Assembly: GCA_903896615.1 (NCBI GenBank)
Contig: CAITYM010000036.1
Location: forward strand, 1 to 64,000
Direction of reading: 5' to 3'
DNA from: an uncultured Burkholderiales bacterium
GTDB lineage: Bacteria; Pseudomonadota; Gammaproteobacteria; Burkholderiales; Burkholderiaceae_C
DNA: 64,000 nucleotides
Position numbers and translations under genes: made by a program. The notes under the pieces were generated by a model. That model was not told the origin of the DNA, did no database searches, and saw only the letters and a program-made list of their open reading frames with translations. Shown here piece by piece: positions 1-64,000 of the stretch. The stretch's first letter is position 1. Each line of letters begins with the position of its first letter.

Positions 1-1304
1 GCGCTTAACTGACTCAGCGCCTTCGTATTGATTGCAGCCACTTGCGCGGTGGTGAACGCTTGAATGAGACCTGTACTCAGTCCTGAGATTTGAACTGAAT
101 TCAACACACCAACCACGGAACTTGACAGTACCGCAGCTGCTTGACTCGTTAATGCTCTTAACTGTGCTGAACTCAATGCTAAGGTTTGACTCGTGGTCAA
201 CGCAAAAGCTTCTCCGGTTGTGAAGCTATTGATCTGAGCGCTAGACAGTTGAGCTAGGGCAGCATTATTCAGTTGTGCAATCTGTGTCCCACTCATCACA
301 GGGATCAAAACAGTGCTTAGACCAGCAATTTGCGATGAATTAAGTGCTGCTATGACAGATGTAGTGAGTTGTAAGACAGTAGCCGTTGTGAATGCCGCGA
401 TTTGACGAGACGAGAGTGCACCGGCTTGGGTTGATGAAATCTGCGCTACCAGTGAGGTCGTGAGGTTTGATATTTGAAGTGTTGTTAAAGCCTGTATGTC
501 CGCAGTACCCAGTTGACCCCATTGATTTGTTGACAACACACTGAGCAAATTAGTCGCAAGTCCAGTAATTTGGTTGGCCTGCAACGCCGAAATTTGTCCC
601 GTCCCCATCGCAATTACATCGCTCGTGGTGAGCGCATTAATTTGTGAAATGCTGAGCTGACTCAGTGCACTCGTATTCAACGCAGCAACCTGCGCAGTAG
701 TAAGGACGGGCATCAATGACGGGCTTAGGCCTGAAATTTGGGCTGAATTAAGCACAGCCATTACGGAGGTTTGTAGCGCAGCCACTGCACTGGTACTCAG
801 GGCTGCGACTTGTCGAGCCAAAAAAGCGCTGGCTTGTGATGTCGTAAGTGTGTTAGCGATTGTCGAGGAAAGACTCGACAACTGAGAAGCAGTCAACGCC
901 TGGATGCCAGCGGCGCTTAGCTGTGCTAATTGCGAAGTGCTAAGCGCATTTATTACATCCGAACGGAGTCCAGCAATTTGAATGGTACTTAGTGAGGCGA
1001 CTTGAGTTGTCGTAAGTGAGGATAAAACTTGGGTACTCAAAAAAGAGATTTGAGAACCTGTGAGTGCTAAAAGTTCACTAGAGGTGAAATTTATAACCTG
1101 CGTAGCGTTAAGACTTGCTAATTGGGCACTGTTGAACCCCGTAATTTGGTTCGTCGCCAATGACTGGATCTGCGTCGTTGTAAGTGCAGAAATAAAACCC
1201 GTGTTCAGGCCCTGGATGGTTTGCAAACCCAGTGCTTGGATAGCCGTGGTACTAAGGCTTTGTACCTTCGAGCTATTTAACGAATTTAAAGATGAAACAG
1301 TCAT
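1..1304 (-). CDS. Octad-repeat protein, N-terminal part (partial, runs off left edge)
   Basis: An open frame from ATG at 1304 runs leftward off the window with no stop. The 434 visible residues are almost entirely an 8-residue tandem repeat: 54 octads plus 2 residues, with no insertion or deletion. The consensus is L-[ST]-[ST]-x-Q-[IV]-x-[AG], for example LTTAQVAA and LNSSQIAG. Octads are also arranged in a higher-order block of 17 (136 residues, 408 bp). There is no signal peptide, no Cys and almost no charge. The next in-frame stop upstream is at 1353-1355 and no strong Shine-Dalgarno precedes the ATG. From memory, similar Leu/Thr/Gln repeats occur at the N-termini of very large predicted surface or secreted proteins in Burkholderiales. 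The function (adhesin or structural protein) is inference, because the C-terminal part that would tell is outside the window. Confidence 0.8.
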   Translation of the reverse strand, partial: MTVSSLNSLNSSKVQSLSTTAIQALGLQTIQGLNTGFISALTTTQIQSLATNQITGFNSAQLASLNATQVINFTSSELLALTGSQISFLSTQVLSSLTTTQVASLSTIQIAGLRSDVINALSTSQLAQLSAAGIQALTASQLSSLSSTIANTLTTSQASAFLARQVAALSTSAVAALQTSVMAVLNSAQISGLSPSLMPVLTTAQVAALNTSALSQLSISQINALTTSDVIAMGTGQISALQANQITGLATNLLSVLSTNQWGQLGTADIQALTTLQISNLTTSLVAQISSTQAGALSSRQIAAFTTATVLQLTTSVIAALNSSQIAGLSTVLIPVMSGTQIAQLNNAALAQLSSAQINSFTTGEAFALTTSQTLALSSAQLRALTSQAAAVLSSSVVGVLNSVQISGLSTGLIQAFTTAQVAAINTKALSQLS

Positions 1305-1892
1305 TAACGGAAAACTAGAGAGGCCGCAAGGAAAACCACCGTCCCATTCAATTCAGAAATTTATGTCGGAATTTGAAATTTAGACGATGGACGGAACAAC
1401 CCAATCCAATCTCAAAGTACTTTTTAAAGGGAAATCACACCTATTAAGCACATTACATGCCCAAATAAGGGTTGAGCCTATTCACAGCCCTAAATTCGTC
1501 GGAAATTGTGCAACTGAGCCGCTTTGGGTTGCTTTGTGAGGCGCATGTGTAGGATTTTTTGACACTGGCTCGCTAAAAACCTATTCCATTAAATCGCTGC
1601 CGATATATTTAAAAAAATAAACGAATAGACCATCCTAAGCTGCAACACCAGTGTTAAGAAAAGGCATGGTTCTTGGACAATTGGTGAGTTTTACGCAATC
1701 AGGCACTAAAGATTACTGGACTTGTGCCGATACTACGTTATATAAGAATACGTATTAGGTTTTTCTTCTGTTATCTCCATTTGACGTCATCCAGACATAA
1801 CACTAAATTTAAAACTTCTAATTCAACACACTTCTTACTTGCCCGCCCTCGCCGTATATCCTCCCTCAAATCAAGGTCTAAGGTTAATTCAA
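1305..1892. other. Intergenic region upstream of the repeat protein
   Basis: About 590 bp without a convincing gene. It should contain the leftward promoter of the octad-repeat gene and the rightward promoter of the small membrane protein at 1893. The short open frames here lack ribosome sites and a protein-like composition. I see no clear hairpin or repeat. Confidence 0.5.
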
Positions 1893-2108
1893 ATGAATCT
1901 ATCGGATATATCCAAAAATACGAAAATTGAAAATATCATGCTTTATTTTGCAGCAGTGGTTTTCTTCCCCATTGTGATTGGCTTGTTGCTCATCAAAATC
2001 GTTGGTAGTGTCGCTGAGGGTATGGCGCAGGGCTATACACTGGGCGCCAAAAAACGTATTATTACCAAGTCCTTAGCAGCTGGAAGAAGACCCCCTGTAG
2101 GTTTTTAA
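1893..2108 (+). CDS. Small single-pass membrane protein, unknown function
   Basis: A 71-residue protein with one strongly hydrophobic stretch (about residues 16-37, LYFAAVVFFPIVIGLLLIKI) and a basic C-terminal tail (KKRIITKS...GRRPP), which predicts a short inner-membrane protein with the tail in the cytoplasm. I prefer the ATG at 1893, preceded by AAGG at about 9 nt, over an ATG at 1839 that gives an unlikely N-terminus. An ATG at 1938 starting directly at the hydrophobic segment is also possible. It converges on the mobilisation gene, with stop codons only 4 bp apart. I do not recognise the family. Confidence 0.45.
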   Translation: MNLSDISKNTKIENIMLYFAAVVFFPIVIGLLLIKIVGSVAEGMAQGYTLGAKKRIITKSLAAGRRPPVGF

Positions 2109-2112
2109 GCTC

Positions 2113-2922
2113 TCAAGTAACCCACTGCTCAAACGTCTTAAATTCAAATTGCTCAAAGCGGTTTCGTGGAATCAAAACACTTAATCCACTTATTTGAACG
2201 TGTGTGATTGAGGTAATTAAATTATCCAACCTATCTCTAAGATCTAGGTCTGGGCACACCCAGATAACGCCGTCAAAATCCCCTCTTTTTAAGGCAAGTA
2301 GATAGTCACACAAAATTGTGGCATATCTAGGTTTTGACTTAATGGTTCTTTCGCATTCAATACATACCCTTTTACCTAGTGGATTTGTACACCAGGCATC
2401 TGGGCGGTGTTCGCTTTGTATTTGGGCGTTTGTATTTGATCTCAAATTTAGACGTGAATTTGAACTTAAAACACTCGCTTCTAGATTGATTTTTTGACCC
2501 GTATCGGCATTCACCCAATTAGTCCAACCCGCCCGCTCAGCCCGAATTCTAAGCAACTGAATATCTAATCGGTGAGGTATGAATGTTGGGGATATTCGCG
2601 CAGTCAGTGGATTAGGCTTGGGAACTAACTGTGCAAATTCAGAAGGCGTTGTCTGAGTCCTAAATAGTTGTTTATGACCTAAACTGGTTATACCAAATAG
2701 TTGGACTGTACCGCCCATAATCTTTTGCAGCACACTTTTAATTGTCTTGGCTACAACCATGGGCCTCAAAACCCCCAGAAGTGTTCGTCTACTTATTTGT
2801 AATAACACGCATAAATTAACATCACTCGCCCAAGACTCCTGAGCTAAAAAGCTAAGCATCTGCAATTCAAGATCAGACCTACTCGGTTTAAAGAGTTGGA
2901 ATTGTGAATTTAACGTATTCAA
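2113..2922 (-). CDS. MOB_C / replication-relaxation-like DNA-processing protein
   Basis: 269 residues. The N-terminal 80 residues look like a winged-helix DNA-binding domain. The rest carries spaced motifs of the MOB_C relaxase (CloDF13 MobC) and replication-relaxation superfamily: HRLDIQ at 117-122, RPDAW at 173-177 and IECERTIKSKPRY at 188-200. The Asp and the Glu-x-Glu...Lys arrangement recalls a PD-(D/E)xK nuclease core. Such proteins nick or process plasmid or ICE DNA at the transfer origin. Its ATG overlaps the stop of the upstream coupling-protein gene by 4 bp (ATGA), so the two are translationally coupled, as with the mobB/mobC pair of CloDF13. The exact activity is inference; a plain DNA-binding accessory protein is the alternative. 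Confidence 0.6.
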   Translation of the reverse strand: MNTLNSQFQLFKPSRSDLELQMLSFLAQESWASDVNLCVLLQISRRTLLGVLRPMVVAKTIKSVLQKIMGGTVQLFGITSLGHKQLFRTQTTPSEFAQLVPKPNPLTARISPTFIPHRLDIQLLRIRAERAGWTNWVNADTGQKINLEASVLSSNSRLNLRSNTNAQIQSEHRPDAWCTNPLGKRVCIECERTIKSKPRYATILCDYLLALKRGDFDGVIWVCPDLDLRDRLDNLITSITHVQISGLSVLIPRNRFEQFEFKTFEQWVT

Positions 2923-4853
2923 ATTAACTCCCCTGGCTCTTTGGGTGCCGAGCGTAAATTACGAGGAGATTCGGTGGGTTGTAGCAATGAGCCTGATACA
3001 ACGATGGGCGATAAACTAAAGAGCTTGGCCAACCCAAGACCAAAGAGCACGCCCGCTGTAAAGGGGGATGAGGCCTGACTTGGACGGTGTAAGTGCAGAA
3101 ACAGATCAGCGCTCATACGCGGATGCTGGATTTCAGTCCAACTTTTCTGAGCATCTAAAGTCCCTGGACCCGGTCTAATCGACTCCTTATATGTTCTTTC
3201 TTGACCTGATTTATTTGCAAATCCCTTTGCTGCCTGGTCATCTCCAATACGAAATATTAGTTTTAAGGTTGCGTTATCTACCACAACGGGCTCAACATCC
3301 TTTCTCTCAAGACCAGGGCAACCCGCCAAATCAGCTAAAGACTGGTGGGCTAAGAGTGCATGACACCCCAACTCACGAACCACGCCTAGCATATCAAGAG
3401 CAACGGGGGAGAGTAAGTGTTTAAACTCATCCAAAATCAAACAAACAGGCTTTACGGGTAGTGTATGAGCGGATAACTTTAACGAGATCCTTGATTTAAC
3501 AATTTGAAGAATACGGATTAAAAGCATAGTTTGAAGCATTTTCACGCGGTGATTATCTGTGCTACCCCGGATGTAGATCACACTGCCCTTTTGAATATGC
3601 TCCATCAAACCAATATTGTGTGCGGTTTGTATCACCCTAAGATCACAGACTTGCCTTAATCGTCTCACAAAATTATCTGCCTTAGAGAGTTGTTTGTGCG
3701 ACTGCGCTATCTCTAGTAATCGGGGTAAGGTCACCGCTTGGCTAAAAGAACCTTGCAACGCAAGTTTAGAGACCTGCTCAGCAGCATCTTGATCAATCCC
3801 TCTATAGTAGTTACCTTCGCCACTAGAAGGTTGTAACCCAAGTCCAGCGACCAAAAGCTCTTCAATTTCTAAATCACTAGCTCCCTCCAATAGATTGAAC
3901 TGAGAGACCGCATGAGCTTGTAAATCCAAATAGATAAACTCTGCACCACTTTTCAAAGCACCTTGCGAGAGCACCAAAGGAAGTCGCCCATCCCCCTTAG
4001 GATCGAATACGATTAAAGATTCCCTCTTGAGTGCAAACTGATACCCCAAGACCCCAAGAGCAATTCCTTTACCGCTCCCAGTGGAGCCAAGTATTTGAGC
4101 ATGCGTTTCCTGGAAAAGTAGCCAAGGAACATACAGTGGCTTAGCCAACTGTTGATCAGACTTAGGATCCAAAATATTTTGAGGACTCTGCGGATTGTGT
4201 GAATTTTGCAGGCCCACAAATACACCTTGACTCAGATCTATGTATGACAAAGGATCAAATGCCTGCATTGACGTAAATAAGAGTTCCATATCACCAATGT
4301 CTCTAAGACCTGCGCCGAGGGCACGAGTACGGAAAAAATAAAATATACCCAGACGGGCACTAAGACCACCCAGTAAAGCAACCGTTATGGGCAGTACGCT
4401 CACAAACAAAATATGAGCTGTTATGAAACTATCATTATTCGAAGTGGCAGTAGATAACTGATTCGCTGCGAATTTATTTGCAAGTCTGGGTATTTGAAGG
4501 AATGGTAACCAAACCGTTGCATCCTTGTAGTATTCAAAAAAACCGTACACCATCACAAGGATTCCATTTAATTGAATAAAATGGAATAATATTCTGATTA
4601 AATTTTCATGATTAGTGGGGTGACTATGTCTCATAGAACTCCTCACACCCCCTATAACCAGCATCAAACTACCTATAAATGAAATTAGCAATGTGCTGTA
4701 TAAATTGTGTTGCGTGAGCAAACTGTTGCAATGGACAGTGCCAGTTAGACAATCATAGTTTGAAATAAAGTGATCATTAGCTTGAAAGACAGTCAGGGCT
4801 TGGGGGGGAACATCCGGCACGACCACGGTTTGACTTGGCAGGGGAATTACCAA
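2919..4853 (-). CDS. VirD4/TraG-type conjugative coupling ATPase (MobB/TraD-like)
   Basis: 644 residues. Three probable membrane segments lie in the N-terminal third (about 53-70, 91-106 and 145-170), followed by a cytoplasmic ATPase domain. Walker A is GSTGSGKG at 256-263, followed by FDPKGDGRLP, and Walker B is CLILDE at 471-476. The segment LLAHQSLADL (500-509) matches the conserved glutamine-containing motif of coupling proteins. These hexameric ATPases hand relaxase-bound DNA to a type IV secretion channel. Translation starts at a TTG with no obvious Shine-Dalgarno. It is followed with a 4-bp overlap by the MOB_C-like gene. No secretion-channel genes are in the window, so this is either the edge of an integrative element or a mobilisable remnant. 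Confidence 0.8.
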   Translation of the reverse strand: MVIPLPSQTVVVPDVPPQALTVFQANDHFISNYDCLTGTVHCNSLLTQHNLYSTLLISFIGSLMLVIGGVRSSMRHSHPTNHENLIRILFHFIQLNGILVMVYGFFEYYKDATVWLPFLQIPRLANKFAANQLSTATSNNDSFITAHILFVSVLPITVALLGGLSARLGIFYFFRTRALGAGLRDIGDMELLFTSMQAFDPLSYIDLSQGVFVGLQNSHNPQSPQNILDPKSDQQLAKPLYVPWLLFQETHAQILGSTGSGKGIALGVLGYQFALKRESLIVFDPKGDGRLPLVLSQGALKSGAEFIYLDLQAHAVSQFNLLEGASDLEIEELLVAGLGLQPSSGEGNYYRGIDQDAAEQVSKLALQGSFSQAVTLPRLLEIAQSHKQLSKADNFVRRLRQVCDLRVIQTAHNIGLMEHIQKGSVIYIRGSTDNHRVKMLQTMLLIRILQIVKSRISLKLSAHTLPVKPVCLILDEFKHLLSPVALDMLGVVRELGCHALLAHQSLADLAGCPGLERKDVEPVVVDNATLKLIFRIGDDQAAKGFANKSGQERTYKESIRPGPGTLDAQKSWTEIQHPRMSADLFLHLHRPSQASSPFTAGVLFGLGLAKLFSLSPIVVSGSLLQPTESPRNLRSAPKEPGELI

Positions 4854-5227
4854 ATGGGTGAGTTCATTTAATTGAATCAGATAGAAAACGTCTATTAATG
4901 AGGAGTTGAATCAGCGTGTAGAGATTTGACAGCGCTAAGCTACAGATTTATATCTTATCTAGTTATATTTCTTTGGGTCAAAAAATTCACTCATAAATTG
5001 ATGATGAAAACATGACCGTTGTCATCTTTTATGCATTTAAATGCTTAGCGTGATTTGAATTTAAGGGGTGAAGTATTATGCAAGTCAAAAAAACCCTTAA
5101 GCAGCCCCATTACTTTAAATTCTAACAAAGCAAAAAAGTTGATGAAAATCAACTCATTAAGGGGAAGTATGAGTTATATTAATGAGAACAAATATATTAG
5201 ATGATTCATCACAAAGGATTAGTACGT
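4854..5227. other. Divergent intergenic region
   Basis: AT-rich spacer between the leftward coupling-protein gene and the rightward SpoIIAA-like gene. It must hold both promoters. I see no repeats or hairpins that I trust. Confidence 0.4.
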
Positions 5228-5626
5228 ATGTTAGAGAGCGAACTCATAGAAATTAAGCCAAAAGGCGATTCAGATCACAATGCGGATATTGGTATTTTGA
5301 TTCTTAAGCCTCACGGTGCGTTAGATAAAAGTGACTTTGAACGTGTAAGTCATAAAGTGGATGATTTTTTGAAAATGCATATTCAATTGCACTCAGTACT
5401 AATTTATACAGAAAAATTTCCAGGTTGGACCGACTTTTCAAGCCTTATCTCTCACTTCAAATTTATTCGACTCCACCATGAACACGTACAAAAAGTAGCT
5501 TTAATCACTGATACAGTTTTGGCCGATGCTGCACAAGTGCTTTTGGGTCACTTTATTAAGGCGGAGTTAAAGCATTTCCCCTTTGCTGACTACGCCAACG
5601 CTCTAGTTTGGGCAAAGCAGAAGTAA
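5228..5626 (+). CDS. SpoIIAA-like (STAS-related) protein
   Basis: 132 residues matching the pattern of the SpoIIAA-like family (PF11964): an N-terminal strand ending in LKPHGALDKSDF, then FLKMHIQLHSVLIYTEKFPGW, a helix, VALITD and a C-terminal FADYANALVWAK. The fold is a compact alpha/beta STAS-like domain; cellular roles are poorly known, with proposed lipid- or signal-binding functions. I chose the ATG at 5228 because AAAGGA lies 9 nt upstream. The longer frame from 5201 has no ribosome site. It stands alone and no conserved Ser of an anti-sigma antagonist can be assigned. Confidence 0.7.
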   Translation: MLESELIEIKPKGDSDHNADIGILILKPHGALDKSDFERVSHKVDDFLKMHIQLHSVLIYTEKFPGWTDFSSLISHFKFIRLHHEHVQKVALITDTVLADAAQVLLGHFIKAELKHFPFADYANALVWAKQK

Positions 5627-5936
5627 TGCACAATGAAGGCTTAAAAGGGTTGCTGCGTCTTTACTATTTTCCTTCGCTGCCAAACTCCTTGGCGTCCCTT
5701 GAAATGCTTAAATACAATTATCAAAAAAAGGTAAGGTAGGGTCCATTAATTCAATGCGCTCTCCCCTGTCGGGTTTAGATTCATTGAGTGCATTGGAGCG
5801 GGTTCAGGAAACTGAGTTTCGACTGACAAGTAGTCCCTATCTCCGCCAGAAATAGCCAAAAACCAACGTAATCTATAAACGTTAGAATGCTTTCGTAGTC
5901 CACACCATTTATTTTCACTCCAGGAGGCGAAGTCTG
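5627..5936. other. Intergenic region upstream of the branched-chain catabolic operon
   Basis: About 310 bp without a gene; it should hold the promoter of the operon starting at 5937. The last bases contain a strong Shine-Dalgarno (AGGAGG at 5922-5927). I see nothing else. Confidence 0.4.
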
Positions 5937-6863
5937 ATGAACTCCGCAAACTTACCCAATAAGGTAAAACTCGTTGAAGTTGGGCCTCGTGACGGCTTAC
6001 AAAATGAGAAAAATATTGTCCCAATAGATATTAAGATTGACTTTATCAATAGGCTTACCAAGGCAGGATTGCGTAACATTGAGGCTGCAGCCTTTGTTTC
6101 TCCCAAATGGACTCCTCAAATGGCAGACAGTGAATCAGTGTTGAGACATATTGAGCGCTCAAGCGAAACTATTTATTCAGCGCTTGTACCAAATATGAAA
6201 GGATACGAGCGAGCTTTAGAGAGTCAAGTTGATGAAGTGGTAATTTTCTCTGCAGCGTCTGAAGCCTTTGCACAGAAAAATATAAACTGCACCATAGCAG
6301 AGTCTATTGAGCGCTTTAAACCCATCGCAGACGCTGCTAAAAAAGATAAACTCAGGCTTAGGGGGAGCATTTCCTGCGCATTTGGTTGTCCTTATCAAGG
6401 CGTCGTGAAGCCTGAGAGCACTGCAACAGTCGTCAAATACCTTACTCAACTTGGGTGTGATGAGATAGACATCTGCGACACCATTGGAGTTGCAACTGCG
6501 GGTCAGGTGAAAAAGACTTTTGAGGTCCTCGGTAAATTCGCCCCTCTTGAGCTCTTCTCCGGTCATTTTCACGATACTTACGGACAGTCTCTTTCCAATA
6601 TCTACGCAGCCCTTCAATCCGGTGTTTCTATTTTCCACTCATCCACTGCAGGCCTTGGAGGTTGTCCCTACGCTAAAGGTGCCACTGGCAACGTAGCAAC
6701 AGAGGATGTGCTCTACTTGTTAAATGGACTAGGAATAGAGACCGGCATTGATTTAAATGAAATTGTCAGTATTGGGGAATTTATCTCTAAAGCAATAGGC
6801 AAATCAAATGGCTCGAGAGCTGGAAGAGCCATTGCTAGCAAACTGAGTTCCGTAATGAGTTAA
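5937..6863 (+). CDS. mvaB: Hydroxymethylglutaryl-CoA lyase
   Basis: 308 residues, the usual length. It cleaves HMG-CoA to acetoacetate and acetyl-CoA, the last step of leucine catabolism. Visible family features are VEVGPRDGLQNE near residue 13 (catalytic Arg and metal Asp), AFVSPKWTPQMAD, SCAFGCPYQG, the metal-binding HFHDTYGQ, and the signature loop GLGGCPYAKGATGNV with its catalytic Cys. The ATG has an AGGAGG site 9 nt upstream. It is the first gene of a four-gene rightward cluster for branched-chain acyl-CoA breakdown. Confidence 0.93.
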   Translation: MNSANLPNKVKLVEVGPRDGLQNEKNIVPIDIKIDFINRLTKAGLRNIEAAAFVSPKWTPQMADSESVLRHIERSSETIYSALVPNMKGYERALESQVDEVVIFSAASEAFAQKNINCTIAESIERFKPIADAAKKDKLRLRGSISCAFGCPYQGVVKPESTATVVKYLTQLGCDEIDICDTIGVATAGQVKKTFEVLGKFAPLELFSGHFHDTYGQSLSNIYAALQSGVSIFHSSTAGLGGCPYAKGATGNVATEDVLYLLNGLGIETGIDLNEIVSIGEFISKAIGKSNGSRAGRAIASKLSSVMS

Positions 6864-6912
6864 AGATGCGCATTGAATTTCAAAAAACCAAATTTTTATA
6901 AACTTAAATACT

Positions 6913-7689
6913 ATGAACTATCAAAATATCCTCATCGAAGTCCATGAAAAAGTCAGACTAATCAGGCTGAACCGACCGAATGCTTTGAACGCTCTTAGTC
7001 CAGAATTGACACGCGAGCTAGCTCAGGCGCTAGATTCATTCGAAAATGACATTGACGTTCATGTTGTTGTATTGACAGGCAATGAAAAGGCCTTCGCTGC
7101 CGGAGCAGATATCAAGGCTATGAAAGATTTGACATATATGGATACCTATAAGTCAGACTTCATAACTGATACTTGGGAGCGAATCACTAAATTCAGAAAA
7201 CCCACCATTGCAGCAGTGGCTGGATACGCACTGGGGGGGGGATGTGAGCTAGCGATGATGTGCGACTTCATCTTAGCAGCAGAAAGCGCCAAATTTGGGC
7301 AGCCTGAGATTACGCTTGGAACTATCCCTGGAGCTGGTGGCTCTCAGCGATTAACACGCTTTGTAGGTAAATCAAAGGCCATGGAAATGGTATTAACAGC
7401 GAGGATGATTGATGCACAAGAGGCAGAGCGCTGCGGTCTAGTATCAAGAGTAATTGCAAACGACAAATTAATTGAAGAAGCTTTATCGGTTGCTCAAAAA
7501 ATTGCAGCACTCTCTACCCCTATTGTTATGATGGCCAAAGAGGCAGTAAATCACTCCTACGAAGTTTCGCTATCAGAGGGCATCCATTTTGAGCGCCGAA
7601 TGTTCCACTCTACTTTTGGCACGGAAGATCAAAAGGAAGGAATGACTGCATTTATTGAAAAACGTAAACCAAATTTTAAAAATAAATAA
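6913..7689 (+). CDS. Enoyl-CoA hydratase (crotonase family)
   Basis: 258 residues with the crotonase fold: NRPNALNALS near the N-terminus, oxyanion-hole loops FAAGADI and GYALGGGCELA, and the two catalytic-region glutamates in GGCELAMMCD and GQPEITLG. Hydrates enoyl-CoA thioesters. Its place between mvaB and 3-hydroxyisobutyrate genes suggests methacrylyl-CoA or another branched-chain enoyl-CoA as substrate (inference). Codons for the GGG loop form a run of nine G at 7233-7241, a potential slippage site. The gap to the next gene is 10 bp. Confidence 0.9.
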   Translation: MNYQNILIEVHEKVRLIRLNRPNALNALSPELTRELAQALDSFENDIDVHVVVLTGNEKAFAAGADIKAMKDLTYMDTYKSDFITDTWERITKFRKPTIAAVAGYALGGGCELAMMCDFILAAESAKFGQPEITLGTIPGAGGSQRLTRFVGKSKAMEMVLTARMIDAQEAERCGLVSRVIANDKLIEEALSVAQKIAALSTPIVMMAKEAVNHSYEVSLSEGIHFERRMFHSTFGTEDQKEGMTAFIEKRKPNFKNK

Positions 7690-7699
7690 TAATCTATAT

Positions 7700-8596
7700 A
7701 TGAAAGTTGGCTTTATTGGTTTGGGAAACATGGGTTCACCAATGGCAATGAACCTACTAAAGGCTGGCAATGAATTGATCGTATTTGACGTTGTTGAAGC
7801 CAATGTTGCATTTGTAATTGATCAATCTAAACAAAAAGCAATTTCCTGTAAAAATGTGTATGAACTAGCCAATATGGATTTAGACGTCATAGTCACTATG
7901 TTGCCAGCCTCGCAACATGTCCGCTCTGTCTATTTAGGTGAAAATGGGATCTTAGAAAATGTTGACAGTAATACGGTTTTAATTGACTCATCAACCATCG
8001 ATCCACAAACTGCTCGAGAACTTCACACTCTCGCCAATGCAAAAGGGATTGCTTTATTGGACGCCCCCGTATCGGGGGGAACAGCTGGAGCGCAGGCTGG
8101 TTCGCTCACCTTTATGGTCGGCGGGGATGACAATACCTTCCAAAAGATGAAACCCTTTTTTGAACAAATGGGTAAGAAGATTTTTTACTGCGGCAGAGCA
8201 GGAAACGGACAAGTAGCAAAAGTCTCCAACAACTTGCTGCTAGGCATTTCTATGATCGCTACTGCTGAAGCTATGACGCTTGGCGTAGAACTCGGCATGG
8301 ACCCGGTAGTATTGGCTAACATCATCAATGCTTCTAGCGGCAGATGCTGGAGCTCTGACACCTATAACCCCTATCCTGGTGTTCTAGAGTCTACTCCTGC
8401 GTCTAGAGGCTATACAGATGGATTCGGCACAGATTTGATGCTCAAGGATTTAGGCTTGGCATGTGAAGCTGCTAAATCAGTAAAACAACCGATCATGCTT
8501 GGCGGATTAGCCCAGCAGATCTATCAAGCTTTTAGCAGGCAAGGCAATGGCCATCTTGATTTCTCCTCGGTCATTAATTTCTTTAAAAATCATTAA
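7700..8596 (+). CDS. mmsB: 3-hydroxyisobutyrate dehydrogenase
   Basis: 298 residues. NAD-binding GFIGLGNMGSPMA at the N-terminus, substrate-binding DAPVSGGTAGAQAGSL near 120, and the catalytic-lysine region GNGQVAKVSNNLL near 170 identify the beta-hydroxyacid dehydrogenase family. It oxidises 3-hydroxyisobutyrate to methylmalonate semialdehyde in valine catabolism. I chose the ATG at 7700, ten bases after the hydratase stop; a longer frame from 7655 would overlap the hydratase and add residues before the Rossmann motif that the family lacks. The next enzyme (methylmalonate-semialdehyde dehydrogenase) is not in the window. Confidence 0.9.
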   Translation: MKVGFIGLGNMGSPMAMNLLKAGNELIVFDVVEANVAFVIDQSKQKAISCKNVYELANMDLDVIVTMLPASQHVRSVYLGENGILENVDSNTVLIDSSTIDPQTARELHTLANAKGIALLDAPVSGGTAGAQAGSLTFMVGGDDNTFQKMKPFFEQMGKKIFYCGRAGNGQVAKVSNNLLLGISMIATAEAMTLGVELGMDPVVLANIINASSGRCWSSDTYNPYPGVLESTPASRGYTDGFGTDLMLKDLGLACEAAKSVKQPIMLGGLAQQIYQAFSRQGNGHLDFSSVINFFKNH

Positions 8597-8645
8597 GAAT
8601 TTCAAAAACACCTACCCTCCCTGAAGCGACAAACGGTTTGCAGCA

Positions 8646-9728
8646 ATGAATTCTTTAAACAATGTCCCCTTAACTGAATCAGATACTTTATCAACTGAGG
8701 TTAGAAACGGAGTCGGTTTCATTACGCTCAATCGCCCATCTGCCTTGAATACGATAAATATCGCAATGGTTAGGGTCATGCACAAAGCGTTGTTAGCATG
8801 GGCTGAAAATGCATCGGTAAAAGCGGTTGTAGTTCAAGGCAGCGGTGAAAAGGCATTTTGTGCGGGCGGAGATGTCCGTAGGGTTCACGAATGCATTACG
8901 AAAGGTTTAGAGGAATACCATGTTTTTTTCAAAGAAGAATTCGCTTTAAACGAATATATTTATAATTACCCTAAGCCTTATGTTGCGCTCATGAACGGTA
9001 TTGTGATGGGCGGTGGCATGGGTATCGCCCAGGGTGCAACATACAGAGTAGTCAATGAGACTACCAAAATTGCAATGCCTGAGACCGCAATCGGATATTT
9101 CCCAGACGTTGGAGGAAGTTATTTTCTTACACGTACTAACCCATCCATCGGCAAATACTTAGGACTTACGGGTAAGCACATTAATCACCATGACGCACTG
9201 TTTTGTAATCTAGCGGACTGGACATTACCTTTAAAACAATGGAATAATTTCACAAAGGAGTTAGAGCTAGTAGATTCTAAAAAGAATCCAATTGATCAAA
9301 GCATTGAAGATATTCTCATTAAACTTGGTGCCAGTCAAAGTTACGAGCAATCTAATATTCAGGATTCACGCACCCTGATTGAATCCGTTTTTTCAAGGGT
9401 TTCGCTGCATGCGATTTTTGAATCGTTGCATGAACATATGGATCAATCCTGGGCGCAGGAAACAACATCCAGCATGCTACGCAATTCGCCTCTTGCGATG
9501 GCCGCTACGTTACAACTACTTACTCAAGGCAGTAAACTTGGACTATCGGAGTGCTTCGCAGTTGAGTTGGAATTAACGAAGGACTGGCACTTAAAGGGCG
9601 AATTTTTAGAGGGCGTTCGCGCAGCGCTAATTGATAAAGATAAGAATCCAAAATGGAAGTATTCATTAAACGAAGTTGATACAAACCTTATCAAGAAGTA
9701 CTTCCCCTGTCTATTTAGATATCAATAA
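8646..9728 (+). CDS. 3-hydroxyisobutyryl-CoA hydrolase
   Basis: 360 residues, longer than a hydratase and the right length for HIBCH-type crotonases. Motifs: LNRPSALNTINI, EKAFCAGGDVRRVHE and MNGIVMGGGMGIAQG, followed by MPETAIGYFPDVGGSYFLTR, which is characteristic of the hydrolase branch. Removes CoA from 3-hydroxyisobutyryl-CoA, giving the substrate of the preceding dehydrogenase. Last gene of the cluster, 49 bp after mmsB. Confidence 0.9.
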   Translation: MNSLNNVPLTESDTLSTEVRNGVGFITLNRPSALNTINIAMVRVMHKALLAWAENASVKAVVVQGSGEKAFCAGGDVRRVHECITKGLEEYHVFFKEEFALNEYIYNYPKPYVALMNGIVMGGGMGIAQGATYRVVNETTKIAMPETAIGYFPDVGGSYFLTRTNPSIGKYLGLTGKHINHHDALFCNLADWTLPLKQWNNFTKELELVDSKKNPIDQSIEDILIKLGASQSYEQSNIQDSRTLIESVFSRVSLHAIFESLHEHMDQSWAQETTSSMLRNSPLAMAATLQLLTQGSKLGLSECFAVELELTKDWHLKGEFLEGVRAALIDKDKNPKWKYSLNEVDTNLIKKYFPCLFRYQ

Positions 9729-9782
9729 CTGAGCGTTAATGATCTAATGAGTTAACGAGTTCTTACATGTGATTGACTTATG

Positions 9783-9805
9783 GACTGCTTATTTAAAGAG
9801 CAGTC
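9783..9805. terminator. Hairpin between the hydrolase and ligB genes (possible bidirectional terminator)
   Basis: Perfect 7-bp inverted repeat GACTGCT / AGCAGTC around an AT-rich loop, between two convergent genes and touching the ligB stop codon. There is no long T-run on either side, so terminator activity is uncertain. Confidence 0.4.
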
Positions 9806-10649
9806 ATCTACACGCAAAAGCCATCAGTCCAGTTGCAGTATTAGAAATGGGTATGTGATAGTTTTCGTGCACTTTTCTAATATCAAACTCTTTTGCATCC
9901 CCTAATGCCCCTCGCATAGCAAGCCACATAAGGAGTTCAACTCCTTGGGTACCCGTTTGCTCTACCAACTCTTCTATACTGAACTTGGTTGCCCACATTG
10001 GATCGTGTTGCAGACTTTGCATGAATTCCAAATCGAATTTTTTATTAATAAAACCAGCTCTTGCACCATCTAATTGATGACTTAATCCGCCCGTACCAAG
10101 AATGACAACATTCTTCTTTTGATCCCAGCCCCTAATGGCACGCCCAACAGACTGACCCAGAGCAAAAACCCGCTTTGCACTGGGCAATGGGAACTGCACT
10201 GTATTAATGCAAATTGGGACAACTGTTACAGGACATTTGCCTGGCCATAATAATTTTAGAGGAATTGTAAATGCATGGTCAACAAGCATTTCTTGACAAC
10301 TCACTATATCAAATTCATCCTCAATAAGGCTATTAATAATATGCCAAGATAAATCTTGATCACCTATGAATGGGTCACTAACGGGGATACCCCATCCCTC
10401 ATCTGCGTTTGAATAAGAGGCTGCAGCGCCGATGGCAAAAGTTGGCATCTTATCAAGGAAAAAATTAAGTCCATGATCGTTATAAAAGACAACGGCGATG
10501 TCTGCATCTGAGTCAGATAACCATTTTTGAACGGGCGGGAAGCCATCGAAAAAAGGTTTCCAGTACGAATCTTGCTGCAATCCCTTTGCAATTGCAGATC
10601 CTATCGAGGGTATGTGGGAGCATGCAACTCCGCCAATAATATTTGCCAT
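9804..10649 (-). CDS. ligB: Protocatechuate 4,5-dioxygenase, beta subunit
   Basis: 281 residues of the class III extradiol dioxygenase family. Iron ligands are visible as His in CSHIPSIG (residue 12), His in YNDHGLNFF (near 59) and a late Glu. GLSHQLDGARAGF supplies the active-site base His. With LigA it opens the ring of protocatechuate between C4 and C5, feeding pyruvate and oxaloacetate formation. It follows ligA by 10 bp on the same strand. Other meta-cleavage genes (ligC, ligI, ligJ, ligK) are not adjacent. Confidence 0.9.
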   Translation of the reverse strand: MANIIGGVACSHIPSIGSAIAKGLQQDSYWKPFFDGFPPVQKWLSDSDADIAVVFYNDHGLNFFLDKMPTFAIGAAASYSNADEGWGIPVSDPFIGDQDLSWHIINSLIEDEFDIVSCQEMLVDHAFTIPLKLLWPGKCPVTVVPICINTVQFPLPSAKRVFALGQSVGRAIRGWDQKKNVVILGTGGLSHQLDGARAGFINKKFDLEFMQSLQHDPMWATKFSIEELVEQTGTQGVELLMWLAMRGALGDAKEFDIRKVHENYHIPISNTATGLMAFACR

Positions 10650-10659
10650 AAAACGAGCC

Positions 10660-10998
10660 TTAGTTGTATGCCTGCAATTTAGCCTTAAATTCTTCCTTAG
10701 AAAGCCCAGTCTGCTGCGCTCCTATATCTTGCACGTCCAAACCAAAGATACCGGCAAATTTAGCTAAATAGTAAATATTGCCGCCTGCCTCCAAAAGTTG
10801 TAAAACATTTTTAGAGCGGATTGCATCCATTTGTTCAGTACTTAAATTGTAAGAATGCATATAAGCATTCTCATCTGATTTAAAGGCATCTCTATTTTCT
10901 TTCGAGTTGAAAGAGAAACACATTTTGTTTAATGCAAATCCCTTTTGCGCTTGCTTTGGCCCAAATAATGTAGTGCCAGGAATAACTCTTTGGTTCAT
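10660..10998 (-). CDS. ligA: Protocatechuate 4,5-dioxygenase, alpha subunit
   Basis: 112 residues. The small subunit of LigAB, largely helical, caps the active site of LigB. The stretch IPGTTLFGPKQAQKGFALNKMC and the pattern YYLAKFAGIFGLDVQDIGAQQTG are typical. I chose ATG at 10998 (MNQRVIPG) because GAGGG lies about 7 nt upstream; the upstream ATG at 11061 adds 21 residues without a ribosome site. Forms an operon with ligB. Confidence 0.88.
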   Translation of the reverse strand: MNQRVIPGTTLFGPKQAQKGFALNKMCFSFNSKENRDAFKSDENAYMHSYNLSTEQMDAIRSKNVLQLLEAGGNIYYLAKFAGIFGLDVQDIGAQQTGLSKEEFKAKLQAYN

Positions 10999-11116
10999 AA
11001 AATGACCCTCATTTACGAAATCACAGACCGGTAGAAAATGGTTAGAGTACTTAATACTCAATTACAAATTTCAATTTGAAACGTCTATCAGCCTGGATTT
11101 TCACCAAATAATGCAT

Positions 11117-11142
11117 ATCAATATTTGATCCAAATCAATATT
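11117..11142. promoter_or_regulatory. Direct repeat upstream of ligA (candidate operator)
   Basis: ATCAATATT occurs at 11117-11125 and again at 11134-11142 (17-bp spacing), about 120-145 bp upstream of the ligA start. Position and spacing suit a regulator site, but no regulator gene is adjacent. Confidence 0.3.
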
Positions 11143-11202
11143 AATTAATAATGGCAAACTAAATATTCATGCCTCTTTATTGCGCCTTACTCTGACAGAC
11201 AG

Positions 11203-12507
11203 TTATCTACAAGTACGGGATTCGGTATAAATTAACTCTCCAAGACACAGCGCCTGAGTAAGTCCAAAGAAACTAGCCAAAAAGACCAGCCCAGTTATCT
11301 CAGTCGTTAATCCAAAGATAAGGCTGTGAAAGGTATAGGCGAAAACGAATATGGCTATTAGCCTAACGCTATCGACAGTTTTCCTCGCGTAAGCAACTGC
11401 AAAATAAAAGGGGACGACAAACTGCATCACACTTGAACATAGTCCCCAAATTCCTGATCTGACTGCACTCGTAATGATCTCATTATGGAATCCGGCCTTC
11501 GGCCAAATCCTTGTTTGCTCACTCGCAAACACCATAATCTCAGGCATATCCATGACTTTCATCCAACCAAGCTGTCCCCACCCCGATAAAGGTTGCTTTA
11601 AAAAATAAATGATCCCCATTCTGTACATGGAGATACGGTCTGATACCGAGGCGACTGGATTAATAGAGTTCCAATTGTAATCAACAAACTCATGCGCCCC
11701 TAAAGTTATATGCGCCGTGAATGTAGGTGCAAGCAAAGCAATAGCATAAGCACCACCCACAAAAAAACAAATTAGTCCTACTAATGATTTAAATACTCCG
11801 TACTTGGGTTTAAAGTAATAAAAAACTGCGCAAATACTCAACAAAGGAAGTGATGCCCATCCAGTTCTACTGCCCGACATGATTGACAAATAAATTCCTA
11901 CTATGAATACAGCGAAGACAATTACGGCATGAACTGAGCTCTTGAATTTAAAAATAATATATGGAGCCAGGGTCAAAATACTAAATAGGAGACATACTGC
12001 TCCTAATGTGAGTGGGTCTACAAAGTAAGTTGCAAGCCTATCGCTCCCCCAGTAAAAAGGAGCAACAGTACAAAATACCAAAGTAACGATAAGTGCAGCG
12101 GGAATGCTGCGTGTCATCCAAAGCTCAGTAATAGAACTATTAGACTCACCTTCACGCAACCAACCTGAAGCCACAGCCAAAAAGACAGGGATACAAAGTG
12201 CGATACGCAAAGGCGCATCAAACTCACGAGGCGAAAACTCTAGCCTAAAGATTTGACCAAGACTGACTGCTAAAAATGGACTCGCTAACATTAAGCAAAC
12301 CAATTTAAGCTTTGTCGAGTTTGGAGACTCAAAAAGCGTCTTTACCGAATTTACATTCTTAACTATAAATGCAACTGATAAGATAAAAGCGAGAATCGTA
12401 ACAGCACTAGCCCAGTGTTTAACTATTAAAATAAGTATTGGAAAAGAAAGTACTAAATTTCGCGTATTGATACTTTGGTAAATATTTTTTAAATCGAGGT
12501 TGCGCAT
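11203..12507 (-). CDS. O-antigen ligase / polymerase-like membrane protein (Wzy/WaaL family)
   Basis: 434 residues with about ten or more hydrophobic segments. A central SGSRTGWASLPLL and, after a large periplasmic loop, a GFHNEIITSAVRSGIWGL motif are typical of the Wzy_C domain: the Arg and His are functionally important in WaaL and Wzy proteins. Such proteins join or polymerise lipid-linked O-polysaccharide on the periplasmic face. The coding region is AT-rich. A glycosyltransferase-like gene lies divergently upstream. Whether it ligates or polymerises cannot be decided from sequence. Confidence 0.75.
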   Translation of the reverse strand: MRNLDLKNIYQSINTRNLVLSFPILILIVKHWASAVTILAFILSVAFIVKNVNSVKTLFESPNSTKLKLVCLMLASPFLAVSLGQIFRLEFSPREFDAPLRIALCIPVFLAVASGWLREGESNSSITELWMTRSIPAALIVTLVFCTVAPFYWGSDRLATYFVDPLTLGAVCLLFSILTLAPYIIFKFKSSVHAVIVFAVFIVGIYLSIMSGSRTGWASLPLLSICAVFYYFKPKYGVFKSLVGLICFFVGGAYAIALLAPTFTAHITLGAHEFVDYNWNSINPVASVSDRISMYRMGIIYFLKQPLSGWGQLGWMKVMDMPEIMVFASEQTRIWPKAGFHNEIITSAVRSGIWGLCSSVMQFVVPFYFAVAYARKTVDSVRLIAIFVFAYTFHSLIFGLTTEITGLVFLASFFGLTQALCLGELIYTESRTCR

Positions 12508-12802
12508 GTAATTGGAGTTTAAAAATATTTAATTACGCATTTTATAGAAATTAGGCCTAATAACTTGCTTGACACTACAATAACAAACTTTATTAGATAC
12601 ACCTACAAATCAAGCCATTAATTATAAATCATACTAAATGAGGCTCTTTATTGCGAAGTAGTTACTTACTAATTTTCTCTTGAGAGTAGATTTAACACGA
12701 TCAATTCAAGCATAATTCTCAAAAATCAAATTACGCCCAACCGGCCCAGGAAAAATACCTAGCCAAACTCGGCAAAAGACAGACCAATCCCTTGGAGAGC
12801 TC
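12508..12802. other. AT-rich divergent intergenic region
   Basis: About 295 bp between two divergent surface-polysaccharide genes; should hold both promoters. Distinctly AT-rich. No repeat or hairpin stands out. Confidence 0.4.
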
Positions 12803-13687
12803 TTGAAGAAACTATCGCAATATTCAATAACTGACTTCCTTTGTTTGAAGCCGCTTAGAGCTCTCATTAAAGAGCTCAGAAACGATTTGTTTTTAGCTTT
12901 TTACAAACGGCTAAAAGCTAAGGGTGAAGATGAATTCATCAAACAAAACTTCAGTAAAAATAAAAAGATTCTGATTATCATTGCTTTCGAACAAGATAAG
13001 GTACTGAATTGGTTACTGGCACTTAGTGCAATTAATTTAAAAGATTTTCAGTTGATGGTTTTCGACAACTCCAGAAATCCTCAGGCGCGCTCCAAAATCC
13101 GACAAACTTGTTTTCAATTTCAAATTCCCTACCTCGGCTTACCCTTCAACGGCACACGCCACCCTAACCGCTCTCACGGAATGGCAATGACATGGGTGTT
13201 TCACCGAATCATTAAAAAAATTGAACCCTCCTGGTTTGGATACCTGGATCATGATATGTTGCCCGTCAAGTCGGTACAAATTTCAAACTGTATTCCACAG
13301 GGACAAAATACCTATGGTTTTTTAAATGATGCGCCAGATTATTGGAATTTATGGGCTGGATACTGCTTCTACAATTACTCCAACGTCTCTCACCTGCCCT
13401 TAAACTTTCTTTATGATTTCTCAAGGGAACTGGATACAGGTGGAAGAAACTGGCCCTATTTATATGCTCATCAAAATAAAGATGATGTTAAGCATGCGAC
13501 CAGTATTAACCGTTCAGTTTTTGTCCCGCCTGACCAAACCCGCACTGTGCAGCTAATTGACGATGCCTGGATTCACGTAGGAGGAGTTAGTTACAACAAT
13601 AATTTGCAACCCAAGGAATACTTCTTTGAGCAACTGGTTAATACCTTATTAAGTGGAATTCCATTTGATAGCCTCCACAAAGATTGA
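12803..13687 (+). CDS. Glycosyltransferase-like protein (GT-A type, tentative)
   Basis: 294 residues. The central region reads as a GT-A nucleotide-sugar domain: a hydrophobic strand KKILIIIAFEQDKVLNWL near 53, an LMVFDNSRNP strand near 90 and an acidic GYLDHDMLPVK near 150 that could be the metal-binding DxD. The role in surface-sugar transfer is inferred from this and from the neighbouring Wzy/WaaL-like gene. Translation starts at TTG with GGAGAG 3 nt upstream. Family not firmly recognised. Confidence 0.45.
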   Translation: MKKLSQYSITDFLCLKPLRALIKELRNDLFLAFYKRLKAKGEDEFIKQNFSKNKKILIIIAFEQDKVLNWLLALSAINLKDFQLMVFDNSRNPQARSKIRQTCFQFQIPYLGLPFNGTRHPNRSHGMAMTWVFHRIIKKIEPSWFGYLDHDMLPVKSVQISNCIPQGQNTYGFLNDAPDYWNLWAGYCFYNYSNVSHLPLNFLYDFSRELDTGGRNWPYLYAHQNKDDVKHATSINRSVFVPPDQTRTVQLIDDAWIHVGGVSYNNNLQPKEYFFEQLVNTLLSGIPFDSLHKD

Positions 13688-13708
13688 AAGTCAGATTTAC
13701 AAATAAAA

Positions 13709-13740
13709 ATGCGCCTGGGTGAAATTCACCTAGGCGCATT
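13709..13740. terminator. Bidirectional Rho-independent terminator
   Basis: Near-perfect 14-bp inverted repeat, AATGCGCCTGGGTGAA against TTCACCTAGGCGCATT, between the convergent glycosyltransferase-like gene and tRNA-Ser. On the minus strand it is followed by a T-rich tract, so it mainly ends the lysC-tRNA transcript. Confidence 0.8.
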
Positions 13741-13751
13741 CTCATTGCTAT

Positions 13752-13844
13752 TGGCGGAAACGGAGGGATTCGAACCCTCGATGGAGCTCATCACCCCATA
13801 CTCCCTTAGCAGGGGAGCACCTTCGGCCACTCGGTCACGTTTCC
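13752..13844 (-). tRNA. tRNA-Ser (anticodon GCU)
   Basis: 93-nt gene on the minus strand with a long variable arm and encoded CCA. The acceptor stem GGAAACG pairs with CGTTTCC. Anticodon GCT (plus-strand AGC at 13808-13810) sits in loop CTGCTAA, the T arm contains GGTTCGAATCC. Reads AGC/AGU codons. It lies 11 bp after lysC on the same strand and may be co-transcribed with it. Its 3' end faces the accessory genes at 9.8-13.7 kb. Confidence 0.95.
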
Positions 13845-13855
13845 TGTAGCTTGGA

Positions 13856-15124
13856 TTATGCCTTAACTTGGTCCAAGTCAAAGGCCTTATGCAGTGCACG
13901 AACTGCTAATTCCATGTATTTTTCATCAATTACAACAGATGTTTTGATCTCACTGGTAGAAATCATTTGAATATTAATGCCTTCTTCACTGAGGGTTCTA
14001 AACATTTTGCTTGCAATTCCTACGTGTGAGCGCATACCAATACCCACTATAGAGACCTTACAAATTTTGGTATCGCCTAGCGCTTCTGTAGAACCCAATG
14101 TAGGCAATACCTTTGTTTTAAGTAAATCCATAGCACGAGCGTAGTCATTTCTATGAACGGTAAAGCTAAAGTCAGTACGTCCGTCCTTGCCAATATTTTG
14201 GATGATCATGTCGACTTCGATATTACCCTCTGCAACGGCTCCAAGTATTTGGTAGGCAATTCCTGGCTTATCGGGAACACCAATAATTGAGATTTTGGCT
14301 TCGTCGCGATTAAATGCGATACCTGAGACGACAGCTTGTTCCATTTGTGTATCTTCCTCAAAAGTAATTAAGGTGCCAGATTTGGCCTCTTCTTGAATAT
14401 TTATATCCCAATCGGTAAAACTAGACAGCACGCGAAGGGGAACCTTGTATTTTCCAGCAAATTCAACAGATCTGATTTGAAGGACCTTGCTACCCAGCGA
14501 GGCCATCTCAAGCATTTCCTCAAAAGAAACAGTTTTAAGGCGCCTAGCCTCGGGCACCACTCTGGGGTCAGTTGTGTAAACCCCGTCAACATCGGTGTAG
14601 ATCAAACACTCATCAGCTTTAAGGGCAGCCGCTACCGCAACTGCAGATGTATCAGAGCCGCCGCGACCAAGAGTGGTGATGTTTTGATTATCATCTACCC
14701 CTTGGAATCCGGTGATGATCACCACTCTTCCAGCCTTTAAATCTCCCCGAACGCGCACATCATCAATAGATTCAATCCGGGCCTTTGTAAATGCGCTATC
14801 GGTTCTTATAGGAACTTGCCAGCCCGCATAACTAACTGCTTGCATGCCCTCACTTTGAAGGGCTATTGCTAAAAGTGCTGAAGAGGCCTGCTCACCGGTG
14901 GAGGCGAGCATATCCAATTCACGCATGTAAGACGCTGTTTCCTTGGATGGGGCTAATTCTTTTGCCAGACCAAGCAAACGATTCGTCTCCCCACTCATAG
15001 CGGATGGGACTACAACCATTTGATGCCCTGCTCGGGCCCACTTGGCTACACGTTTTGCCACATTTTTAATGCGCTCAGGGGACCCCATTGAGGTTCCGCC
15101 GTACTTATGAACTATTAGTGCCAT
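13856..15124 (-). CDS. lysC: Aspartate kinase
   Basis: 422 residues. Phosphorylates aspartate, the entry to lysine, threonine, methionine and diaminopimelate synthesis. The N-terminal kinase domain opens with VHKYGGTSMG; GFQGVDDNQNITTLGRGGSDTS follows near 140. The C-terminal part has two ACT regulatory domains (from about 265 and 345, the second with VGIGMRSHVGIASKMF and INIQMISTSEI), which bind lysine or threonine for feedback control. The length fits the Burkholderiales class. tRNA-Ser follows directly. Confidence 0.95.
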   Translation of the reverse strand: MALIVHKYGGTSMGSPERIKNVAKRVAKWARAGHQMVVVPSAMSGETNRLLGLAKELAPSKETASYMRELDMLASTGEQASSALLAIALQSEGMQAVSYAGWQVPIRTDSAFTKARIESIDDVRVRGDLKAGRVVIITGFQGVDDNQNITTLGRGGSDTSAVAVAAALKADECLIYTDVDGVYTTDPRVVPEARRLKTVSFEEMLEMASLGSKVLQIRSVEFAGKYKVPLRVLSSFTDWDINIQEEAKSGTLITFEEDTQMEQAVVSGIAFNRDEAKISIIGVPDKPGIAYQILGAVAEGNIEVDMIIQNIGKDGRTDFSFTVHRNDYARAMDLLKTKVLPTLGSTEALGDTKICKVSIVGIGMRSHVGIASKMFRTLSEEGINIQMISTSEIKTSVVIDEKYMELAVRALHKAFDLDQVKA

Positions 15125-15163
15125 TTGATTTTTGTTGTAACAACTGTCTCAAGGACAAACCGT

Positions 15164-16177
15164 CTATTGTAACAATTCAGACCAGCCCAGTACGTCCCCC
15201 TGTCGAATCACAAACCCTAGCCCAAGTTTTAAGTCGATTTTGTGTCCTCGTGTCTTACAGTTCGTAATTTGGGAAATTAGTTCCTGCAATTGGGTGTTTG
15301 AGGGGGTAGCGCCAAGACCTGAGAACCAAAACCGTAAGACATTTGCGCACCTGTGCTCGCTTAGACTTTGAAGCAACTTAATTTTTGGGGGATCCCCCAC
15401 TTGGTTCAAGTCCTCTTCAGCCAGTTCGTTTAACAAAACTTGGGCCTGCGCAGCATGCCTTGCACTGCGCGCAGCCGTTTGGCGAAAAGAGGGGAAAGCT
15501 TTATAAATAGCGGGAATCACATCTGCACGAATTTTATTGCGAGTAAATTGAGTGTCCTGGTTGCTAGGGTCTTCAATCCATTCCTGACCCTTAGAGCGAA
15601 GCCACCCCTTAATGTCCTCAGAGCTGACGTCTAAAAAGGGGCGGTAATACGTCACCCCTAGCCGCTTAAAGCTAGGTGCCATACTAGATAAGCCTGGCAA
15701 TCCTGCGCCCCTTGATAAAGCGAGTAACAAGGTCTCCACTTGATCATCAGCGTGTTGACCCAAAAGAACGCTGTGAATCTTAGCGCCCCATTCGCTGGAG
15801 AGTACACCTGCAATTGCTTTATACCGAGCAAGGCGTGCGGCCTCCTCTGGGCTTTCCCCCAATTTATGCGAGGCCTTAATGTACTCAATATGCAAAGGCA
15901 CCCCATAACGCTCACAAAACCGGGAACAGTGCTCAGCAAAAGCGTCTGCTGCGACTTGGAGCCCATGGTGTATGTGGATAGCCTTCAAGGGGCTTTCATT
16001 ACCCACTCCAGTTGGTTGAGGATTTAAGGCAAGTTGCTCTATACAAGCCAATAAAAGTGCCGTGGAATCAGCACCCCCACTGAACGCTACAGCTATAGGC
16101 AGTGTAGGATTGATTCCAAGCACTTCGATCTTACTGACCAAGTCAACATGGTCAAGCCTCGCTCTGTTTTTGTTCAT
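15164..16177 (-). CDS. tilS: tRNA(Ile) lysidine synthetase
   Basis: 337 residues. Converts C34 of the CAU-anticodon tRNA-Ile to lysidine so that it reads AUA. The PP-loop AVAFSGGADSTALLLA near residue 28 is clear, followed by HIHHGLQ and the GQHADDQVETLLLALSRGAG block. A shorter, less conserved C-terminal region follows. It lies between accA and lysC, all on the minus strand. Confidence 0.92.
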   Translation of the reverse strand: MNKNRARLDHVDLVSKIEVLGINPTLPIAVAFSGGADSTALLLACIEQLALNPQPTGVGNESPLKAIHIHHGLQVAADAFAEHCSRFCERYGVPLHIEYIKASHKLGESPEEAARLARYKAIAGVLSSEWGAKIHSVLLGQHADDQVETLLLALSRGAGLPGLSSMAPSFKRLGVTYYRPFLDVSSEDIKGWLRSKGQEWIEDPSNQDTQFTRNKIRADVIPAIYKAFPSFRQTAARSARHAAQAQVLLNELAEEDLNQVGDPPKIKLLQSLSEHRCANVLRFWFSGLGATPSNTQLQELISQITNCKTRGHKIDLKLGLGFVIRQGDVLGWSELLQ

Positions 16178-16256
16178 GAAAATGGACTCGTCAGCTGAGT
16201 CATTAGTACTTAGGCCGCTTAGTCATTTAGCCACTATGGCCTCAAGACGTTGGCCC

Positions 16257-17237
16257 CTAAGCTCCCGCCTCTGCTTTGGTGTCGCTATACCGACCATAAC
16301 TTTGCAGGCGATCATACCTACGATCGAGTAGCTCTTTGAGCTTTAAATCACTGACTTGGCGAAGTGCGTCATTGAGACCTCGTTTTAGTTGAGCGCAGAT
16401 TTGTTTAACATCACGGTGAGCTCCACCAACAGGCTCGCTTACGATTTTGTCGATCAATCCAAGGGCTTTGAGCCGGTGAGCGGTAATACCTAACGCTTCC
16501 GCGGCGTCACTGGCACGATCAGAAGTTTTCCACAAAATAGATGCACAACCTTCGGGACTAATGACTGAGTAGATAGAGAACTGAAGCATCAACACCTGAT
16601 CAGCAACACTGATTGCAAGTGCCCCGCCTGAGCCACCCTCGCCGATAATTGTCGTAATGATTGGAACTTCAAGTTGAGCCATCTCAAAGATATTACGCCC
16701 AATGGCTTCACTTTGCCCCCTCTCCTCTGCGTCAATTCCAGGATATGCGCCAGGCGTGTCCACAAAGGTAAAAACCGGCAACTTGAATTTTTCAGCCGTC
16801 TTCATCAAACGAAGGGCCTTGCGGTAACCCTCCGGTCTGGTCATTCCGAAATTTCTAGTTGCACGCTCTTTTGTATCCCGTCCCTTTTGGTGACCGAGCA
16901 CCATACAAGGTGTGCCGTTAAAGCGCGCCAACCCCCCCACAATACTCAGGTCATCTGAGAAATGCCTATCCCCGTGCATTTCCTTGAAATCGGAAAAAAT
17001 CTCTCGAACATAGTCAAGGGTGTAGGGACGCTCGGGGTGCCTTGCTATTTTGGTGATTTGCCAAGGCGTCAAATCACTGTAAATGTCTTTGGTAAGCTGC
17101 TGGCTTTTCTTGGATAGTTGCTCTATCTCCTGTGAGATATCTACAGCCGATTCGCTTTGTACATATCTCAACTCTTCGATCTTGCCCTCTAATTCGGCAA
17201 TAGGCGCCTCAAAATCTAGAAATGTCTTTTTACTCAA
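16257..17237 (-). CDS. accA: Acetyl-CoA carboxylase carboxyltransferase, alpha subunit
   Basis: 326 residues. With AccD it transfers CO2 from biotin to acetyl-CoA, making malonyl-CoA for fatty-acid synthesis. Conserved blocks visible: [50 protein letters not shown] and [10 protein letters not shown]. It starts at TTG with AGGAG 7 nt upstream. The upstream AlkA-like gene ends 114 bp away on the same strand. Confidence 0.95.
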
Positions 17238-17351
17238 ACAGAACTCCTGTAGATATGGGCTAGGGGCCCATCTATTTGCGTAATTATCCCCTAAAGAGGT
17301 GGGATAGCAATAGTAAAAATTAACTATTTATGATTAATAACGGAGCTAAAG

Positions 17352-18008
17352 TCAATATTCAACCGGCACCGGATCCAGGGAACGCCAGATATACCAAGTT
17401 GCGACACTGCAAAACGGGGCCCAAGGTGCTGCGACCTCTCTTGCCTCACTTCTGCTAACAGACTCGCCTGAGAAGTAATTTTGGCTGATACCGTTAATCA
17501 ACCCCACATCATCTAAAGGTAAGACGTTGGGCCTCATAAGATGAAAAATAAGTAACATTTCAGCAGTCCAGCGACCAATTCCCCGGATAGCTACCAACTC
17601 AGCAATTATTTCCTCATCTTGCATGCCTTCCCACTCTTTGACACGCACTCCCCCGTTATCAAAATGCAAGGCTAGATCAACCAAGTACTCTACTTTACGC
17701 GCTGAGAGCCCTGCGGCACGCATATCGTCAACTTTCATTTTTAAGAGACTTGCTGGCGTAAGTTTTTTGGTCAGCATTATGAAGCGTTCCCAAACAGTTT
17801 GAGCTGCTTTGACCGAAATCTGCTGGCCAACTATGCTTCGAGCTAGAGTTACAAAGGCGTCGCCTCTTGACTGCAAACAAGCCTCCCCAAACTGAGGTAT
17901 GAGGCGGCGCATAACGCGGTCTTTTTTAGACAAGTGTTTACAAGCTTCTTCCCAGTAATTGGGGGTGACAATTATGACCTCATCAGTCTTTACTTTAGAG
18001 GCGGACAT
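17352..18008 (-). CDS. DNA-3-methyladenine glycosylase (AlkA-like, HhH-GPD family)
   Basis: 218 residues. Removes alkylated bases to start base-excision repair. The helix-hairpin-helix reads LVAIRGIGRWTAEMLLIF near 150 and is followed by LPLDDVGL with the catalytic Asp. VTLARSIVGQQIS near 55 is the other family hallmark. There is no iron-sulfur Cys cluster, unlike Nth or MutY. The ATG directly abuts the cysS stop codon, so translation is probably coupled. Confidence 0.88.
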   Translation of the reverse strand: MSASKVKTDEVIIVTPNYWEEACKHLSKKDRVMRRLIPQFGEACLQSRGDAFVTLARSIVGQQISVKAAQTVWERFIMLTKKLTPASLLKMKVDDMRAAGLSARKVEYLVDLALHFDNGGVRVKEWEGMQDEEIIAELVAIRGIGRWTAEMLLIFHLMRPNVLPLDDVGLINGISQNYFSGESVSRSEAREVAAPWAPFCSVATWYIWRSLDPVPVEY

Positions 18009-19478
18009 CTATCCCCTCTCCCACTGGGTTCCCTGAGGGGAGTCTTTGAGTATGATGTGTTTAGCAGCCAAATCAGCCCTGATCTTGTCAGCCGCTGCAA
18101 AATCTTTGTTATGTTTTGCAAGTGCCCTTGCATCAATTAAAGCTTGTATTTCCTGCGCGCTAAGGTCCCCCTCTTGCACACCTGCATCACTTTGTAAGAA
18201 CTCTCTCGGGTTGCGTTGCAAAAGCCCCAACACTCCACCAAGTGATTTAAGCAAAATAGCAAGTTCTGCAGACTGAGACCGGTTCACTTCACCAGCGAGT
18301 TCGAATAAAACGGAGACAGCTTCTGGCGTTGCAAAATCCTCATCCATAGCGCATTTAAAGCGCGCCGCATAAGGATTGCTCCAGTCAATAGTCGAGCCAA
18401 TCTTTGAGTGCTCGCTAGCATGTGTATCCACCGGAGTAAGCACCAATGAGAGCGCGGTATAAAGTCGCTTTAACGCACCTTTGGCATCATCTAAGTGAAC
18501 ATTACTGTAGTTCAAAGGTGATCGGTAATGCGAGCGGACCACAAAGAAACGAACTGTTTCAGCGTCATACAATTTCAAAACGTCTCTAATCGTAAAGAAG
18601 TTTCCCAAACTCTTGGACATCTTCTCGTTATCAACATTGATGAATCCGTTGTGCATCCAAAACTTGGCCAATTGCGGCGTACCGGTGCTTTTACTGCCTT
18701 CATTCAAGTCTCGAACTAAATACTCAGTACTAGCACCCTCACTTTGAGCGATTTCATTCTCATGGTGAGGGAACTGCAGATCTGCTCCGCCACCGTGGAT
18801 ATCAATGGGCATACCAAGTTCTGCCAAACTCATTGCCGAACATTCGATATGCCACCCGGGGCGCCCAGCACCGTAGTGACTTACCCACTTAACTTCTTCG
18901 GGCTCCTCTGGCTTTGCACTTTTCCAAAGTACGAAGTCAAGCGGATCATCTTTATCGTCAAGTACTGCAACTCGCTCGCCTGCATGTAATTCATCCAAAG
19001 ATTTGCCAGATAGTTTCCCGTAGCCATGAAATTTTCTGACTGCAAAATTCACATCACCAGATTTGGTTTGATAAGCCAATCCCTTTTCTTTGAGCGTATC
19101 AATCATGGATAACATCTGAGGGATATAGTCCGTAGCTCTGGGCTCAACAGTGGGTGCCTGTATGCCTAATGCAATGGAGTCTTCGTGTAATGCCCCGATC
19201 ATCCTATCAGTAAGGGCACGAATGCTCTCCTTGTTCTCTACTGCGCGTCGGATAATTTTGTCATCGATGTCGGTGATGTTGCGGACATAAGTGACGCCGT
19301 AACCACTTGCTTTTAGCCAGCGCTGCACGATGTCAAACGCAATCATGGAGCGTGCATGCCCTAGGTGGCAGTAATCGTAAACCGTCATCCCACAGACGTA
19401 CATTTTTACGTGTCCATCATTTAAAGGAGTAAATTCTTCCACCCCACGCTTGAGCGTGTTGTATATGCGTAGTCCCAT
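18009..19478 (-). CDS. cysS: Cysteinyl-tRNA synthetase
   Basis: 489 residues, class I synthetase charging tRNA-Cys. HIGH-type motif HLGHA with the preceding zinc ligand in VCGMTVYDY, zinc ligands in GWHIECSAM and [10 protein letters not shown], and the KMSKSLGN loop are all visible. The C-terminal helical domain is normal. It is the first gene of the leftward cysS-AlkA-like-accA run. Confidence 0.96.
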
Positions 19479-19964
19479 GAATTAGCTGGTATCTCTTAGG
19501 GCACAGACCCTCTAAGGAGGCAATGTGCTGATGTAATAAAAAATGTGATTAAAAAACCATATACGATACGATAAGGGGAGTGAGTTTAGCAATTTTTGAA
19601 GGATTGTGTAGGTATATTTGAGAACTCTGAAAATATAAAGAGAATAATGGCGCTACCGATCAATTCTTTAGTATTAATTTAAGCAGCTTATGTTCTTTAT
19701 CCAAGTAAACTCATATTAATTGAAAGCCTCATAAAGACAAAGTACCTACTTGTCATTAAGCTACAAATTAGCCGATCGTCTCTAGCTATCAAGAAAATTT
19801 GGACGCTTGGAAAATAAGTTCACTGCGCGCTTCGCGTGCCTTGACTCCGATCCACACGTAGCTCACCGTGTATTCTCCCCCTACTCTTCTAGCTGGATAA
19901 ATTAAGCTCCACCGGTAGAAAATGCCCTAGCATTTCGGCCAGAAAATTGTTATCATAATGTTAT
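19479..19964. other. Divergent intergenic region
   Basis: About 485 bp between cysS and a lipoprotein gene. Mostly AT-rich, with a GC-richer patch near 19820-19875. No open frame or hairpin that I can support. It should hold both promoters. Confidence 0.4.
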
Positions 19965-20228
19965 ATGTTTAAAGATTGCAACAAGTTTAAGTACTTGACG
20001 CCCTTGGCGGCCAGCTTGATTTTGAGCGGATGCGCACTCGCTCTTGAATACCCCTTCACATCAGCCAGCTTAGGCGTCTGGGGAGCCACCGGTAAGAGCC
20101 CAAGCGATCACGCAATCAGTTACGTGACAGATCAAGACTGCGCAACTCACAGGGTACTGACTGCAGAAGAAATATGCAAAGCCGTTAATACTGCACCTGT
20201 TGAAGTAGTGGATAAAAGTACGCGCTAA
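19965..20228 (+). CDS. Small conserved lipoprotein, unknown function
   Basis: 87 residues. A basic N-terminus and hydrophobic stretch end in lipobox LSGC (Cys22), predicting a lipoprotein. The mature part, LEYPFTSASLGVWGATGKSP then SDHAISYVTDQDC and a second Cys, resembles small lipoproteins that I recall from other Burkholderiales, of unknown role. The two mature cysteines (in TDQDCATHRVL and EEICKAV) could form a disulfide. It stands alone between two long spacers. Confidence 0.75.
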   Translation: MFKDCNKFKYLTPLAASLILSGCALALEYPFTSASLGVWGATGKSPSDHAISYVTDQDCATHRVLTAEEICKAVNTAPVEVVDKSTR

Positions 20229-20516
20229 AAACCAACTTTAGTGGTGCTGGAAAAACGGTTGTCCTTCTCCACTTTTGCGTGAAGGATGAACTTAAGAACT
20301 ATTTCGTCCTCCACTTAGATAAGAAACCAAGGATTGCACTTTTAATGCATGTAGGCCTTGCTAGGAATACCAGAACTGAAATGAATTAGGATTGCAGTTA
20401 GAATTTGTTCATCTAAGGCGTGTATTTCACCTACCCACCTCCCATCAGCAATATGCGACACACTTCCCTGTGACGTCAATTTTTTCTAGCCACCTCCTTA
20501 CCGACGCACATCAAAA

Positions 20517-21191
20517 TTGAAAAACATATTTACTCTAGACAACTTTAAAATCCAAGTACGGTTTTCAGCTTTAATTGCAAGCACATTGTTTAGCGTCCTG
20601 CTTTCTGTGAGTTTAATAAGTACCGCTGTGGCTCAATCTGTGAAGTTGGTGGCTACCCCGCACATGAGGGCCTTTCAGTTCATCAAAGAGAACAAAAAAA
20701 AGGAGGCGCTTGCCTTTATCAATAATTACTTAGGTACTAATCCAAATGATCCGCAGATGAACTTTTGGAAAGCAAAAATACTCAACGAATCACCCAATTC
20801 AGCGGATAGGGATGAGGCACTTCAGCTCTACATTAGTCTGAGCGACAATTTTCCAGAACTTGCCGAACCGCATAACAACCTAGGCGTAATCTATGCGGCT
20901 CAACTGGATTATTCAAGAGCCATTCATTACTTTGAACTTGCGTTAAAAGCAAATCCTAATTATGCATTAGCAAGCGAGAATTTAGCAGATGTTTATGTTC
21001 AACAGGCCACTAAATACTACAAGCAAGCAATTGACAATGATTCGGGCAATAAATCTGCAAAGGCAAAATTGGAAAAAATTAATGCGCCAACCCTCACCAC
21101 TTCGCCACTTGAGTTTTTGCCTAATGGACAACCTAACTTAATGAATTCAAAAAACTCCTCTAACATTTCACCCAATTCACCAGCAAAATAA
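20517..21191 (+). CDS. Exported tetratricopeptide-repeat protein
   Basis: 224 residues. The N-terminal 40 residues form a signal peptide (hydrophobic core ALIASTLFSVLLSVSLIST, then AVAQS). TPR helices cover about residues 50-185, for example PHNNLGVIYAAQLDYSRAIH and NYALASENLADVYVQQA. A Ser/Asn/Pro-rich tail ends the protein. Such periplasmic TPR proteins act as scaffolds. Start codon TTG. It precedes the two cyclophilin genes and may share their transcript. Confidence 0.75.
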   Translation: MKNIFTLDNFKIQVRFSALIASTLFSVLLSVSLISTAVAQSVKLVATPHMRAFQFIKENKKKEALAFINNYLGTNPNDPQMNFWKAKILNESPNSADRDEALQLYISLSDNFPELAEPHNNLGVIYAAQLDYSRAIHYFELALKANPNYALASENLADVYVQQATKYYKQAIDNDSGNKSAKAKLEKINAPTLTTSPLEFLPNGQPNLMNSKNSSNISPNSPAK

Positions 21192-21211
21192 ACTTCAGCA
21201 TTCCTCTCACT

Positions 21212-21227
21212 CCCCCCCTCCCCCCCC
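21212..21227. repeat. Poly-C tracts upstream of the periplasmic cyclophilin gene
   Basis: Seven C, one T, then eight C, ending 13 bp before the ATG at 21241 and covering the position where a ribosome site would be. On the minus strand the tract is G8-A-G7. Confidence 0.9.
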
Positions 21228-21240
21228 TCATTCTTTAACT

Positions 21241-22002
21241 ATGCAAACGACTTCTAAAACCACACCCTTTAAAAAAGTCATGTCTTGCCTATTTGTTTCC
21301 TTAAGCTTGCTCCTAAGCTTTGAGACTACGGGCCAGACGACAAACCCTAGTGACGCATCGACTCTTAACCCCAGTGCAGAAATTAAAGGCAGTGGCAACA
21401 CAAAATATCCGAAAGTAAAATTCGTAACCACTCAAGGTGAAATTATTATTGAACTCTATCCTGATAAAGCACCCAAGACGGTAGCAAATTTTCTTCAATA
21501 CGTTAAAGAAAAGCATTACGACGGTACAATTTTTCACAGAGTTATAAATGACTTCATGATTCAAGGTGGTGGATTTGATACTAGATTTTATGAGCGTAAA
21601 ACACGTCCACCCATCGCGCACGAGGGACGCCAAGCTGTAGCATCGGGTGGACCGAGAAATACCGTAGGGACGATTGCAATGGCGCGCACAGGTGACCCCA
21701 ATTCCGCGACCGCCCAGTTCTTTATTAACGTGAAAGACAATCCTAATTTAGATCCGGTCATTATCCCTCCTGGCGATCCCGTACCCTCCATTGAATTCAA
21801 TGGACGTGTTTATAAAAACATTGCCAGAGCTCAACTCGAACAAGCCCCGCAGTTGTATGGTTACACAGTTTTTGGTAAAGTAATCTCTGGCATGGATACA
21901 GTTGAGAAAATAAAGTTATTACCTACCGGATCGGGCGGCGCTTTCCCAACCGATGTGCCCAAAACCATGGTTGTAATTCAGTCCGCTACTGTTTCACCTT
22001 AA
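21241..22002 (+). CDS. ppiA: Periplasmic cyclophilin-type peptidyl-prolyl isomerase
   Basis: 253 residues. A signal peptide (about 1-32) is followed by a Thr/Ser/Pro-rich linker and a cyclophilin domain from about 57: TVANFLQYVKEKHYDGTIFH, FHRVINDFMIQGGG and ATAQFFINVKDN. A Pro-rich insertion (about 175-205) before GYTVFGKV distinguishes it from the cytoplasmic partner. Catalyses proline isomerisation of exported proteins. ppiB follows by 31 bp. Confidence 0.88.
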   Translation: MQTTSKTTPFKKVMSCLFVSLSLLLSFETTGQTTNPSDASTLNPSAEIKGSGNTKYPKVKFVTTQGEIIIELYPDKAPKTVANFLQYVKEKHYDGTIFHRVINDFMIQGGGFDTRFYERKTRPPIAHEGRQAVASGGPRNTVGTIAMARTGDPNSATAQFFINVKDNPNLDPVIIPPGDPVPSIEFNGRVYKNIARAQLEQAPQLYGYTVFGKVISGMDTVEKIKLLPTGSGGAFPTDVPKTMVVIQSATVSP

Positions 22003-22033
22003 TTGAAATTTAATTTACAGAGAAAAGATAATC

Positions 22034-22543
22034 ATGAGCAATCCACAAGTCGCACTTCACATACAAGATATGGGCACTATTACTCTCGAACTCGATGAGG
22101 AACATGCTCCGATAACTGTTGCCAACTTCTTAAACTACGTAAAAAGCGGCCACTACGACGGCGTCATCTTTCACCGCGTTATTGAAGACTTTATGATCCA
22201 AGGCGGCGGATTTGATGTGGAGATGAAAGAGAAGGAAACGGGTGATCCTATTGAAAACGAAGCTGATAATGGATTAGAAAACGCTCATTACACCGTTGCC
22301 ATGGCGAGAACCAGTGACCCGCACTCTGCCTCCGCTCAGTTCTTTATCAACACCACTGATAATGACTTTTTAAACCACACGGGCAAAACCTCAAGTGGGT
22401 GGGGCTACGCCGTTTTTGGTAAAGTCGTAGGCGGAGAGGACATCGTTGATCAAATAAATACCGTCAAGACTACACGCCGTAATTTTCACGATGATGTGCC
22501 TAAGCAAAACGTCGTGATCGAGAGTGCTGAGGTACTTGAATAA
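22034..22543 (+). CDS. ppiB: Cytoplasmic cyclophilin-type peptidyl-prolyl isomerase
   Basis: 169 residues, the normal length, no signal peptide. FHRVIEDFMIQGGGFD, SAQFFINTTDNDFLNH and WGYAVFGKVVGGEDIVD are the usual cyclophilin blocks with the catalytic Arg. Paired with the exported ppiA and followed by lpxH, an order common in Burkholderiales. Confidence 0.94.
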   Translation: MSNPQVALHIQDMGTITLELDEEHAPITVANFLNYVKSGHYDGVIFHRVIEDFMIQGGGFDVEMKEKETGDPIENEADNGLENAHYTVAMARTSDPHSASAQFFINTTDNDFLNHTGKTSSGWGYAVFGKVVGGEDIVDQINTVKTTRRNFHDDVPKQNVVIESAEVLE

Positions 22544-22650
22544 ATCATCCTATCAATTGTTCTTTTGTCCGATTCATGACTATTGCACTGAGTTGCTATT
22601 AATTTTCGACTCTAAAACCAGCACAACCATTTCGAAAAACACATCCCAAT

Positions 22651-23484
22651 ATGCACAGACCCCTTAAGGATATTGATATTGAGGGCTCAGGATGCATCGA
22701 CTTCATCTCTGACCTACATCTCCAACCCAGTGAAATGGCAAGTTTTGATGCGTGGTCTAGGTACATGCACACCACGCCTGCAAGTTCATTATTCATACTC
22801 GGAGATTTCTTTGAAGTTTGGGCAGGGGATGATTTCTTAGAGTCAGAATATGCTGATTTTGAGAACCGTTGCATCAGAGTTCTCAATGATGCGTCCAAAC
22901 GCATGGCGATCTTTTTCATGGCAGGTAACCGAGATTTTTTACTCAAGGACAAGGCCCTTGATGCCGCTAATATGAAAGCGCTTGAGGATCCTTGCATACT
23001 CAGAGCGCAGGGGGCTCAATTTGTTTTAAGCCACGGCGACGCAATGTGCTTGTCAGATGTTGATTACCTCAAATTTCGACATATGGTTAGAGATGAGGGT
23101 TGGCAGACTCAGTTTTTAGCAAAACCCTTGCAAGAAAGATTGGCGATAGCAAGGGCCATGCGTGTCAAAAGCGAGGAGGAGAAAGCAAAATATCGAAAAG
23201 CTTTTGAAACTGCAAAATCAACAAATGTTGAAAATTCAAATTCAGAAAATACGTTGATGGGTTTGCATGATGTAGATACAGAGTTTGCAAACTCAACTCT
23301 AGAGTCTTTGCACTGTAATACTCTCATTCATGGGCATACACATCGCCCTGGTGAATACCCACTTTTGGGAGAAAACCGCAGAATCGTTCTAAGTGACTGG
23401 GATGCATTGTCGCAACCAGCTCGTCTAGAAGTTCTGCGCCTAAAAGACGGGCACCTATTCCGCCATAATTTAGCTGCGCACTGA
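22651..23484 (+). CDS. lpxH: UDP-2,3-diacylglucosamine diphosphatase
   Basis: 277 residues, calcineurin-like metallophosphoesterase of lipid A synthesis; yields lipid X at the inner membrane. Metal-binding motifs in order: FISDLHL, LGDFFEVWAGDD, AGNRDFLL, LSHGDAMC and IHGHTHRPG. A loop of about 40 residues (around 185-225, rich in Glu, Asn and Ser) is longer than usual. No good ribosome site before the ATG. Converges on the DUF349 gene with a 17-bp gap. Confidence 0.92.
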   Translation: MHRPLKDIDIEGSGCIDFISDLHLQPSEMASFDAWSRYMHTTPASSLFILGDFFEVWAGDDFLESEYADFENRCIRVLNDASKRMAIFFMAGNRDFLLKDKALDAANMKALEDPCILRAQGAQFVLSHGDAMCLSDVDYLKFRHMVRDEGWQTQFLAKPLQERLAIARAMRVKSEEEKAKYRKAFETAKSTNVENSNSENTLMGLHDVDTEFANSTLESLHCNTLIHGHTHRPGEYPLLGENRRIVLSDWDALSQPARLEVLRLKDGHLFRHNLAAH

Positions 23485-23501
23485 AGACTTTTTAAAGTTA
23501 C

Positions 23502-26500
23502 TCAATGCTTGAGCATCGTTTTAAGAACGGTCTGCAGCCTGCTGGCCACTTCGCCGTCATATGGACCTGATAGCACGGTAGCAGTGTCCTCGGCCCAAGT
23601 TTGTGACGGTGCGGGATCATTCCTCTTGGTCAGCAATTGGAGTTGCAGGTTTCTTCGAGCTTGCAGATCGCTTGCGGGCGTAGGCGCATTAGCAGCCATC
23701 TCAAGGCGTAACAATGCCTCGTGATTGGCCTTATCTGTACCCGTTTGTATCGCCTTAGTCCAGCTCACTCTTTGATTGGCATTGATTCGAGAACCCAACT
23801 CTTTAAGTGGAGGTACTAGATCAGGATTCTTATCCTTCCAAGCACTCATTAAATTAGTGAGTGTTTGACCATGAGCTTGAGCAGCCAACTTGCGCATAGC
23901 CGACTCAGCCGCCTCCAGTGCTTGGCGCTGCGCTCTAAATGCTGCATCACCTAATCGAGGACCCCTTGGCTCACGAACATCCCTTGAATCTTTGAAGTCT
24001 CGACCTTGAGGGAATTGGCCTGCTCGAGGTGTTGCCGCCTTAGCGTCCCTAGGACCACGAGAGTCTCGCAAATCTTTACCGCCCCTAGTGGATCCGGGAC
24101 CGGCACGACCGCGGGAATCTGGAATTGCTCGGGAGTCAGTCCTTTTGGCCCCGGGTCGGTCATCTCCGCGAACTGCAACAACCAATTTAGGAGGTTTTGG
24201 CTGAGCAGGGGGAGGAGGGGCAACAGATGTATCGGGTTCAAGGGTGACAGAATCTCCAGCATCACCAGATGTAGGGGGGGAAGCCCCCTCACTCGCTGAG
24301 GGAGAAGTAAGAGGCGGGGAAGTAGTCGAGTTATCAGGATTATGTGCAAGTTGGGATGCATCAACTTGTTCGCGATCATTTTGCTGAAGTTCACTAGCAG
24401 GACTATTGACCGCACTAGGCACAAAAGCGTGAGTAGGCGCGGTAACCTCTTGTAATTTAACAGCCTCCTCTCCCTTTAAAGTAACCTCCTGTAGGTGTTG
24501 CATCGCAATTTTTATTTTGCTGGCATCTGCCTCTTGAACAGCTTGATCTAATGCATGTGAAGCTTTCAGAACCAGCTCATCGTGAGCGCTCATTGAGTGA
24601 GCCACTTGAGCACGCTCAGCGCTCTTTCGCTGAAACGCTTCATCAAGTGGTTTTTTAAACTCATCCCAAAGCCGTTGCGCTAATTTGCGATCAATAGGCA
24701 CAACATGCGATTCATCCTGCCAACGCTGCTGCAATGCTTTTATGGGTTCGATCTTTAGAGTGGGCTGCGCTCCAAGTATTTTGGACTCCGCAATCAATGC
24801 TTTGCGTCTAGCAATACTTTCACTTTGCAAAGTGTCTATAGGTAGATGAGCAAGATGGATGGCCTCTTTCCAAAGCGCCTGCAACTCAGCAAATACTTTC
24901 TCACTTACATGACCGCATGTACGCCATTTCTCGGAAAACTCATGTAACTGCCTTTGCACTGCTCGCCAATCTGGGCCCTTGCTGTGCACCTCAGCCCACG
25001 CCTTTACGTCCGCAATAAGCTGTAGTCTTTGGGCCTTGTGTTCCTGAGACTGAGCTCTGGTTTGTTGCAACCACTCATGAACAAAGGGGTATGCCAGATT
25101 GCACGCGTTATCAAAACGCTTCCATAGCGCATGGTTGGGCACTCCTCCTTGATCGGTTTGTTTCCAATCTTCACGGAGTTTACGAAGCGTCTCCTGCAGT
25201 TTACGAGGCCCCATCGTGGGCACGTAATCGGGGTTAGGCTTGTTTTTATTTTTTTCAACAAAAGCTGCTGAAGCTGCGTCTAAACCAGGTGTTTCATCAG
25301 CGCTAGAGCCTTCGCTATCACGTGCCAAATCTGAATCCAATCCACCGTTAACGGCCGAAAGTATGGATTGAGTTTGGTGACTCGTGTCTTCTTTTACAAC
25401 TACATGGACGACAGATTTTTCTTGAACTAGGTCATTCAAATGCTGATTAGATAGCTCGTGTGAATCGGCTTGCTTAACTTTATCGCTCTCGCTTGAGCCC
25501 TCTCCTTCACCCAATGATGTCTGATGTGGAGTAATTTGGAGTTCACTGGATTGTTCAAAAACTCCTGAATTCTCTTTTGAAGTAGTGCTCGTGGAATGCG
25601 CCGCATCAAGTGTTAATGCCTCGGTTTTTTGACGATCTGTTTTTTTATGTCCGGCCTTGGAGCCCTTTATCTCTACACTGGGTTTGACACGTTGCAAAAG
25701 TCCTTCCGCCTTTACAACCAACTCAGACCTGATCTGATCCGCCCTCCAGCGCTGCCAACCTTCTAATTCACCAGCAGCAAGCAAGAGACTTTGAGCATGC
25801 CGCTCCATGCGTTGATCAATTACTGGTCCATATTCCTTCAGGGCCTGTCTAAGATTAGCAGCAGCTCCAGCACTGGCTTTCCCGTGCCCTTCAGCAAGTT
25901 CTTTTTCAAGCACACCCATGCATTGCTGCATAGCCTGTTTACCCTGTGCCTTCAGCACAGGATCAATCTCCACCTTTTTCTTGGACTGTTGAGCTTGCCC
26001 TTCATGAGATTTAGCCTCTGAGCCCGTCAATTCGGAGCGTTTGTGCTTAATCTGATCAGCCCAAGCTGGCACTGCTGGCAAAGCTTGACTTGGATCTTGC
26101 GCGCTTAAAGCGGCTTGCTTTAAAGCTTCACTAAAAGCTTCCCAAACGAGTTTCAAGTGTTCAGCACTTGATTGCAAAGCTGGGGTGTATTTGGGATCAA
26201 CACTGGACCAGTCTTTTTGGATTAAAAGAGCATTTTGCTCTGTCCTCCAGCGCTCAACATCTGCGGATAAAACACCTTCAAGTGACTGTGCCTCCTCCCA
26301 GTATTTAGTCGAGAGTACTTCAATGCGTTGAGCAAGAAGAACCGCAGCCTCCCTTAGCACCTGGGCACGGTGCTGAATATCTTCAATTGTTTTGACCCTG
26401 TCGGCTAAAGCACCCCTCAAACTAGCAAGGGGCTCTTTGGAGATAGGGGCTCCTTCCTTGGCCGCGTCTCTTTGCCAAGCCATTGCATCAGCAATGTTGA

Positions 26501-26798
26501 GTTTGTTTGTACTCAACAATACGTTGGCCTTGTCAGCCCAAAGTGCAGTCAACATCTCCTGTGTTTGAGCCTTCTTGATTTCTTCCATGCAATCGCGTAT
26601 TTGCCTTGCTGCGCCTTTATCCTTGGCACTCAATAATTTAAACACATCGTTCATTTGCTCATAGCTTGGGGCAGGGCTAGACTCCAACCAAGTTTTAATA
26701 AGTTGCGTCCTGGCCTGTGCAGTGGAGGCAGTAATTGCCCCTCCCGTTAATTGGTCAATTGCTACGGGATCAGCGGAGTGTTCAGTATGTGAAGTCAC
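23502..26798 (-). CDS. Very long DUF349 protein with an Arg/Gly-rich disordered linker
   Basis: 1098 residues. Several helical, Trp/Lys/Glu-rich repeats of the DUF349 type occur in the first third and in 520-800 (for example LREDWKQTDQGGVPNHALWK, then LWKRFDNACN). Two low-complexity stretches separate them: an acidic Ser/Glu/Gln region at about 390-520, and a Pro/Ser then Arg/Gly/Asp-rich region at about 825-950 with many RG, RGP and DSRG units. A last helical domain follows. Start codon GTG without a clear ribosome site. DUF349 proteins are of unknown function; the RG-rich part suggests nucleic-acid contact (inference). Confidence 0.8.
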   Translation of the reverse strand: MTSHTEHSADPVAIDQLTGGAITASTAQARTQLIKTWLESSPAPSYEQMNDVFKLLSAKDKGAARQIRDCMEEIKKAQTQEMLTALWADKANVLLSTNKLNIADAMAWQRDAAKEGAPISKEPLASLRGALADRVKTIEDIQHRAQVLREAAVLLAQRIEVLSTKYWEEAQSLEGVLSADVERWRTEQNALLIQKDWSSVDPKYTPALQSSAEHLKLVWEAFSEALKQAALSAQDPSQALPAVPAWADQIKHKRSELTGSEAKSHEGQAQQSKKKVEIDPVLKAQGKQAMQQCMGVLEKELAEGHGKASAGAAANLRQALKEYGPVIDQRMERHAQSLLLAAGELEGWQRWRADQIRSELVVKAEGLLQRVKPSVEIKGSKAGHKKTDRQKTEALTLDAAHSTSTTSKENSGVFEQSSELQITPHQTSLGEGEGSSESDKVKQADSHELSNQHLNDLVQEKSVVHVVVKEDTSHQTQSILSAVNGGLDSDLARDSEGSSADETPGLDAASAAFVEKNKNKPNPDYVPTMGPRKLQETLRKLREDWKQTDQGGVPNHALWKRFDNACNLAYPFVHEWLQQTRAQSQEHKAQRLQLIADVKAWAEVHSKGPDWRAVQRQLHEFSEKWRTCGHVSEKVFAELQALWKEAIHLAHLPIDTLQSESIARRKALIAESKILGAQPTLKIEPIKALQQRWQDESHVVPIDRKLAQRLWDEFKKPLDEAFQRKSAERAQVAHSMSAHDELVLKASHALDQAVQEADASKIKIAMQHLQEVTLKGEEAVKLQEVTAPTHAFVPSAVNSPASELQQNDREQVDASQLAHNPDNSTTSPPLTSPSASEGASPPTSGDAGDSVTLEPDTSVAPPPPAQPKPPKLVVAVRGDDRPGAKRTDSRAIPDSRGRAGPGSTRGGKDLRDSRGPRDAKAATPRAGQFPQGRDFKDSRDVREPRGPRLGDAAFRAQRQALEAAESAMRKLAAQAHGQTLTNLMSAWKDKNPDLVPPLKELGSRINANQRVSWTKAIQTGTDKANHEALLRLEMAANAPTPASDLQARRNLQLQLLTKRNDPAPSQTWAEDTATVLSGPYDGEVASRLQTVLKTMLKH

Positions 26799-27356
26799 AG
26801 TTTTTGCTTAAAAAAAGGAGAATCCATTTTCGTTGTATTTGTTAAAGAAAAAAAATAAGTTGTCAAATAACAGACAAACAAGTCGATTATTTAACTACTA
26901 AATTAGTTAGCTCCCTAACAACTACAACTTAAATAAAATTTATGTTTGAAATTAATATATTCAATGGGGGAGTAGAAAAAACAATTAATTCAAGCCTAAA
27001 TTGACAACGTAATAGGTCGCATAACCCGCCATTGTTAATTCTTAATCATTCACAACATTGAATAATTCTAATTTTAGCACCGCCTTTTAGAGGATGTAAC
27101 CTATTGAATAAATTGCTATAAACATGGGAAACCTTTAAAATAAGGGCTTAAAACGGCACGGACATCTTCACCATTCCCTGATTTCCTGCTTATTCCAATA
27201 ATTGGCCTGCACTGTAATTCGCACCCCTTTATGCAGCCTTTGTTGGTGATGATTACATGAAGCTCGCGTACTTTGGCATCAGTCATCATCTAGCGACAAA
27301 TCATTTATCCACAATTTGTTTAATGATTCAGAGAACACCCATTTTGGAGATTGAAT
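26799..27356. other. AT-rich divergent intergenic region
   Basis: About 560 bp between the DUF349 gene and the transglycosylase gene. Very AT-rich at its left end, with short inverted repeats such as ACTAAATTAGT near 26899-26909. No gene is visible. It should contain both promoters. Confidence 0.4.
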
Positions 27357-28181
27357 TTGACGGCATTTCAACAATTTAGACTGAGTCTTGCTACCTTTGC
27401 GAGCGATGTGACACAAGGCTTCCTTGCGATCACTCATAACGGACTTGCCTTGGTTGGTCTTGTTGTATTCTCATCTTGCTTGGCTTTAACTATTAAACCC
27501 GATTTGAGAGTCCAGAGCGAAACCTTTTTACTAGGTTGGCTACAACAACAACAAGAGGACGAGACTGGGATATCGACTGACGCAGACGCAGTAGACAGAG
27601 CCACCGCCGCAGATCCAAGTGAGTTACCAAAACAACAAGCCAACCTTGCCTTTTGGTTGAGCAAGAAGTATCACGTAGCGCCTGAGCCATTAAGCGCTTT
27701 AGTTGCTGAGGCTTATGAGGTTGGCCCAAAAAACAATTTGGATCCAACGCTTATTTTGGCGGTTATGGCAATCGAGTCAGGATTTAATCCGTTTGCTCAG
27801 AGCTCAGTTGGAGCGCAAGGCCTAATGCAGGTTATGACCAAGGTTCATTCCGAAAAGTACGACGGATTTGGCGGGAAATTGGCTGCTTTCGACCCAGTTG
27901 CCAACCTAAGAGTTGGGGTTAATGTGCTTAAGGATTGCATCACGCGTGCAGGCTCAGTTGATGGCGGCTTAAGGCTTTATGTGGGTGCTGATCATATCGA
28001 GGACGGTAAGGTCTATGCTTCTAAAGTACTCAGTGAACGCTCTCGCTTAACCCAAGTTGCAAAAGGCGGTAAAGTACCAACAGAAGCCGGCACTCCCATT
28101 GAAACGGCTACTGACAGCCTAGAAACCCTATGGCAAAAAGCCCAAAAGCTTGCTAGCTTCGGAACTGGCACAACGGACTAA
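27357..28181 (+). CDS. Lytic transglycosylase, SLT domain
   Basis: 274 residues. An N-terminal membrane segment (GLALVGLVVFSSCLALTI) places the domain in the periplasm. The SLT motif is clear: LAVMAIESGFNPFAQSS with the catalytic Glu, then GAQGLMQVMTKVH and NLRVGVNVLKDCI. It cleaves peptidoglycan between MurNAc and GlcNAc. Two TTG codons are possible starts; GGAGA at 27346 is 6 nt from the TTG at 27357 but touches the one at 27351, so I chose 27357. Stands alone before glyA. Confidence 0.85.
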   Translation: MTAFQQFRLSLATFASDVTQGFLAITHNGLALVGLVVFSSCLALTIKPDLRVQSETFLLGWLQQQQEDETGISTDADAVDRATAADPSELPKQQANLAFWLSKKYHVAPEPLSALVAEAYEVGPKNNLDPTLILAVMAIESGFNPFAQSSVGAQGLMQVMTKVHSEKYDGFGGKLAAFDPVANLRVGVNVLKDCITRAGSVDGGLRLYVGADHIEDGKVYASKVLSERSRLTQVAKGGKVPTEAGTPIETATDSLETLWQKAQKLASFGTGTTD

Positions 28182-28587
28182 GCGGTCCAGGCTTGTCATT
28201 TAAGCCGTTCCAGCAAGCGATCGTAGCCCAAAACAGTTAAACTATAGGGTTACATGACTGGCGATGTGCTTTAGGCCAAATGGGTATTTTATTTTTCGCA
28301 TTAACTGCGTTGTAAGTACCCACTTTGCTCATCAAGCAGACGTGGACTTTGATGCTCTGTTTGTGTTTTTGTTAACTCAAAGCGTTTTGAGAACAACTCA
28401 TTTTGCAGGAATTCGAATACACCACGGTGGAGTGTGAATTCAGAAAGTACTGCATTTTGGGTTTTGCCGTTCGTCTGGGCAAAACCATTTCATTAATGGA
28501 ACAAAGTTTAAATGGCTTGCAACTGTCACTCGGCAGGTGTTAACGCAACAGATAAACCGACCTAATAGGACTCAATAGGACTGCAAT
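28182..28587 (+). promoter_or_regulatory. Long structured upstream region of glyA
   Basis: About 400 bp between the transglycosylase stop and glyA. It contains a CTCAAA-GCGT-TTTGAG hairpin at 28376-28391, an imperfect hairpin around 28410-28440, and a perfect 9-bp hairpin at 28460-28486. It could be the mRNA leader of glyA, but I cannot match it to a known riboswitch. Confidence 0.35.
28460..28486 (+). other. Perfect 9-bp stem-loop in the glyA upstream region
   Basis: GGTTTTGCC pairs with GGCAAAACC around a 9-nt loop, about 100 bp before the glyA ATG. There is no long U-tract right after it, so it is not an obvious terminator. Confidence 0.6.
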
Positions 28588-29832
28588 ATGTATCAACGCA
28601 ATCATTTAATAGAGCAAACTGACCCCGAATTATGGACTGCGGTTCAAGCTGAGAACAAGCGTCAAGAAGAACACATCGAGCTCATCGCGAGTGAGAACTA
28701 TGCCTCACCTGCCGTTATGGCTGCCCAAGGCTCACAACTAACCAACAAGTACGCAGAGGGTTATCCAGGCAAGCGATATTACGGAGGTTGTGAGTATGTC
28801 GATGTCGCAGAACAACTTGCCATTGACCGAGTTAAAAAGCTCTTTGGTGCTGATTGCGCAAACGTCCAACCCCACTGCGGCGCATCAGCCAATCAAGCCG
28901 TATTATTGGCCTTCGTAAAACCAGGCGAAACAATCATGGGTATGAGTCTGGCTGAAGGGGGCCACCTTACCCACGGTATGCCACTTAATATGAGTGGCAA
29001 GTGGTTTAATGTCGTGAGCTACGGTTTGAACTCCAAAGAAGCCATTGATTACGATGCGATGGAGGAAAAAGCCAGGCAATCTAAACCCAAACTCATCATT
29101 GCTGGAGCGTCGGCTTATAGCTTACACATAGATTTTGAGCGTTTTGCGAAAGTAGCCAAAGAAATTGGCGCAATCTTCATGGTCGATATGGCTCACTACG
29201 CAGGTCTAATTGCTGCGGGTGTTTATCCCAACCCAGTTCCGCATGCCGACATCGTAACTTCCACCACTCACAAAAGCCTAAGAGGCCCAAGAGGAGGAAT
29301 TATCTTGATGCGAGCGGAACACGAGAAGGCTATCAATAGTGCTGTGTTTCCTGGCCTGCAAGGTGGTCCACTTATGCATGTCATCGCAGCCAAAGCTGTC
29401 GCATTTAAAGAAGCCCTTGATCCCAGCTTTAAGAGCTATCAACAGCAAGTTCTGCTCAACGCAGACACCATCGCAAAGACTCTTACACAAAGAGGACTAA
29501 GAATTGTGAGCGGCGGGACTCAAAGTCACGTAATGTTGGTTGACCTTCGCTCCAAGGGAATTACAGGCAAACAGGCTGAAGCCGTGCTTGGTCAAGCACA
29601 TATGACGATCAACAAGAACGCAATTCCAAACGATCCAGAAAAACCTATGGTAACAAGTGGGGTTCGCATCGGCACTCCTGCCATGACCACACGAGGCTTT
29701 AAAGAAGAGGAGGCACGGATAACAGCTAACCTAATTGCGGATGTTTTAGATAACCCCAATGACAGCGCAAATATTGAGACCGTAAAAGCAAAGGTGCATG
29801 AACTCACAAAACGTTTCCCAGTTTATCGTTAA
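28588..29832 (+). CDS. glyA: Serine hydroxymethyltransferase
   Basis: 414 residues, normal length. Interconverts serine and glycine, loading tetrahydrofolate with one-carbon units. Conserved blocks: [32 protein letters not shown] and the PLP-lysine motif [13 protein letters not shown] near 230. nrdR follows by 23 bp, a common pairing. Long upstream region with hairpins. Confidence 0.97.
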
Positions 29833-29855
29833 ACACAAAACGGAATTCAACGAAA

Positions 29856-30305
29856 ATGAAGTGCCCCTTTTGCTCACATACAGACACTCCCGTTGTTGAG
29901 ACGCGAATGTCTGAGGATGGGGGTCTTATTCGGCGAAGAAGGCAATGCGGCGGATGCGATAAAAGATTCACGACTTATGAAAAACCGGATGTCACTTTTC
30001 CTACTATCGTAAAAAAGGATGGTAGACGCATAGAGTTTGAGCACGAAAAACTACTCGCATCAATGAACTTAGCACTGCGTAAACGCCCCGTAAGCACTGA
30101 CCAAGTTGCGGGTGCTTTAGAGCGAATTGAAGAAAAGCTTCTCGCCACAGGGCAACGCGAAATACCCTCCTCCAGACTTGGGGAACTGGTGATGAGGGAG
30201 CTCAAAAAACTTGATAAAGTAGCCTACATTCGTTTTGCCAGTGTTTACAGAAGTTTTGAAGATATCGATGAGTTCAAATCCCTTGTCGACGAGGTCCAGC
30301 GTTAG
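29856..30305 (+). CDS. nrdR: Transcriptional repressor NrdR
   Basis: 149 residues. Zinc ribbon CPFC...CGGC at residues 3-34, with [17 protein letters not shown], followed by an ATP-cone domain ([26 protein letters not shown]). It senses ATP and dATP and represses ribonucleotide reductase genes. Co-oriented with glyA and followed by ribD. Confidence 0.96.
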
Positions 30306-30412
30306 CAAGAAGTAAATCGTCTCCTCACTGCCCCACCCCTTAAGTCCCTTGTTCACGCGAAATTAATTTCTAACATATCACTCACCCGCAGGTGTCCCCT
30401 TATCAACACCTT

Positions 30413-31525
30413 ATGACCTTTAGCACTCAAGATCATCGCTTCATGCAACGCGCACTGGAACTGGCGCAAGAGGCTCTTTTCATAACTTCCCCTAACCCAA
30501 GAGTGGGCTGCGTTTTAGTCAACAAGGACGGTCTCGTCATTGGTGAAGGTTACACTCAAAAAGCAGGTGAAGCACACGCTGAGGTTCAGGCCCTTCGTCA
30601 AGCGACTAATCAGGGTTATGACACCAAAGGTGCCACAGCATATGTGACCCTGGAGCCTTGCTCACACACAGGTCGGACGCCCCCTTGTTCGAAAGCAATA
30701 ATCAATGCAGGTATTGCTCGAATAGTAGCCAGCATCACAGATCCCAATCCCTTGGTGAGTGGACAAGGCTTTGAGCAACTGAGGTCGGCGGGCATTAAAG
30801 TAGATATTGGACTTGGCGAGGTCCAGGCACACTCCATCAATGAAGGCTTTATTAAACGTATGAGATTTGATAAACCCTTGGTTAGATTAAAGATCGCATC
30901 TAGCCTAGACGGCGCAACGGCATTGCTTAACGGAAAAAGTCAATGGATTACGGGGGCCCCTGCACGCGAACACGCTCACCTGTGGCGAGCAAGGTCTTGC
31001 GCGCTGCTAAGCGGCATTGGGACGATATTAAGTGATGACCCAAGTCTTAATGTTCGTTTTGTTCCAACACCCCGTCAACCTAAATTGGTCATCATTGACG
31101 CCAATCTCGATACCCCAGCAAGCGCTGCGTTATTTAGAGAAAAACGGGAGGTAGTGATTTACTGCGCAAGTATGCATCCCGAAAAAGTGAAGCATCTAAA
31201 CCAATCCGGGGCAACAATTGTCCTTATGCCTGATAGCAAAAATCCAAACCATGTTGACCTAAATGCAATGCTCAAAGATTTAGGAAAAAAAGGGATCAAT
31301 GAATTGCACATTGAGGCAGGTGCAGGTTTGAATGGCAGTTTTATTCAGCAAGGTTTAGTCGATGAATTTTTAATTTATCTTGCGCCCCTGATTCTTGGTC
31401 ATGCCGCGGGATGGGCGAACTTGCCAATATTGGAGGACTTAGCCATGGGCACACGACTTACTTTCTTAGAATCCACCCATTTGGAGCAGGATATCTTTAT
31501 TCGCGCTCGTCCCCTCAATTCTTAA
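30413..31525 (+). CDS. ribD: Bifunctional riboflavin deaminase/reductase
   Basis: 370 residues. The N-terminal deaminase has zinc motifs HAEVQAL and PCSHTGRTPPC; the C-terminal reductase has VRLKIASSLDGATA and a GKSQWITG block. It performs two consecutive steps of riboflavin synthesis. I chose ATG at 30413 (MTFSTQDHRFMQRAL), which fits the family N-terminus; a GTG at 30392 is also in frame. No FMN riboswitch is seen upstream. First gene of the rib-nusB cluster. Confidence 0.92.
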   Translation: MTFSTQDHRFMQRALELAQEALFITSPNPRVGCVLVNKDGLVIGEGYTQKAGEAHAEVQALRQATNQGYDTKGATAYVTLEPCSHTGRTPPCSKAIINAGIARIVASITDPNPLVSGQGFEQLRSAGIKVDIGLGEVQAHSINEGFIKRMRFDKPLVRLKIASSLDGATALLNGKSQWITGAPAREHAHLWRARSCALLSGIGTILSDDPSLNVRFVPTPRQPKLVIIDANLDTPASAALFREKREVVIYCASMHPEKVKHLNQSGATIVLMPDSKNPNHVDLNAMLKDLGKKGINELHIEAGAGLNGSFIQQGLVDEFLIYLAPLILGHAAGWANLPILEDLAMGTRLTFLESTHLEQDIFIRARPLNS

Positions 31526-31653
31526 CTTATCTCGCTTTAACCCCTCAATCATCATTAACCACCGCCGTGATATTTACTTCACATTCGAAGCACAACTTGT
31601 GACTCGCAACGCTGAAGTCAATATGGGCAAAAATAGTCTGAGAAAATACATCT

Positions 31654-32283
31654 ATGTTCACTGGAATCATCACCGCTGTAGCTCAAATCGTTAATGCTGA
31701 AGATTTGGGAGCTGATGCGACTCACCCCGAGCTTCACGGCAAACGCATAACTATCCAGGCCCCTAAAGGCTATTTAGAGGATGTCGCACTTGGAGACTCG
31801 ATTGCCCTCAACGGCGCGTGCATGACAGTAGTCGACTTAAGTGGGGATCAATTTAAGATCGATATTTCTCAAGAGTCCTTAAGTAAAACCAGTGGTCTTT
31901 CTCAAAAAGGGCGCATTAATCTGGAAAAAGCACTTCGAGCAAATGACCGCCTGGGTGGGCATATCGTCTCAGGCCATGTTGATGATTTAGCAGAGGTCAC
32001 CTCTTTCGTGCAGGTCGGCGAGAGTTGGGAGTTACGAATTCAAATCCCGCTCACTTTTGCAAAATTTTTAGCCTATAAAGGTTCCGTGGTTATTAACGGG
32101 GCGAGCTTGACCGTTAATAAAGTAAGCGACAATCAGAGTGGGTGCGAAATCTCCATTAACCTGATCCCTCACACAATAGAGAACACAACACTGGGTGAAC
32201 TTAAAAAAGGCTCCAAAGTGAATTTAGAAATTGACACGGTCGCCCGGTATGTTGAGAGAATGCTTGCGTTTGAGAAAAAATAA
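31654..32283 (+). CDS. ribE: Riboflavin synthase, alpha chain
   Basis: 209 residues made of two lumazine-binding barrels. The N-terminus MFTGIITAVAQI and the internal GHIVSGHVDDLAEV are diagnostic. Dismutates two 6,7-dimethyl-8-ribityllumazine molecules to riboflavin. The spacer after ribD is 128 bp; ribBA follows after 3 bp. Confidence 0.95.
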   Translation: MFTGIITAVAQIVNAEDLGADATHPELHGKRITIQAPKGYLEDVALGDSIALNGACMTVVDLSGDQFKIDISQESLSKTSGLSQKGRINLEKALRANDRLGGHIVSGHVDDLAEVTSFVQVGESWELRIQIPLTFAKFLAYKGSVVINGASLTVNKVSDNQSGCEISINLIPHTIENTTLGELKKGSKVNLEIDTVARYVERMLAFEKK

Positions 32284-32286
32284 ATT

Positions 32287-33429
32287 ATGAACTCTGTCAA
32301 GACCACAAACTTGGGTAGCAGTGCCCCACAAATTTCAAGTGTTGAAGAAATTACAGCCGAAATCAAGGCTGGACGAATGGTCATCTTAATTGATGAGGAG
32401 GACCGTGAAAACGAAGGCGACTTGGTCCTAGCAGCCGACCACGTAAGTTCCCAGGCCATTAACTTTATGGCTCGCTATGGACGCGGACTAATTTGCCTGA
32501 CACTTACCCGCGATAGGTGTGAGCACTTAAACCTGCCCCCGATGGTTTCAAAAAACGGAACCTCCCACGGCACGGCTTTCACCGTTTCTATTGAAGCAGC
32601 AGAAGGCGTGACCACTGGTATCTCCGCTGCAGACAGGGCGCGCACCGTGCAAGCCGCAGTCAATCCTAGAGCATTAGCCAGTGATTTGGTTCAGCCAGGG
32701 CATATCTTTCCCTTACAAGCCGTTGACGGCGGCGTATTAATGCGGGCGGGCCATACTGAGGCGGGATGCGATCTTGCACAAATGGCGGGTTGCTCTCCGT
32801 CTGCAGTTATTTGCGAGATTATGAAAGATGACGGCACAATGGCTCGCCTACCCGACTTGATTGAATTTGCAAATGAGCACCAACTCAAGATTGGTACGAT
32901 CTCTGATCTAATTGCCTACAGAAGCACAACTGAATCACTCATCAATGAGATCTCAAGGCGCCCCATCCAAACTCCACACGGTAACTTTACTCTCGCAGCC
33001 TTTCAAGACTTACCAAGCGATGGAATTCATTTGGCGCTTATCAAAGGTCAATGGACGAAGGGGGAGACTGTGTTGGCCCGAGTTCACGAGCCTTTATCTG
33101 TTCTTGATTTGCTTGAGTCCAACCGCAGCATGCACTCTTGGAGTCTAGACGAAGCGATGATGCGAATTGAGCGCGAGGGCAAGGGAGTTATTGTTTTATT
33201 GAACGCCGGTGAAAGTGGTGCCCAACTCTTATCTCAATTAGACGGGACTGCTCGCGCCTCGCAGGCCCCTGCCCGTGGGAAAATGGATTTAAGGACCTAC
33301 GGCATAGGCGCTCAAATTCTAAGAGAATGCGGGGTGAGTCATATGAAATTACTTGGCGCGCCGCGCAAAATGCCAAGCATGATGGGATACGGCCTTGAAA
33401 TTGAGTCTTACTTAGCGAAGGGCGACTAA
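32287..33429 (+). CDS. ribB: 3,4-dihydroxy-2-butanone-4-phosphate synthase with a degenerate GTP cyclohydrolase II-like domain
   Basis: 380 residues. Residues 15-215 are a complete RibB domain: [33 protein letters not shown] and [17 protein letters not shown]. The C-terminal part has the outline of RibA ([32 protein letters not shown]) but lacks the three zinc Cys of the canonical CLTGD...RCDCG region. So it makes dihydroxybutanone phosphate from ribulose 5-phosphate, while cyclohydrolase activity is doubtful. Overlaps ribH (TAATG). Confidence 0.92.
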
Positions 33430-33968
33430 TGCGTCAAAACACAACTAACTCTCCCGGAGCTTCAAAAAGTTCCAATTCGAGCGCAGGCTTGCAGAGTCCC
33501 ATTTCGGCATTGACACACCCCTTGACAGGTGAAGTGCTTAGAGGCGAGAAACTAATCATCGGAATAGTTCAATCACGTTTTAATGAGTCTATTACAAATG
33601 CACTTCGCGATTCATGTGTTGAGGAGCTAATTGCTCACGGCGTTCAGCCCGAGAACATCACATGGATTCAAGTTCCTGGAGCCCTTGAGATCCCTATAGT
33701 GTTGCAGTCCTTGGCAAGCAAAGGGCAATACAACGCATTGATCGCTTTGGGATGCGTAATTAGGGGCGAAACATACCACTTTGAATTGGTCTCCAATGAA
33801 TCGGCGTCGGGCATCAACCGCATCAGTCTAGACCACAACATTCCAATTATCAATGCAGTGATAACCACAGAAAATACAGTTCAAGCCTTGGTTCGCCAGG
33901 AAGAAAAGGGCCGTGATGCGGCACAAGCGGCCATTGAAATGTCCCATCTAATAGAAAGTTTAAGTTGA
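33429..33968 (+). CDS. ribH: 6,7-dimethyl-8-ribityllumazine synthase
   Basis: 179 residues. Core blocks: [31 protein letters not shown] and [16 protein letters not shown] with the catalytic His. Condenses the RibB product with 5-amino-6-ribitylaminouracil. The first 35 residues are an Asn/Ser/Gly-rich extension not found in short homologues. Start ATG shares a base with the ribBA stop codon, and the end overlaps nusB. Confidence 0.95.
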
Positions 33969-34552
33969 GCTCTGAGAACCACCCCCTACACGCTGGCGCA
34001 CCCAATAACTTAGATAAAGCGAATCAAGCCAAGTCTATCGCCACGACGACTGAACAAACTACGACCCCTACACAACCGCAACCGCAACCGCAAGCCCACA
34101 CAGGGCCTAAAAAAAGAGGCTCAGGCAAAGCATCAGCACGCACTCGCGCCAGAGAGTTTGCGGTTCAAGCACTTTACCAATTTATTGTGGGCAAGAACGT
34201 TCCCGGCGATGTGGACCAATTCACCAGAGGCCTGAGTGGCTTTAACAAAGCCGACAGCGTTCATTATGATTTATTGCTGTACGGAATCGCTGAACAGGCC
34301 GTGGCACTTGATGCTTTGATAGAACCGTTATTGGATAGACCCTTTGCTGAGATCTCCCCTATCGAGAGAAGTGTCATGTGGATCGGCGCCTACGAGCTCA
34401 AACACTGCGTAGATGTTCCGTGCAAAGTAGTGATTAACGAATGCATTGAGTTGGCTAAAGAATTTGGCGGAACTGATGGGCACAAGTATGTAAACGCAGT
34501 ATTAAATGGACTTGCACATCAGTTAAGGGCTGCGGAGATGCAGCGGGGCTAG
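33965..34552 (+). CDS. nusB: Transcription antitermination factor NusB
   Basis: 195 residues. The NusB domain starts near 56 ([16 protein letters not shown]) and includes [15 protein letters not shown] and [14 protein letters not shown]. It binds boxA RNA with NusE for rRNA antitermination. The first 55 residues are a low-complexity Thr/Gln/Pro-rich, then basic extension. The TTG start overlaps the ribH stop. The ribH-nusB link is conserved in proteobacteria. Confidence 0.94.
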
Positions 34553-34786
34553 TTAAGCTCTGCGAAATGGAATGCTCTCATTAAAATATGATTAATGAAT
34601 GGATTTTAAGGTTGAAGCAACCGAGCATATCTTTAGCATCCATTGACTTAAAAAAGTTCTAATTTATGGAAATACGAAACCGAGTTCTCAAGTAATTAAT
34701 GACGCTGCAGCAAAGACTGCTCAGCGTGATGGTCACTGCGACTTAATCCTCCGTTTACCCCTTAACCCTTTAGTCAACGATTCATA

Positions 34787-35986
34787 ATGCGTATCAGTCA
34801 ACGAGCTCGACAAATAGAGCCTTTTTATGTGATGGAGGTTGCCAAAGCTGCTGAGCAGGTACAGGCTTCGAGTGCTTATAAAAATAGCGGTCAAAGGATG
34901 ATTCGACTAAACATTGGGGAGCCAGACTTTACAGCTGCTCCACTTGTGCAAGAACGCGCTATGCGCGCAATTCGTGACGCAATGACCCAGTACACCCATG
35001 CAACTGGACTCCCAGAGCTCAGGGACTTGATCAGTCAATGGTACAAAGACCGCTACAAACTTAACATTGATCCTCTTCGAATTATCATCACCTCGGGCGC
35101 CTCAGCTGCTTTGCAATTAGCTTGCCTTGCTTTAATAGAGACTGGGGATGAAATCTTAATGCCTGACCCTAGTTACCCGTGCAATCGTCAATTTGTTCAA
35201 GCCAGTGGCGGCACACCTAAACTAATTCCCACCTCAGCTGACTCCAGGTTTCAACTCACTTTGTCCCAAGTTCAAGAGAACTGGGGAAAGAACACAAGAG
35301 GCGTATTACTAGCTTCTCCGTCTAACCCCACAGGTACATCTATTGCGCCCGATGTCTTTAAAAGCATTATTGATTTTGTGCAAAGCAAGGGCGGTATAAC
35401 ACTCGCAGATGAGATTTATCTAGGACTAAGCTATGAAGATCAGTTCGGCTTATCTGCATTGTCAATGAGCGACCAAGTTATCAGTATCAATAGCTTCTCT
35501 AAATACTTTAATATGACGGGTTGGCGACTTGGCTGGATGGTAGTTCCCGCAGAACTTACTGCGCCCATTGAGCGATTAGCCCAAAACCTTTTTATCTGTC
35601 CAAGCACTGTCTCTCAATACGCAGCCTTGGCGTGCTTTGAACCTGAGAGTTTGGCACTGTTTGAGGCAAGGAGGGGTGAATTCAAAGCTCGGCGAGACCT
35701 CTTTGTACCTTTACTTAAAAAAATGGGCCTACATGTACCGGTTGTTCCAGACGGAGCTTTTTACGCGTGGGCTGATTGCTCGGATGTGTGCAAAAAACTT
35801 GGAATCGCAAGTAGTTGGGAGTTGGCCTTTGAATTCTTAAACAAAGCTTATGTGGCTGTTGGTCCAGGACGCGACTTTGGGATTTATGAGATGCAAAAAT
35901 ATATCCGTTTTTCCACTGCTAGCTCCAGTGCCGAGCTTGAGGAGGCTGCGCACAGGCTGCATAAATTGATTGGAGATGGACTTTGA
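34787..35986 (+). CDS. Class I/II pyridoxal-phosphate aminotransferase
   Basis: 399 residues. Fold-type I motifs: LNIGEPDFTAAPLVQE, SNPTGTSI, the PLP-lysine motif SFSKYFNMTGWRLGW near 240 and a late YIRFSTASS with the carboxylate-binding Arg. Likely transfers amino groups between common amino acids and 2-oxo acids; the substrate (alanine or aspartate type) cannot be set from sequence. Overlaps ybgC by 4 bp, so it is co-translated with the tol genes. Confidence 0.88.
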   Translation: MRISQRARQIEPFYVMEVAKAAEQVQASSAYKNSGQRMIRLNIGEPDFTAAPLVQERAMRAIRDAMTQYTHATGLPELRDLISQWYKDRYKLNIDPLRIIITSGASAALQLACLALIETGDEILMPDPSYPCNRQFVQASGGTPKLIPTSADSRFQLTLSQVQENWGKNTRGVLLASPSNPTGTSIAPDVFKSIIDFVQSKGGITLADEIYLGLSYEDQFGLSALSMSDQVISINSFSKYFNMTGWRLGWMVVPAELTAPIERLAQNLFICPSTVSQYAALACFEPESLALFEARRGEFKARRDLFVPLLKKMGLHVPVVPDGAFYAWADCSDVCKKLGIASSWELAFEFLNKAYVAVGPGRDFGIYEMQKYIRFSTASSSAELEEAAHRLHKLIGDGL

Positions 35987-36462
35987 GTTTTACGCACCAA
36001 GTACGCGTTTACTGGGAGGATACCGATGCAGGGGGCATCGTCTTTTACGCCAACTATTTGAAATACTTCGAGCGTGCCCGTACTGAATGGTTACGATCAC
36101 TCGGCATAGGCCAACAGGCACTGAAATCAGATTTAGGTTGTATGTTTGTTGTCAGCGAAACTCACGTTAAATACCTACTGCCGGCTGTCTTAGACGACAT
36201 CCTTGACATTGAAACCGTCATCACAGAAAAAGGCAGAACTAGCCTAACTCTAGAACAAAAGGCGTACCGAAGTCTTAATCCAGTATCAACTCAAATCCCT
36301 GGTACAGACACTTACAATAGTGTCAATGTGGGCGTAACACCGGCTCCTTCAGAACAAGTATCCAGGGAGTTACTTTGCTCTGGGACAATTAGAATTGGTT
36401 GGATTAATATCCAGTCTGCTCGCCCAGCTCGTATCCCAAGTTTCATCCAGGAAATTTTATGA
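35983..36462 (+). CDS. ybgC: Acyl-CoA thioesterase of the Tol-Pal system
   Basis: 159 residues, hotdog fold. VYWEDTDAGGIVFYANYLKY with the catalytic Asp near residue 15 and FERARTEWLRSLG are typical. A segment of about 20 residues (SLNPVSTQIPGTDTYNSVNV) is an insertion in the second half. Starts at TTG overlapping the aminotransferase stop; its own stop overlaps tolQ (ATGA). Confidence 0.9.
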   Translation: MSFTHQVRVYWEDTDAGGIVFYANYLKYFERARTEWLRSLGIGQQALKSDLGCMFVVSETHVKYLLPAVLDDILDIETVITEKGRTSLTLEQKAYRSLNPVSTQIPGTDTYNSVNVGVTPAPSEQVSRELLCSGTIRIGWINIQSARPARIPSFIQEIL

Positions 36463-37151
36463 ATCAAGATTTTTCTATTATTCAACTCGTCATAGGTGCG
36501 AGTTGGGTTGTACAAGTTGTAGTGGCTATCCTACTCTTTGTATCTGTGCAAAGTTGGGCCGCTATTTTTAACAAACATTTTTCGCTCAAAAAAATTCACT
36601 CCCTCAACGATGAGTTTGAAAGAGATTTTTGGTCAGGCAAGAGTTTGAATGAACTCTTCTCAGCAGCAGTTCAGAACTCCAAAAGCGCTGGCCCTATGGA
36701 GCGCATATTTGCCAGCGGCATGCGCGAATTCCAAAAGCTCAGAGAACGCAAGATCACTGATAGCTCCCAGTTAATGGAGGGCGCAAGACGTGCAATGCGC
36801 GCAAGTATTCAACGCGAGATGGACTCGATTGAGTCCTCGCTCTCGCTCTTAGCGTCTGTAGGCTCTGTGTCCCCCTATGTTGGCTTATTTGGAACAGTGT
36901 GGGGGATCATGCATGCATTCACGGGTTTAGCTCAACTTCAACAAGTTACTCTAGCCAAAGTTGCGCCAGGTATTGCGGAAGCACTCATTACGACTGCAAT
37001 TGGGCTTTTTGCAGCCATCCCTGCTGTGCTTGCCTACAACAGGTTTGCCAGAGACATTGACCGTGTATCCAACAAACTTGAGACATTCATTGAAGAGTTC
37101 TCCAACATATTGCAACGCAATGTTGGAAATCAAAGCACTTCGGCGCACTGA
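36459..37151 (+). CDS. tolQ: Tol-Pal system proton channel subunit TolQ
   Basis: 230 residues, three membrane segments: one near the N-terminus (VIGASWVVQVVVAILLFVSV) and two in the C-terminal half (LLASVGSVSPYVGLFGTVWG and EALITTAIGLFAAIPAVLAY). MotA/TolQ/ExbB family. With TolR it uses the proton gradient to energise TolA for outer-membrane constriction at division. Confidence 0.95.
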   Translation: MNQDFSIIQLVIGASWVVQVVVAILLFVSVQSWAAIFNKHFSLKKIHSLNDEFERDFWSGKSLNELFSAAVQNSKSAGPMERIFASGMREFQKLRERKITDSSQLMEGARRAMRASIQREMDSIESSLSLLASVGSVSPYVGLFGTVWGIMHAFTGLAQLQQVTLAKVAPGIAEALITTAIGLFAAIPAVLAYNRFARDIDRVSNKLETFIEEFSNILQRNVGNQSTSAH

Positions 37152-37190
37152 TACCGCTACTGATCAACTTCTTTACCGAGAACGTACACC

Positions 37191-37637
37191 ATGCCCGCCA
37201 TTGCACAAAGATCAAGCAAAGGTCGCCGTACCATTAATGAAATTAATATGGTCCCCTTCATCGATGTGATGTTGGTGTTGCTTATTATTTTCATGGTCAC
37301 AGCCCCACTCATCTCTCCCAGCATGATTGACGTGCCCAGTGTGGGCAAAGCCTCACAAGCTCCTGATCAAGTCATTACTATCGAAATTCACAAAGACAAG
37401 TCTATTGAGATTAAATCCAAAAGTAACGCGGCTAAACAAGACTTGAACACGACCCTTAAAGCAACTTTAGACAATGTTGCTGGGCAGGTACTCTCACTTG
37501 AGAACAGTTCGGCCAACACCCCCGTTATCATCAGCGCTGAGAAAACACTTCCCTACGAGAATGTAATCCAAGTGATGGACAAACTCCAAAGAGGAGGCGT
37601 TCAAAGAGTCGGCCTCTCAGTGCAGTTACTCGATTAA
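37191..37637 (+). CDS. tolR: Tol-Pal system protein TolR
   Basis: 148 residues, ExbD/TolR family. One N-terminal membrane segment carrying the essential proton-binding Asp: NMVPFIDVMLVLLIIFMVTA. The rest is periplasmic. Follows tolQ by 39 bp. Confidence 0.95.
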   Translation: MPAIAQRSSKGRRTINEINMVPFIDVMLVLLIIFMVTAPLISPSMIDVPSVGKASQAPDQVITIEIHKDKSIEIKSKSNAAKQDLNTTLKATLDNVAGQVLSLENSSANTPVIISAEKTLPYENVIQVMDKLQRGGVQRVGLSVQLLD

Positions 37638-37644
37638 GCTTTTG

Positions 37645-38583
37645 ATGAATCAAGCCGTAATAGCACACGAATTTGCCCCCCCCGCAAAGCACTCTGACAA
37701 ACGAGCCTTTGTATTCTCTGTGGGGGTGCACCTTCTCTTGGTAGCGGCGCTCACTTGGGGGGTGTCTTGGAGCACAAAAGACAACACCATCAGCGTGGAG
37801 GCCGAGCTGTGGCAAGCTACGCCGATCCTTGCAGCGCCCAAACTCGTACAACCAGAGCCAGAACCTGTTAAGGACACCTTAACCCAAAAATCTAAACCGC
37901 AGGAAGCAAAACCTGTTGACAATTCACAAGCCATTAGAGAGGCCCAACTAGCAACGGCACGGCTTAAAAAACTCGAAGAACAAAAGATCGAACAAGACCG
38001 CCAAGCCCGAATTCTCTTAGAGAATGAACGGCTCAGGAAAGAAAAGCTACTTAAAGAGAAAGCTGATAAAGAGAAAGCCGAAAAAGAGAAGGCAGAAAAA
38101 GAAAAATTAGAGAAAGAGAAAAAAGCGAAAGAAAAAGCAGATCAACAAAAACCTGATAAGGAAGCTGCGCGCAAAAAGGAGCTTGAGGACAAGAAGGCTG
38201 AAGACAAAAAGCTAGAAGGATTGCGTCAAGAGCAGCTCAAACGCATGGCAGGATTAGCGGGGGCTACAGGCGCTGCCGATTCGACCGGCACGGGACTCCA
38301 CTCCGCAGGTCCCTCGGCGGGCTATGCGGGTCGAATTAAAGGTCGAGTCAAGCCCAACATCATTTACCCAGATATCTCACCCTCAGAGAATCCGATGGCC
38401 GAGGTATCTGTTCGAGTCTCCGCTGACGGCACGATTATGAGTAGGCGGCTTACGAAACCGAGTGGAAACGCTTCTTGGGATGCTGCAGTATTAAAAGCAA
38501 TTGATAAAACAGAAAAATTTCCTAAAGATATTGACGGTACCGTCCCTAGCGAGATCATCATCACCTTCAAGCCTAATGAGTAG
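37645..38583 (+). CDS. tolA: Tol-Pal system protein TolA (TonB-like C-terminal domain)
   Basis: 312 residues. One membrane segment (VFSVGVHLLLVAALTWGVSW, about 26-45), a periplasmic Lys/Glu/Ala coiled-coil with short repeats such as KEKAEKEKAEKEK (about 95-200), and a C-terminal domain with VSADGTIMSRRLTKPSGN. It bridges inner membrane and Pal. I chose ATG at 37645; a TTG sits directly before it. tolB and pal do not follow; aroC converges instead. Confidence 0.88.
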   Translation: MNQAVIAHEFAPPAKHSDKRAFVFSVGVHLLLVAALTWGVSWSTKDNTISVEAELWQATPILAAPKLVQPEPEPVKDTLTQKSKPQEAKPVDNSQAIREAQLATARLKKLEEQKIEQDRQARILLENERLRKEKLLKEKADKEKAEKEKAEKEKLEKEKKAKEKADQQKPDKEAARKKELEDKKAEDKKLEGLRQEQLKRMAGLAGATGAADSTGTGLHSAGPSAGYAGRIKGRVKPNIIYPDISPSENPMAEVSVRVSADGTIMSRRLTKPSGNASWDAAVLKAIDKTEKFPKDIDGTVPSEIIITFKPNE

Positions 38584-38618
38584 GCTTGAGGGAGAATCAC
38601 TTTCAAATAAAATCCTTA

Positions 38619-38664
38619 AGGATCATATAGGATCATATAAGATCACATAGGATCAAATTGGATT
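38619..38664. repeat. 10-bp tandem GATC repeat
   Basis: Four to five degenerate copies of GATCATATAG in exact 10-bp phase between tolA and aroC, covering the aroC stop codon. It starts inside the palindrome ATCCTTAAGGAT (38612-38623). Confidence 0.85.
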
Positions 38665-39735
38665 GAGTGACCTAACGACGTCCCCGCATTGTGCGCGGTT
38701 GCGTAGCGCATGTTCCATGACCACCAAGGCCAGTAATGCCTCAGCAATAGGCGTGGCCCTTATGCCCACACACGGGTCATGTCGCCCTTTGGTCCTCACC
38801 TCAACACTTTGCCCACGCGTATCTACCGATTCTTTGTGAATCAAAATAGAGCTGGTCGGTTTAATTGCAAGACTCACCTCTAAATCTTGCCCCGTGCTGA
38901 TACCCCCCAATACACCACCAGCGTTGTTGGATTTAAAGCCCTTCGGAGTGAGTTCATCGCCGTGTTCGGAACCTAAGTGCTCGACTGATTTAAAGCCAGC
39001 CCCGATCTCCACACCCTTGACTGCGTTAAGTCCCATCATGGCCCAAGCTATATCGGCGTCCAATTTGTCGTACAAAGGCTCACCTAAACCAACAGGCACG
39101 CCCGATGCAGTTACGCGCACCTTTGCACCGCAGGAGTCTCCAGATTTGCGCAACTCCTCCATATAGCGCTCAAGCTCAGCAATCTGCGGCGTGGGAGCAA
39201 AGAACGGATTATTGTGTACGTGGTCCCAAGATTCAAAAGGGATTTGAAGCGGACCGATCTGAGTCATACACCCCCTAAATACTGTCCCGAACTGCTCATA
39301 GAGCCATTTCTTGGCAACTGCACCAGCAGCAACAGTTGGTGCGGTAAGTCGAGCAGAGGAGCGCCCGCCTCCCCTTGGATCTCTGAATCCATATTTCTGA
39401 TGATATGTGTAATCTGCGTGGCCCGGCCTAAATGTGGCCATCACCTCTGAGTAGTCCTTGCTACGCTGATCCTCATTGGGGATTAACAGAGCAATGGGGG
39501 TTCCGGTAGTTCTACCCTCAAACACACCACTCAAAATTTGAACGCTATCGCTTTCATTTCTCTGCGTCACATATTTGCTCGTTCCGGGGCGGCGTCGATC
39601 TAGATCGGGCTGTATATCCTCAACTGATAAGGCCATGCCAGGGGGGCAACCATCGATTACACACCCAATAGCAGGGCCGTGTGACTCACCAAAATTGGTG
39701 ACCGCGAATAATGTTCCAAATGTATTTCCACTCAT
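38653..39735 (-). CDS. aroC: Chorismate synthase
   Basis: 360 residues, normal length. Last step of the shikimate pathway, needing reduced [68 protein letters not shown] and [10 protein letters not shown] are the family blocks. The final codons and stop lie inside the 10-bp GATC repeat. The next gene on the strand, encoding a CBS protein, lies 50 bp upstream. Confidence 0.96.
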
Positions 39736-39785
39736 AATTGCAGATTATCTCTCACAGTGGAATGGTTTGTCACAGGAGGGCCTCT

Positions 39786-40229
39786 TTACTGTTCTCCGAC
39801 AGGCCAGTCTTTGATATACGCTTTGAGCATCTTGTTCTCAAAATTTTGACTGTCTACAACGGCCTTAGCAACGTCATAAAGACTTATAACACCCATCAAC
39901 ATGCCTTCATTAATCACAGGCATATAGCGCGCATGCCGATCAAGCATCATGCGCCTGACCTCATCAAGTTCTGTCTCTAAGGTACAAGTCATTGGATGGT
40001 CGTCCATGGCAGATTTAACTACCATGGAGCCTAAAGCGCCGCCGTTTTGTACAGTGGCTTGTATAACTTCCCTAAAGGTTAACATCCCAGCCAATTCACC
40101 GTGCTCAATGACAACGAGCGAACCCATGTCTTTTTCAGCCATTACCTTTACCGCATCGGCGAGCGAGTCCAGTGGACCCACCGTATACAAAGTACTTCCC
40201 TTGACTCGGAGAATGTCGCTGACTTTCAT
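39786..40229 (-). CDS. CBS-domain pair protein
   Basis: 147 residues, almost entirely two CBS domains: GPLDSLADAVKVMAEKDMGS with VIEHGELAGMLTFREV, and MTCTLETELDEVRRMMLDRH with MPVINEGMLMGVISLYDV. Such stand-alone Bateman modules bind adenosine nucleotides and sense energy status. Partner unknown. Confidence 0.88.
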   Translation of the reverse strand: MKVSDILRVKGSTLYTVGPLDSLADAVKVMAEKDMGSLVVIEHGELAGMLTFREVIQATVQNGGALGSMVVKSAMDDHPMTCTLETELDEVRRMMLDRHARYMPVINEGMLMGVISLYDVAKAVVDSQNFENKMLKAYIKDWPVGEQ

Positions 40230-40347
40230 TTTTAAATTCCTGCGCTGTCTGTCGTGGATGTTTTTAAAGATAATTGAAACTTAGGAAAGTTTAGTGTGGA
40301 TATGTTTGCGATAACTTAATACAGATCAAACAAAGTCCTACACCCCC

Positions 40348-42699
40348 CTACTCTAATCGCAAAACGCCTGTTGGTTTAAAGCCAAGATCTACATTCTTGC
40401 CTTTTCTGGCCCTAGCTGCCTTGGCACTAGAGAGGGACCGTGCCTCGAGTGTCTCATCCTTCTCCTTGCCTGCGCGCCCAAGGCCACTTACCAAAACGCT
40501 TTTGGTGTAAGCAGCCGCGCCGGCTAAGGTATCTTTGGCCTCCAGATCAATTAAAGATAATCCGCGACCACCCTTTTCCATAATCTTTAATTCGGAAATA
40601 GGATAGGTGAGTATGCGTCCAGCCGTAGAAATACAAACAACACTTGTTGCGGGCTCCCAAGCACTCTCGGGCTCTATGTTGGAGGCTGAGTTGACTTCTG
40701 AGGGGCGACACAAAGTCTCACCTTGACCCAGGGTAATAAAAGATTTACCGCTCTTATTACGGGAAATCATATGCTCAATATTTGCCAAAAAGCCGTACCC
40801 GCCTGATGTAGACAACAAGAGTGTCTGATCCGCCCCACCCGCCTCAAAATGCAGGGGCTGAGTCCCAGACTCTAAATCAATTAAGGTCGTAATAGGCTGT
40901 CCGTCCCCTCTTGCACCGGGTAGGGAAGTAACGGGTACAGAATAGACTCGTCCGTTACTACCAAAAGCAATCAAGGTATCTACAGTTCTGCATTCAAAGG
41001 TGTCATAAAGCCCGTCACCCGATTTGAATGCAAAACTAGTAGCCTCATGCCCATGACCTTGCCTAGCCCTGACCCATCCCTTCTCAGAGACGACTACGGT
41101 GACAGGCTCATCAATTACTTTTACCTCAATCACTGCGCGCTTGTCCTCTTGGATCAAGGTTCTTCGGGCATCGCCGTATTGTTTTGCATCAGCCTCAATC
41201 TCGCGCACGAGGAGTTTGCGAAGAGAGGCGGTGCTCCCCAAAATATCTTCAAGTTTAGTTCGCTCATCGCGTAACTCTTTGAGCTCTTGCTCGATTTTGA
41301 TAGCCTCTAATCGAGCCAATTGCCTGAGTCGAATTTCAAGAATATCCTCAGCTTGGCGCTCGCTTAATTTAAAGCGCTTCATCAATGCAGGCTTGGGCTC
41401 ATCGCTTTGACGAATAATCGCAATGACTTCATCAATATTTAGCAGAACGAGTTGACGTCCCTCCAATATATGAATGCGGTCTAAGACTTTATTTAATCTA
41501 AACTGTGTACGGCGTTGAACCGTAGATTGTCTAAATGCAATCCACTCTTCAAGCATTTCACGCATTGATTTTTGAGTGGGTCGACCGTCCATACCAACAG
41601 AGGTCAAGTTAATTGAAGAGGAACTCTCTAGGCTGGTATGCGCTAACAAGATTTGAATAAATTCAGACTGGTCAATTGTTCTAGATTTAGGCTCAAAAAC
41701 AAGTCTGACAGGCGCATCTTTGCTTGACTCATCGCGCACACCATCGAGTACAGCCAGCACATTCGCTTTGAGCTGGTTTTGCTCCTGCGTCAGGCTCTTC
41801 TTGCCCGCTTTGACTTTTGGATTGGTGAGCTCTTCGATTTCTTCTAATACGCGTTGTGTGCTCACACCAGGAGGTAACTCATTGACTACGACCTGCCACT
41901 GAGAACGTGCAAGGTCCTCTATCAACCAACGAGCGCGAACCTTCAGCGAGCCCCTCCCAGTTGAGTAAGCTTCCCTGATATCCTCCAAACTGCTGATGAT
42001 TTGACCACCTCCGGGATAGTCAGGACCAGGCACTAAGGCGTAGACTTCTGCGTCACTTAACTTAGGTGTTTTAATCAGTGCAATACAGGCCTGCGCAATC
42101 TCCGTTAGATTATGGCTTGGGATCTCCGTTGCCATACCCACTGCGATTCCACTCGCGCCGTTGAGTAGTGAAAAGGGCAAACGTGCGGGAAGTAGTTTGG
42201 GCTCATCCGTAGAGCCGTCGTAGTTGGGTTGAAAGTCAACTGTGCCCTCGTCAATTTCATCCAACAAAAGTGTAGTGATTTTGGACAACCGAGCCTCGGT
42301 ATACCTCATGGCGGCTGCGCCATCACCGTCTCTGGAGCCAAAATTACCTTGTCCATCAATGAGCGGATAACGCTGTGAGAAGTCTTGCGCCATGCGAACC
42401 AATGCGTCATAGGCTGCTTGATCACCGTGCGGGTGAAAACGACCTAGGACGTCCCCCACTACTCGAGCACACTTTACGGGCTTAGCCCCAGAGGCCCCGG
42501 AAAATGCCAGACCCATGCGCTGCATAGCATAGAGTATTCTGCGCTGAACAGGCTTTTGCCCATCACAAACATCGGGAAGTGCACGCCCTTTTACAACGCT
42601 CAAAGCGTACTCAAGATAAGCACGCTGTGCGTACTTGCCAAGACTTACTTCGCCCTCTAAGGGGTCAATCGTTTCGTTGGGTATTAGTAGGTCAGACAT
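40348..42699 (-). CDS. parC: DNA topoisomerase IV subunit A
   Basis: 783 residues. The winged-helix catalytic region has [39 protein letters not shown] and the active-site Tyr in [13 protein letters not shown] shorter C-terminal beta-propeller (from about 500) replaces the longer one of GyrA. Decatenates daughter chromosomes with ParE. Its ATG directly follows the parE stop codon. Confidence 0.95.
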
Positions 42700-44667
42700 T
42701 TAAATATCAATCTCAATTTCGTTACCGTGTATTTCCATGAGTTCGCGCCGCGCTGCAGCCTCACCCTTGCCCATTAATTGCGTGATGAGCTTCTCGGTTG
42801 CTCCAAAATCTATATCTCCAAGCTGTACGGGCCACAAACGCCTTGTATCTGGGTTCAGCGTGGTCTCCCAGAGCTGCTCAGCATTCATCTCTCCAAGGCC
42901 TTTAAAGCGGGAAATGCTCCAACTACCCTCGCGAGCCCCGTCCTTGCGCAGCTTATCCAAAATTGCATGCAACTCAGCCTCGTCCAACGCGTACATCTTA
43001 GCGGCCGGTTTTTTACCCCTAGCAGGCGCGTCAACCCGAAAAAGCGGGGGACGCGCAACATACACGTGGCCCGTTTCAATCAATTTAGGGAAATGGCGGA
43101 AGAAAAGCGTTAAGAGCAAAACTTGTATGTGCGATCCGTCCACATCCGCGTCAGATAGTATGCAAACCTTCCCGTACCTCAAACCCGATAAATCGGGCGT
43201 GTCGTTGGGTCCGTGTGGATCTACGCCAATGGCTACAGCAATATCGTGAATCTCGGTGTTCGCGAAAAGCCGGTCCCGCTCCACCTCCCAGGTGTTAAGG
43301 ACTTTGCCGCGCAGTGGCAAGACGGCTTGAGTCTCTTTATCTCGACCCATTTTGGCGCTGCCCCCTGCGCTATCTCCCTCAACTAAGAAGACTTCGTTGT
43401 TGGCAATGTCCTTACTTTCGCAGTCCGTCAGCTTACCCGGCAATACGGCTACGCCAGAGCCCTTTCTTTTCTCAACTTTTTGACCCGCTCTTTGACGCAG
43501 TTGCGCAGCCTTGATCACCAAGTCGGCAAGCTTTTTGCCGTAGTCCACATGGTGGTTTAACCAAAGTTCAAGGCTCGGCCTCACAAAATTAGAAACCAAA
43601 CGTACAGCATCCCTTGAATTTAATCGCTCTTTTATCTGACCCTGAAACTGAGGATCTAGCACCTTCGTACTGAGCACAAAATTGACACGTGCAAATACAT
43701 CCTCAGGTAACAACTTTACGCCCTTTGGCAAAAGCGCATGTAAGTCAATAAAGCTTTTTACGGCCGTGAATAATCCGTCCCGTAATCCACTCTCATGCGT
43801 ACCCCCAGCACTCGTTGGAATAAGGTTCACATAACTTTCGCGGATAGGGTGCCCATCTTCTGTAAACGCTACACACCACTGGGCTCCCTCACCCTCCGCA
43901 AAGGATTCGTGACTTGCATCTGCAAACCCCTCACCCTCAAAGAGGGGAAGGACGGGGTCAGCAGTCAATGACTGCATCAAATAATCCCTCAGCCCTGCCT
44001 TATAAAACCAGGTCTGCGTTTCCTTTGATTTCTCTATCGTTAACTCAACCGTAACGCCTGGCATGAGCACAGCTTTTGATCGAAGCAAATGCGTCAATTC
44101 GACCATTGGTAGGTGCGTGGATTCAAAGTATTTAGCATCCGGCCACATCCGTACTGTTGTACCTTGAGCTCGCATGTCGGAGCTTGCTTTTTGCACTTTC
44201 AGGGCCTGAGTAACGTCCCCTCCTTGAAACACCAAATGTGCGACCTTACCCTCTCTAAAGGAGGTTACCTCCATGCGTTTGGACAATGCATTTGTGACAC
44301 TAACACCCACTCCGTGCAAGCCACCCGAGAAGCTGTAGGCTCCACCCGAACCTTTGTCAAATTTACCGCCCGCGTGCAGCCTAGTGAAAACCAACTCAAT
44401 AACCGGAGCCTTCTCCTGGGGGTGCATACCAAAAGGAATACCACGCCCATCGTCATCCACACTTACGGATCCGTCCGTGTGCAAAGTCACGCTTATTTTT
44501 TTCCCGTGCCCAGCAAGCGCCTCATCCGCAGCGTTATCCAATACCTCTTGGATGATATGCAAGGGATTATCCGTACGGGTATACATCCCAGGACGTTGTT
44601 TAACCGGTTCGAGTCCTTTTAAAACTCGAATCGAACTCTCAGAATATTCAGTTTGTTTTGTAGCCAT
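42700..44667 (-). CDS. parE: DNA topoisomerase IV subunit B
   Basis: 655 residues. GHKL ATPase: VLDNAADEALAGHGK, DDGRGIPFGMHP and SGGLHGVGVSVTNALS. The Toprim region has VEGDSAGGSAKMGRD, LPLRGKVLNT and LSDADVDGSHI. KQRPGMYTRTDNP at the N-terminus and the length point to ParE rather than GyrB. Directly followed by parC. Confidence 0.95.
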   Translation of the reverse strand: MATKQTEYSESSIRVLKGLEPVKQRPGMYTRTDNPLHIIQEVLDNAADEALAGHGKKISVTLHTDGSVSVDDDGRGIPFGMHPQEKAPVIELVFTRLHAGGKFDKGSGGAYSFSGGLHGVGVSVTNALSKRMEVTSFREGKVAHLVFQGGDVTQALKVQKASSDMRAQGTTVRMWPDAKYFESTHLPMVELTHLLRSKAVLMPGVTVELTIEKSKETQTWFYKAGLRDYLMQSLTADPVLPLFEGEGFADASHESFAEGEGAQWCVAFTEDGHPIRESYVNLIPTSAGGTHESGLRDGLFTAVKSFIDLHALLPKGVKLLPEDVFARVNFVLSTKVLDPQFQGQIKERLNSRDAVRLVSNFVRPSLELWLNHHVDYGKKLADLVIKAAQLRQRAGQKVEKRKGSGVAVLPGKLTDCESKDIANNEVFLVEGDSAGGSAKMGRDKETQAVLPLRGKVLNTWEVERDRLFANTEIHDIAVAIGVDPHGPNDTPDLSGLRYGKVCILSDADVDGSHIQVLLLTLFFRHFPKLIETGHVYVARPPLFRVDAPARGKKPAAKMYALDEAELHAILDKLRKDGAREGSWSISRFKGLGEMNAEQLWETTLNPDTRRLWPVQLGDIDFGATEKLITQLMGKGEAAARRELMEIHGNEIEIDI

Positions 44668-44772
44668 AGGGGTGAATTGTAATCAAACCCAAATAGCACC
44701 CTGGATAAAATACCAGGAGAGTGGTTTTTGGGGCTTTAAGACGAAAAACGCAAATATGGTTACATTACGGAA

Positions 44773-46038
44773 ATGAACTCAAAATCCAACACATCTACAC
44801 AGGCAAATTCAGATGCCGTTTTTGTCCCCATTCCACTTTGGCAAGTGCTTTGCTGCGGAGCCGCAGTCATCTCAATCGCCATGGGAATTCGACATGGGTT
44901 TGGATTATGGCTCCAACCCATGACCCAAGCCCACGAATGGAGCAGACAAAATTACTCATTTGCTATAGCAGTACAAAACCTCACTTGGGGGGTTGTAGGT
45001 GTATTTTCGGGCATCCTTGCTGATCGATTTGGGGCGTTTCGGGTTGTTGTTGTTTGCGCACTTTTATATGCTGCTGGTCTATACGGAATGGCCTATTCTT
45101 CCTCACCTGAGATGCTCTTACTCACGACGGGGATATTGATTGGGTGTGCTCAGGCAGGGACTACATATGCAGTCATCTACGGCTTAATCGGTCGGAATGT
45201 TCCCGCTGAAAAACGCTCATGGGCCATGGGTGTTGCAGCTGCTGCTGGGTCATTTGGCCAATTCTTAATGGTTCCAACAGAAGGTTGGCTTATTGCATGG
45301 GCGGGTTGGCAAACTGCTCTCATCATATTGGCCTGTGCGGTGTTAGTGATTTTGCCATTAGCTTTTGGACTGCGTGAACCTGGATTTAACAGGGGACAGG
45401 GGCACCTTGGCCAGCAAACCATTGCTCACGCAGTTGGTGAAGCATTTGGTCTAGGCAGCTTTAAACTTTTAATGTCTGGTTATTTCGTTTGTGGTTTCCA
45501 AGTCGTCTTTATTGCAGTGCACATGCCAGGGTACTTGAGAGATCATGGGCTTGCTCCGCAAGTTGCAAGTTACGCACTCGCACTTATTGGTCTCTTTAAT
45601 ATATTTGGCACTTACCTTGCGGGAGCGCTTGGCGAGAGGATTGCCAAAAATAAAATGTTATCGGCTATTTACCTTGGACGAGCGATTGCAATTTCTATTT
45701 TCATAAGTACCCCCTTGTCTCCAATGAGCGTCTACATTTTTGCGAGTGTCATGGGATTTTTATGGCTCTCAACAGTCCCTCCTACCAACGCAGTGATTGC
45801 ACAGATTTTTGGTGTTGCACATCTTTCTATGCTTGGAGGATTTGTGTTTTTGAGTCATCAATTAGGCAGTTTTATGGGAGTTTGGTTAGGTGGCTTCTTA
45901 TACGACATTTACGGAAATTACGATATTGTTTGGTACCTCTGTATTGCTTTAGGCGTCTTTGCAGCTTTGATTAATTTGCCAATTAAAATTACACCGATCC
46001 AAAGAGGCCTTAGGGAATTAAATCCCCGGGCATCGTAG
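44773..46038 (+). CDS. Major facilitator superfamily transporter
   Basis: 421 residues with about twelve hydrophobic segments. After the first segment, HGFGLWLQPMTQ and the inter-segment loop GILADRFGAFRVVVV (the MFS signature between TM2 and TM3) are visible; a large central loop follows GLREPGFNRGQGH near 205. The pattern resembles oxalate/formate- and monocarboxylate-type MFS members, but the substrate is not deducible. A micro-ORF begins 2 bp after the stop. Confidence 0.85.
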   Translation: MNSKSNTSTQANSDAVFVPIPLWQVLCCGAAVISIAMGIRHGFGLWLQPMTQAHEWSRQNYSFAIAVQNLTWGVVGVFSGILADRFGAFRVVVVCALLYAAGLYGMAYSSSPEMLLLTTGILIGCAQAGTTYAVIYGLIGRNVPAEKRSWAMGVAAAAGSFGQFLMVPTEGWLIAWAGWQTALIILACAVLVILPLAFGLREPGFNRGQGHLGQQTIAHAVGEAFGLGSFKLLMSGYFVCGFQVVFIAVHMPGYLRDHGLAPQVASYALALIGLFNIFGTYLAGALGERIAKNKMLSAIYLGRAIAISIFISTPLSPMSVYIFASVMGFLWLSTVPPTNAVIAQIFGVAHLSMLGGFVFLSHQLGSFMGVWLGGFLYDIYGNYDIVWYLCIALGVFAALINLPIKITPIQRGLRELNPRAS

Positions 46039-46039
46039 C

Positions 46040-46168
46040 GTGAAAAATATTTGGATTAAAAGTTGCTTGTTATCGGCTGGACTACTGGTCTTAGTCGCTG
46101 TATTTATGATGTACCTTCAACCTACTTTTCTGATTGCACTGAGCAATCAAATCTGGGGTTGCTTTTAA
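46040..46168 (+). CDS. 42-residue hydrophobic microprotein
   Basis: GTG start 1 bp after the transporter's stop codon, ending TAA at 46166-46168. Residues: MKNIWIKS, a hydrophobic segment CLLSAGLLVLVAVFMMYL, then QPTFLIALSNQIWGCF. The basic N-terminus, single membrane helix and aromatic/Cys end make a coherent inner-membrane peptide. I recall similar short proteins ending in a NQ-W-CF pattern from other Burkholderiales, but cannot check. No ribosome site, so translation would be coupled to the transporter gene. Function unknown. Confidence 0.6.
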   Translation: MKNIWIKSCLLSAGLLVLVAVFMMYLQPTFLIALSNQIWGCF

Positions 46169-46326
46169 ATCAAAGCATTTTTAACCAAGGCTTTTAATCC
46201 TCCCCTTAAAGAAAAGCATTTCACACCCTCTTACAACCTAAATATCAGTTCTCTTCCAACCCCAAAAGCTTGCACAGTAACTTCTCCGTAACTTTGTTTC
46301 TTCGCGACTACATTGATTGCTTTTAA

Positions 46327-47067
46327 ATGACTGCCTCGTTAGCACATACCAACTCACAACCCTCTGAATGGGTTACGAGATGGGCTTATTTGATAAAGAC
46401 CTGCAAGGCTCAACATCCATTAATGAGTGAACTTACTGGTCAACAAGAGGCCAATGTACTTGACTTAGCCTGCGGGAACGGTCGCCACATGAAATGGCTT
46501 CATGCACAAGGCATTAAAGCACTCGGTGTTGACCGAGATAGTCAGTGCTTAGAGCTGTGCCGTCCCTTTGGGGAGGTTATGCAAGCTGATTTGGAGCTGC
46601 CAATTGCCCCAGCAAACGAACAACCAAATGGCTCAAACCAGGAAAGTAACAATAAATGCTTCACGTTTGAGGAAGGTGACTCCAGTTTAGGTAAATTAGG
46701 TAAGTTTGGTAAATTAGCTGGTGCCACTCCTTCTTATTGGCCCTTGGGGGCGCGCCAATTCAATGCGGTCATCGTGACCAACTATTTGTGGCGCCCCCTA
46801 TTCCCTCATTTGATTAACTCCCTTGTCGATAGTGGCGTACTAATTTACGAAACTTTTGCTCAAGGCCATGAAGCACTTGGACGTCCTAGTCGACCCGAAT
46901 TCTTACTAAAACCGGGTGAATTACTTCAAATTTGCTCAAATTTACGTGTCATTGCGTACGAAGAAGTACTTTTATCCGAACCAGATCGATTTGTACAAAG
47001 AATTGTGGCAATTCGTTCTCCAAAGGAAGTTTCAATTCTTCAGAGATATCGCCCCACATCTCGGTAG
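46327..47067 (+). CDS. SAM-dependent class I methyltransferase
   Basis: 246 residues. SAM-binding motif I reads VLDLACGNGRHMKWLHAQGI near 45, then GVDRDSQCLELCR. The C-terminal half has GVLIYETFAQGHEALGRPSR, close to TehB-like methyltransferases of unknown substrate. A linker of about 45 residues (97-140) contains the short tandem GKLGKFGKLAG. It lies 33 bp before dapA on the same strand. Confidence 0.82.
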   Translation: MTASLAHTNSQPSEWVTRWAYLIKTCKAQHPLMSELTGQQEANVLDLACGNGRHMKWLHAQGIKALGVDRDSQCLELCRPFGEVMQADLELPIAPANEQPNGSNQESNNKCFTFEEGDSSLGKLGKFGKLAGATPSYWPLGARQFNAVIVTNYLWRPLFPHLINSLVDSGVLIYETFAQGHEALGRPSRPEFLLKPGELLQICSNLRVIAYEEVLLSEPDRFVQRIVAIRSPKEVSILQRYRPTSR

Positions 47068-47100
47068 AATAGTGGGCTTTAGCTACTTACACTTGTTTTC

Positions 47101-47982
47101 ATGACACCCATAACAGGAAGTATCGTTGCCTTAGTTACTCCGATGCACGATGACACCAGCGTTGACTACCCGACCCTGCGCAAGCTTATTGACTGGCACA
47201 TAGAGCAAGGTACCGACTGCATTGGGGTGGTGGGTACTACAGGAGAGTCCCCAACGGTCAACGTTGAGGAGCACTGCGAAATCATTCGCGTGTCTGTAGA
47301 GCAGGCCAAGGGGCGCGTGCCTATCATGGCTGGATGCGGCGCAAACTCCACGCAAGAGGCGGTGGAATTAGCACATTTTGCAAAAAAAGTTGGGGCAGAC
47401 TGCCAATTGCAAGTCGTCCCGTACTACAACAAACCGACACAAGAGGGTCAGTATTTACACTTTAAAAAGATTGCCGAGTCCGTTGACTTGCCAATGGTCC
47501 TATACAACGTACCTGGGCGCACGGTGGCTGATCTCCAACACGATACAGTAATCCGCTTATCCAAGGTGCCAGGTATCGTAGGCATCAAGGAGGCGACCGG
47601 AAACATAGAGCGCGCACAGTGGTTGATCAAAGATTTACCCAAAACTTTCAGCGTCTACTCTGGCGATGATCCTACTGCTGTGGCCTTAATGCTGTGCGGT
47701 GGGAAGGGGAATGTAAGTGTCAGTGCCAACATAGCACCTAAACTCATGCACGAGCTGTGCGTGGCAGCGATGTCAGGAAACGTAGCGCGAGCCATGCAAA
47801 TTCAATTCCAACTTTTGCCTATACACAAACATCTATTCGTTGAAGCCAATCCCATCCCCCTTAAATGGGCGATGTCCAAGATGGGACTTTGCAACGGCAC
47901 GATGCGCTTACCCATGACCACTCTCACCCAAGCTAACGAGAGTGTTGTTCAAGCCGCTCTCAAAGCAAGTGGGTTAATTTGA
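47101..47982 (+). CDS. dapA: 4-hydroxy-tetrahydrodipicolinate synthase
   Basis: 293 residues, TIM barrel. [12 protein letters not shown] near 40, the Tyr motif [14 protein letters not shown] near 130, and the Schiff-base Lys in VGIKEATGN near 160 are all present. Condenses pyruvate with aspartate semialdehyde for lysine and diaminopimelate. bamC follows directly, a conserved proteobacterial pair. Confidence 0.96.
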
Positions 47983-48002
47983 ATTTACGCCAAGGAACTT
48001 CT

Positions 48003-49142
48003 TTGAAAACGTTTTTTATGTTTAATCACGCACTTGCAACTAACCGGGTTTCAAGAAAAATTATTGCAACCGCGGTTGCAATGTTCATTTTTTCTATTTG
48101 TGGTTGTGAGTCCGTAAGCTTTAATGGCAATAAAGTTGATTACAGAACATCCTCTGAAGTTAAAACAACACCACTTGATGTGCCACCTGACCTTTCACAA
48201 TTGCCCAGCAATGCGCGTTACGCAATTCCTGGCGGAGTTAGTGCAAAGAATTTGAACGGCACGCCAGCAAATACCGCGCAAAAAGTTAGCCCTACGAACA
48301 TCGGTGACGTATCTATTGCGCGTGACGGCAGTCAACGTTGGTTGAGCGTCAAACGCCCCGCTGACCAGGTCTGGCCTTTGGTGCATGCATTTTGGATTGA
48401 TAACGGACTCACCTACACCACTGACCAAAAAGAGTTGGGGATTTTAGAGACAGACTGGGCCGAAAACAAAGCAAACTTTCCCAAAGACTTTGTACACCAC
48501 TACATAGGTAAAGTTTTGGATATGGTCTCATCAACAGGACTTCGAGATCGGTACCGTACACGAATAGAGTCAACTGGACCTGATAGTTGTGAAATTTATA
48601 TTTCACACCGGGGGATCTCAGAGGAGTATGCAGATGCTGCGCACATGACAACTGTGTGGAAACCTCGCCCTAACGATCCCGAACTAGAGAATGAATTTTT
48701 ACGTCGATTAATGGTCAAACTTGGAACATCGGTTGAATTTGCTACAAAATCAGTTGAAGGCGTATCAATCGCTGGAGCGGCCAAATTAACGCTGGTTAAC
48801 GGCAAACCAGTTGTTGAACTTGCGCAGGGCTTTGATAACTCCTGGCGTCGACTCGGTGTGGCATTGGATAGAGGTGGTTTTACAGTTGAAGACCGAGACC
48901 GAAAAGCAGGGCTTTACTTTGTACGTTATGTTGAAAAACCAAAAGAAACCTCTGATGTGCCTTGGTATAAGAGTATGTTCAACTCCCCCAAAACTACACC
49001 AATTGGTCCCCAAAAATATCGCTTGAAGTTAACCAGCGAAGGTGAACTTACCAAGATTAACATTTTAAATAATGCTGGGGATCCTGACGGCGGGGAAATC
49101 GCGAAAAAGATTGCCGACATCTTAGTTGGTGAATTGAAATAA
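48003..49142 (+). CDS. bamC: Outer-membrane assembly lipoprotein BamC
   Basis: 379 residues. The signal helix KIIATAVAMFIFSICGC ends in a lipobox with Cys35; DYRTSSEVKTTPLDVPPDLS right after it is the BamC N-terminal hallmark that contacts BamD. Two C-terminal helix-grip domains follow, the first with GDVSIARDGSQRWLSVK. It is a non-essential member of the BAM complex. I chose TTG at 48003 (AAGGA 6 nt upstream); an upstream TTG at 47979 overlaps dapA. Confidence 0.88.
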   Translation: MKTFFMFNHALATNRVSRKIIATAVAMFIFSICGCESVSFNGNKVDYRTSSEVKTTPLDVPPDLSQLPSNARYAIPGGVSAKNLNGTPANTAQKVSPTNIGDVSIARDGSQRWLSVKRPADQVWPLVHAFWIDNGLTYTTDQKELGILETDWAENKANFPKDFVHHYIGKVLDMVSSTGLRDRYRTRIESTGPDSCEIYISHRGISEEYADAAHMTTVWKPRPNDPELENEFLRRLMVKLGTSVEFATKSVEGVSIAGAAKLTLVNGKPVVELAQGFDNSWRRLGVALDRGGFTVEDRDRKAGLYFVRYVEKPKETSDVPWYKSMFNSPKTTPIGPQKYRLKLTSEGELTKINILNNAGDPDGGEIAKKIADILVGELK

Positions 49143-49184
49143 TCTTTAAAGTTCTCGTGCTTTTACTACCTGATATTCAAGAGC

Positions 49185-49973
49185 GTGCTTAGATTCAAAA
49201 ACTTGGGTAGCGGAAGCACGGGCAATGCCACAGTTGTTGAAGCACAGTGCGGGATCCAGACCAATCGTATTTTGATCGACTGCGGTCTTGGCCTGAGAGA
49301 ACTTGAGCGACGTTTAATTCAGGCTGAATTAGCCCTTAACGACTTAGACGCGCTCTATATTACGCATGAACATGCTGATCACGTGGGCCACGCCAAACGA
49401 GTTGCAGGTTCTTTGGGTATTCCTGTTTGGATGAGTCAGGGAACTTGGCTTGCCTCAAACGGTCTAGACTGGGGTTTAAACGATAGCCAAATCAATATTG
49501 CCAGAGACACTGAAGTGATTGGTTTTGGAGCGTTGCAGATTACACCGTTCACCGTACCTCACGACGCTCGCGAGCCCCTTCAAGTCAAACTCTCCGACGG
49601 TGCAGTGAGCATGGGGATACTGACAGATTTAGGCCATGTGAGCGCCCATGTTGTCTCTCAACTAAAGGGATGTAATGCCCTGTTAATGGAGACCAACCAT
49701 GACACCCAGATGCTTCGCAAATCAGGGTATCCTCAATTCTTAAAAGACAGGATTTCAGGGCCACTTGGTCATCTCTCAAATGACTCTGCCTGTGAATTGG
49801 CACAAATTCTCAATCATCCTAGACTTGGGCAAGTCGTAGCTGCACATCTGAGCGAGAAAAATAATAGCCCTGAAATTGTTTTGGATTGTTTAAGCCGTGC
49901 ACTGGGACGCACGCGAGATGAGGTATGGGTTGCAGCCCCTGATACTGGATCTAGTTGGATTAACGTAAATTAG
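49185..49973 (+). CDS. Metallo-beta-lactamase fold hydrolase (YycJ-like)
   Basis: 262 residues. Begins LGSGSTGNATVVEA and carries the metal motif YITHEHADHVGHAKRV, then VPHDAREPLQVKL, LTDLGHVS and a late AAHLSEKNNSPE. These are typical of the YycJ/WalJ exonuclease-like branch. Start GTG. Follows dapA-bamC by 42 bp. Confidence 0.85.
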   Translation: MLRFKNLGSGSTGNATVVEAQCGIQTNRILIDCGLGLRELERRLIQAELALNDLDALYITHEHADHVGHAKRVAGSLGIPVWMSQGTWLASNGLDWGLNDSQINIARDTEVIGFGALQITPFTVPHDAREPLQVKLSDGAVSMGILTDLGHVSAHVVSQLKGCNALLMETNHDTQMLRKSGYPQFLKDRISGPLGHLSNDSACELAQILNHPRLGQVVAAHLSEKNNSPEIVLDCLSRALGRTRDEVWVAAPDTGSSWINVN

Positions 49974-50023
49974 TGGTATCCGTAGAGAACTTGCGAAAGA
50001 GTTAAAAAGCTTTGCGCAAATAA

Positions 50024-50047
50024 GTAAGCCACCCGAGGGTGGCTTAC
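50024..50047. terminator. Bidirectional hairpin terminator
   Basis: Perfect 11-bp inverted repeat, GTAAGCCACCC / GGGTGGCTTAC, between the convergent hydrolase and lipoprotein genes. No long T-run, but strength and position fit a shared terminator. Confidence 0.65.
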
Positions 50048-50066
50048 GCTTCTTGAGAAGTACGAA

Positions 50067-50264
50067 TTACTTCTTGTCAGCTGCAGGTGCTGCAGGTGCT
50101 GCTGCTGCGGGCGCTGCTGCGTCAGCTGCTGGTGCTGCAGGTGCTGCTGCAGGAGCTGCAGGTGCTTCAGCAGCAGGAGCTGCAGGAGCAGGAGGAGCTT
50201 CTTTTTTGCCACAAGCAACTAAAGCGATAGCTAACAAGCTTGCCAAGAGGAGCGATTTTTTCAT
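50067..50264 (-). CDS. Ala/Pro-rich small lipoprotein
   Basis: 65 residues. Signal peptide MKKSLLLASLLAIALVAC with Cys18 as the lipidation site (LVAC), then GKKEAPPAP and about 40 residues of almost only Ala and Pro, ending ADKK. The ATG at 50264 has AAGGA about 8 nt upstream. Low-complexity lipoproteins of this sort are common in Burkholderiales; the role is unknown, perhaps a flexible envelope spacer. The antisense open frame is a codon-composition artefact. Confidence 0.75.
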   Translation of the reverse strand: MKKSLLLASLLAIALVACGKKEAPPAPAAPAAEAPAAPAAAPAAPAADAAAPAAAAPAAPAADKK

Positions 50265-50445
50265 TTCGTAATTCCTTAATTTATATAGAGAAGAAAAATT
50301 TAAAAGCGTCACAGAGATCTGCGACTGAGCAGATGGACACTAATCCCCTCAACTCAGTTTTTTATTATAAGGGATTTCCAGGGCTATGCGTAAACCCTAT
50401 TGCCAGAAAAATTTATCCCGTCCTAAATTCTCATATTACTCAACT

Positions 50446-51609
50446 TTACAAAGAATGGGCCCAACCCGCATCTATCCAATTCTCAATCAAGCCTAGAGCA
50501 TCCTCTGAAGCCTTATCTAAGTCCTGGGCACGCAGTGTACGCTGATTAGCTAGTAGCCTCATCAAGCTTCTATCCTTGCCCGTAGCGCGCCAACTCTCCC
50601 CGTTTATAAAGACATGCAGCGCGTCGTAAAGCATTTTTGTTTGATCATCCAGTCGCACGCCCTCTGGACAGGGGTGTCTAGGTCTATTTCGTCGCACTTT
50701 TGAGCTTGAATCAGCGGTTGATTGAAACCAAACATGATCCTTGGGCTCACTCAAGGACTCCCCCAAAAGTCTGGCAAACACGCTAGGACGCTCAATCGTT
50801 TTAGCCAAAGCTTGCATCGCAAAATATTGCAAAGTATCAGGTATTTGCGCAGGATCCGCAACAGCACCTTGCATTGGATCAGCGTAGACCTTTGAATCCA
50901 TCAACTCCTCTACCTCATCGCCTAGCCTTAGTAATAAATCCCTTGCTAACTCATCGCTCTTAGGGGCTCGAAATCCAACGGAATAAGTCATACATTCACC
51001 CACTGCTACGCCCTCATGTGCATACCTTGGAGGCAAATACAGCATATCGCCCGGCTCTAATAAGTATTCTTTTTGGAACTTAAAGTCAGCCAAAATTTTG
51101 AGCGGAGTATCGTCGCGAAGGGTCAAGTCCTTTTGCTGACCAATTCGCCATAACCTTTGACCGCTGGCTTGGATCAAAAAAACGTCGTAACTATCAAAAT
51201 GCGGCCCAACGCCGCCGTTATTGGTGGCGTAACTGATCATCAAATCATCAAGGCGTGCATCCGGAATGAAACGAAATTGTCGGAGTATTTGAGCTGCTCG
51301 ATCATTGACCAAATCCACTCCCTGTACCAGCAGCGTCCAAGCTTCCCTGGTAAAGGAAGGTTTATCCCGTCCCCTAATGGGACCAGCTTGGACAGTCCAG
51401 GTGGAATGATCCCCATTAGATTGTTGCTGTACGAGCCTTGATTGGACTTCATCACTTTGGGCCAAACGGAACAATTCAGCACGACTCAATACAGGCTTAA
51501 AATCCTTGAATGCATTTTTAATCAGTAAAGGCTTTTTATGCCAGTACTTTTTCATAAATTCTTTGGGACTTAGGCCTGCAAGCATTGGAAGTGGCTGATT
51601 AATTTGCAT
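50446..51609 (-). CDS. Cupin-type 2-oxoglutarate oxygenase, RoxA/YcfD-like ribosomal hydroxylase
   Basis: 387 residues. MQINQPLPMLAGLSPKEFMK then KKYWHKKPLLIKNAF is the typical entry of the JmjC-like family. Iron ligands: His and Asp in VGPHFDSYDVFLIQASG and His in LPPRYAHEGVAVGE. In E. coli YcfD hydroxylates an Arg of ribosomal protein L16. The C-terminal winged-helix part is present. Divergent from the SlyD-like gene. Confidence 0.86.
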   Translation of the reverse strand: MQINQPLPMLAGLSPKEFMKKYWHKKPLLIKNAFKDFKPVLSRAELFRLAQSDEVQSRLVQQQSNGDHSTWTVQAGPIRGRDKPSFTREAWTLLVQGVDLVNDRAAQILRQFRFIPDARLDDLMISYATNNGGVGPHFDSYDVFLIQASGQRLWRIGQQKDLTLRDDTPLKILADFKFQKEYLLEPGDMLYLPPRYAHEGVAVGECMTYSVGFRAPKSDELARDLLLRLGDEVEELMDSKVYADPMQGAVADPAQIPDTLQYFAMQALAKTIERPSVFARLLGESLSEPKDHVWFQSTADSSSKVRRNRPRHPCPEGVRLDDQTKMLYDALHVFINGESWRATGKDRSLMRLLANQRTLRAQDLDKASEDALGLIENWIDAGWAHSL

Positions 51610-51733
51610 AGTATTTGAATTTTCAAAATATTCGGATGAACTGATCGCTGAGATTAAACTGAGTTAAGCTTAGCTGAAGTTCTTTGATGTTAGAAGTCTT
51701 ATTAATTGAATTTTTACATTTTCTACAAAAATT

Positions 51734-52258
51734 ATGGAAATAGCATCTCAATGCGTCGTCGCTTTATCCTGGACTCTAAAGGACACTTTAGGTGAGACTT
51801 TGGATCAACTCGATGAACCTGTGGAGTTTTTTGTCGGGGGCGATGATTTACTTGTCAAAATAGAGGAAGCACTGATGGGTTATAGCGCCGGTGAGAGTCT
51901 GGACCTTCACTTAGAACCCGAAGAGGCGTTTGGCGATTATGATGAGATGCTTGTTTTTCTAGAAAAAAGATCTCTCTTCCCCCCTGAGCTTGAGGAGGGT
52001 ATGACTATTGAAGGACATGCACTGCCCGCTGGTTGCAACCCTCAGGCACCAAAGGATTTGTTCTATACGGTCACCGAGATTTATCCTGAGCACGTGGTTT
52101 TGGACGGCAATCATCCACTCGCTGGCATCGCCCTCAGAATTCACATCAAAATTGAAGGAGTGCGCGCGGCAAGTGACGAAGAACTAGAGACACAAAGTAT
52201 GGGGAGCGGTTTCTTCAAAATCATTCCACAAGCCCCTGGAAGCACTCAGTTGCACTAA
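51734..52258 (+). CDS. FKBP-type peptidyl-prolyl isomerase, SlyD-like
   Basis: 174 residues. FKBP pattern with an inserted chaperone flap: DQLDEPVEFFVGGDDLLVKI, EEALMGYSAGESLDL, EPEEAFGDYDE, then VLDGNHPLAGIALRIHI. No His-rich nickel-binding tail, so a chaperone/isomerase role is likelier than nickel handling. dut follows by 98 bp. Confidence 0.85.
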   Translation: MEIASQCVVALSWTLKDTLGETLDQLDEPVEFFVGGDDLLVKIEEALMGYSAGESLDLHLEPEEAFGDYDEMLVFLEKRSLFPPELEEGMTIEGHALPAGCNPQAPKDLFYTVTEIYPEHVVLDGNHPLAGIALRIHIKIEGVRAASDEELETQSMGSGFFKIIPQAPGSTQLH

Positions 52259-52356
52259 GTTGAGCAAGCACAAAAACAAATGCTGTCCCATGCTTTAACT
52301 AAACAGAAAAGTCAGCAGGGTCATTAGCGATTCAACCAATCAGAAATTCAATTCAA

Positions 52357-52839
52357 ATGTCACAAGAATATCAATTTGAAATCACTGTCCTTGATCAACG
52401 ACTCAATGAGTGGGGGCTCCCTAAGTATCAAACCCCTCAATCTGCAGGAATTGATTTAATTGCTTGTCTTGAAGAGCCTTTGCTCCTTTTGCCACAACAG
52501 GCTGCTGTGTTGGTGCCGACTGGAATTGCCATTCATATGAATGCACCGGGAGTTTGCTCCTTTATTCTCCCCCGCTCAGGGCTTGGGCATAAAAAAGGAC
52601 TGATACTAGGTAACGGTACTGGAGTGATTGACGCGGACTACAGGGAACAATGTTTCATTAGTGTTTGGAACCGCAATCCAAGTTCGAGCAATCAAACGAT
52701 TGTGATTAATCCGGGTGAGCGAATTGCACAAATGGTCTTCTTGCCTGTCATCAGGCCTGCATTCAAAATTGTTGACGCCTTCACGCATACAAGCGAGAGA
52801 AACGGAGGATTTGGCTCTACTGGAATTAAAGCAAAGTAA
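52357..52839 (+). CDS. dut: dUTP diphosphatase
   Basis: 160 residues. All five trimeric dUTPase motifs are present: SAGIDLIA, PRSGLGHKKG, GVIDADYREQ, GERIAQMVF and NGGFGSTG. Hydrolyses dUTP to dUMP, keeping uracil out of DNA and feeding dTMP synthesis. The adjacent convergent coaBC gene is the usual partner region (dut-coaBC). Confidence 0.96.
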   Translation: MSQEYQFEITVLDQRLNEWGLPKYQTPQSAGIDLIACLEEPLLLLPQQAAVLVPTGIAIHMNAPGVCSFILPRSGLGHKKGLILGNGTGVIDADYREQCFISVWNRNPSSSNQTIVINPGERIAQMVFLPVIRPAFKIVDAFTHTSERNGGFGSTGIKAK

Positions 52840-52862
52840 TCCCAGTCAGAGGCCTCATTTAG

Positions 52863-54077
52863 CTACTTTGAAATTCTGGATGCAATCTCATTAACTAGCT
52901 CGAGACTTAAATCGTCTTTGCTTGCCCAACCTAGTTGACGCGTACCTGACTCGTCAACAAGTAGTAAAGAATTTTCATCAAGTCCAAAGGTTTGAGGTCC
53001 TAAATTTGCCACCAACAAAGGCACCCCTTTGGCTTGCCGTTTAGCGATTGCGAGTTGCTCCAAATTCTCACTCTCAGCAGCAAATCCTACACAATATAGC
53101 TTACCACTTTGGGCTCTAGTGCTCATGGTCACTGATTTCAAAATATCTGGGTTTTCTACTAAATCAAGCTTAGGAAGGGACTTATCCCTCGCCTTTTTAA
53201 TCTTTTGATCCACTGTTGTTCGAACTCGCCAATCCGCCACTGCTGCTGTCGCAACAAACACGTCCGAGGAATCTACCCGCGCAAGCGTTTCATCATACAT
53301 TTGCTGCCCTGAGGTGACACTAATTCGTTTAACACCGAAGGGAGTTTCAAGCGCAACGAGGCCGCTAATTAGAGTCACATCGGCCCCTGCACGCCAACAA
53401 GCCCGGGCAATAGCGAATCCCATCTTGCCGCTGGACAAATTAGTGATCCCCCGCACCGGATCAATAGCCTCATAGGTTGGCCCAGCCGTAATGAGGAGCC
53501 TGCGGCCATTGAGCACTTTAGCCGTAAAGTGCGCTCTCAATCCCTCAAGGATCTGTTCGGGCTCCAACATCCTGCCGTCGCCGACCTCGCCGCAGGCCTG
53601 ATCACCGGCGGCTACATCCAAGACGAAGGCCCCATCGGCTTTTAACTGTTCAATATTTCGCTGTGTCGCCGGATTAGCCCACATTTCTTTATTCATGGCC
53701 GGGGCTATGATCATTGGCACTTGTTCAATAGGCCTGGCCAAACACATGAGGCTGAGTAAATCATCAGCTCTTCCGTGTAGTAATTTAGCTACAAATTCGG
53801 CACTTGCTGGCGCAATCAAAATAGCATCCGCCTCTCTTGAGAGGTTGATGTGAGCCATATTATTGCCCTCACGGGGGTCCCACTGGGAGACAAAAACGGG
53901 GCGTCCAGATAAGGCCTGCATGGTGACGGGGGTAATAAACTGAGTCGCACCCTCGCTCATGACCACTTGGACGCTGGCCCCCTCCTTAATTAAGGCGCGA
54001 CAAAGCTCGGCTGCTTTATAACAAGCAATACCACCGGTGAGGCCCAAAACAAAATGTTTATTTTTCAACTGTTTCAT
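52863..54077 (-). CDS. coaBC: Phosphopantothenoylcysteine synthetase/decarboxylase
   Basis: 404 residues, bifunctional in coenzyme A synthesis. The flavin decarboxylase half has LGLTGGIACYKAAEL, PAMNKEMWANPATQ and DQACGEVGDGRML; the synthetase half has ITAGPTYEAIDPVRGITNLS then SGKMG. I chose ATG at 54077 (MKQLKNKHFVLG), since the ATG at 54101 adds 8 residues without support. Divergent from pyrG with only 74 bp between starts, so promoters overlap. Confidence 0.93.
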   Translation of the reverse strand: MKQLKNKHFVLGLTGGIACYKAAELCRALIKEGASVQVVMSEGATQFITPVTMQALSGRPVFVSQWDPREGNNMAHINLSREADAILIAPASAEFVAKLLHGRADDLLSLMCLARPIEQVPMIIAPAMNKEMWANPATQRNIEQLKADGAFVLDVAAGDQACGEVGDGRMLEPEQILEGLRAHFTAKVLNGRRLLITAGPTYEAIDPVRGITNLSSGKMGFAIARACWRAGADVTLISGLVALETPFGVKRISVTSGQQMYDETLARVDSSDVFVATAAVADWRVRTTVDQKIKKARDKSLPKLDLVENPDILKSVTMSTRAQSGKLYCVGFAAESENLEQLAIAKRQAKGVPLLVANLGPQTFGLDENSLLLVDESGTRQLGWASKDDLSLELVNEIASRISK

Positions 54078-54079
54078 GA

Positions 54080-58129
<4,050 letters not shown>

Positions 58130-58147
58130 ACTTGATAATATAGCAAC

Positions 58148-58183
58148 CTACTCGCTGCATCGCTCTCAATCCGCAGCGAGTAG
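58148..58183 (+). terminator. Hairpin between eno and ftsB
   Basis: Perfect 11-bp inverted repeat CTACTCGCTGC / GCAGCGAGTAG with a 14-nt loop, 19 bp after the eno stop. No immediate T-run; a short TTTTT lies 18 bp further. It may partly terminate or stabilise the eno transcript. Confidence 0.55.
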
Positions 58184-58230
58184 AAATCCTCTAACCCGGC
58201 TTTTTACTTAACCATCTCTTTGTGTAAAAA

Positions 58231-58503
58231 ATGTTTCGTCCATTACCCATAATCTTGATCAGTTTGCTAGTCATTTTGCAAGCGCAGCTGTGGTTTGGGC
58301 GGGGCAGTATTCCTGAGGTTATGAGACTGAGTCAACGACTTGAGGTTCAATCCCAAAAGAACGTGCAACATGAGCTCGCAATTGAGCGGATGCGCGCAGA
58401 GCTCACAGATCTTCAAATAGGTTTAGAAATGGTTGAAGACCGTGCCAGAAACGAATTGGGTATGGTCAAATCAAATGAGATTTTTGTTCAAATCTCCAAA
58501 TAA
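58231..58503 (+). CDS. ftsB: Cell-division protein FtsB
   Basis: 90 residues. One N-terminal membrane segment (IILISLLVILQAQLWFG), then a coiled coil ending in DRARNELGMVKSNEIFVQI, the conserved FtsB end that contacts FtsQ and FtsL in the divisome. Position after eno is the usual one. Confidence 0.93.
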   Translation: MFRPLPIILISLLVILQAQLWFGRGSIPEVMRLSQRLEVQSQKNVQHELAIERMRAELTDLQIGLEMVEDRARNELGMVKSNEIFVQISK

Positions 58504-58509
58504 TTTAGC

Positions 58510-59172
58510 TTGTCCAACCTCTTTATTGATTTACTGGGCGAGCACGAACATATTGTGCAAGCGGTTCGTGCGCATTTATTAGAACAATTACGATCTAATT
58601 TGCATCTTAAATACTCACCCAGACCGGGTACTGACTTACAAACTAATATTGAAACGACCGAACTACCCGGTTTATTTATTGATTGCTATTCAAATTCGCT
58701 TGGAAATAGAGCGGCCAATAATCTAGCCAACGCATCAGATTGGCTTCACAAAGCTCCCTCACTCGGCGCTTTAAATCGAATTCTTTTTCTAATCTGCCCA
58801 ACTGAATTTGCAAGTGAAGATGAAAAACCGCTAGAAATTTGGCGCACACTAATTGAGCAATCGGAAATTAAAAGAGCGTCTTTAAAAAGCAACTCCCCCT
58901 TTAAGCAATCCCTTCAAATCATTAGAGGATTTTGGGAGTCTCCAGCCACGCCGGGTCTAGAGCACTCACTCTTGCTGAGAAATGCGGCATATGCATTTGC
59001 AAATGTCACCCAACATTTGATTAAAAAAATCAACACAGAAGATAATAAAACTGAGCGCTTTAGGCCAATACCGCTGTCGAGGAACAATTACAACTTTGTA
59101 GCCTGCGAGAAATGCAGCGATCCAGAGTGTGAACACAAATTATTTGGGTTCCTCAATTCCGGACAGCTTTAA
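58510..59172 (+). CDS. Unrecognised 220-residue protein with C-terminal Cys/His cluster
   Basis: Starts at TTG 6 bp after ftsB, without a ribosome site. Mixed helical/strand composition; RILFLICPTEFASEDEK near 90 is a buried strand. The C-terminus holds C-x2-C-x4-C-x-H (Cys199, Cys202, Cys207, His209) in ACEKCSDPECEHKLF, suggesting a small zinc site. No signal peptide or membrane segment. I do not recognise the family; it is attached to a core operon. Confidence 0.7.
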   Translation: MSNLFIDLLGEHEHIVQAVRAHLLEQLRSNLHLKYSPRPGTDLQTNIETTELPGLFIDCYSNSLGNRAANNLANASDWLHKAPSLGALNRILFLICPTEFASEDEKPLEIWRTLIEQSEIKRASLKSNSPFKQSLQIIRGFWESPATPGLEHSLLLRNAAYAFANVTQHLIKKINTEDNKTERFRPIPLSRNNYNFVACEKCSDPECEHKLFGFLNSGQL

Positions 59173-59200
59173 TATTTAATGCATAGAGAAAACCAAGCAT

Positions 59201-60223
59201 TTAATCAGCAGTTATATGTGCGTCGGCAATAGTTTTCTTCCAACGCACTGTATCACTTGCTACTAATTGCCCCAGTTGTTCGGGGGTGCTTAACTGGACC
59301 TTTAAGCCCTGGGCAGCGAGTTGCTCTTGAACATCAGGCATGGCCAGTACCGCAGTGATGTCTTTCACAAGTCGGCTCACAATCTCTGGGGATGTTTTAG
59401 GTGGCGCGAACATGGCGTACCACGCGTCGACCGCATCCATAAAGTCAACGCCCTGCTCTTTGAATGTTGCAACATTAGGAAGTATTGACTCTCGCTGGCT
59501 ACCAGTTACAGCAAGCATTTTTAGTTTACCGGCCTTCACATTTGGCAGCATTGAGTGGACACTTGCAAACATCATTTGAACCTGCCCTCCAAGTAAATCT
59601 GTTGTAGCCCCACTTATTCCTTTATAGGGCACATGAAGCATATCCAGTCCAAACTGTAACTTCATAAGCTCCATCGCCAAATGATGCGGAGTGCCGTTTC
59701 CCGGCGATCCAAAGTTGTATTGACCCGGATGAGCTTTAACGAGTTGGATCAATGACTTTAAATCATTAGCAGGAACTTGTGGGTTGGTTACTATGGCAAA
59801 GTTAGCAACCGTCATTTTCATCACCGGAGTGAAATCAAGCACAGGATCAAAGGGGGGCTTCTTATATAAATTAGGAGCCATGGTGATGGTATTAATCGCC
59901 ATGAGGAGCGTATATCCATCGGGCTGTGCTTTAGATACATAGTCTGCACCAATATTGCCACTAGCACCTGCCCTATTATCCACAATCACGGCCTGCTTCC
60001 AACGCTCTGCTAATTTAGGTTGAATGATTCGAGCAACAATATCGCTACCCGATCCTGCAGTAAAGGGCACAACAATAGTTACCAACCGCTCAGGATAAAC
60101 GCCACCTGCGTGGGCTTGGATCTGGCTTTGGAGCGCAAACAGCACAAGTGATGCAAATGCAAACAATCCAAGGTTTTTAAGTTGATGCAAACGTGGGTTC
60201 AATGCGATAAATACTTTAGACAT
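59201..60223 (-). CDS. Bug/TctC-family periplasmic solute-binding protein
   Basis: 340 residues. Signal peptide about 1-38 (hydrophobic LFAFASLVLFALQS, then AHA). The mature protein has PERLVTIVVPFTAGSGSD, IVDNRAGASGNIGADYV and GSPGNGTPHHLAMELMK, all typical of Bug proteins that bind carboxylates. I chose the second ATG (60223), which sits 6 nt after AAGAGG; the first ATG abuts that site. No TctA/TctB permease is adjacent. Follows an amidohydrolase on the same strand. Confidence 0.9.
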   Translation of the reverse strand: MSKVFIALNPRLHQLKNLGLFAFASLVLFALQSQIQAHAGGVYPERLVTIVVPFTAGSGSDIVARIIQPKLAERWKQAVIVDNRAGASGNIGADYVSKAQPDGYTLLMAINTITMAPNLYKKPPFDPVLDFTPVMKMTVANFAIVTNPQVPANDLKSLIQLVKAHPGQYNFGSPGNGTPHHLAMELMKLQFGLDMLHVPYKGISGATTDLLGGQVQMMFASVHSMLPNVKAGKLKMLAVTGSQRESILPNVATFKEQGVDFMDAVDAWYAMFAPPKTSPEIVSRLVKDITAVLAMPDVQEQLAAQGLKVQLSTPEQLGQLVASDTVRWKKTIADAHITAD

Positions 60224-60345
60224 AGTCATCCTCTTAATTGGGTAAGCAGTTCAGTGATTGGATATATAAAATGAAATGCCTCGTCCCAAGGGGTCGAGGG
60301 TTTACGGTGCAACTTTTAAATTTAGATCTATGAGCCGTTGTTTTC

Positions 60346-61368
60346 TTATGGTTCACTCCATCCTAAAAGCTTAAAGGCATTACCAAAATATATGCGTCTA
60401 GCATCTTCAACGGGAAGGTTTAGAGTATCTATGGAACGAATACCCTCTCTGATAAACATGGGGCCTTCCTCGGGATCAAAGGGACAATCACTAGCGAACA
60501 CCACATGCTCTGGTCCAAAAAAATCAAGACCACAACGAAGTGCAGAAGACGATCCGCCCAGCACCGTATCACCATAAAACATTTTGAAATATTCCATAGG
60601 TTTTTTCTTGAGATTCTTAAGCACCTCTGATTCAGTTTTATCTCCACTACGTGAGCCTAGTTGAGCCCAAAGTGTCTCTGCCCGTCCTGAAAAATAAGGC
60701 AACATTCCACCACAGTGATGAGTAATGAGCTTTAAATCTGGCAGGCGATCAAACAGTCCAGAAAACACCATGCGTGACATTGCAACGCTAGTTTCAAAAG
60801 GCCAACCAAGTACTTGCCAGATCTCATATTTGGAACGGTCTTCGCTTTCATAATCGGGCTTACTACCGGGTCGAGTGGGATGCATCCACACGGGCAAATG
60901 GTAGTGATTGGTGATGCGCTCGAATACGGGAAAGATGTCCTCATGATCTAGTGCCTTACCATTTGCGTGTGTCAGCACTTGTACACCTTTTGCACCAAGG
61001 TGCTCAATCGCGTAGTCCATCTCCTCTATAGCGGCTTTAGGATTATTCATAGGCAATGAAGCTACAAATGTGGGGAACTGATTGGGCCACTGTGCACAAA
61101 TTTCTGCCATGCCAACATTTGCAACTCGTGCATACTGTGGGGACTCCTCAGGCCCACCTAACATCTCAGGGGACGGTACTGCTAGGGAGATGATTTGTTG
61201 CACGTCAGGCCAAGTTTTGAGCATCTCTACCCGTGCAGGCATGTCCCAAAGTATTTTCAAGTTAGACATTCTTTTAACCATACCAGGTTCACGCCCGTGC
61301 TTCTTAACAAGCTCTAGGTATGCGGGTGGCATAACGTGATTATAAATATCAATTTTCGGCGTGTTCAA
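60346..61368 (-). CDS. Amidohydrolase-2 family metal-dependent hydrolase/decarboxylase
   Basis: 340 residues, TIM-barrel amidohydrolase family 2 (ACMSD-like). Expected metal ligands: the N-terminal HxH is here Tyr9-Asn-His11 (KIDIYNHVMP); later His in PVWMHPTRPGS and ITHHCGG, and Asp in VFASDCPFDPEEG. Likely acts on an aromatic-derived acid. TTG start with AGGGA about 7 nt upstream. The downstream Bug protein suggests uptake and breakdown of the same compound (inference). Confidence 0.8.
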   Translation of the reverse strand: MNTPKIDIYNHVMPPAYLELVKKHGREPGMVKRMSNLKILWDMPARVEMLKTWPDVQQIISLAVPSPEMLGGPEESPQYARVANVGMAEICAQWPNQFPTFVASLPMNNPKAAIEEMDYAIEHLGAKGVQVLTHANGKALDHEDIFPVFERITNHYHLPVWMHPTRPGSKPDYESEDRSKYEIWQVLGWPFETSVAMSRMVFSGLFDRLPDLKLITHHCGGMLPYFSGRAETLWAQLGSRSGDKTESEVLKNLKKKPMEYFKMFYGDTVLGGSSSALRCGLDFFGPEHVVFASDCPFDPEEGPMFIREGIRSIDTLNLPVEDARRIYFGNAFKLLGWSEP

Positions 61369-61472
61369 TTCAATTCCCTAAGACGATTATGGGTATGGTG
61401 CTTAATTAAATTCTTATGAAGCAAGCTAACCTTATATTGCTATATCGTCTCACAAAATCTGTGAATTGAACA

Positions 61473-61501
61473 TTAATAGATACCCGTAATCGTTAATAGA
61501 T
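61473..61501. promoter_or_regulatory. Paired direct repeat TTAATAGAT, 20-bp spacing
   Basis: Exact copies at 61473-61481 and 61493-61501, two helical turns apart, about 105-135 bp upstream of the amidohydrolase start. Suits a dimeric regulator. Confidence 0.4.
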
Positions 61502-61527
61502 TTTGATTACATGTTTTTGTTTTTATC

Positions 61528-61560
61528 AATTGATTTGAAGAATTGATATCGAATATTGAT
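61528..61560. promoter_or_regulatory. Triple AATTGAT-type repeat, 13-bp period
   Basis: AATTGAT at 61528 and 61541 and TATTGAT at 61554, in exact 13-bp phase, next to the paired repeat. Candidate iterated binding site. Confidence 0.35.
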
Positions 61561-62059
61561 CCCCTACGCGCAGTTATGTAGAGCTTACATTGACAGCATC
61601 GACAAGGTGTCAAATCGTTGTGTGTCAAAGTAAATTGCGGCGAATCAAACTTGGTAAAACTAATGAGATGTAATGAATTTTTTATTCGTTTAAATAGGTT
61701 AATTGAAGACTCGCTTTTAGCCTTCAAACAAATGAAATGCCGATAGATAAGAAGTGCAATGTAAGGAGCACCTTTCCCAGAGCATTAAAGTCGAATCAAG
61801 TAAAACAAAGAAAGAGGGGGCGTAATTGAAGAAAAAGATAGGAAATATAGCGACTTAAGACTTTTTCTGAATCGCAATGTTTGTTGATGTACAGACCGCT
61901 TGTACCCTTTCAATTAAAGTGGTAGCTCACTGAGGTAGATAGCTGATGATTGAAACGGATTTTTCTTATACCCCACTTTAAAGAACATGCAATCAGTCTT
62001 CGTTTTGACGTCTAAATCTACAGGGAATTTACAGATCAATGGAAATAAAAGGATAGAAA

Positions 62060-62518
62060 ATGGATGATGTCCAAAACAAAGCAGCCATCAACGCCCTCAA
62101 CCTCATAATGGAGCTTGAGCTAGCTGGAGTGGTTAAGTATACGCACTACTCGCTAATGATATTTGGCTACAACCGACTCCCGATTATTGATTGGCTCAAA
62201 GGAAATGCCGATGAGAGCTTGGCCCACGCTCATAAAGCTGGAGAGTTGGTTACATTAATGGGTGGTCACCCATCCCTAAAAATCGGCCAACTCTTGGACT
62301 CGCAACAGCACCGCACCGAGGACATACTCCGGGAAAGTTTAGAGCACGAAAAATGCGCTGTTGCCGCGTATTATGACTTGTTAAAAATAGCGAAAGATCA
62401 ATCTGTACTTCTAGAGGAATACAGCCGCGAGATGATCATGCTTGAAGAACTTCATTTAGATGCAGTTAACAAAATGCTACGCAAGCCCGCAGACACTTCA
62501 GATCTCAAAAAGCATTAG
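62060..62518 (+). CDS. Ferritin-like / bacterioferritin-type protein
   Basis: 152 residues, four-helix bundle. Di-iron ligands are suggested by ELELAGVVKYTHY, DESLAHAHKAGE, EHEKCAVAAYY and MLEELHLDAVNKM. The usual heme Met is not evident. Probably iron storage or detoxification. Start ATG with AAGGA 5 nt upstream. Stands alone after the long spacer. Confidence 0.75.
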   Translation: MDDVQNKAAINALNLIMELELAGVVKYTHYSLMIFGYNRLPIIDWLKGNADESLAHAHKAGELVTLMGGHPSLKIGQLLDSQQHRTEDILRESLEHEKCAVAAYYDLLKIAKDQSVLLEEYSREMIMLEELHLDAVNKMLRKPADTSDLKKH

Positions 62519-62545
62519 CCAGAGTAGCGAAACTCATCTGAAGTT

Positions 62546-62800
62546 TCAATTATCAATGACGGGCGCAGGGATTCGGTTCAGCAAATTCGCAAGGTGATCC
62601 GTTGCGTTTGACCAAGCAGAATCATGCTCTAACGCCTCAAACAAAAATTGCTTTTGAGAAACACTCCAAAACGGCGCATCTGCAAGTCGAACTCCGGCAA
62701 TTAACGAATGTGTTGAGGCGAATGCCTCAATCTCATGTTTTTCTGACAACAACCCCAACTGGAGAAACAACTCTTTTAAATCATGATTACACATTTCCAT
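62546..62800 (-). CDS. DUF2789 family protein
   Basis: 84 residues. NHDLKELFLQLGLLSEKHEI and DAPFWSVSQKQFLFEALEHD match the pattern of DUF2789, a small family of unknown function in proteobacteria. ATG at 62800 chosen (MEMCNHDLK); the frame from 62869 adds a non-family N-terminus. No clear ribosome site. Divergent from fumC and convergent with the ferritin-like gene. Confidence 0.75.
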   Translation of the reverse strand: MEMCNHDLKELFLQLGLLSEKHEIEAFASTHSLIAGVRLADAPFWSVSQKQFLFEALEHDSAWSNATDHLANLLNRIPAPVIDN

Positions 62801-62967
62801 AATAGTTACTTTCTTAATTATTTTCAAACTGAGACTAAAGCTTGCACAAGAAAAATACTTGTACTTCACTAGGCATTTACGGTATCTGTCTACATAGTAC
62901 GCCTATCTAATTTAAAACAATTAAGGCGTAGTTTAATACCCTTACTTAATGGGAAGCGAAACTAAAT

Positions 62968-64000
62968 ATGATCAAAACTAGAATCGAACAAGACTCCTTC
63001 GGATCAATTGAAGTCCCAAAAGATAGACTATGGGGAGCGCAAACTCAGAGATCACTCAAACACTTCAATATCTCAACCGAGAAGATCCCAAAAGAACTGC
63101 TCATAGCACTGGCAACAGTAAAAGCTGCTTGTGCAAGAGTCAATTGTGAGCTGGGTCAGTTATCAGAACTCAAGGCTTCAAAAATTATTGCCGCAACTCA
63201 AGAAGTTCTCCTCGGACTTCATTGGCAGGAGTTTCCTTTATCTGTTTGGCAAACAGGCTCTGGCACCCAGACCAACATGAACATGAATGAAGTCTTGGCC
63301 AACAGGGCATCTGAGCTCTTGGGTGCAGGACGTGGGGGCTCACGAGTAGTACATCCAAATGATGACGTCAACCACGGACAATCGTCTAACGACATCTTTC
63401 CTACTGCAATGCACTTAGCTGCTTGCACTGGAATTGTTAATCAATTACGCCCAGCCTTAATGTTACTGCGACAAACGCTCAGCGCTAAATCTGAGTCGTT
63501 TATGAGTTTCGTGAAAATTGGGCGAACACACCTCCAAGACGCCACTCCGCTCACCCTTGGTCAAGAATTCTCAGGCTACGTCGATCAACTCACTCACGCA
63601 GCAACCATTCTAGATTCAGTCTTACCCGCTCTTTACTCATTAGCTGTGGGGGGTACCGCAGTTGGCACAGGCCTAAATACACACAAAGAATTTGGCCAAA
63701 GGGTTGCAAGTGATTTAGCAAAGAGTAGCGGCCTGCCGTTGTTTAGTGCCTTAAACAAATTTGCAGCTCTCGCCTCCCATGATGGTCTTGTCGCTGCTCA
63801 CGGAGCTCTTAAAACCTTAGCAGTAGCATTAACGAAAATTGCCAATGACGTTCGCTGGTTAGCTTCTGGTCCTCGATGTGGTTTAGGGGAAATTAATATT
63901 CCAAATAATGAACCTGGTAGTTCGATCATGCCAGGCAAAATTAATCCTACGCAGTGTGAAGCTCTAACAATGGTTTGTTGTCAAGTCATTGGGAACGACG
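62968..64000 (+). CDS. fumC: Class II fumarate hydratase (partial, runs off right edge)
   Basis: Starts at ATG 62968 ([17 protein letters not shown]) and is open to the window end, 344 codons visible of about 460. Conserved blocks: [62 protein letters not shown], and the family signature [16 protein letters not shown] with the catalytic Ser. Interconverts fumarate and malate in the TCA cycle. Confidence 0.95.

Follow-up and report, generated by a model that had tools for sequence, protein, structure and literature searches.

A probable type I-exported ALTTAQ-repeat protein from a Burkholderiales bacterium, with a predicted short-helix solenoid fold

The window, by which we mean the whole 64,000-nt stretch and not the repeat gene, carries at its very beginning, on the minus strand, the first 434 codons of a gene for an ALTTAQ-repeat (PF20080) protein; this gene (3..1304, initiator Met at 1302-1304) runs off the contig end. 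It had been noted earlier that this gene encodes an unbroken 8-residue repeat of 54 octads starting at the Met, and translation and register counts bear this out. Indeed, the minus strand of positions 1-1304 is stop-free over all 434 codons, which comprise 54 whole octads plus two residues in a single register from the initiator Met with zero indels. The first residue of the octad is Leu in 43 of 54 units (otherwise Phe in 6, Met in 3 and Ile in 2), the fifth is Gln in 27/54, and the sixth is Ile, Val or Leu in 45/54. The phase-consensus score reaches 196, a value that 2000 shuffles do not approach (highest score 106), and the best phase holds 44 L versus 19 in shuffles. At the DNA level, identity is 0.37-0.47 when the array is shifted by multiples of 24 bp (25 such lags), versus 0.21-0.28 at five control lags, so the array is old and diverged rather than a product of recent slippage. 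The fragment contains 30% Ser+Thr, 11 charged residues and neither Cys nor His. The absence of a signal peptide, also noted earlier, was confirmed: no hydrophobic N-terminal segment occurs in the first 60 residues, where the top 19-residue Kyte-Doolittle mean is 0.84.

Orthologous N-termini were found in two genomes, with 56.5% identity over 248 aa in G012 and 52.2% over 178 aa in G026, and both begin at the equivalent Met. Three orthologue pairs gave pN of 0.25-0.28 versus pS of 0.68-0.78 (dS 1.80, 2.50 and saturated), indicating that the repeat protein is under purifying selection. Since base 1 of the window is also base 1 of contig C36 (114,892 bases), the gene is cut by the end of the assembly; both orthologues are likewise cut by contig ends. 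Complete relatives range from 1383 to 2437 codons, and the 434 residues read from the truncated window gene are probably the start of a very large protein, the size that the earlier note had proposed and that is still the most likely one.

The minus strand also carries, upstream of the repeat gene, a gene for a 269-aa protein of no known family (2113..2922, minus strand), without Pfam match. It is kept in both orthologous loci found, as a 57% identical homologue in G026 and, by eye, as a similar-looking ORF at the same place in G012. Next to it is a gene for a lone TraG/TraD-like coupling-protein ATPase (2919..4853, minus strand; PF12696, PF10412 and PF02534 over cut-off). In a set of 61 genomes, composed of the own genome, 36 others of the genus and 24 from other families of the order, this ATPase occurs in three (G000, G012, G026) and was not found in the other 58; the same three genomes are those with a recognised orthologue of the window repeat gene among the loci compared. 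The ATPase and its 269-aa partner (window 2113-4853) adjoin the repeat gene in all three. No type I secretion system (T1SS) gene was seen beside the window gene, and no flagellin gene lies beside it in the first 20 kb of the window.

The octad was at first thought to match no named repeat, an assumption that does not hold and whose failure the earlier note had listed among its grounds for refutation: the window sequence is a new member of the Pfam family PF20080, "ALTTAQ repeat" (E 3.2e-42, 142.4 bits, cut-off 26.4, 19 stretches), and the window repeat itself shows no difference from the family octad. NCBIfam gave no match, and some weak stray Pfam matches to octads, e.g. CAAP1, appeared in paralogues. 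PF20080 was matched in 22 of the 61 genomes, all 22 in the own genus. Across the phylum, 25 of 299 genomes (own included) match it at E 0.001, 16 of them in the distant family f61, where ALTTAQ frames reach at least 6436 codons among the matches listed; the viral contigs scanned contained no relative. In the genus, G022:C29 carries a frame of 6361 codons of ALTTAQ octads that reaches the end of the contig without a stop; a flagellin gene lies about 3 kb away. The family thus has a name, and a search of the literature by that name found neither a paper naming it nor a described function; nothing on the family was found in the literature on octapeptide or 8-residue solenoids.

Several paralogues are present in the own genome. 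N-terminal ALTTAQ fragments lie on contigs C36 (window), C63, C162 and C60, each running off the contig end, and C-terminal fragments on C95, C28 and C13; C95 carries two ALTTAQ genes, the first of which is the C-terminal fragment. The four gene starts together with the second C95 gene imply at least five ALTTAQ genes. Complete relatives (L108, L110, L111, L115; 1699-1726 aa) combine the C162 type with the C13 type, so these two fragments appear to be the start and the end of a single gene. A pairing of C60 with C95, both of a flagellin/TPR neighbourhood, is at most plausible, and C36 may pair with C28 or with the type of G012:C112 and G026:C1, whose downstream genes were found near the start of contig C158 of the own genome. 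No suffix-prefix overlap of 12-399 bases occurs between the ends of the N- and C-fragment contigs of the own genome. Presence and absence as a key to the C36 partner was dropped, as G074 also carries the G012:C112/G026:C1 type, and synteny via HMG-CoA lyase showed differing neighbourhoods in other genomes, which gave no aid in joining the genes.

The paralogues reveal how such proteins can end. A domain like the self-processing module (SPM) of FrpC is present at all 14 C-terminal ends fetched from four genomes: G000 (4), G026 (5), G012 (1) and G074 (4). Five aligned C-terminal domains match the SPM of FrpC in the PDB (6sjw, 6sjx) with E 1.3e-31 over 160 residues, which identifies the paralogues' domain as an SPM homologue. 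Excerpts of PMC7078468 describe the FrpC SPM as a module that folds in response to calcium and cuts between Asp414 and Pro415, and excerpts of the same paper and of PMC5233953 describe SPM from type I-secreted RTX proteins. A profile search of 48 loci yielded 24 distinct genes with an SPM-like domain, gene copies in two loci being counted once. Unlike the FrpC module, the relative sits after an octad array and has Thr/Ser-Pro instead of the scissile Asp-Pro: in the 23 genes with a readable junction (one gene is cut off), this is Thr-Pro in 13, Ser-Pro in 10 and Asp-Pro in none, though Asp-Pro relatives may be under-represented in this count because most loci were found with motifs of the same subfamily. 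At least one calcium loop, the one beginning at D462 in FrpC, is replaced, and others are partly kept (ligand positions as given in PMC7078468). Judging from these residues, the C-terminal SPM relative of ALTTAQ proteins should not cleave itself. Since all 14 ends from the four genomes carry the domain, the window gene probably ends in an SPM-like domain as well. In G003, G006, G015, G032 and G073, complete ALTTAQ genes lack an SPM-like domain and terminate in repeats or in short tails. Pfam gave no match to the RTX nonapeptide repeat in five C-terminal and one N-terminal sequences (threshold E 0.1) or in the window fragment (threshold E 1).

Candidate exporter genes adjoin some of the relatives. 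Two genes that lie downstream of the C95 pair in the same orientation encode an ABC exporter, which has a C39-like domain, and a protein of the HlyD family (Pfam matches ABC_membrane, ABC_tran, C39-like and HlyD_3). This exporter is 97% identical in G026 and 95% identical in G074, in both adjoining ALTTAQ genes, and its best match in nine other genomes given has 29-33% identity; the best HlyB match of seven ALTTAQ-carrying genomes of the genus has only 29-33%. HlyB/HlyD were matched in 5 of 26 scanned ALTTAQ loci, a set to which the locus of the window gene does not belong. A similar arrangement is observed in the distant family f61, where L206, L207, L211 and L213 have HlyB/HlyD immediately upstream of ALTTAQ genes and in the same orientation. 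All 16 f61 genomes given, each carrying ALTTAQ, have an HlyB match, with best identities of 39-53%. In genus g102, a related HlyB, 45-46% identical over its full length, shares the contig with ALTTAQ in at least 6 of 9 genomes. In genus g115, no HlyB of at least 32% identity lies on a contig with ALTTAQ in any of 7 genomes, among the matches listed, and G149 of this genus has a 31% identical HlyB on the ALTTAQ contig, about 45 kb away. Three further PF20080-matching genomes (G276, G279, G313) gave no HlyB at E 1e-100, and G355 has an HlyB match of 36% identity. Type I secreted RTX giant adhesins resemble the ALTTAQ proteins in their large repeat array, the lack of an N-terminal signal and, for some members, the nearby HlyB/HlyD; the ALTTAQ proteins differ by alpha-helical octads and by the lack of an RTX calcium repeat (Pfam, five C-terminal sequences). 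Collectively, these gene arrangements moderately support an export of ALTTAQ proteins by type I secretion, and the gene neighbours of its relatives suggest that the window protein is probably exported by this route too.

An alternative is that the protein stays in the cytoplasm as a scaffold, with partners bound along the solenoid. In its favour are the missing hydrophobic N-terminal segment, the TraG-like ATPase and, by eye, metabolic genes that adjoin the window gene, and the 21 of 26 scanned ALTTAQ loci without an HlyB/HlyD match. However, the SPM was described, in the excerpts cited above (PMC7078468, PMC5233953), from type I-secreted proteins, and HlyB/HlyD adjoin ALTTAQ genes in two distant lineages, so that we consider an intracellular scaffold unlikely. 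Still less credit is given to another export route, for instance the flagellar export apparatus. Flagellin matches occur in 11 of 37 ALTTAQ loci of the genus, and FlaG-like and FliD-like genes were recognised by eye in L067 and L158; but the flagellin number is a raw count over loci of unequal length, and the T1SS linkage in a distant family is a more direct clue, which leaves the flagellar route improbable and type I secretion as the preferred one. As to the loci themselves, flagellin genes adjoin ALTTAQ genes in L062:1-3809, L066, L067, L158, L157 and L142, some of which also contain TPR or glycosyltransferase-9-like genes.

The earlier note had advised a structure prediction of 20-40 octads. 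AlphaFold2 was run on window residues 1-200 (25 octads) with a 62-row alignment in octad register, made of 4 rows from the window and 58 from loci of relatives, out of 159 candidate pieces; column cover was uneven, with a mean of 46 rows and down to 2 at some positions. The resulting model has a mean pLDDT of 95.6 and a pTM of 0.86, and it consists of one short helix per octad, with 24 helices of at least 4 residues and one of 3 in the 25 octads and zero strands. A single-sequence model was of low confidence (pLDDT 62.3), and a fold search with it returned nothing at E 0.001 or better. The best PDB sequence match is HeliScrew4 (9zem; E 9.1e-10 with the window protein, 9.9e-29 with the profile), a protein of 120 residues whose name suggests that it was designed; no paper was found under the name HeliScrew. 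Its octads align with the window octads in register over 108-110 residues, and therefore this class of octads has a solved structure. In the fold search with the alignment-based model, mesothelin 7ued comes first and is the sole match to reach E 0.001 (Foldseek E 3.8e-4, probability 1.00, TM-score 0.44, rmsd 9.1). According to excerpts of PMC10035497, mesothelin is a right-handed solenoid whose 24 short helices are arranged in nine layers. Mesothelin (7ued, 8cx3) shares with the octad model the short-helix solenoid architecture, with about 2.7 helices per layer versus about 3.4 octads per turn here, and the window fragment gave no Pfam match to the mesothelin/stereocilin family up to E 1; we read the resemblance as the same kind of architecture and not as membership. 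With one short helix per unit and a spiral winding predicted, and with the sequence match to HeliScrew4, an alpha-solenoid of short helices is a well-supported model of the fold. A leucine-rich repeat (LRR)-like solenoid with strands, suggested by a leucine spacing that resembles that of LRRs (24 residues being 3 octads), by Pfam LRR_EndoS (18.2 bits in the window, under the cut-off of 27.9, and 29.6 bits, over it, in one paralogue) and by sequence matches to many LRR chains (best E 2.2e-4 with the window protein, 1.4e-19 with the profile), was rejected as highly improbable, since the window stays under the cut-off, the confident model is strandless, HeliScrew4 is ahead of the LRR chains and none of the 50 listed fold matches is an LRR protein by title; because the model has no strand, the matches to LRR chains are put down to a common leucine spacing.

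The arrays of the genus contain, in addition, a longer period. Within 25 arrays (2875 octads), octad identity is raised at lags of 7, 10, 17, 24, 27, 34 and 41, which are near-multiples of 3.4 octads. C63 and C162 were left out of this set because neither, out of 19 proteins, gave an array of 25 octads. Thr at position 3 has its spectral peak at 3.39 octads, with a power of 5.03 versus a maximum of 2.02 in 100 shuffles. Fifteen features were examined in these arrays. For five of them (Thr at 3, hydrophobic at 4, Gln at 5, hydrophobic at 5, Ile at 6) the highest peak falls at 3.39-3.45 octads and exceeds all shuffles; for three more it falls in this range without exceeding all of them, and for another two it is at 2.41, which corresponds to the folded second harmonic. 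Per-array peaks spread from 2.99 to 3.96 octads in a search band of 2.94-4.0, so not every array shows the pitch, and block duplication adds to the period signal in some of them, e.g. G022:C29 at 6 octads.

The same period is found in f61, where 27 arrays (4144 octads) combine a strong 2-octad period with one of 3.4 octads; L206 and L207 of this set look near-identical and are not independent, and L208, the single f65 locus given, yielded no array for the f61 spectrum. There, Thr at 3 peaks at 3.42 octads with a power of 7.27 versus 1.95 in shuffles, and Gln at 5 has a power of 4.15 versus 1.89; the 3.4-octad period is present in 3 of 7 features and absent in 4. By eye, two octad types alternate at the array ends of L204, L205 and L209 (f61, genus g115), in agreement with the 2-octad period of f61. 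When the window alone was tested in a band of 0.285-0.300 cycles per octad against 2000 shuffles, Thr at 3 gave p = 0.0035, the value for Gly at 8 was reached in 0 of 2000 shuffles and Asn at 2 gave p = 0.045; Gln at 5 (p = 0.14) and hydrophobic at 5 (p = 0.16) were not significant in the band. A 17-octad duplication unit, suggested by lags in the window only, was discarded: the lags 7, 10, 17, 24 and 27 taken together, and their recurrence in other proteins, fit a 3.4-octad pitch better. Weighted estimates of the pitch are 3.39-3.43 octads, i.e. 27.1-27.4 residues per turn. We hold, with moderate to good confidence, that this sequence period reflects a real superhelical pitch. With a pitch of about 3.4 octads, the 54-octad part of the array in the window would amount to about 16 turns.

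These elements can be assembled into one explanation, which we regard as reasonably probable: the large ALTTAQ protein would be an alpha-solenoid screw that is exported by type I secretion, carries a non-cleaving SPM-like end and forms an extracellular rod. Each octad would provide one helix of 4-6 residues and a short turn, and successive helices would wind into the screw with about 3.4 octads per turn. The protein, made without an N-terminal signal, would leave the cell by type I secretion; the array would end in an SPM relative that has lost the scissile Asp-Pro and may fold on export. The Ser/Thr-rich, weakly charged surface of the screw would then be exposed on a long surface or extracellular rod, whose likely role could be that of a spacer or adhesin, as weakly suggested by the great length and by the Pfam matches of the paralogues, among which no enzyme domain is convincing. 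Together, the predicted fold and pitch, the C-terminal domain and the candidate exporter make the role of this family directly testable. Moreover, the octad is a very simple unit from which, by prediction, rods of whatever length can be built, and as such it may interest protein designers.

A wider reading is more tentative, and we would expect it to fail in some part rather than to hold as a whole: ALTTAQ proteins could be a class of surface or extracellular rods, unbroken alpha-helical screws of fixed pitch, exported by a T1SS subtype that goes with them in distant lineages; their SPM relative would have changed from a self-cleaving module to one that serves folding or anchoring without cleavage, and some of the rods would be tied to flagella. 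If this is true, the rods have 17 octads per 5 turns, with about 27 residues per turn, and reach in the genus the length of the 6361-codon open frame of G022. In the literature searched, no prior description was found, for the ALTTAQ family, of the pitch, the degenerate SPM end or the T1SS linkage.

Two further kinds of genes were observed beside relatives. L065:13759-16368 (G015) and L066:12162-14720 (G032) encode, by eye, related-looking Ser/Ala-rich proteins of 852-869 aa beside ALTTAQ genes. A putative 2OG-Fe(II) oxygenase (PF13759; L060:1697-2284, on C63 of the own genome) is present in 4 of 10 genomes given and adjoins the same ALTTAQ paralogue in each of these four; possibly, it modifies the repeats.
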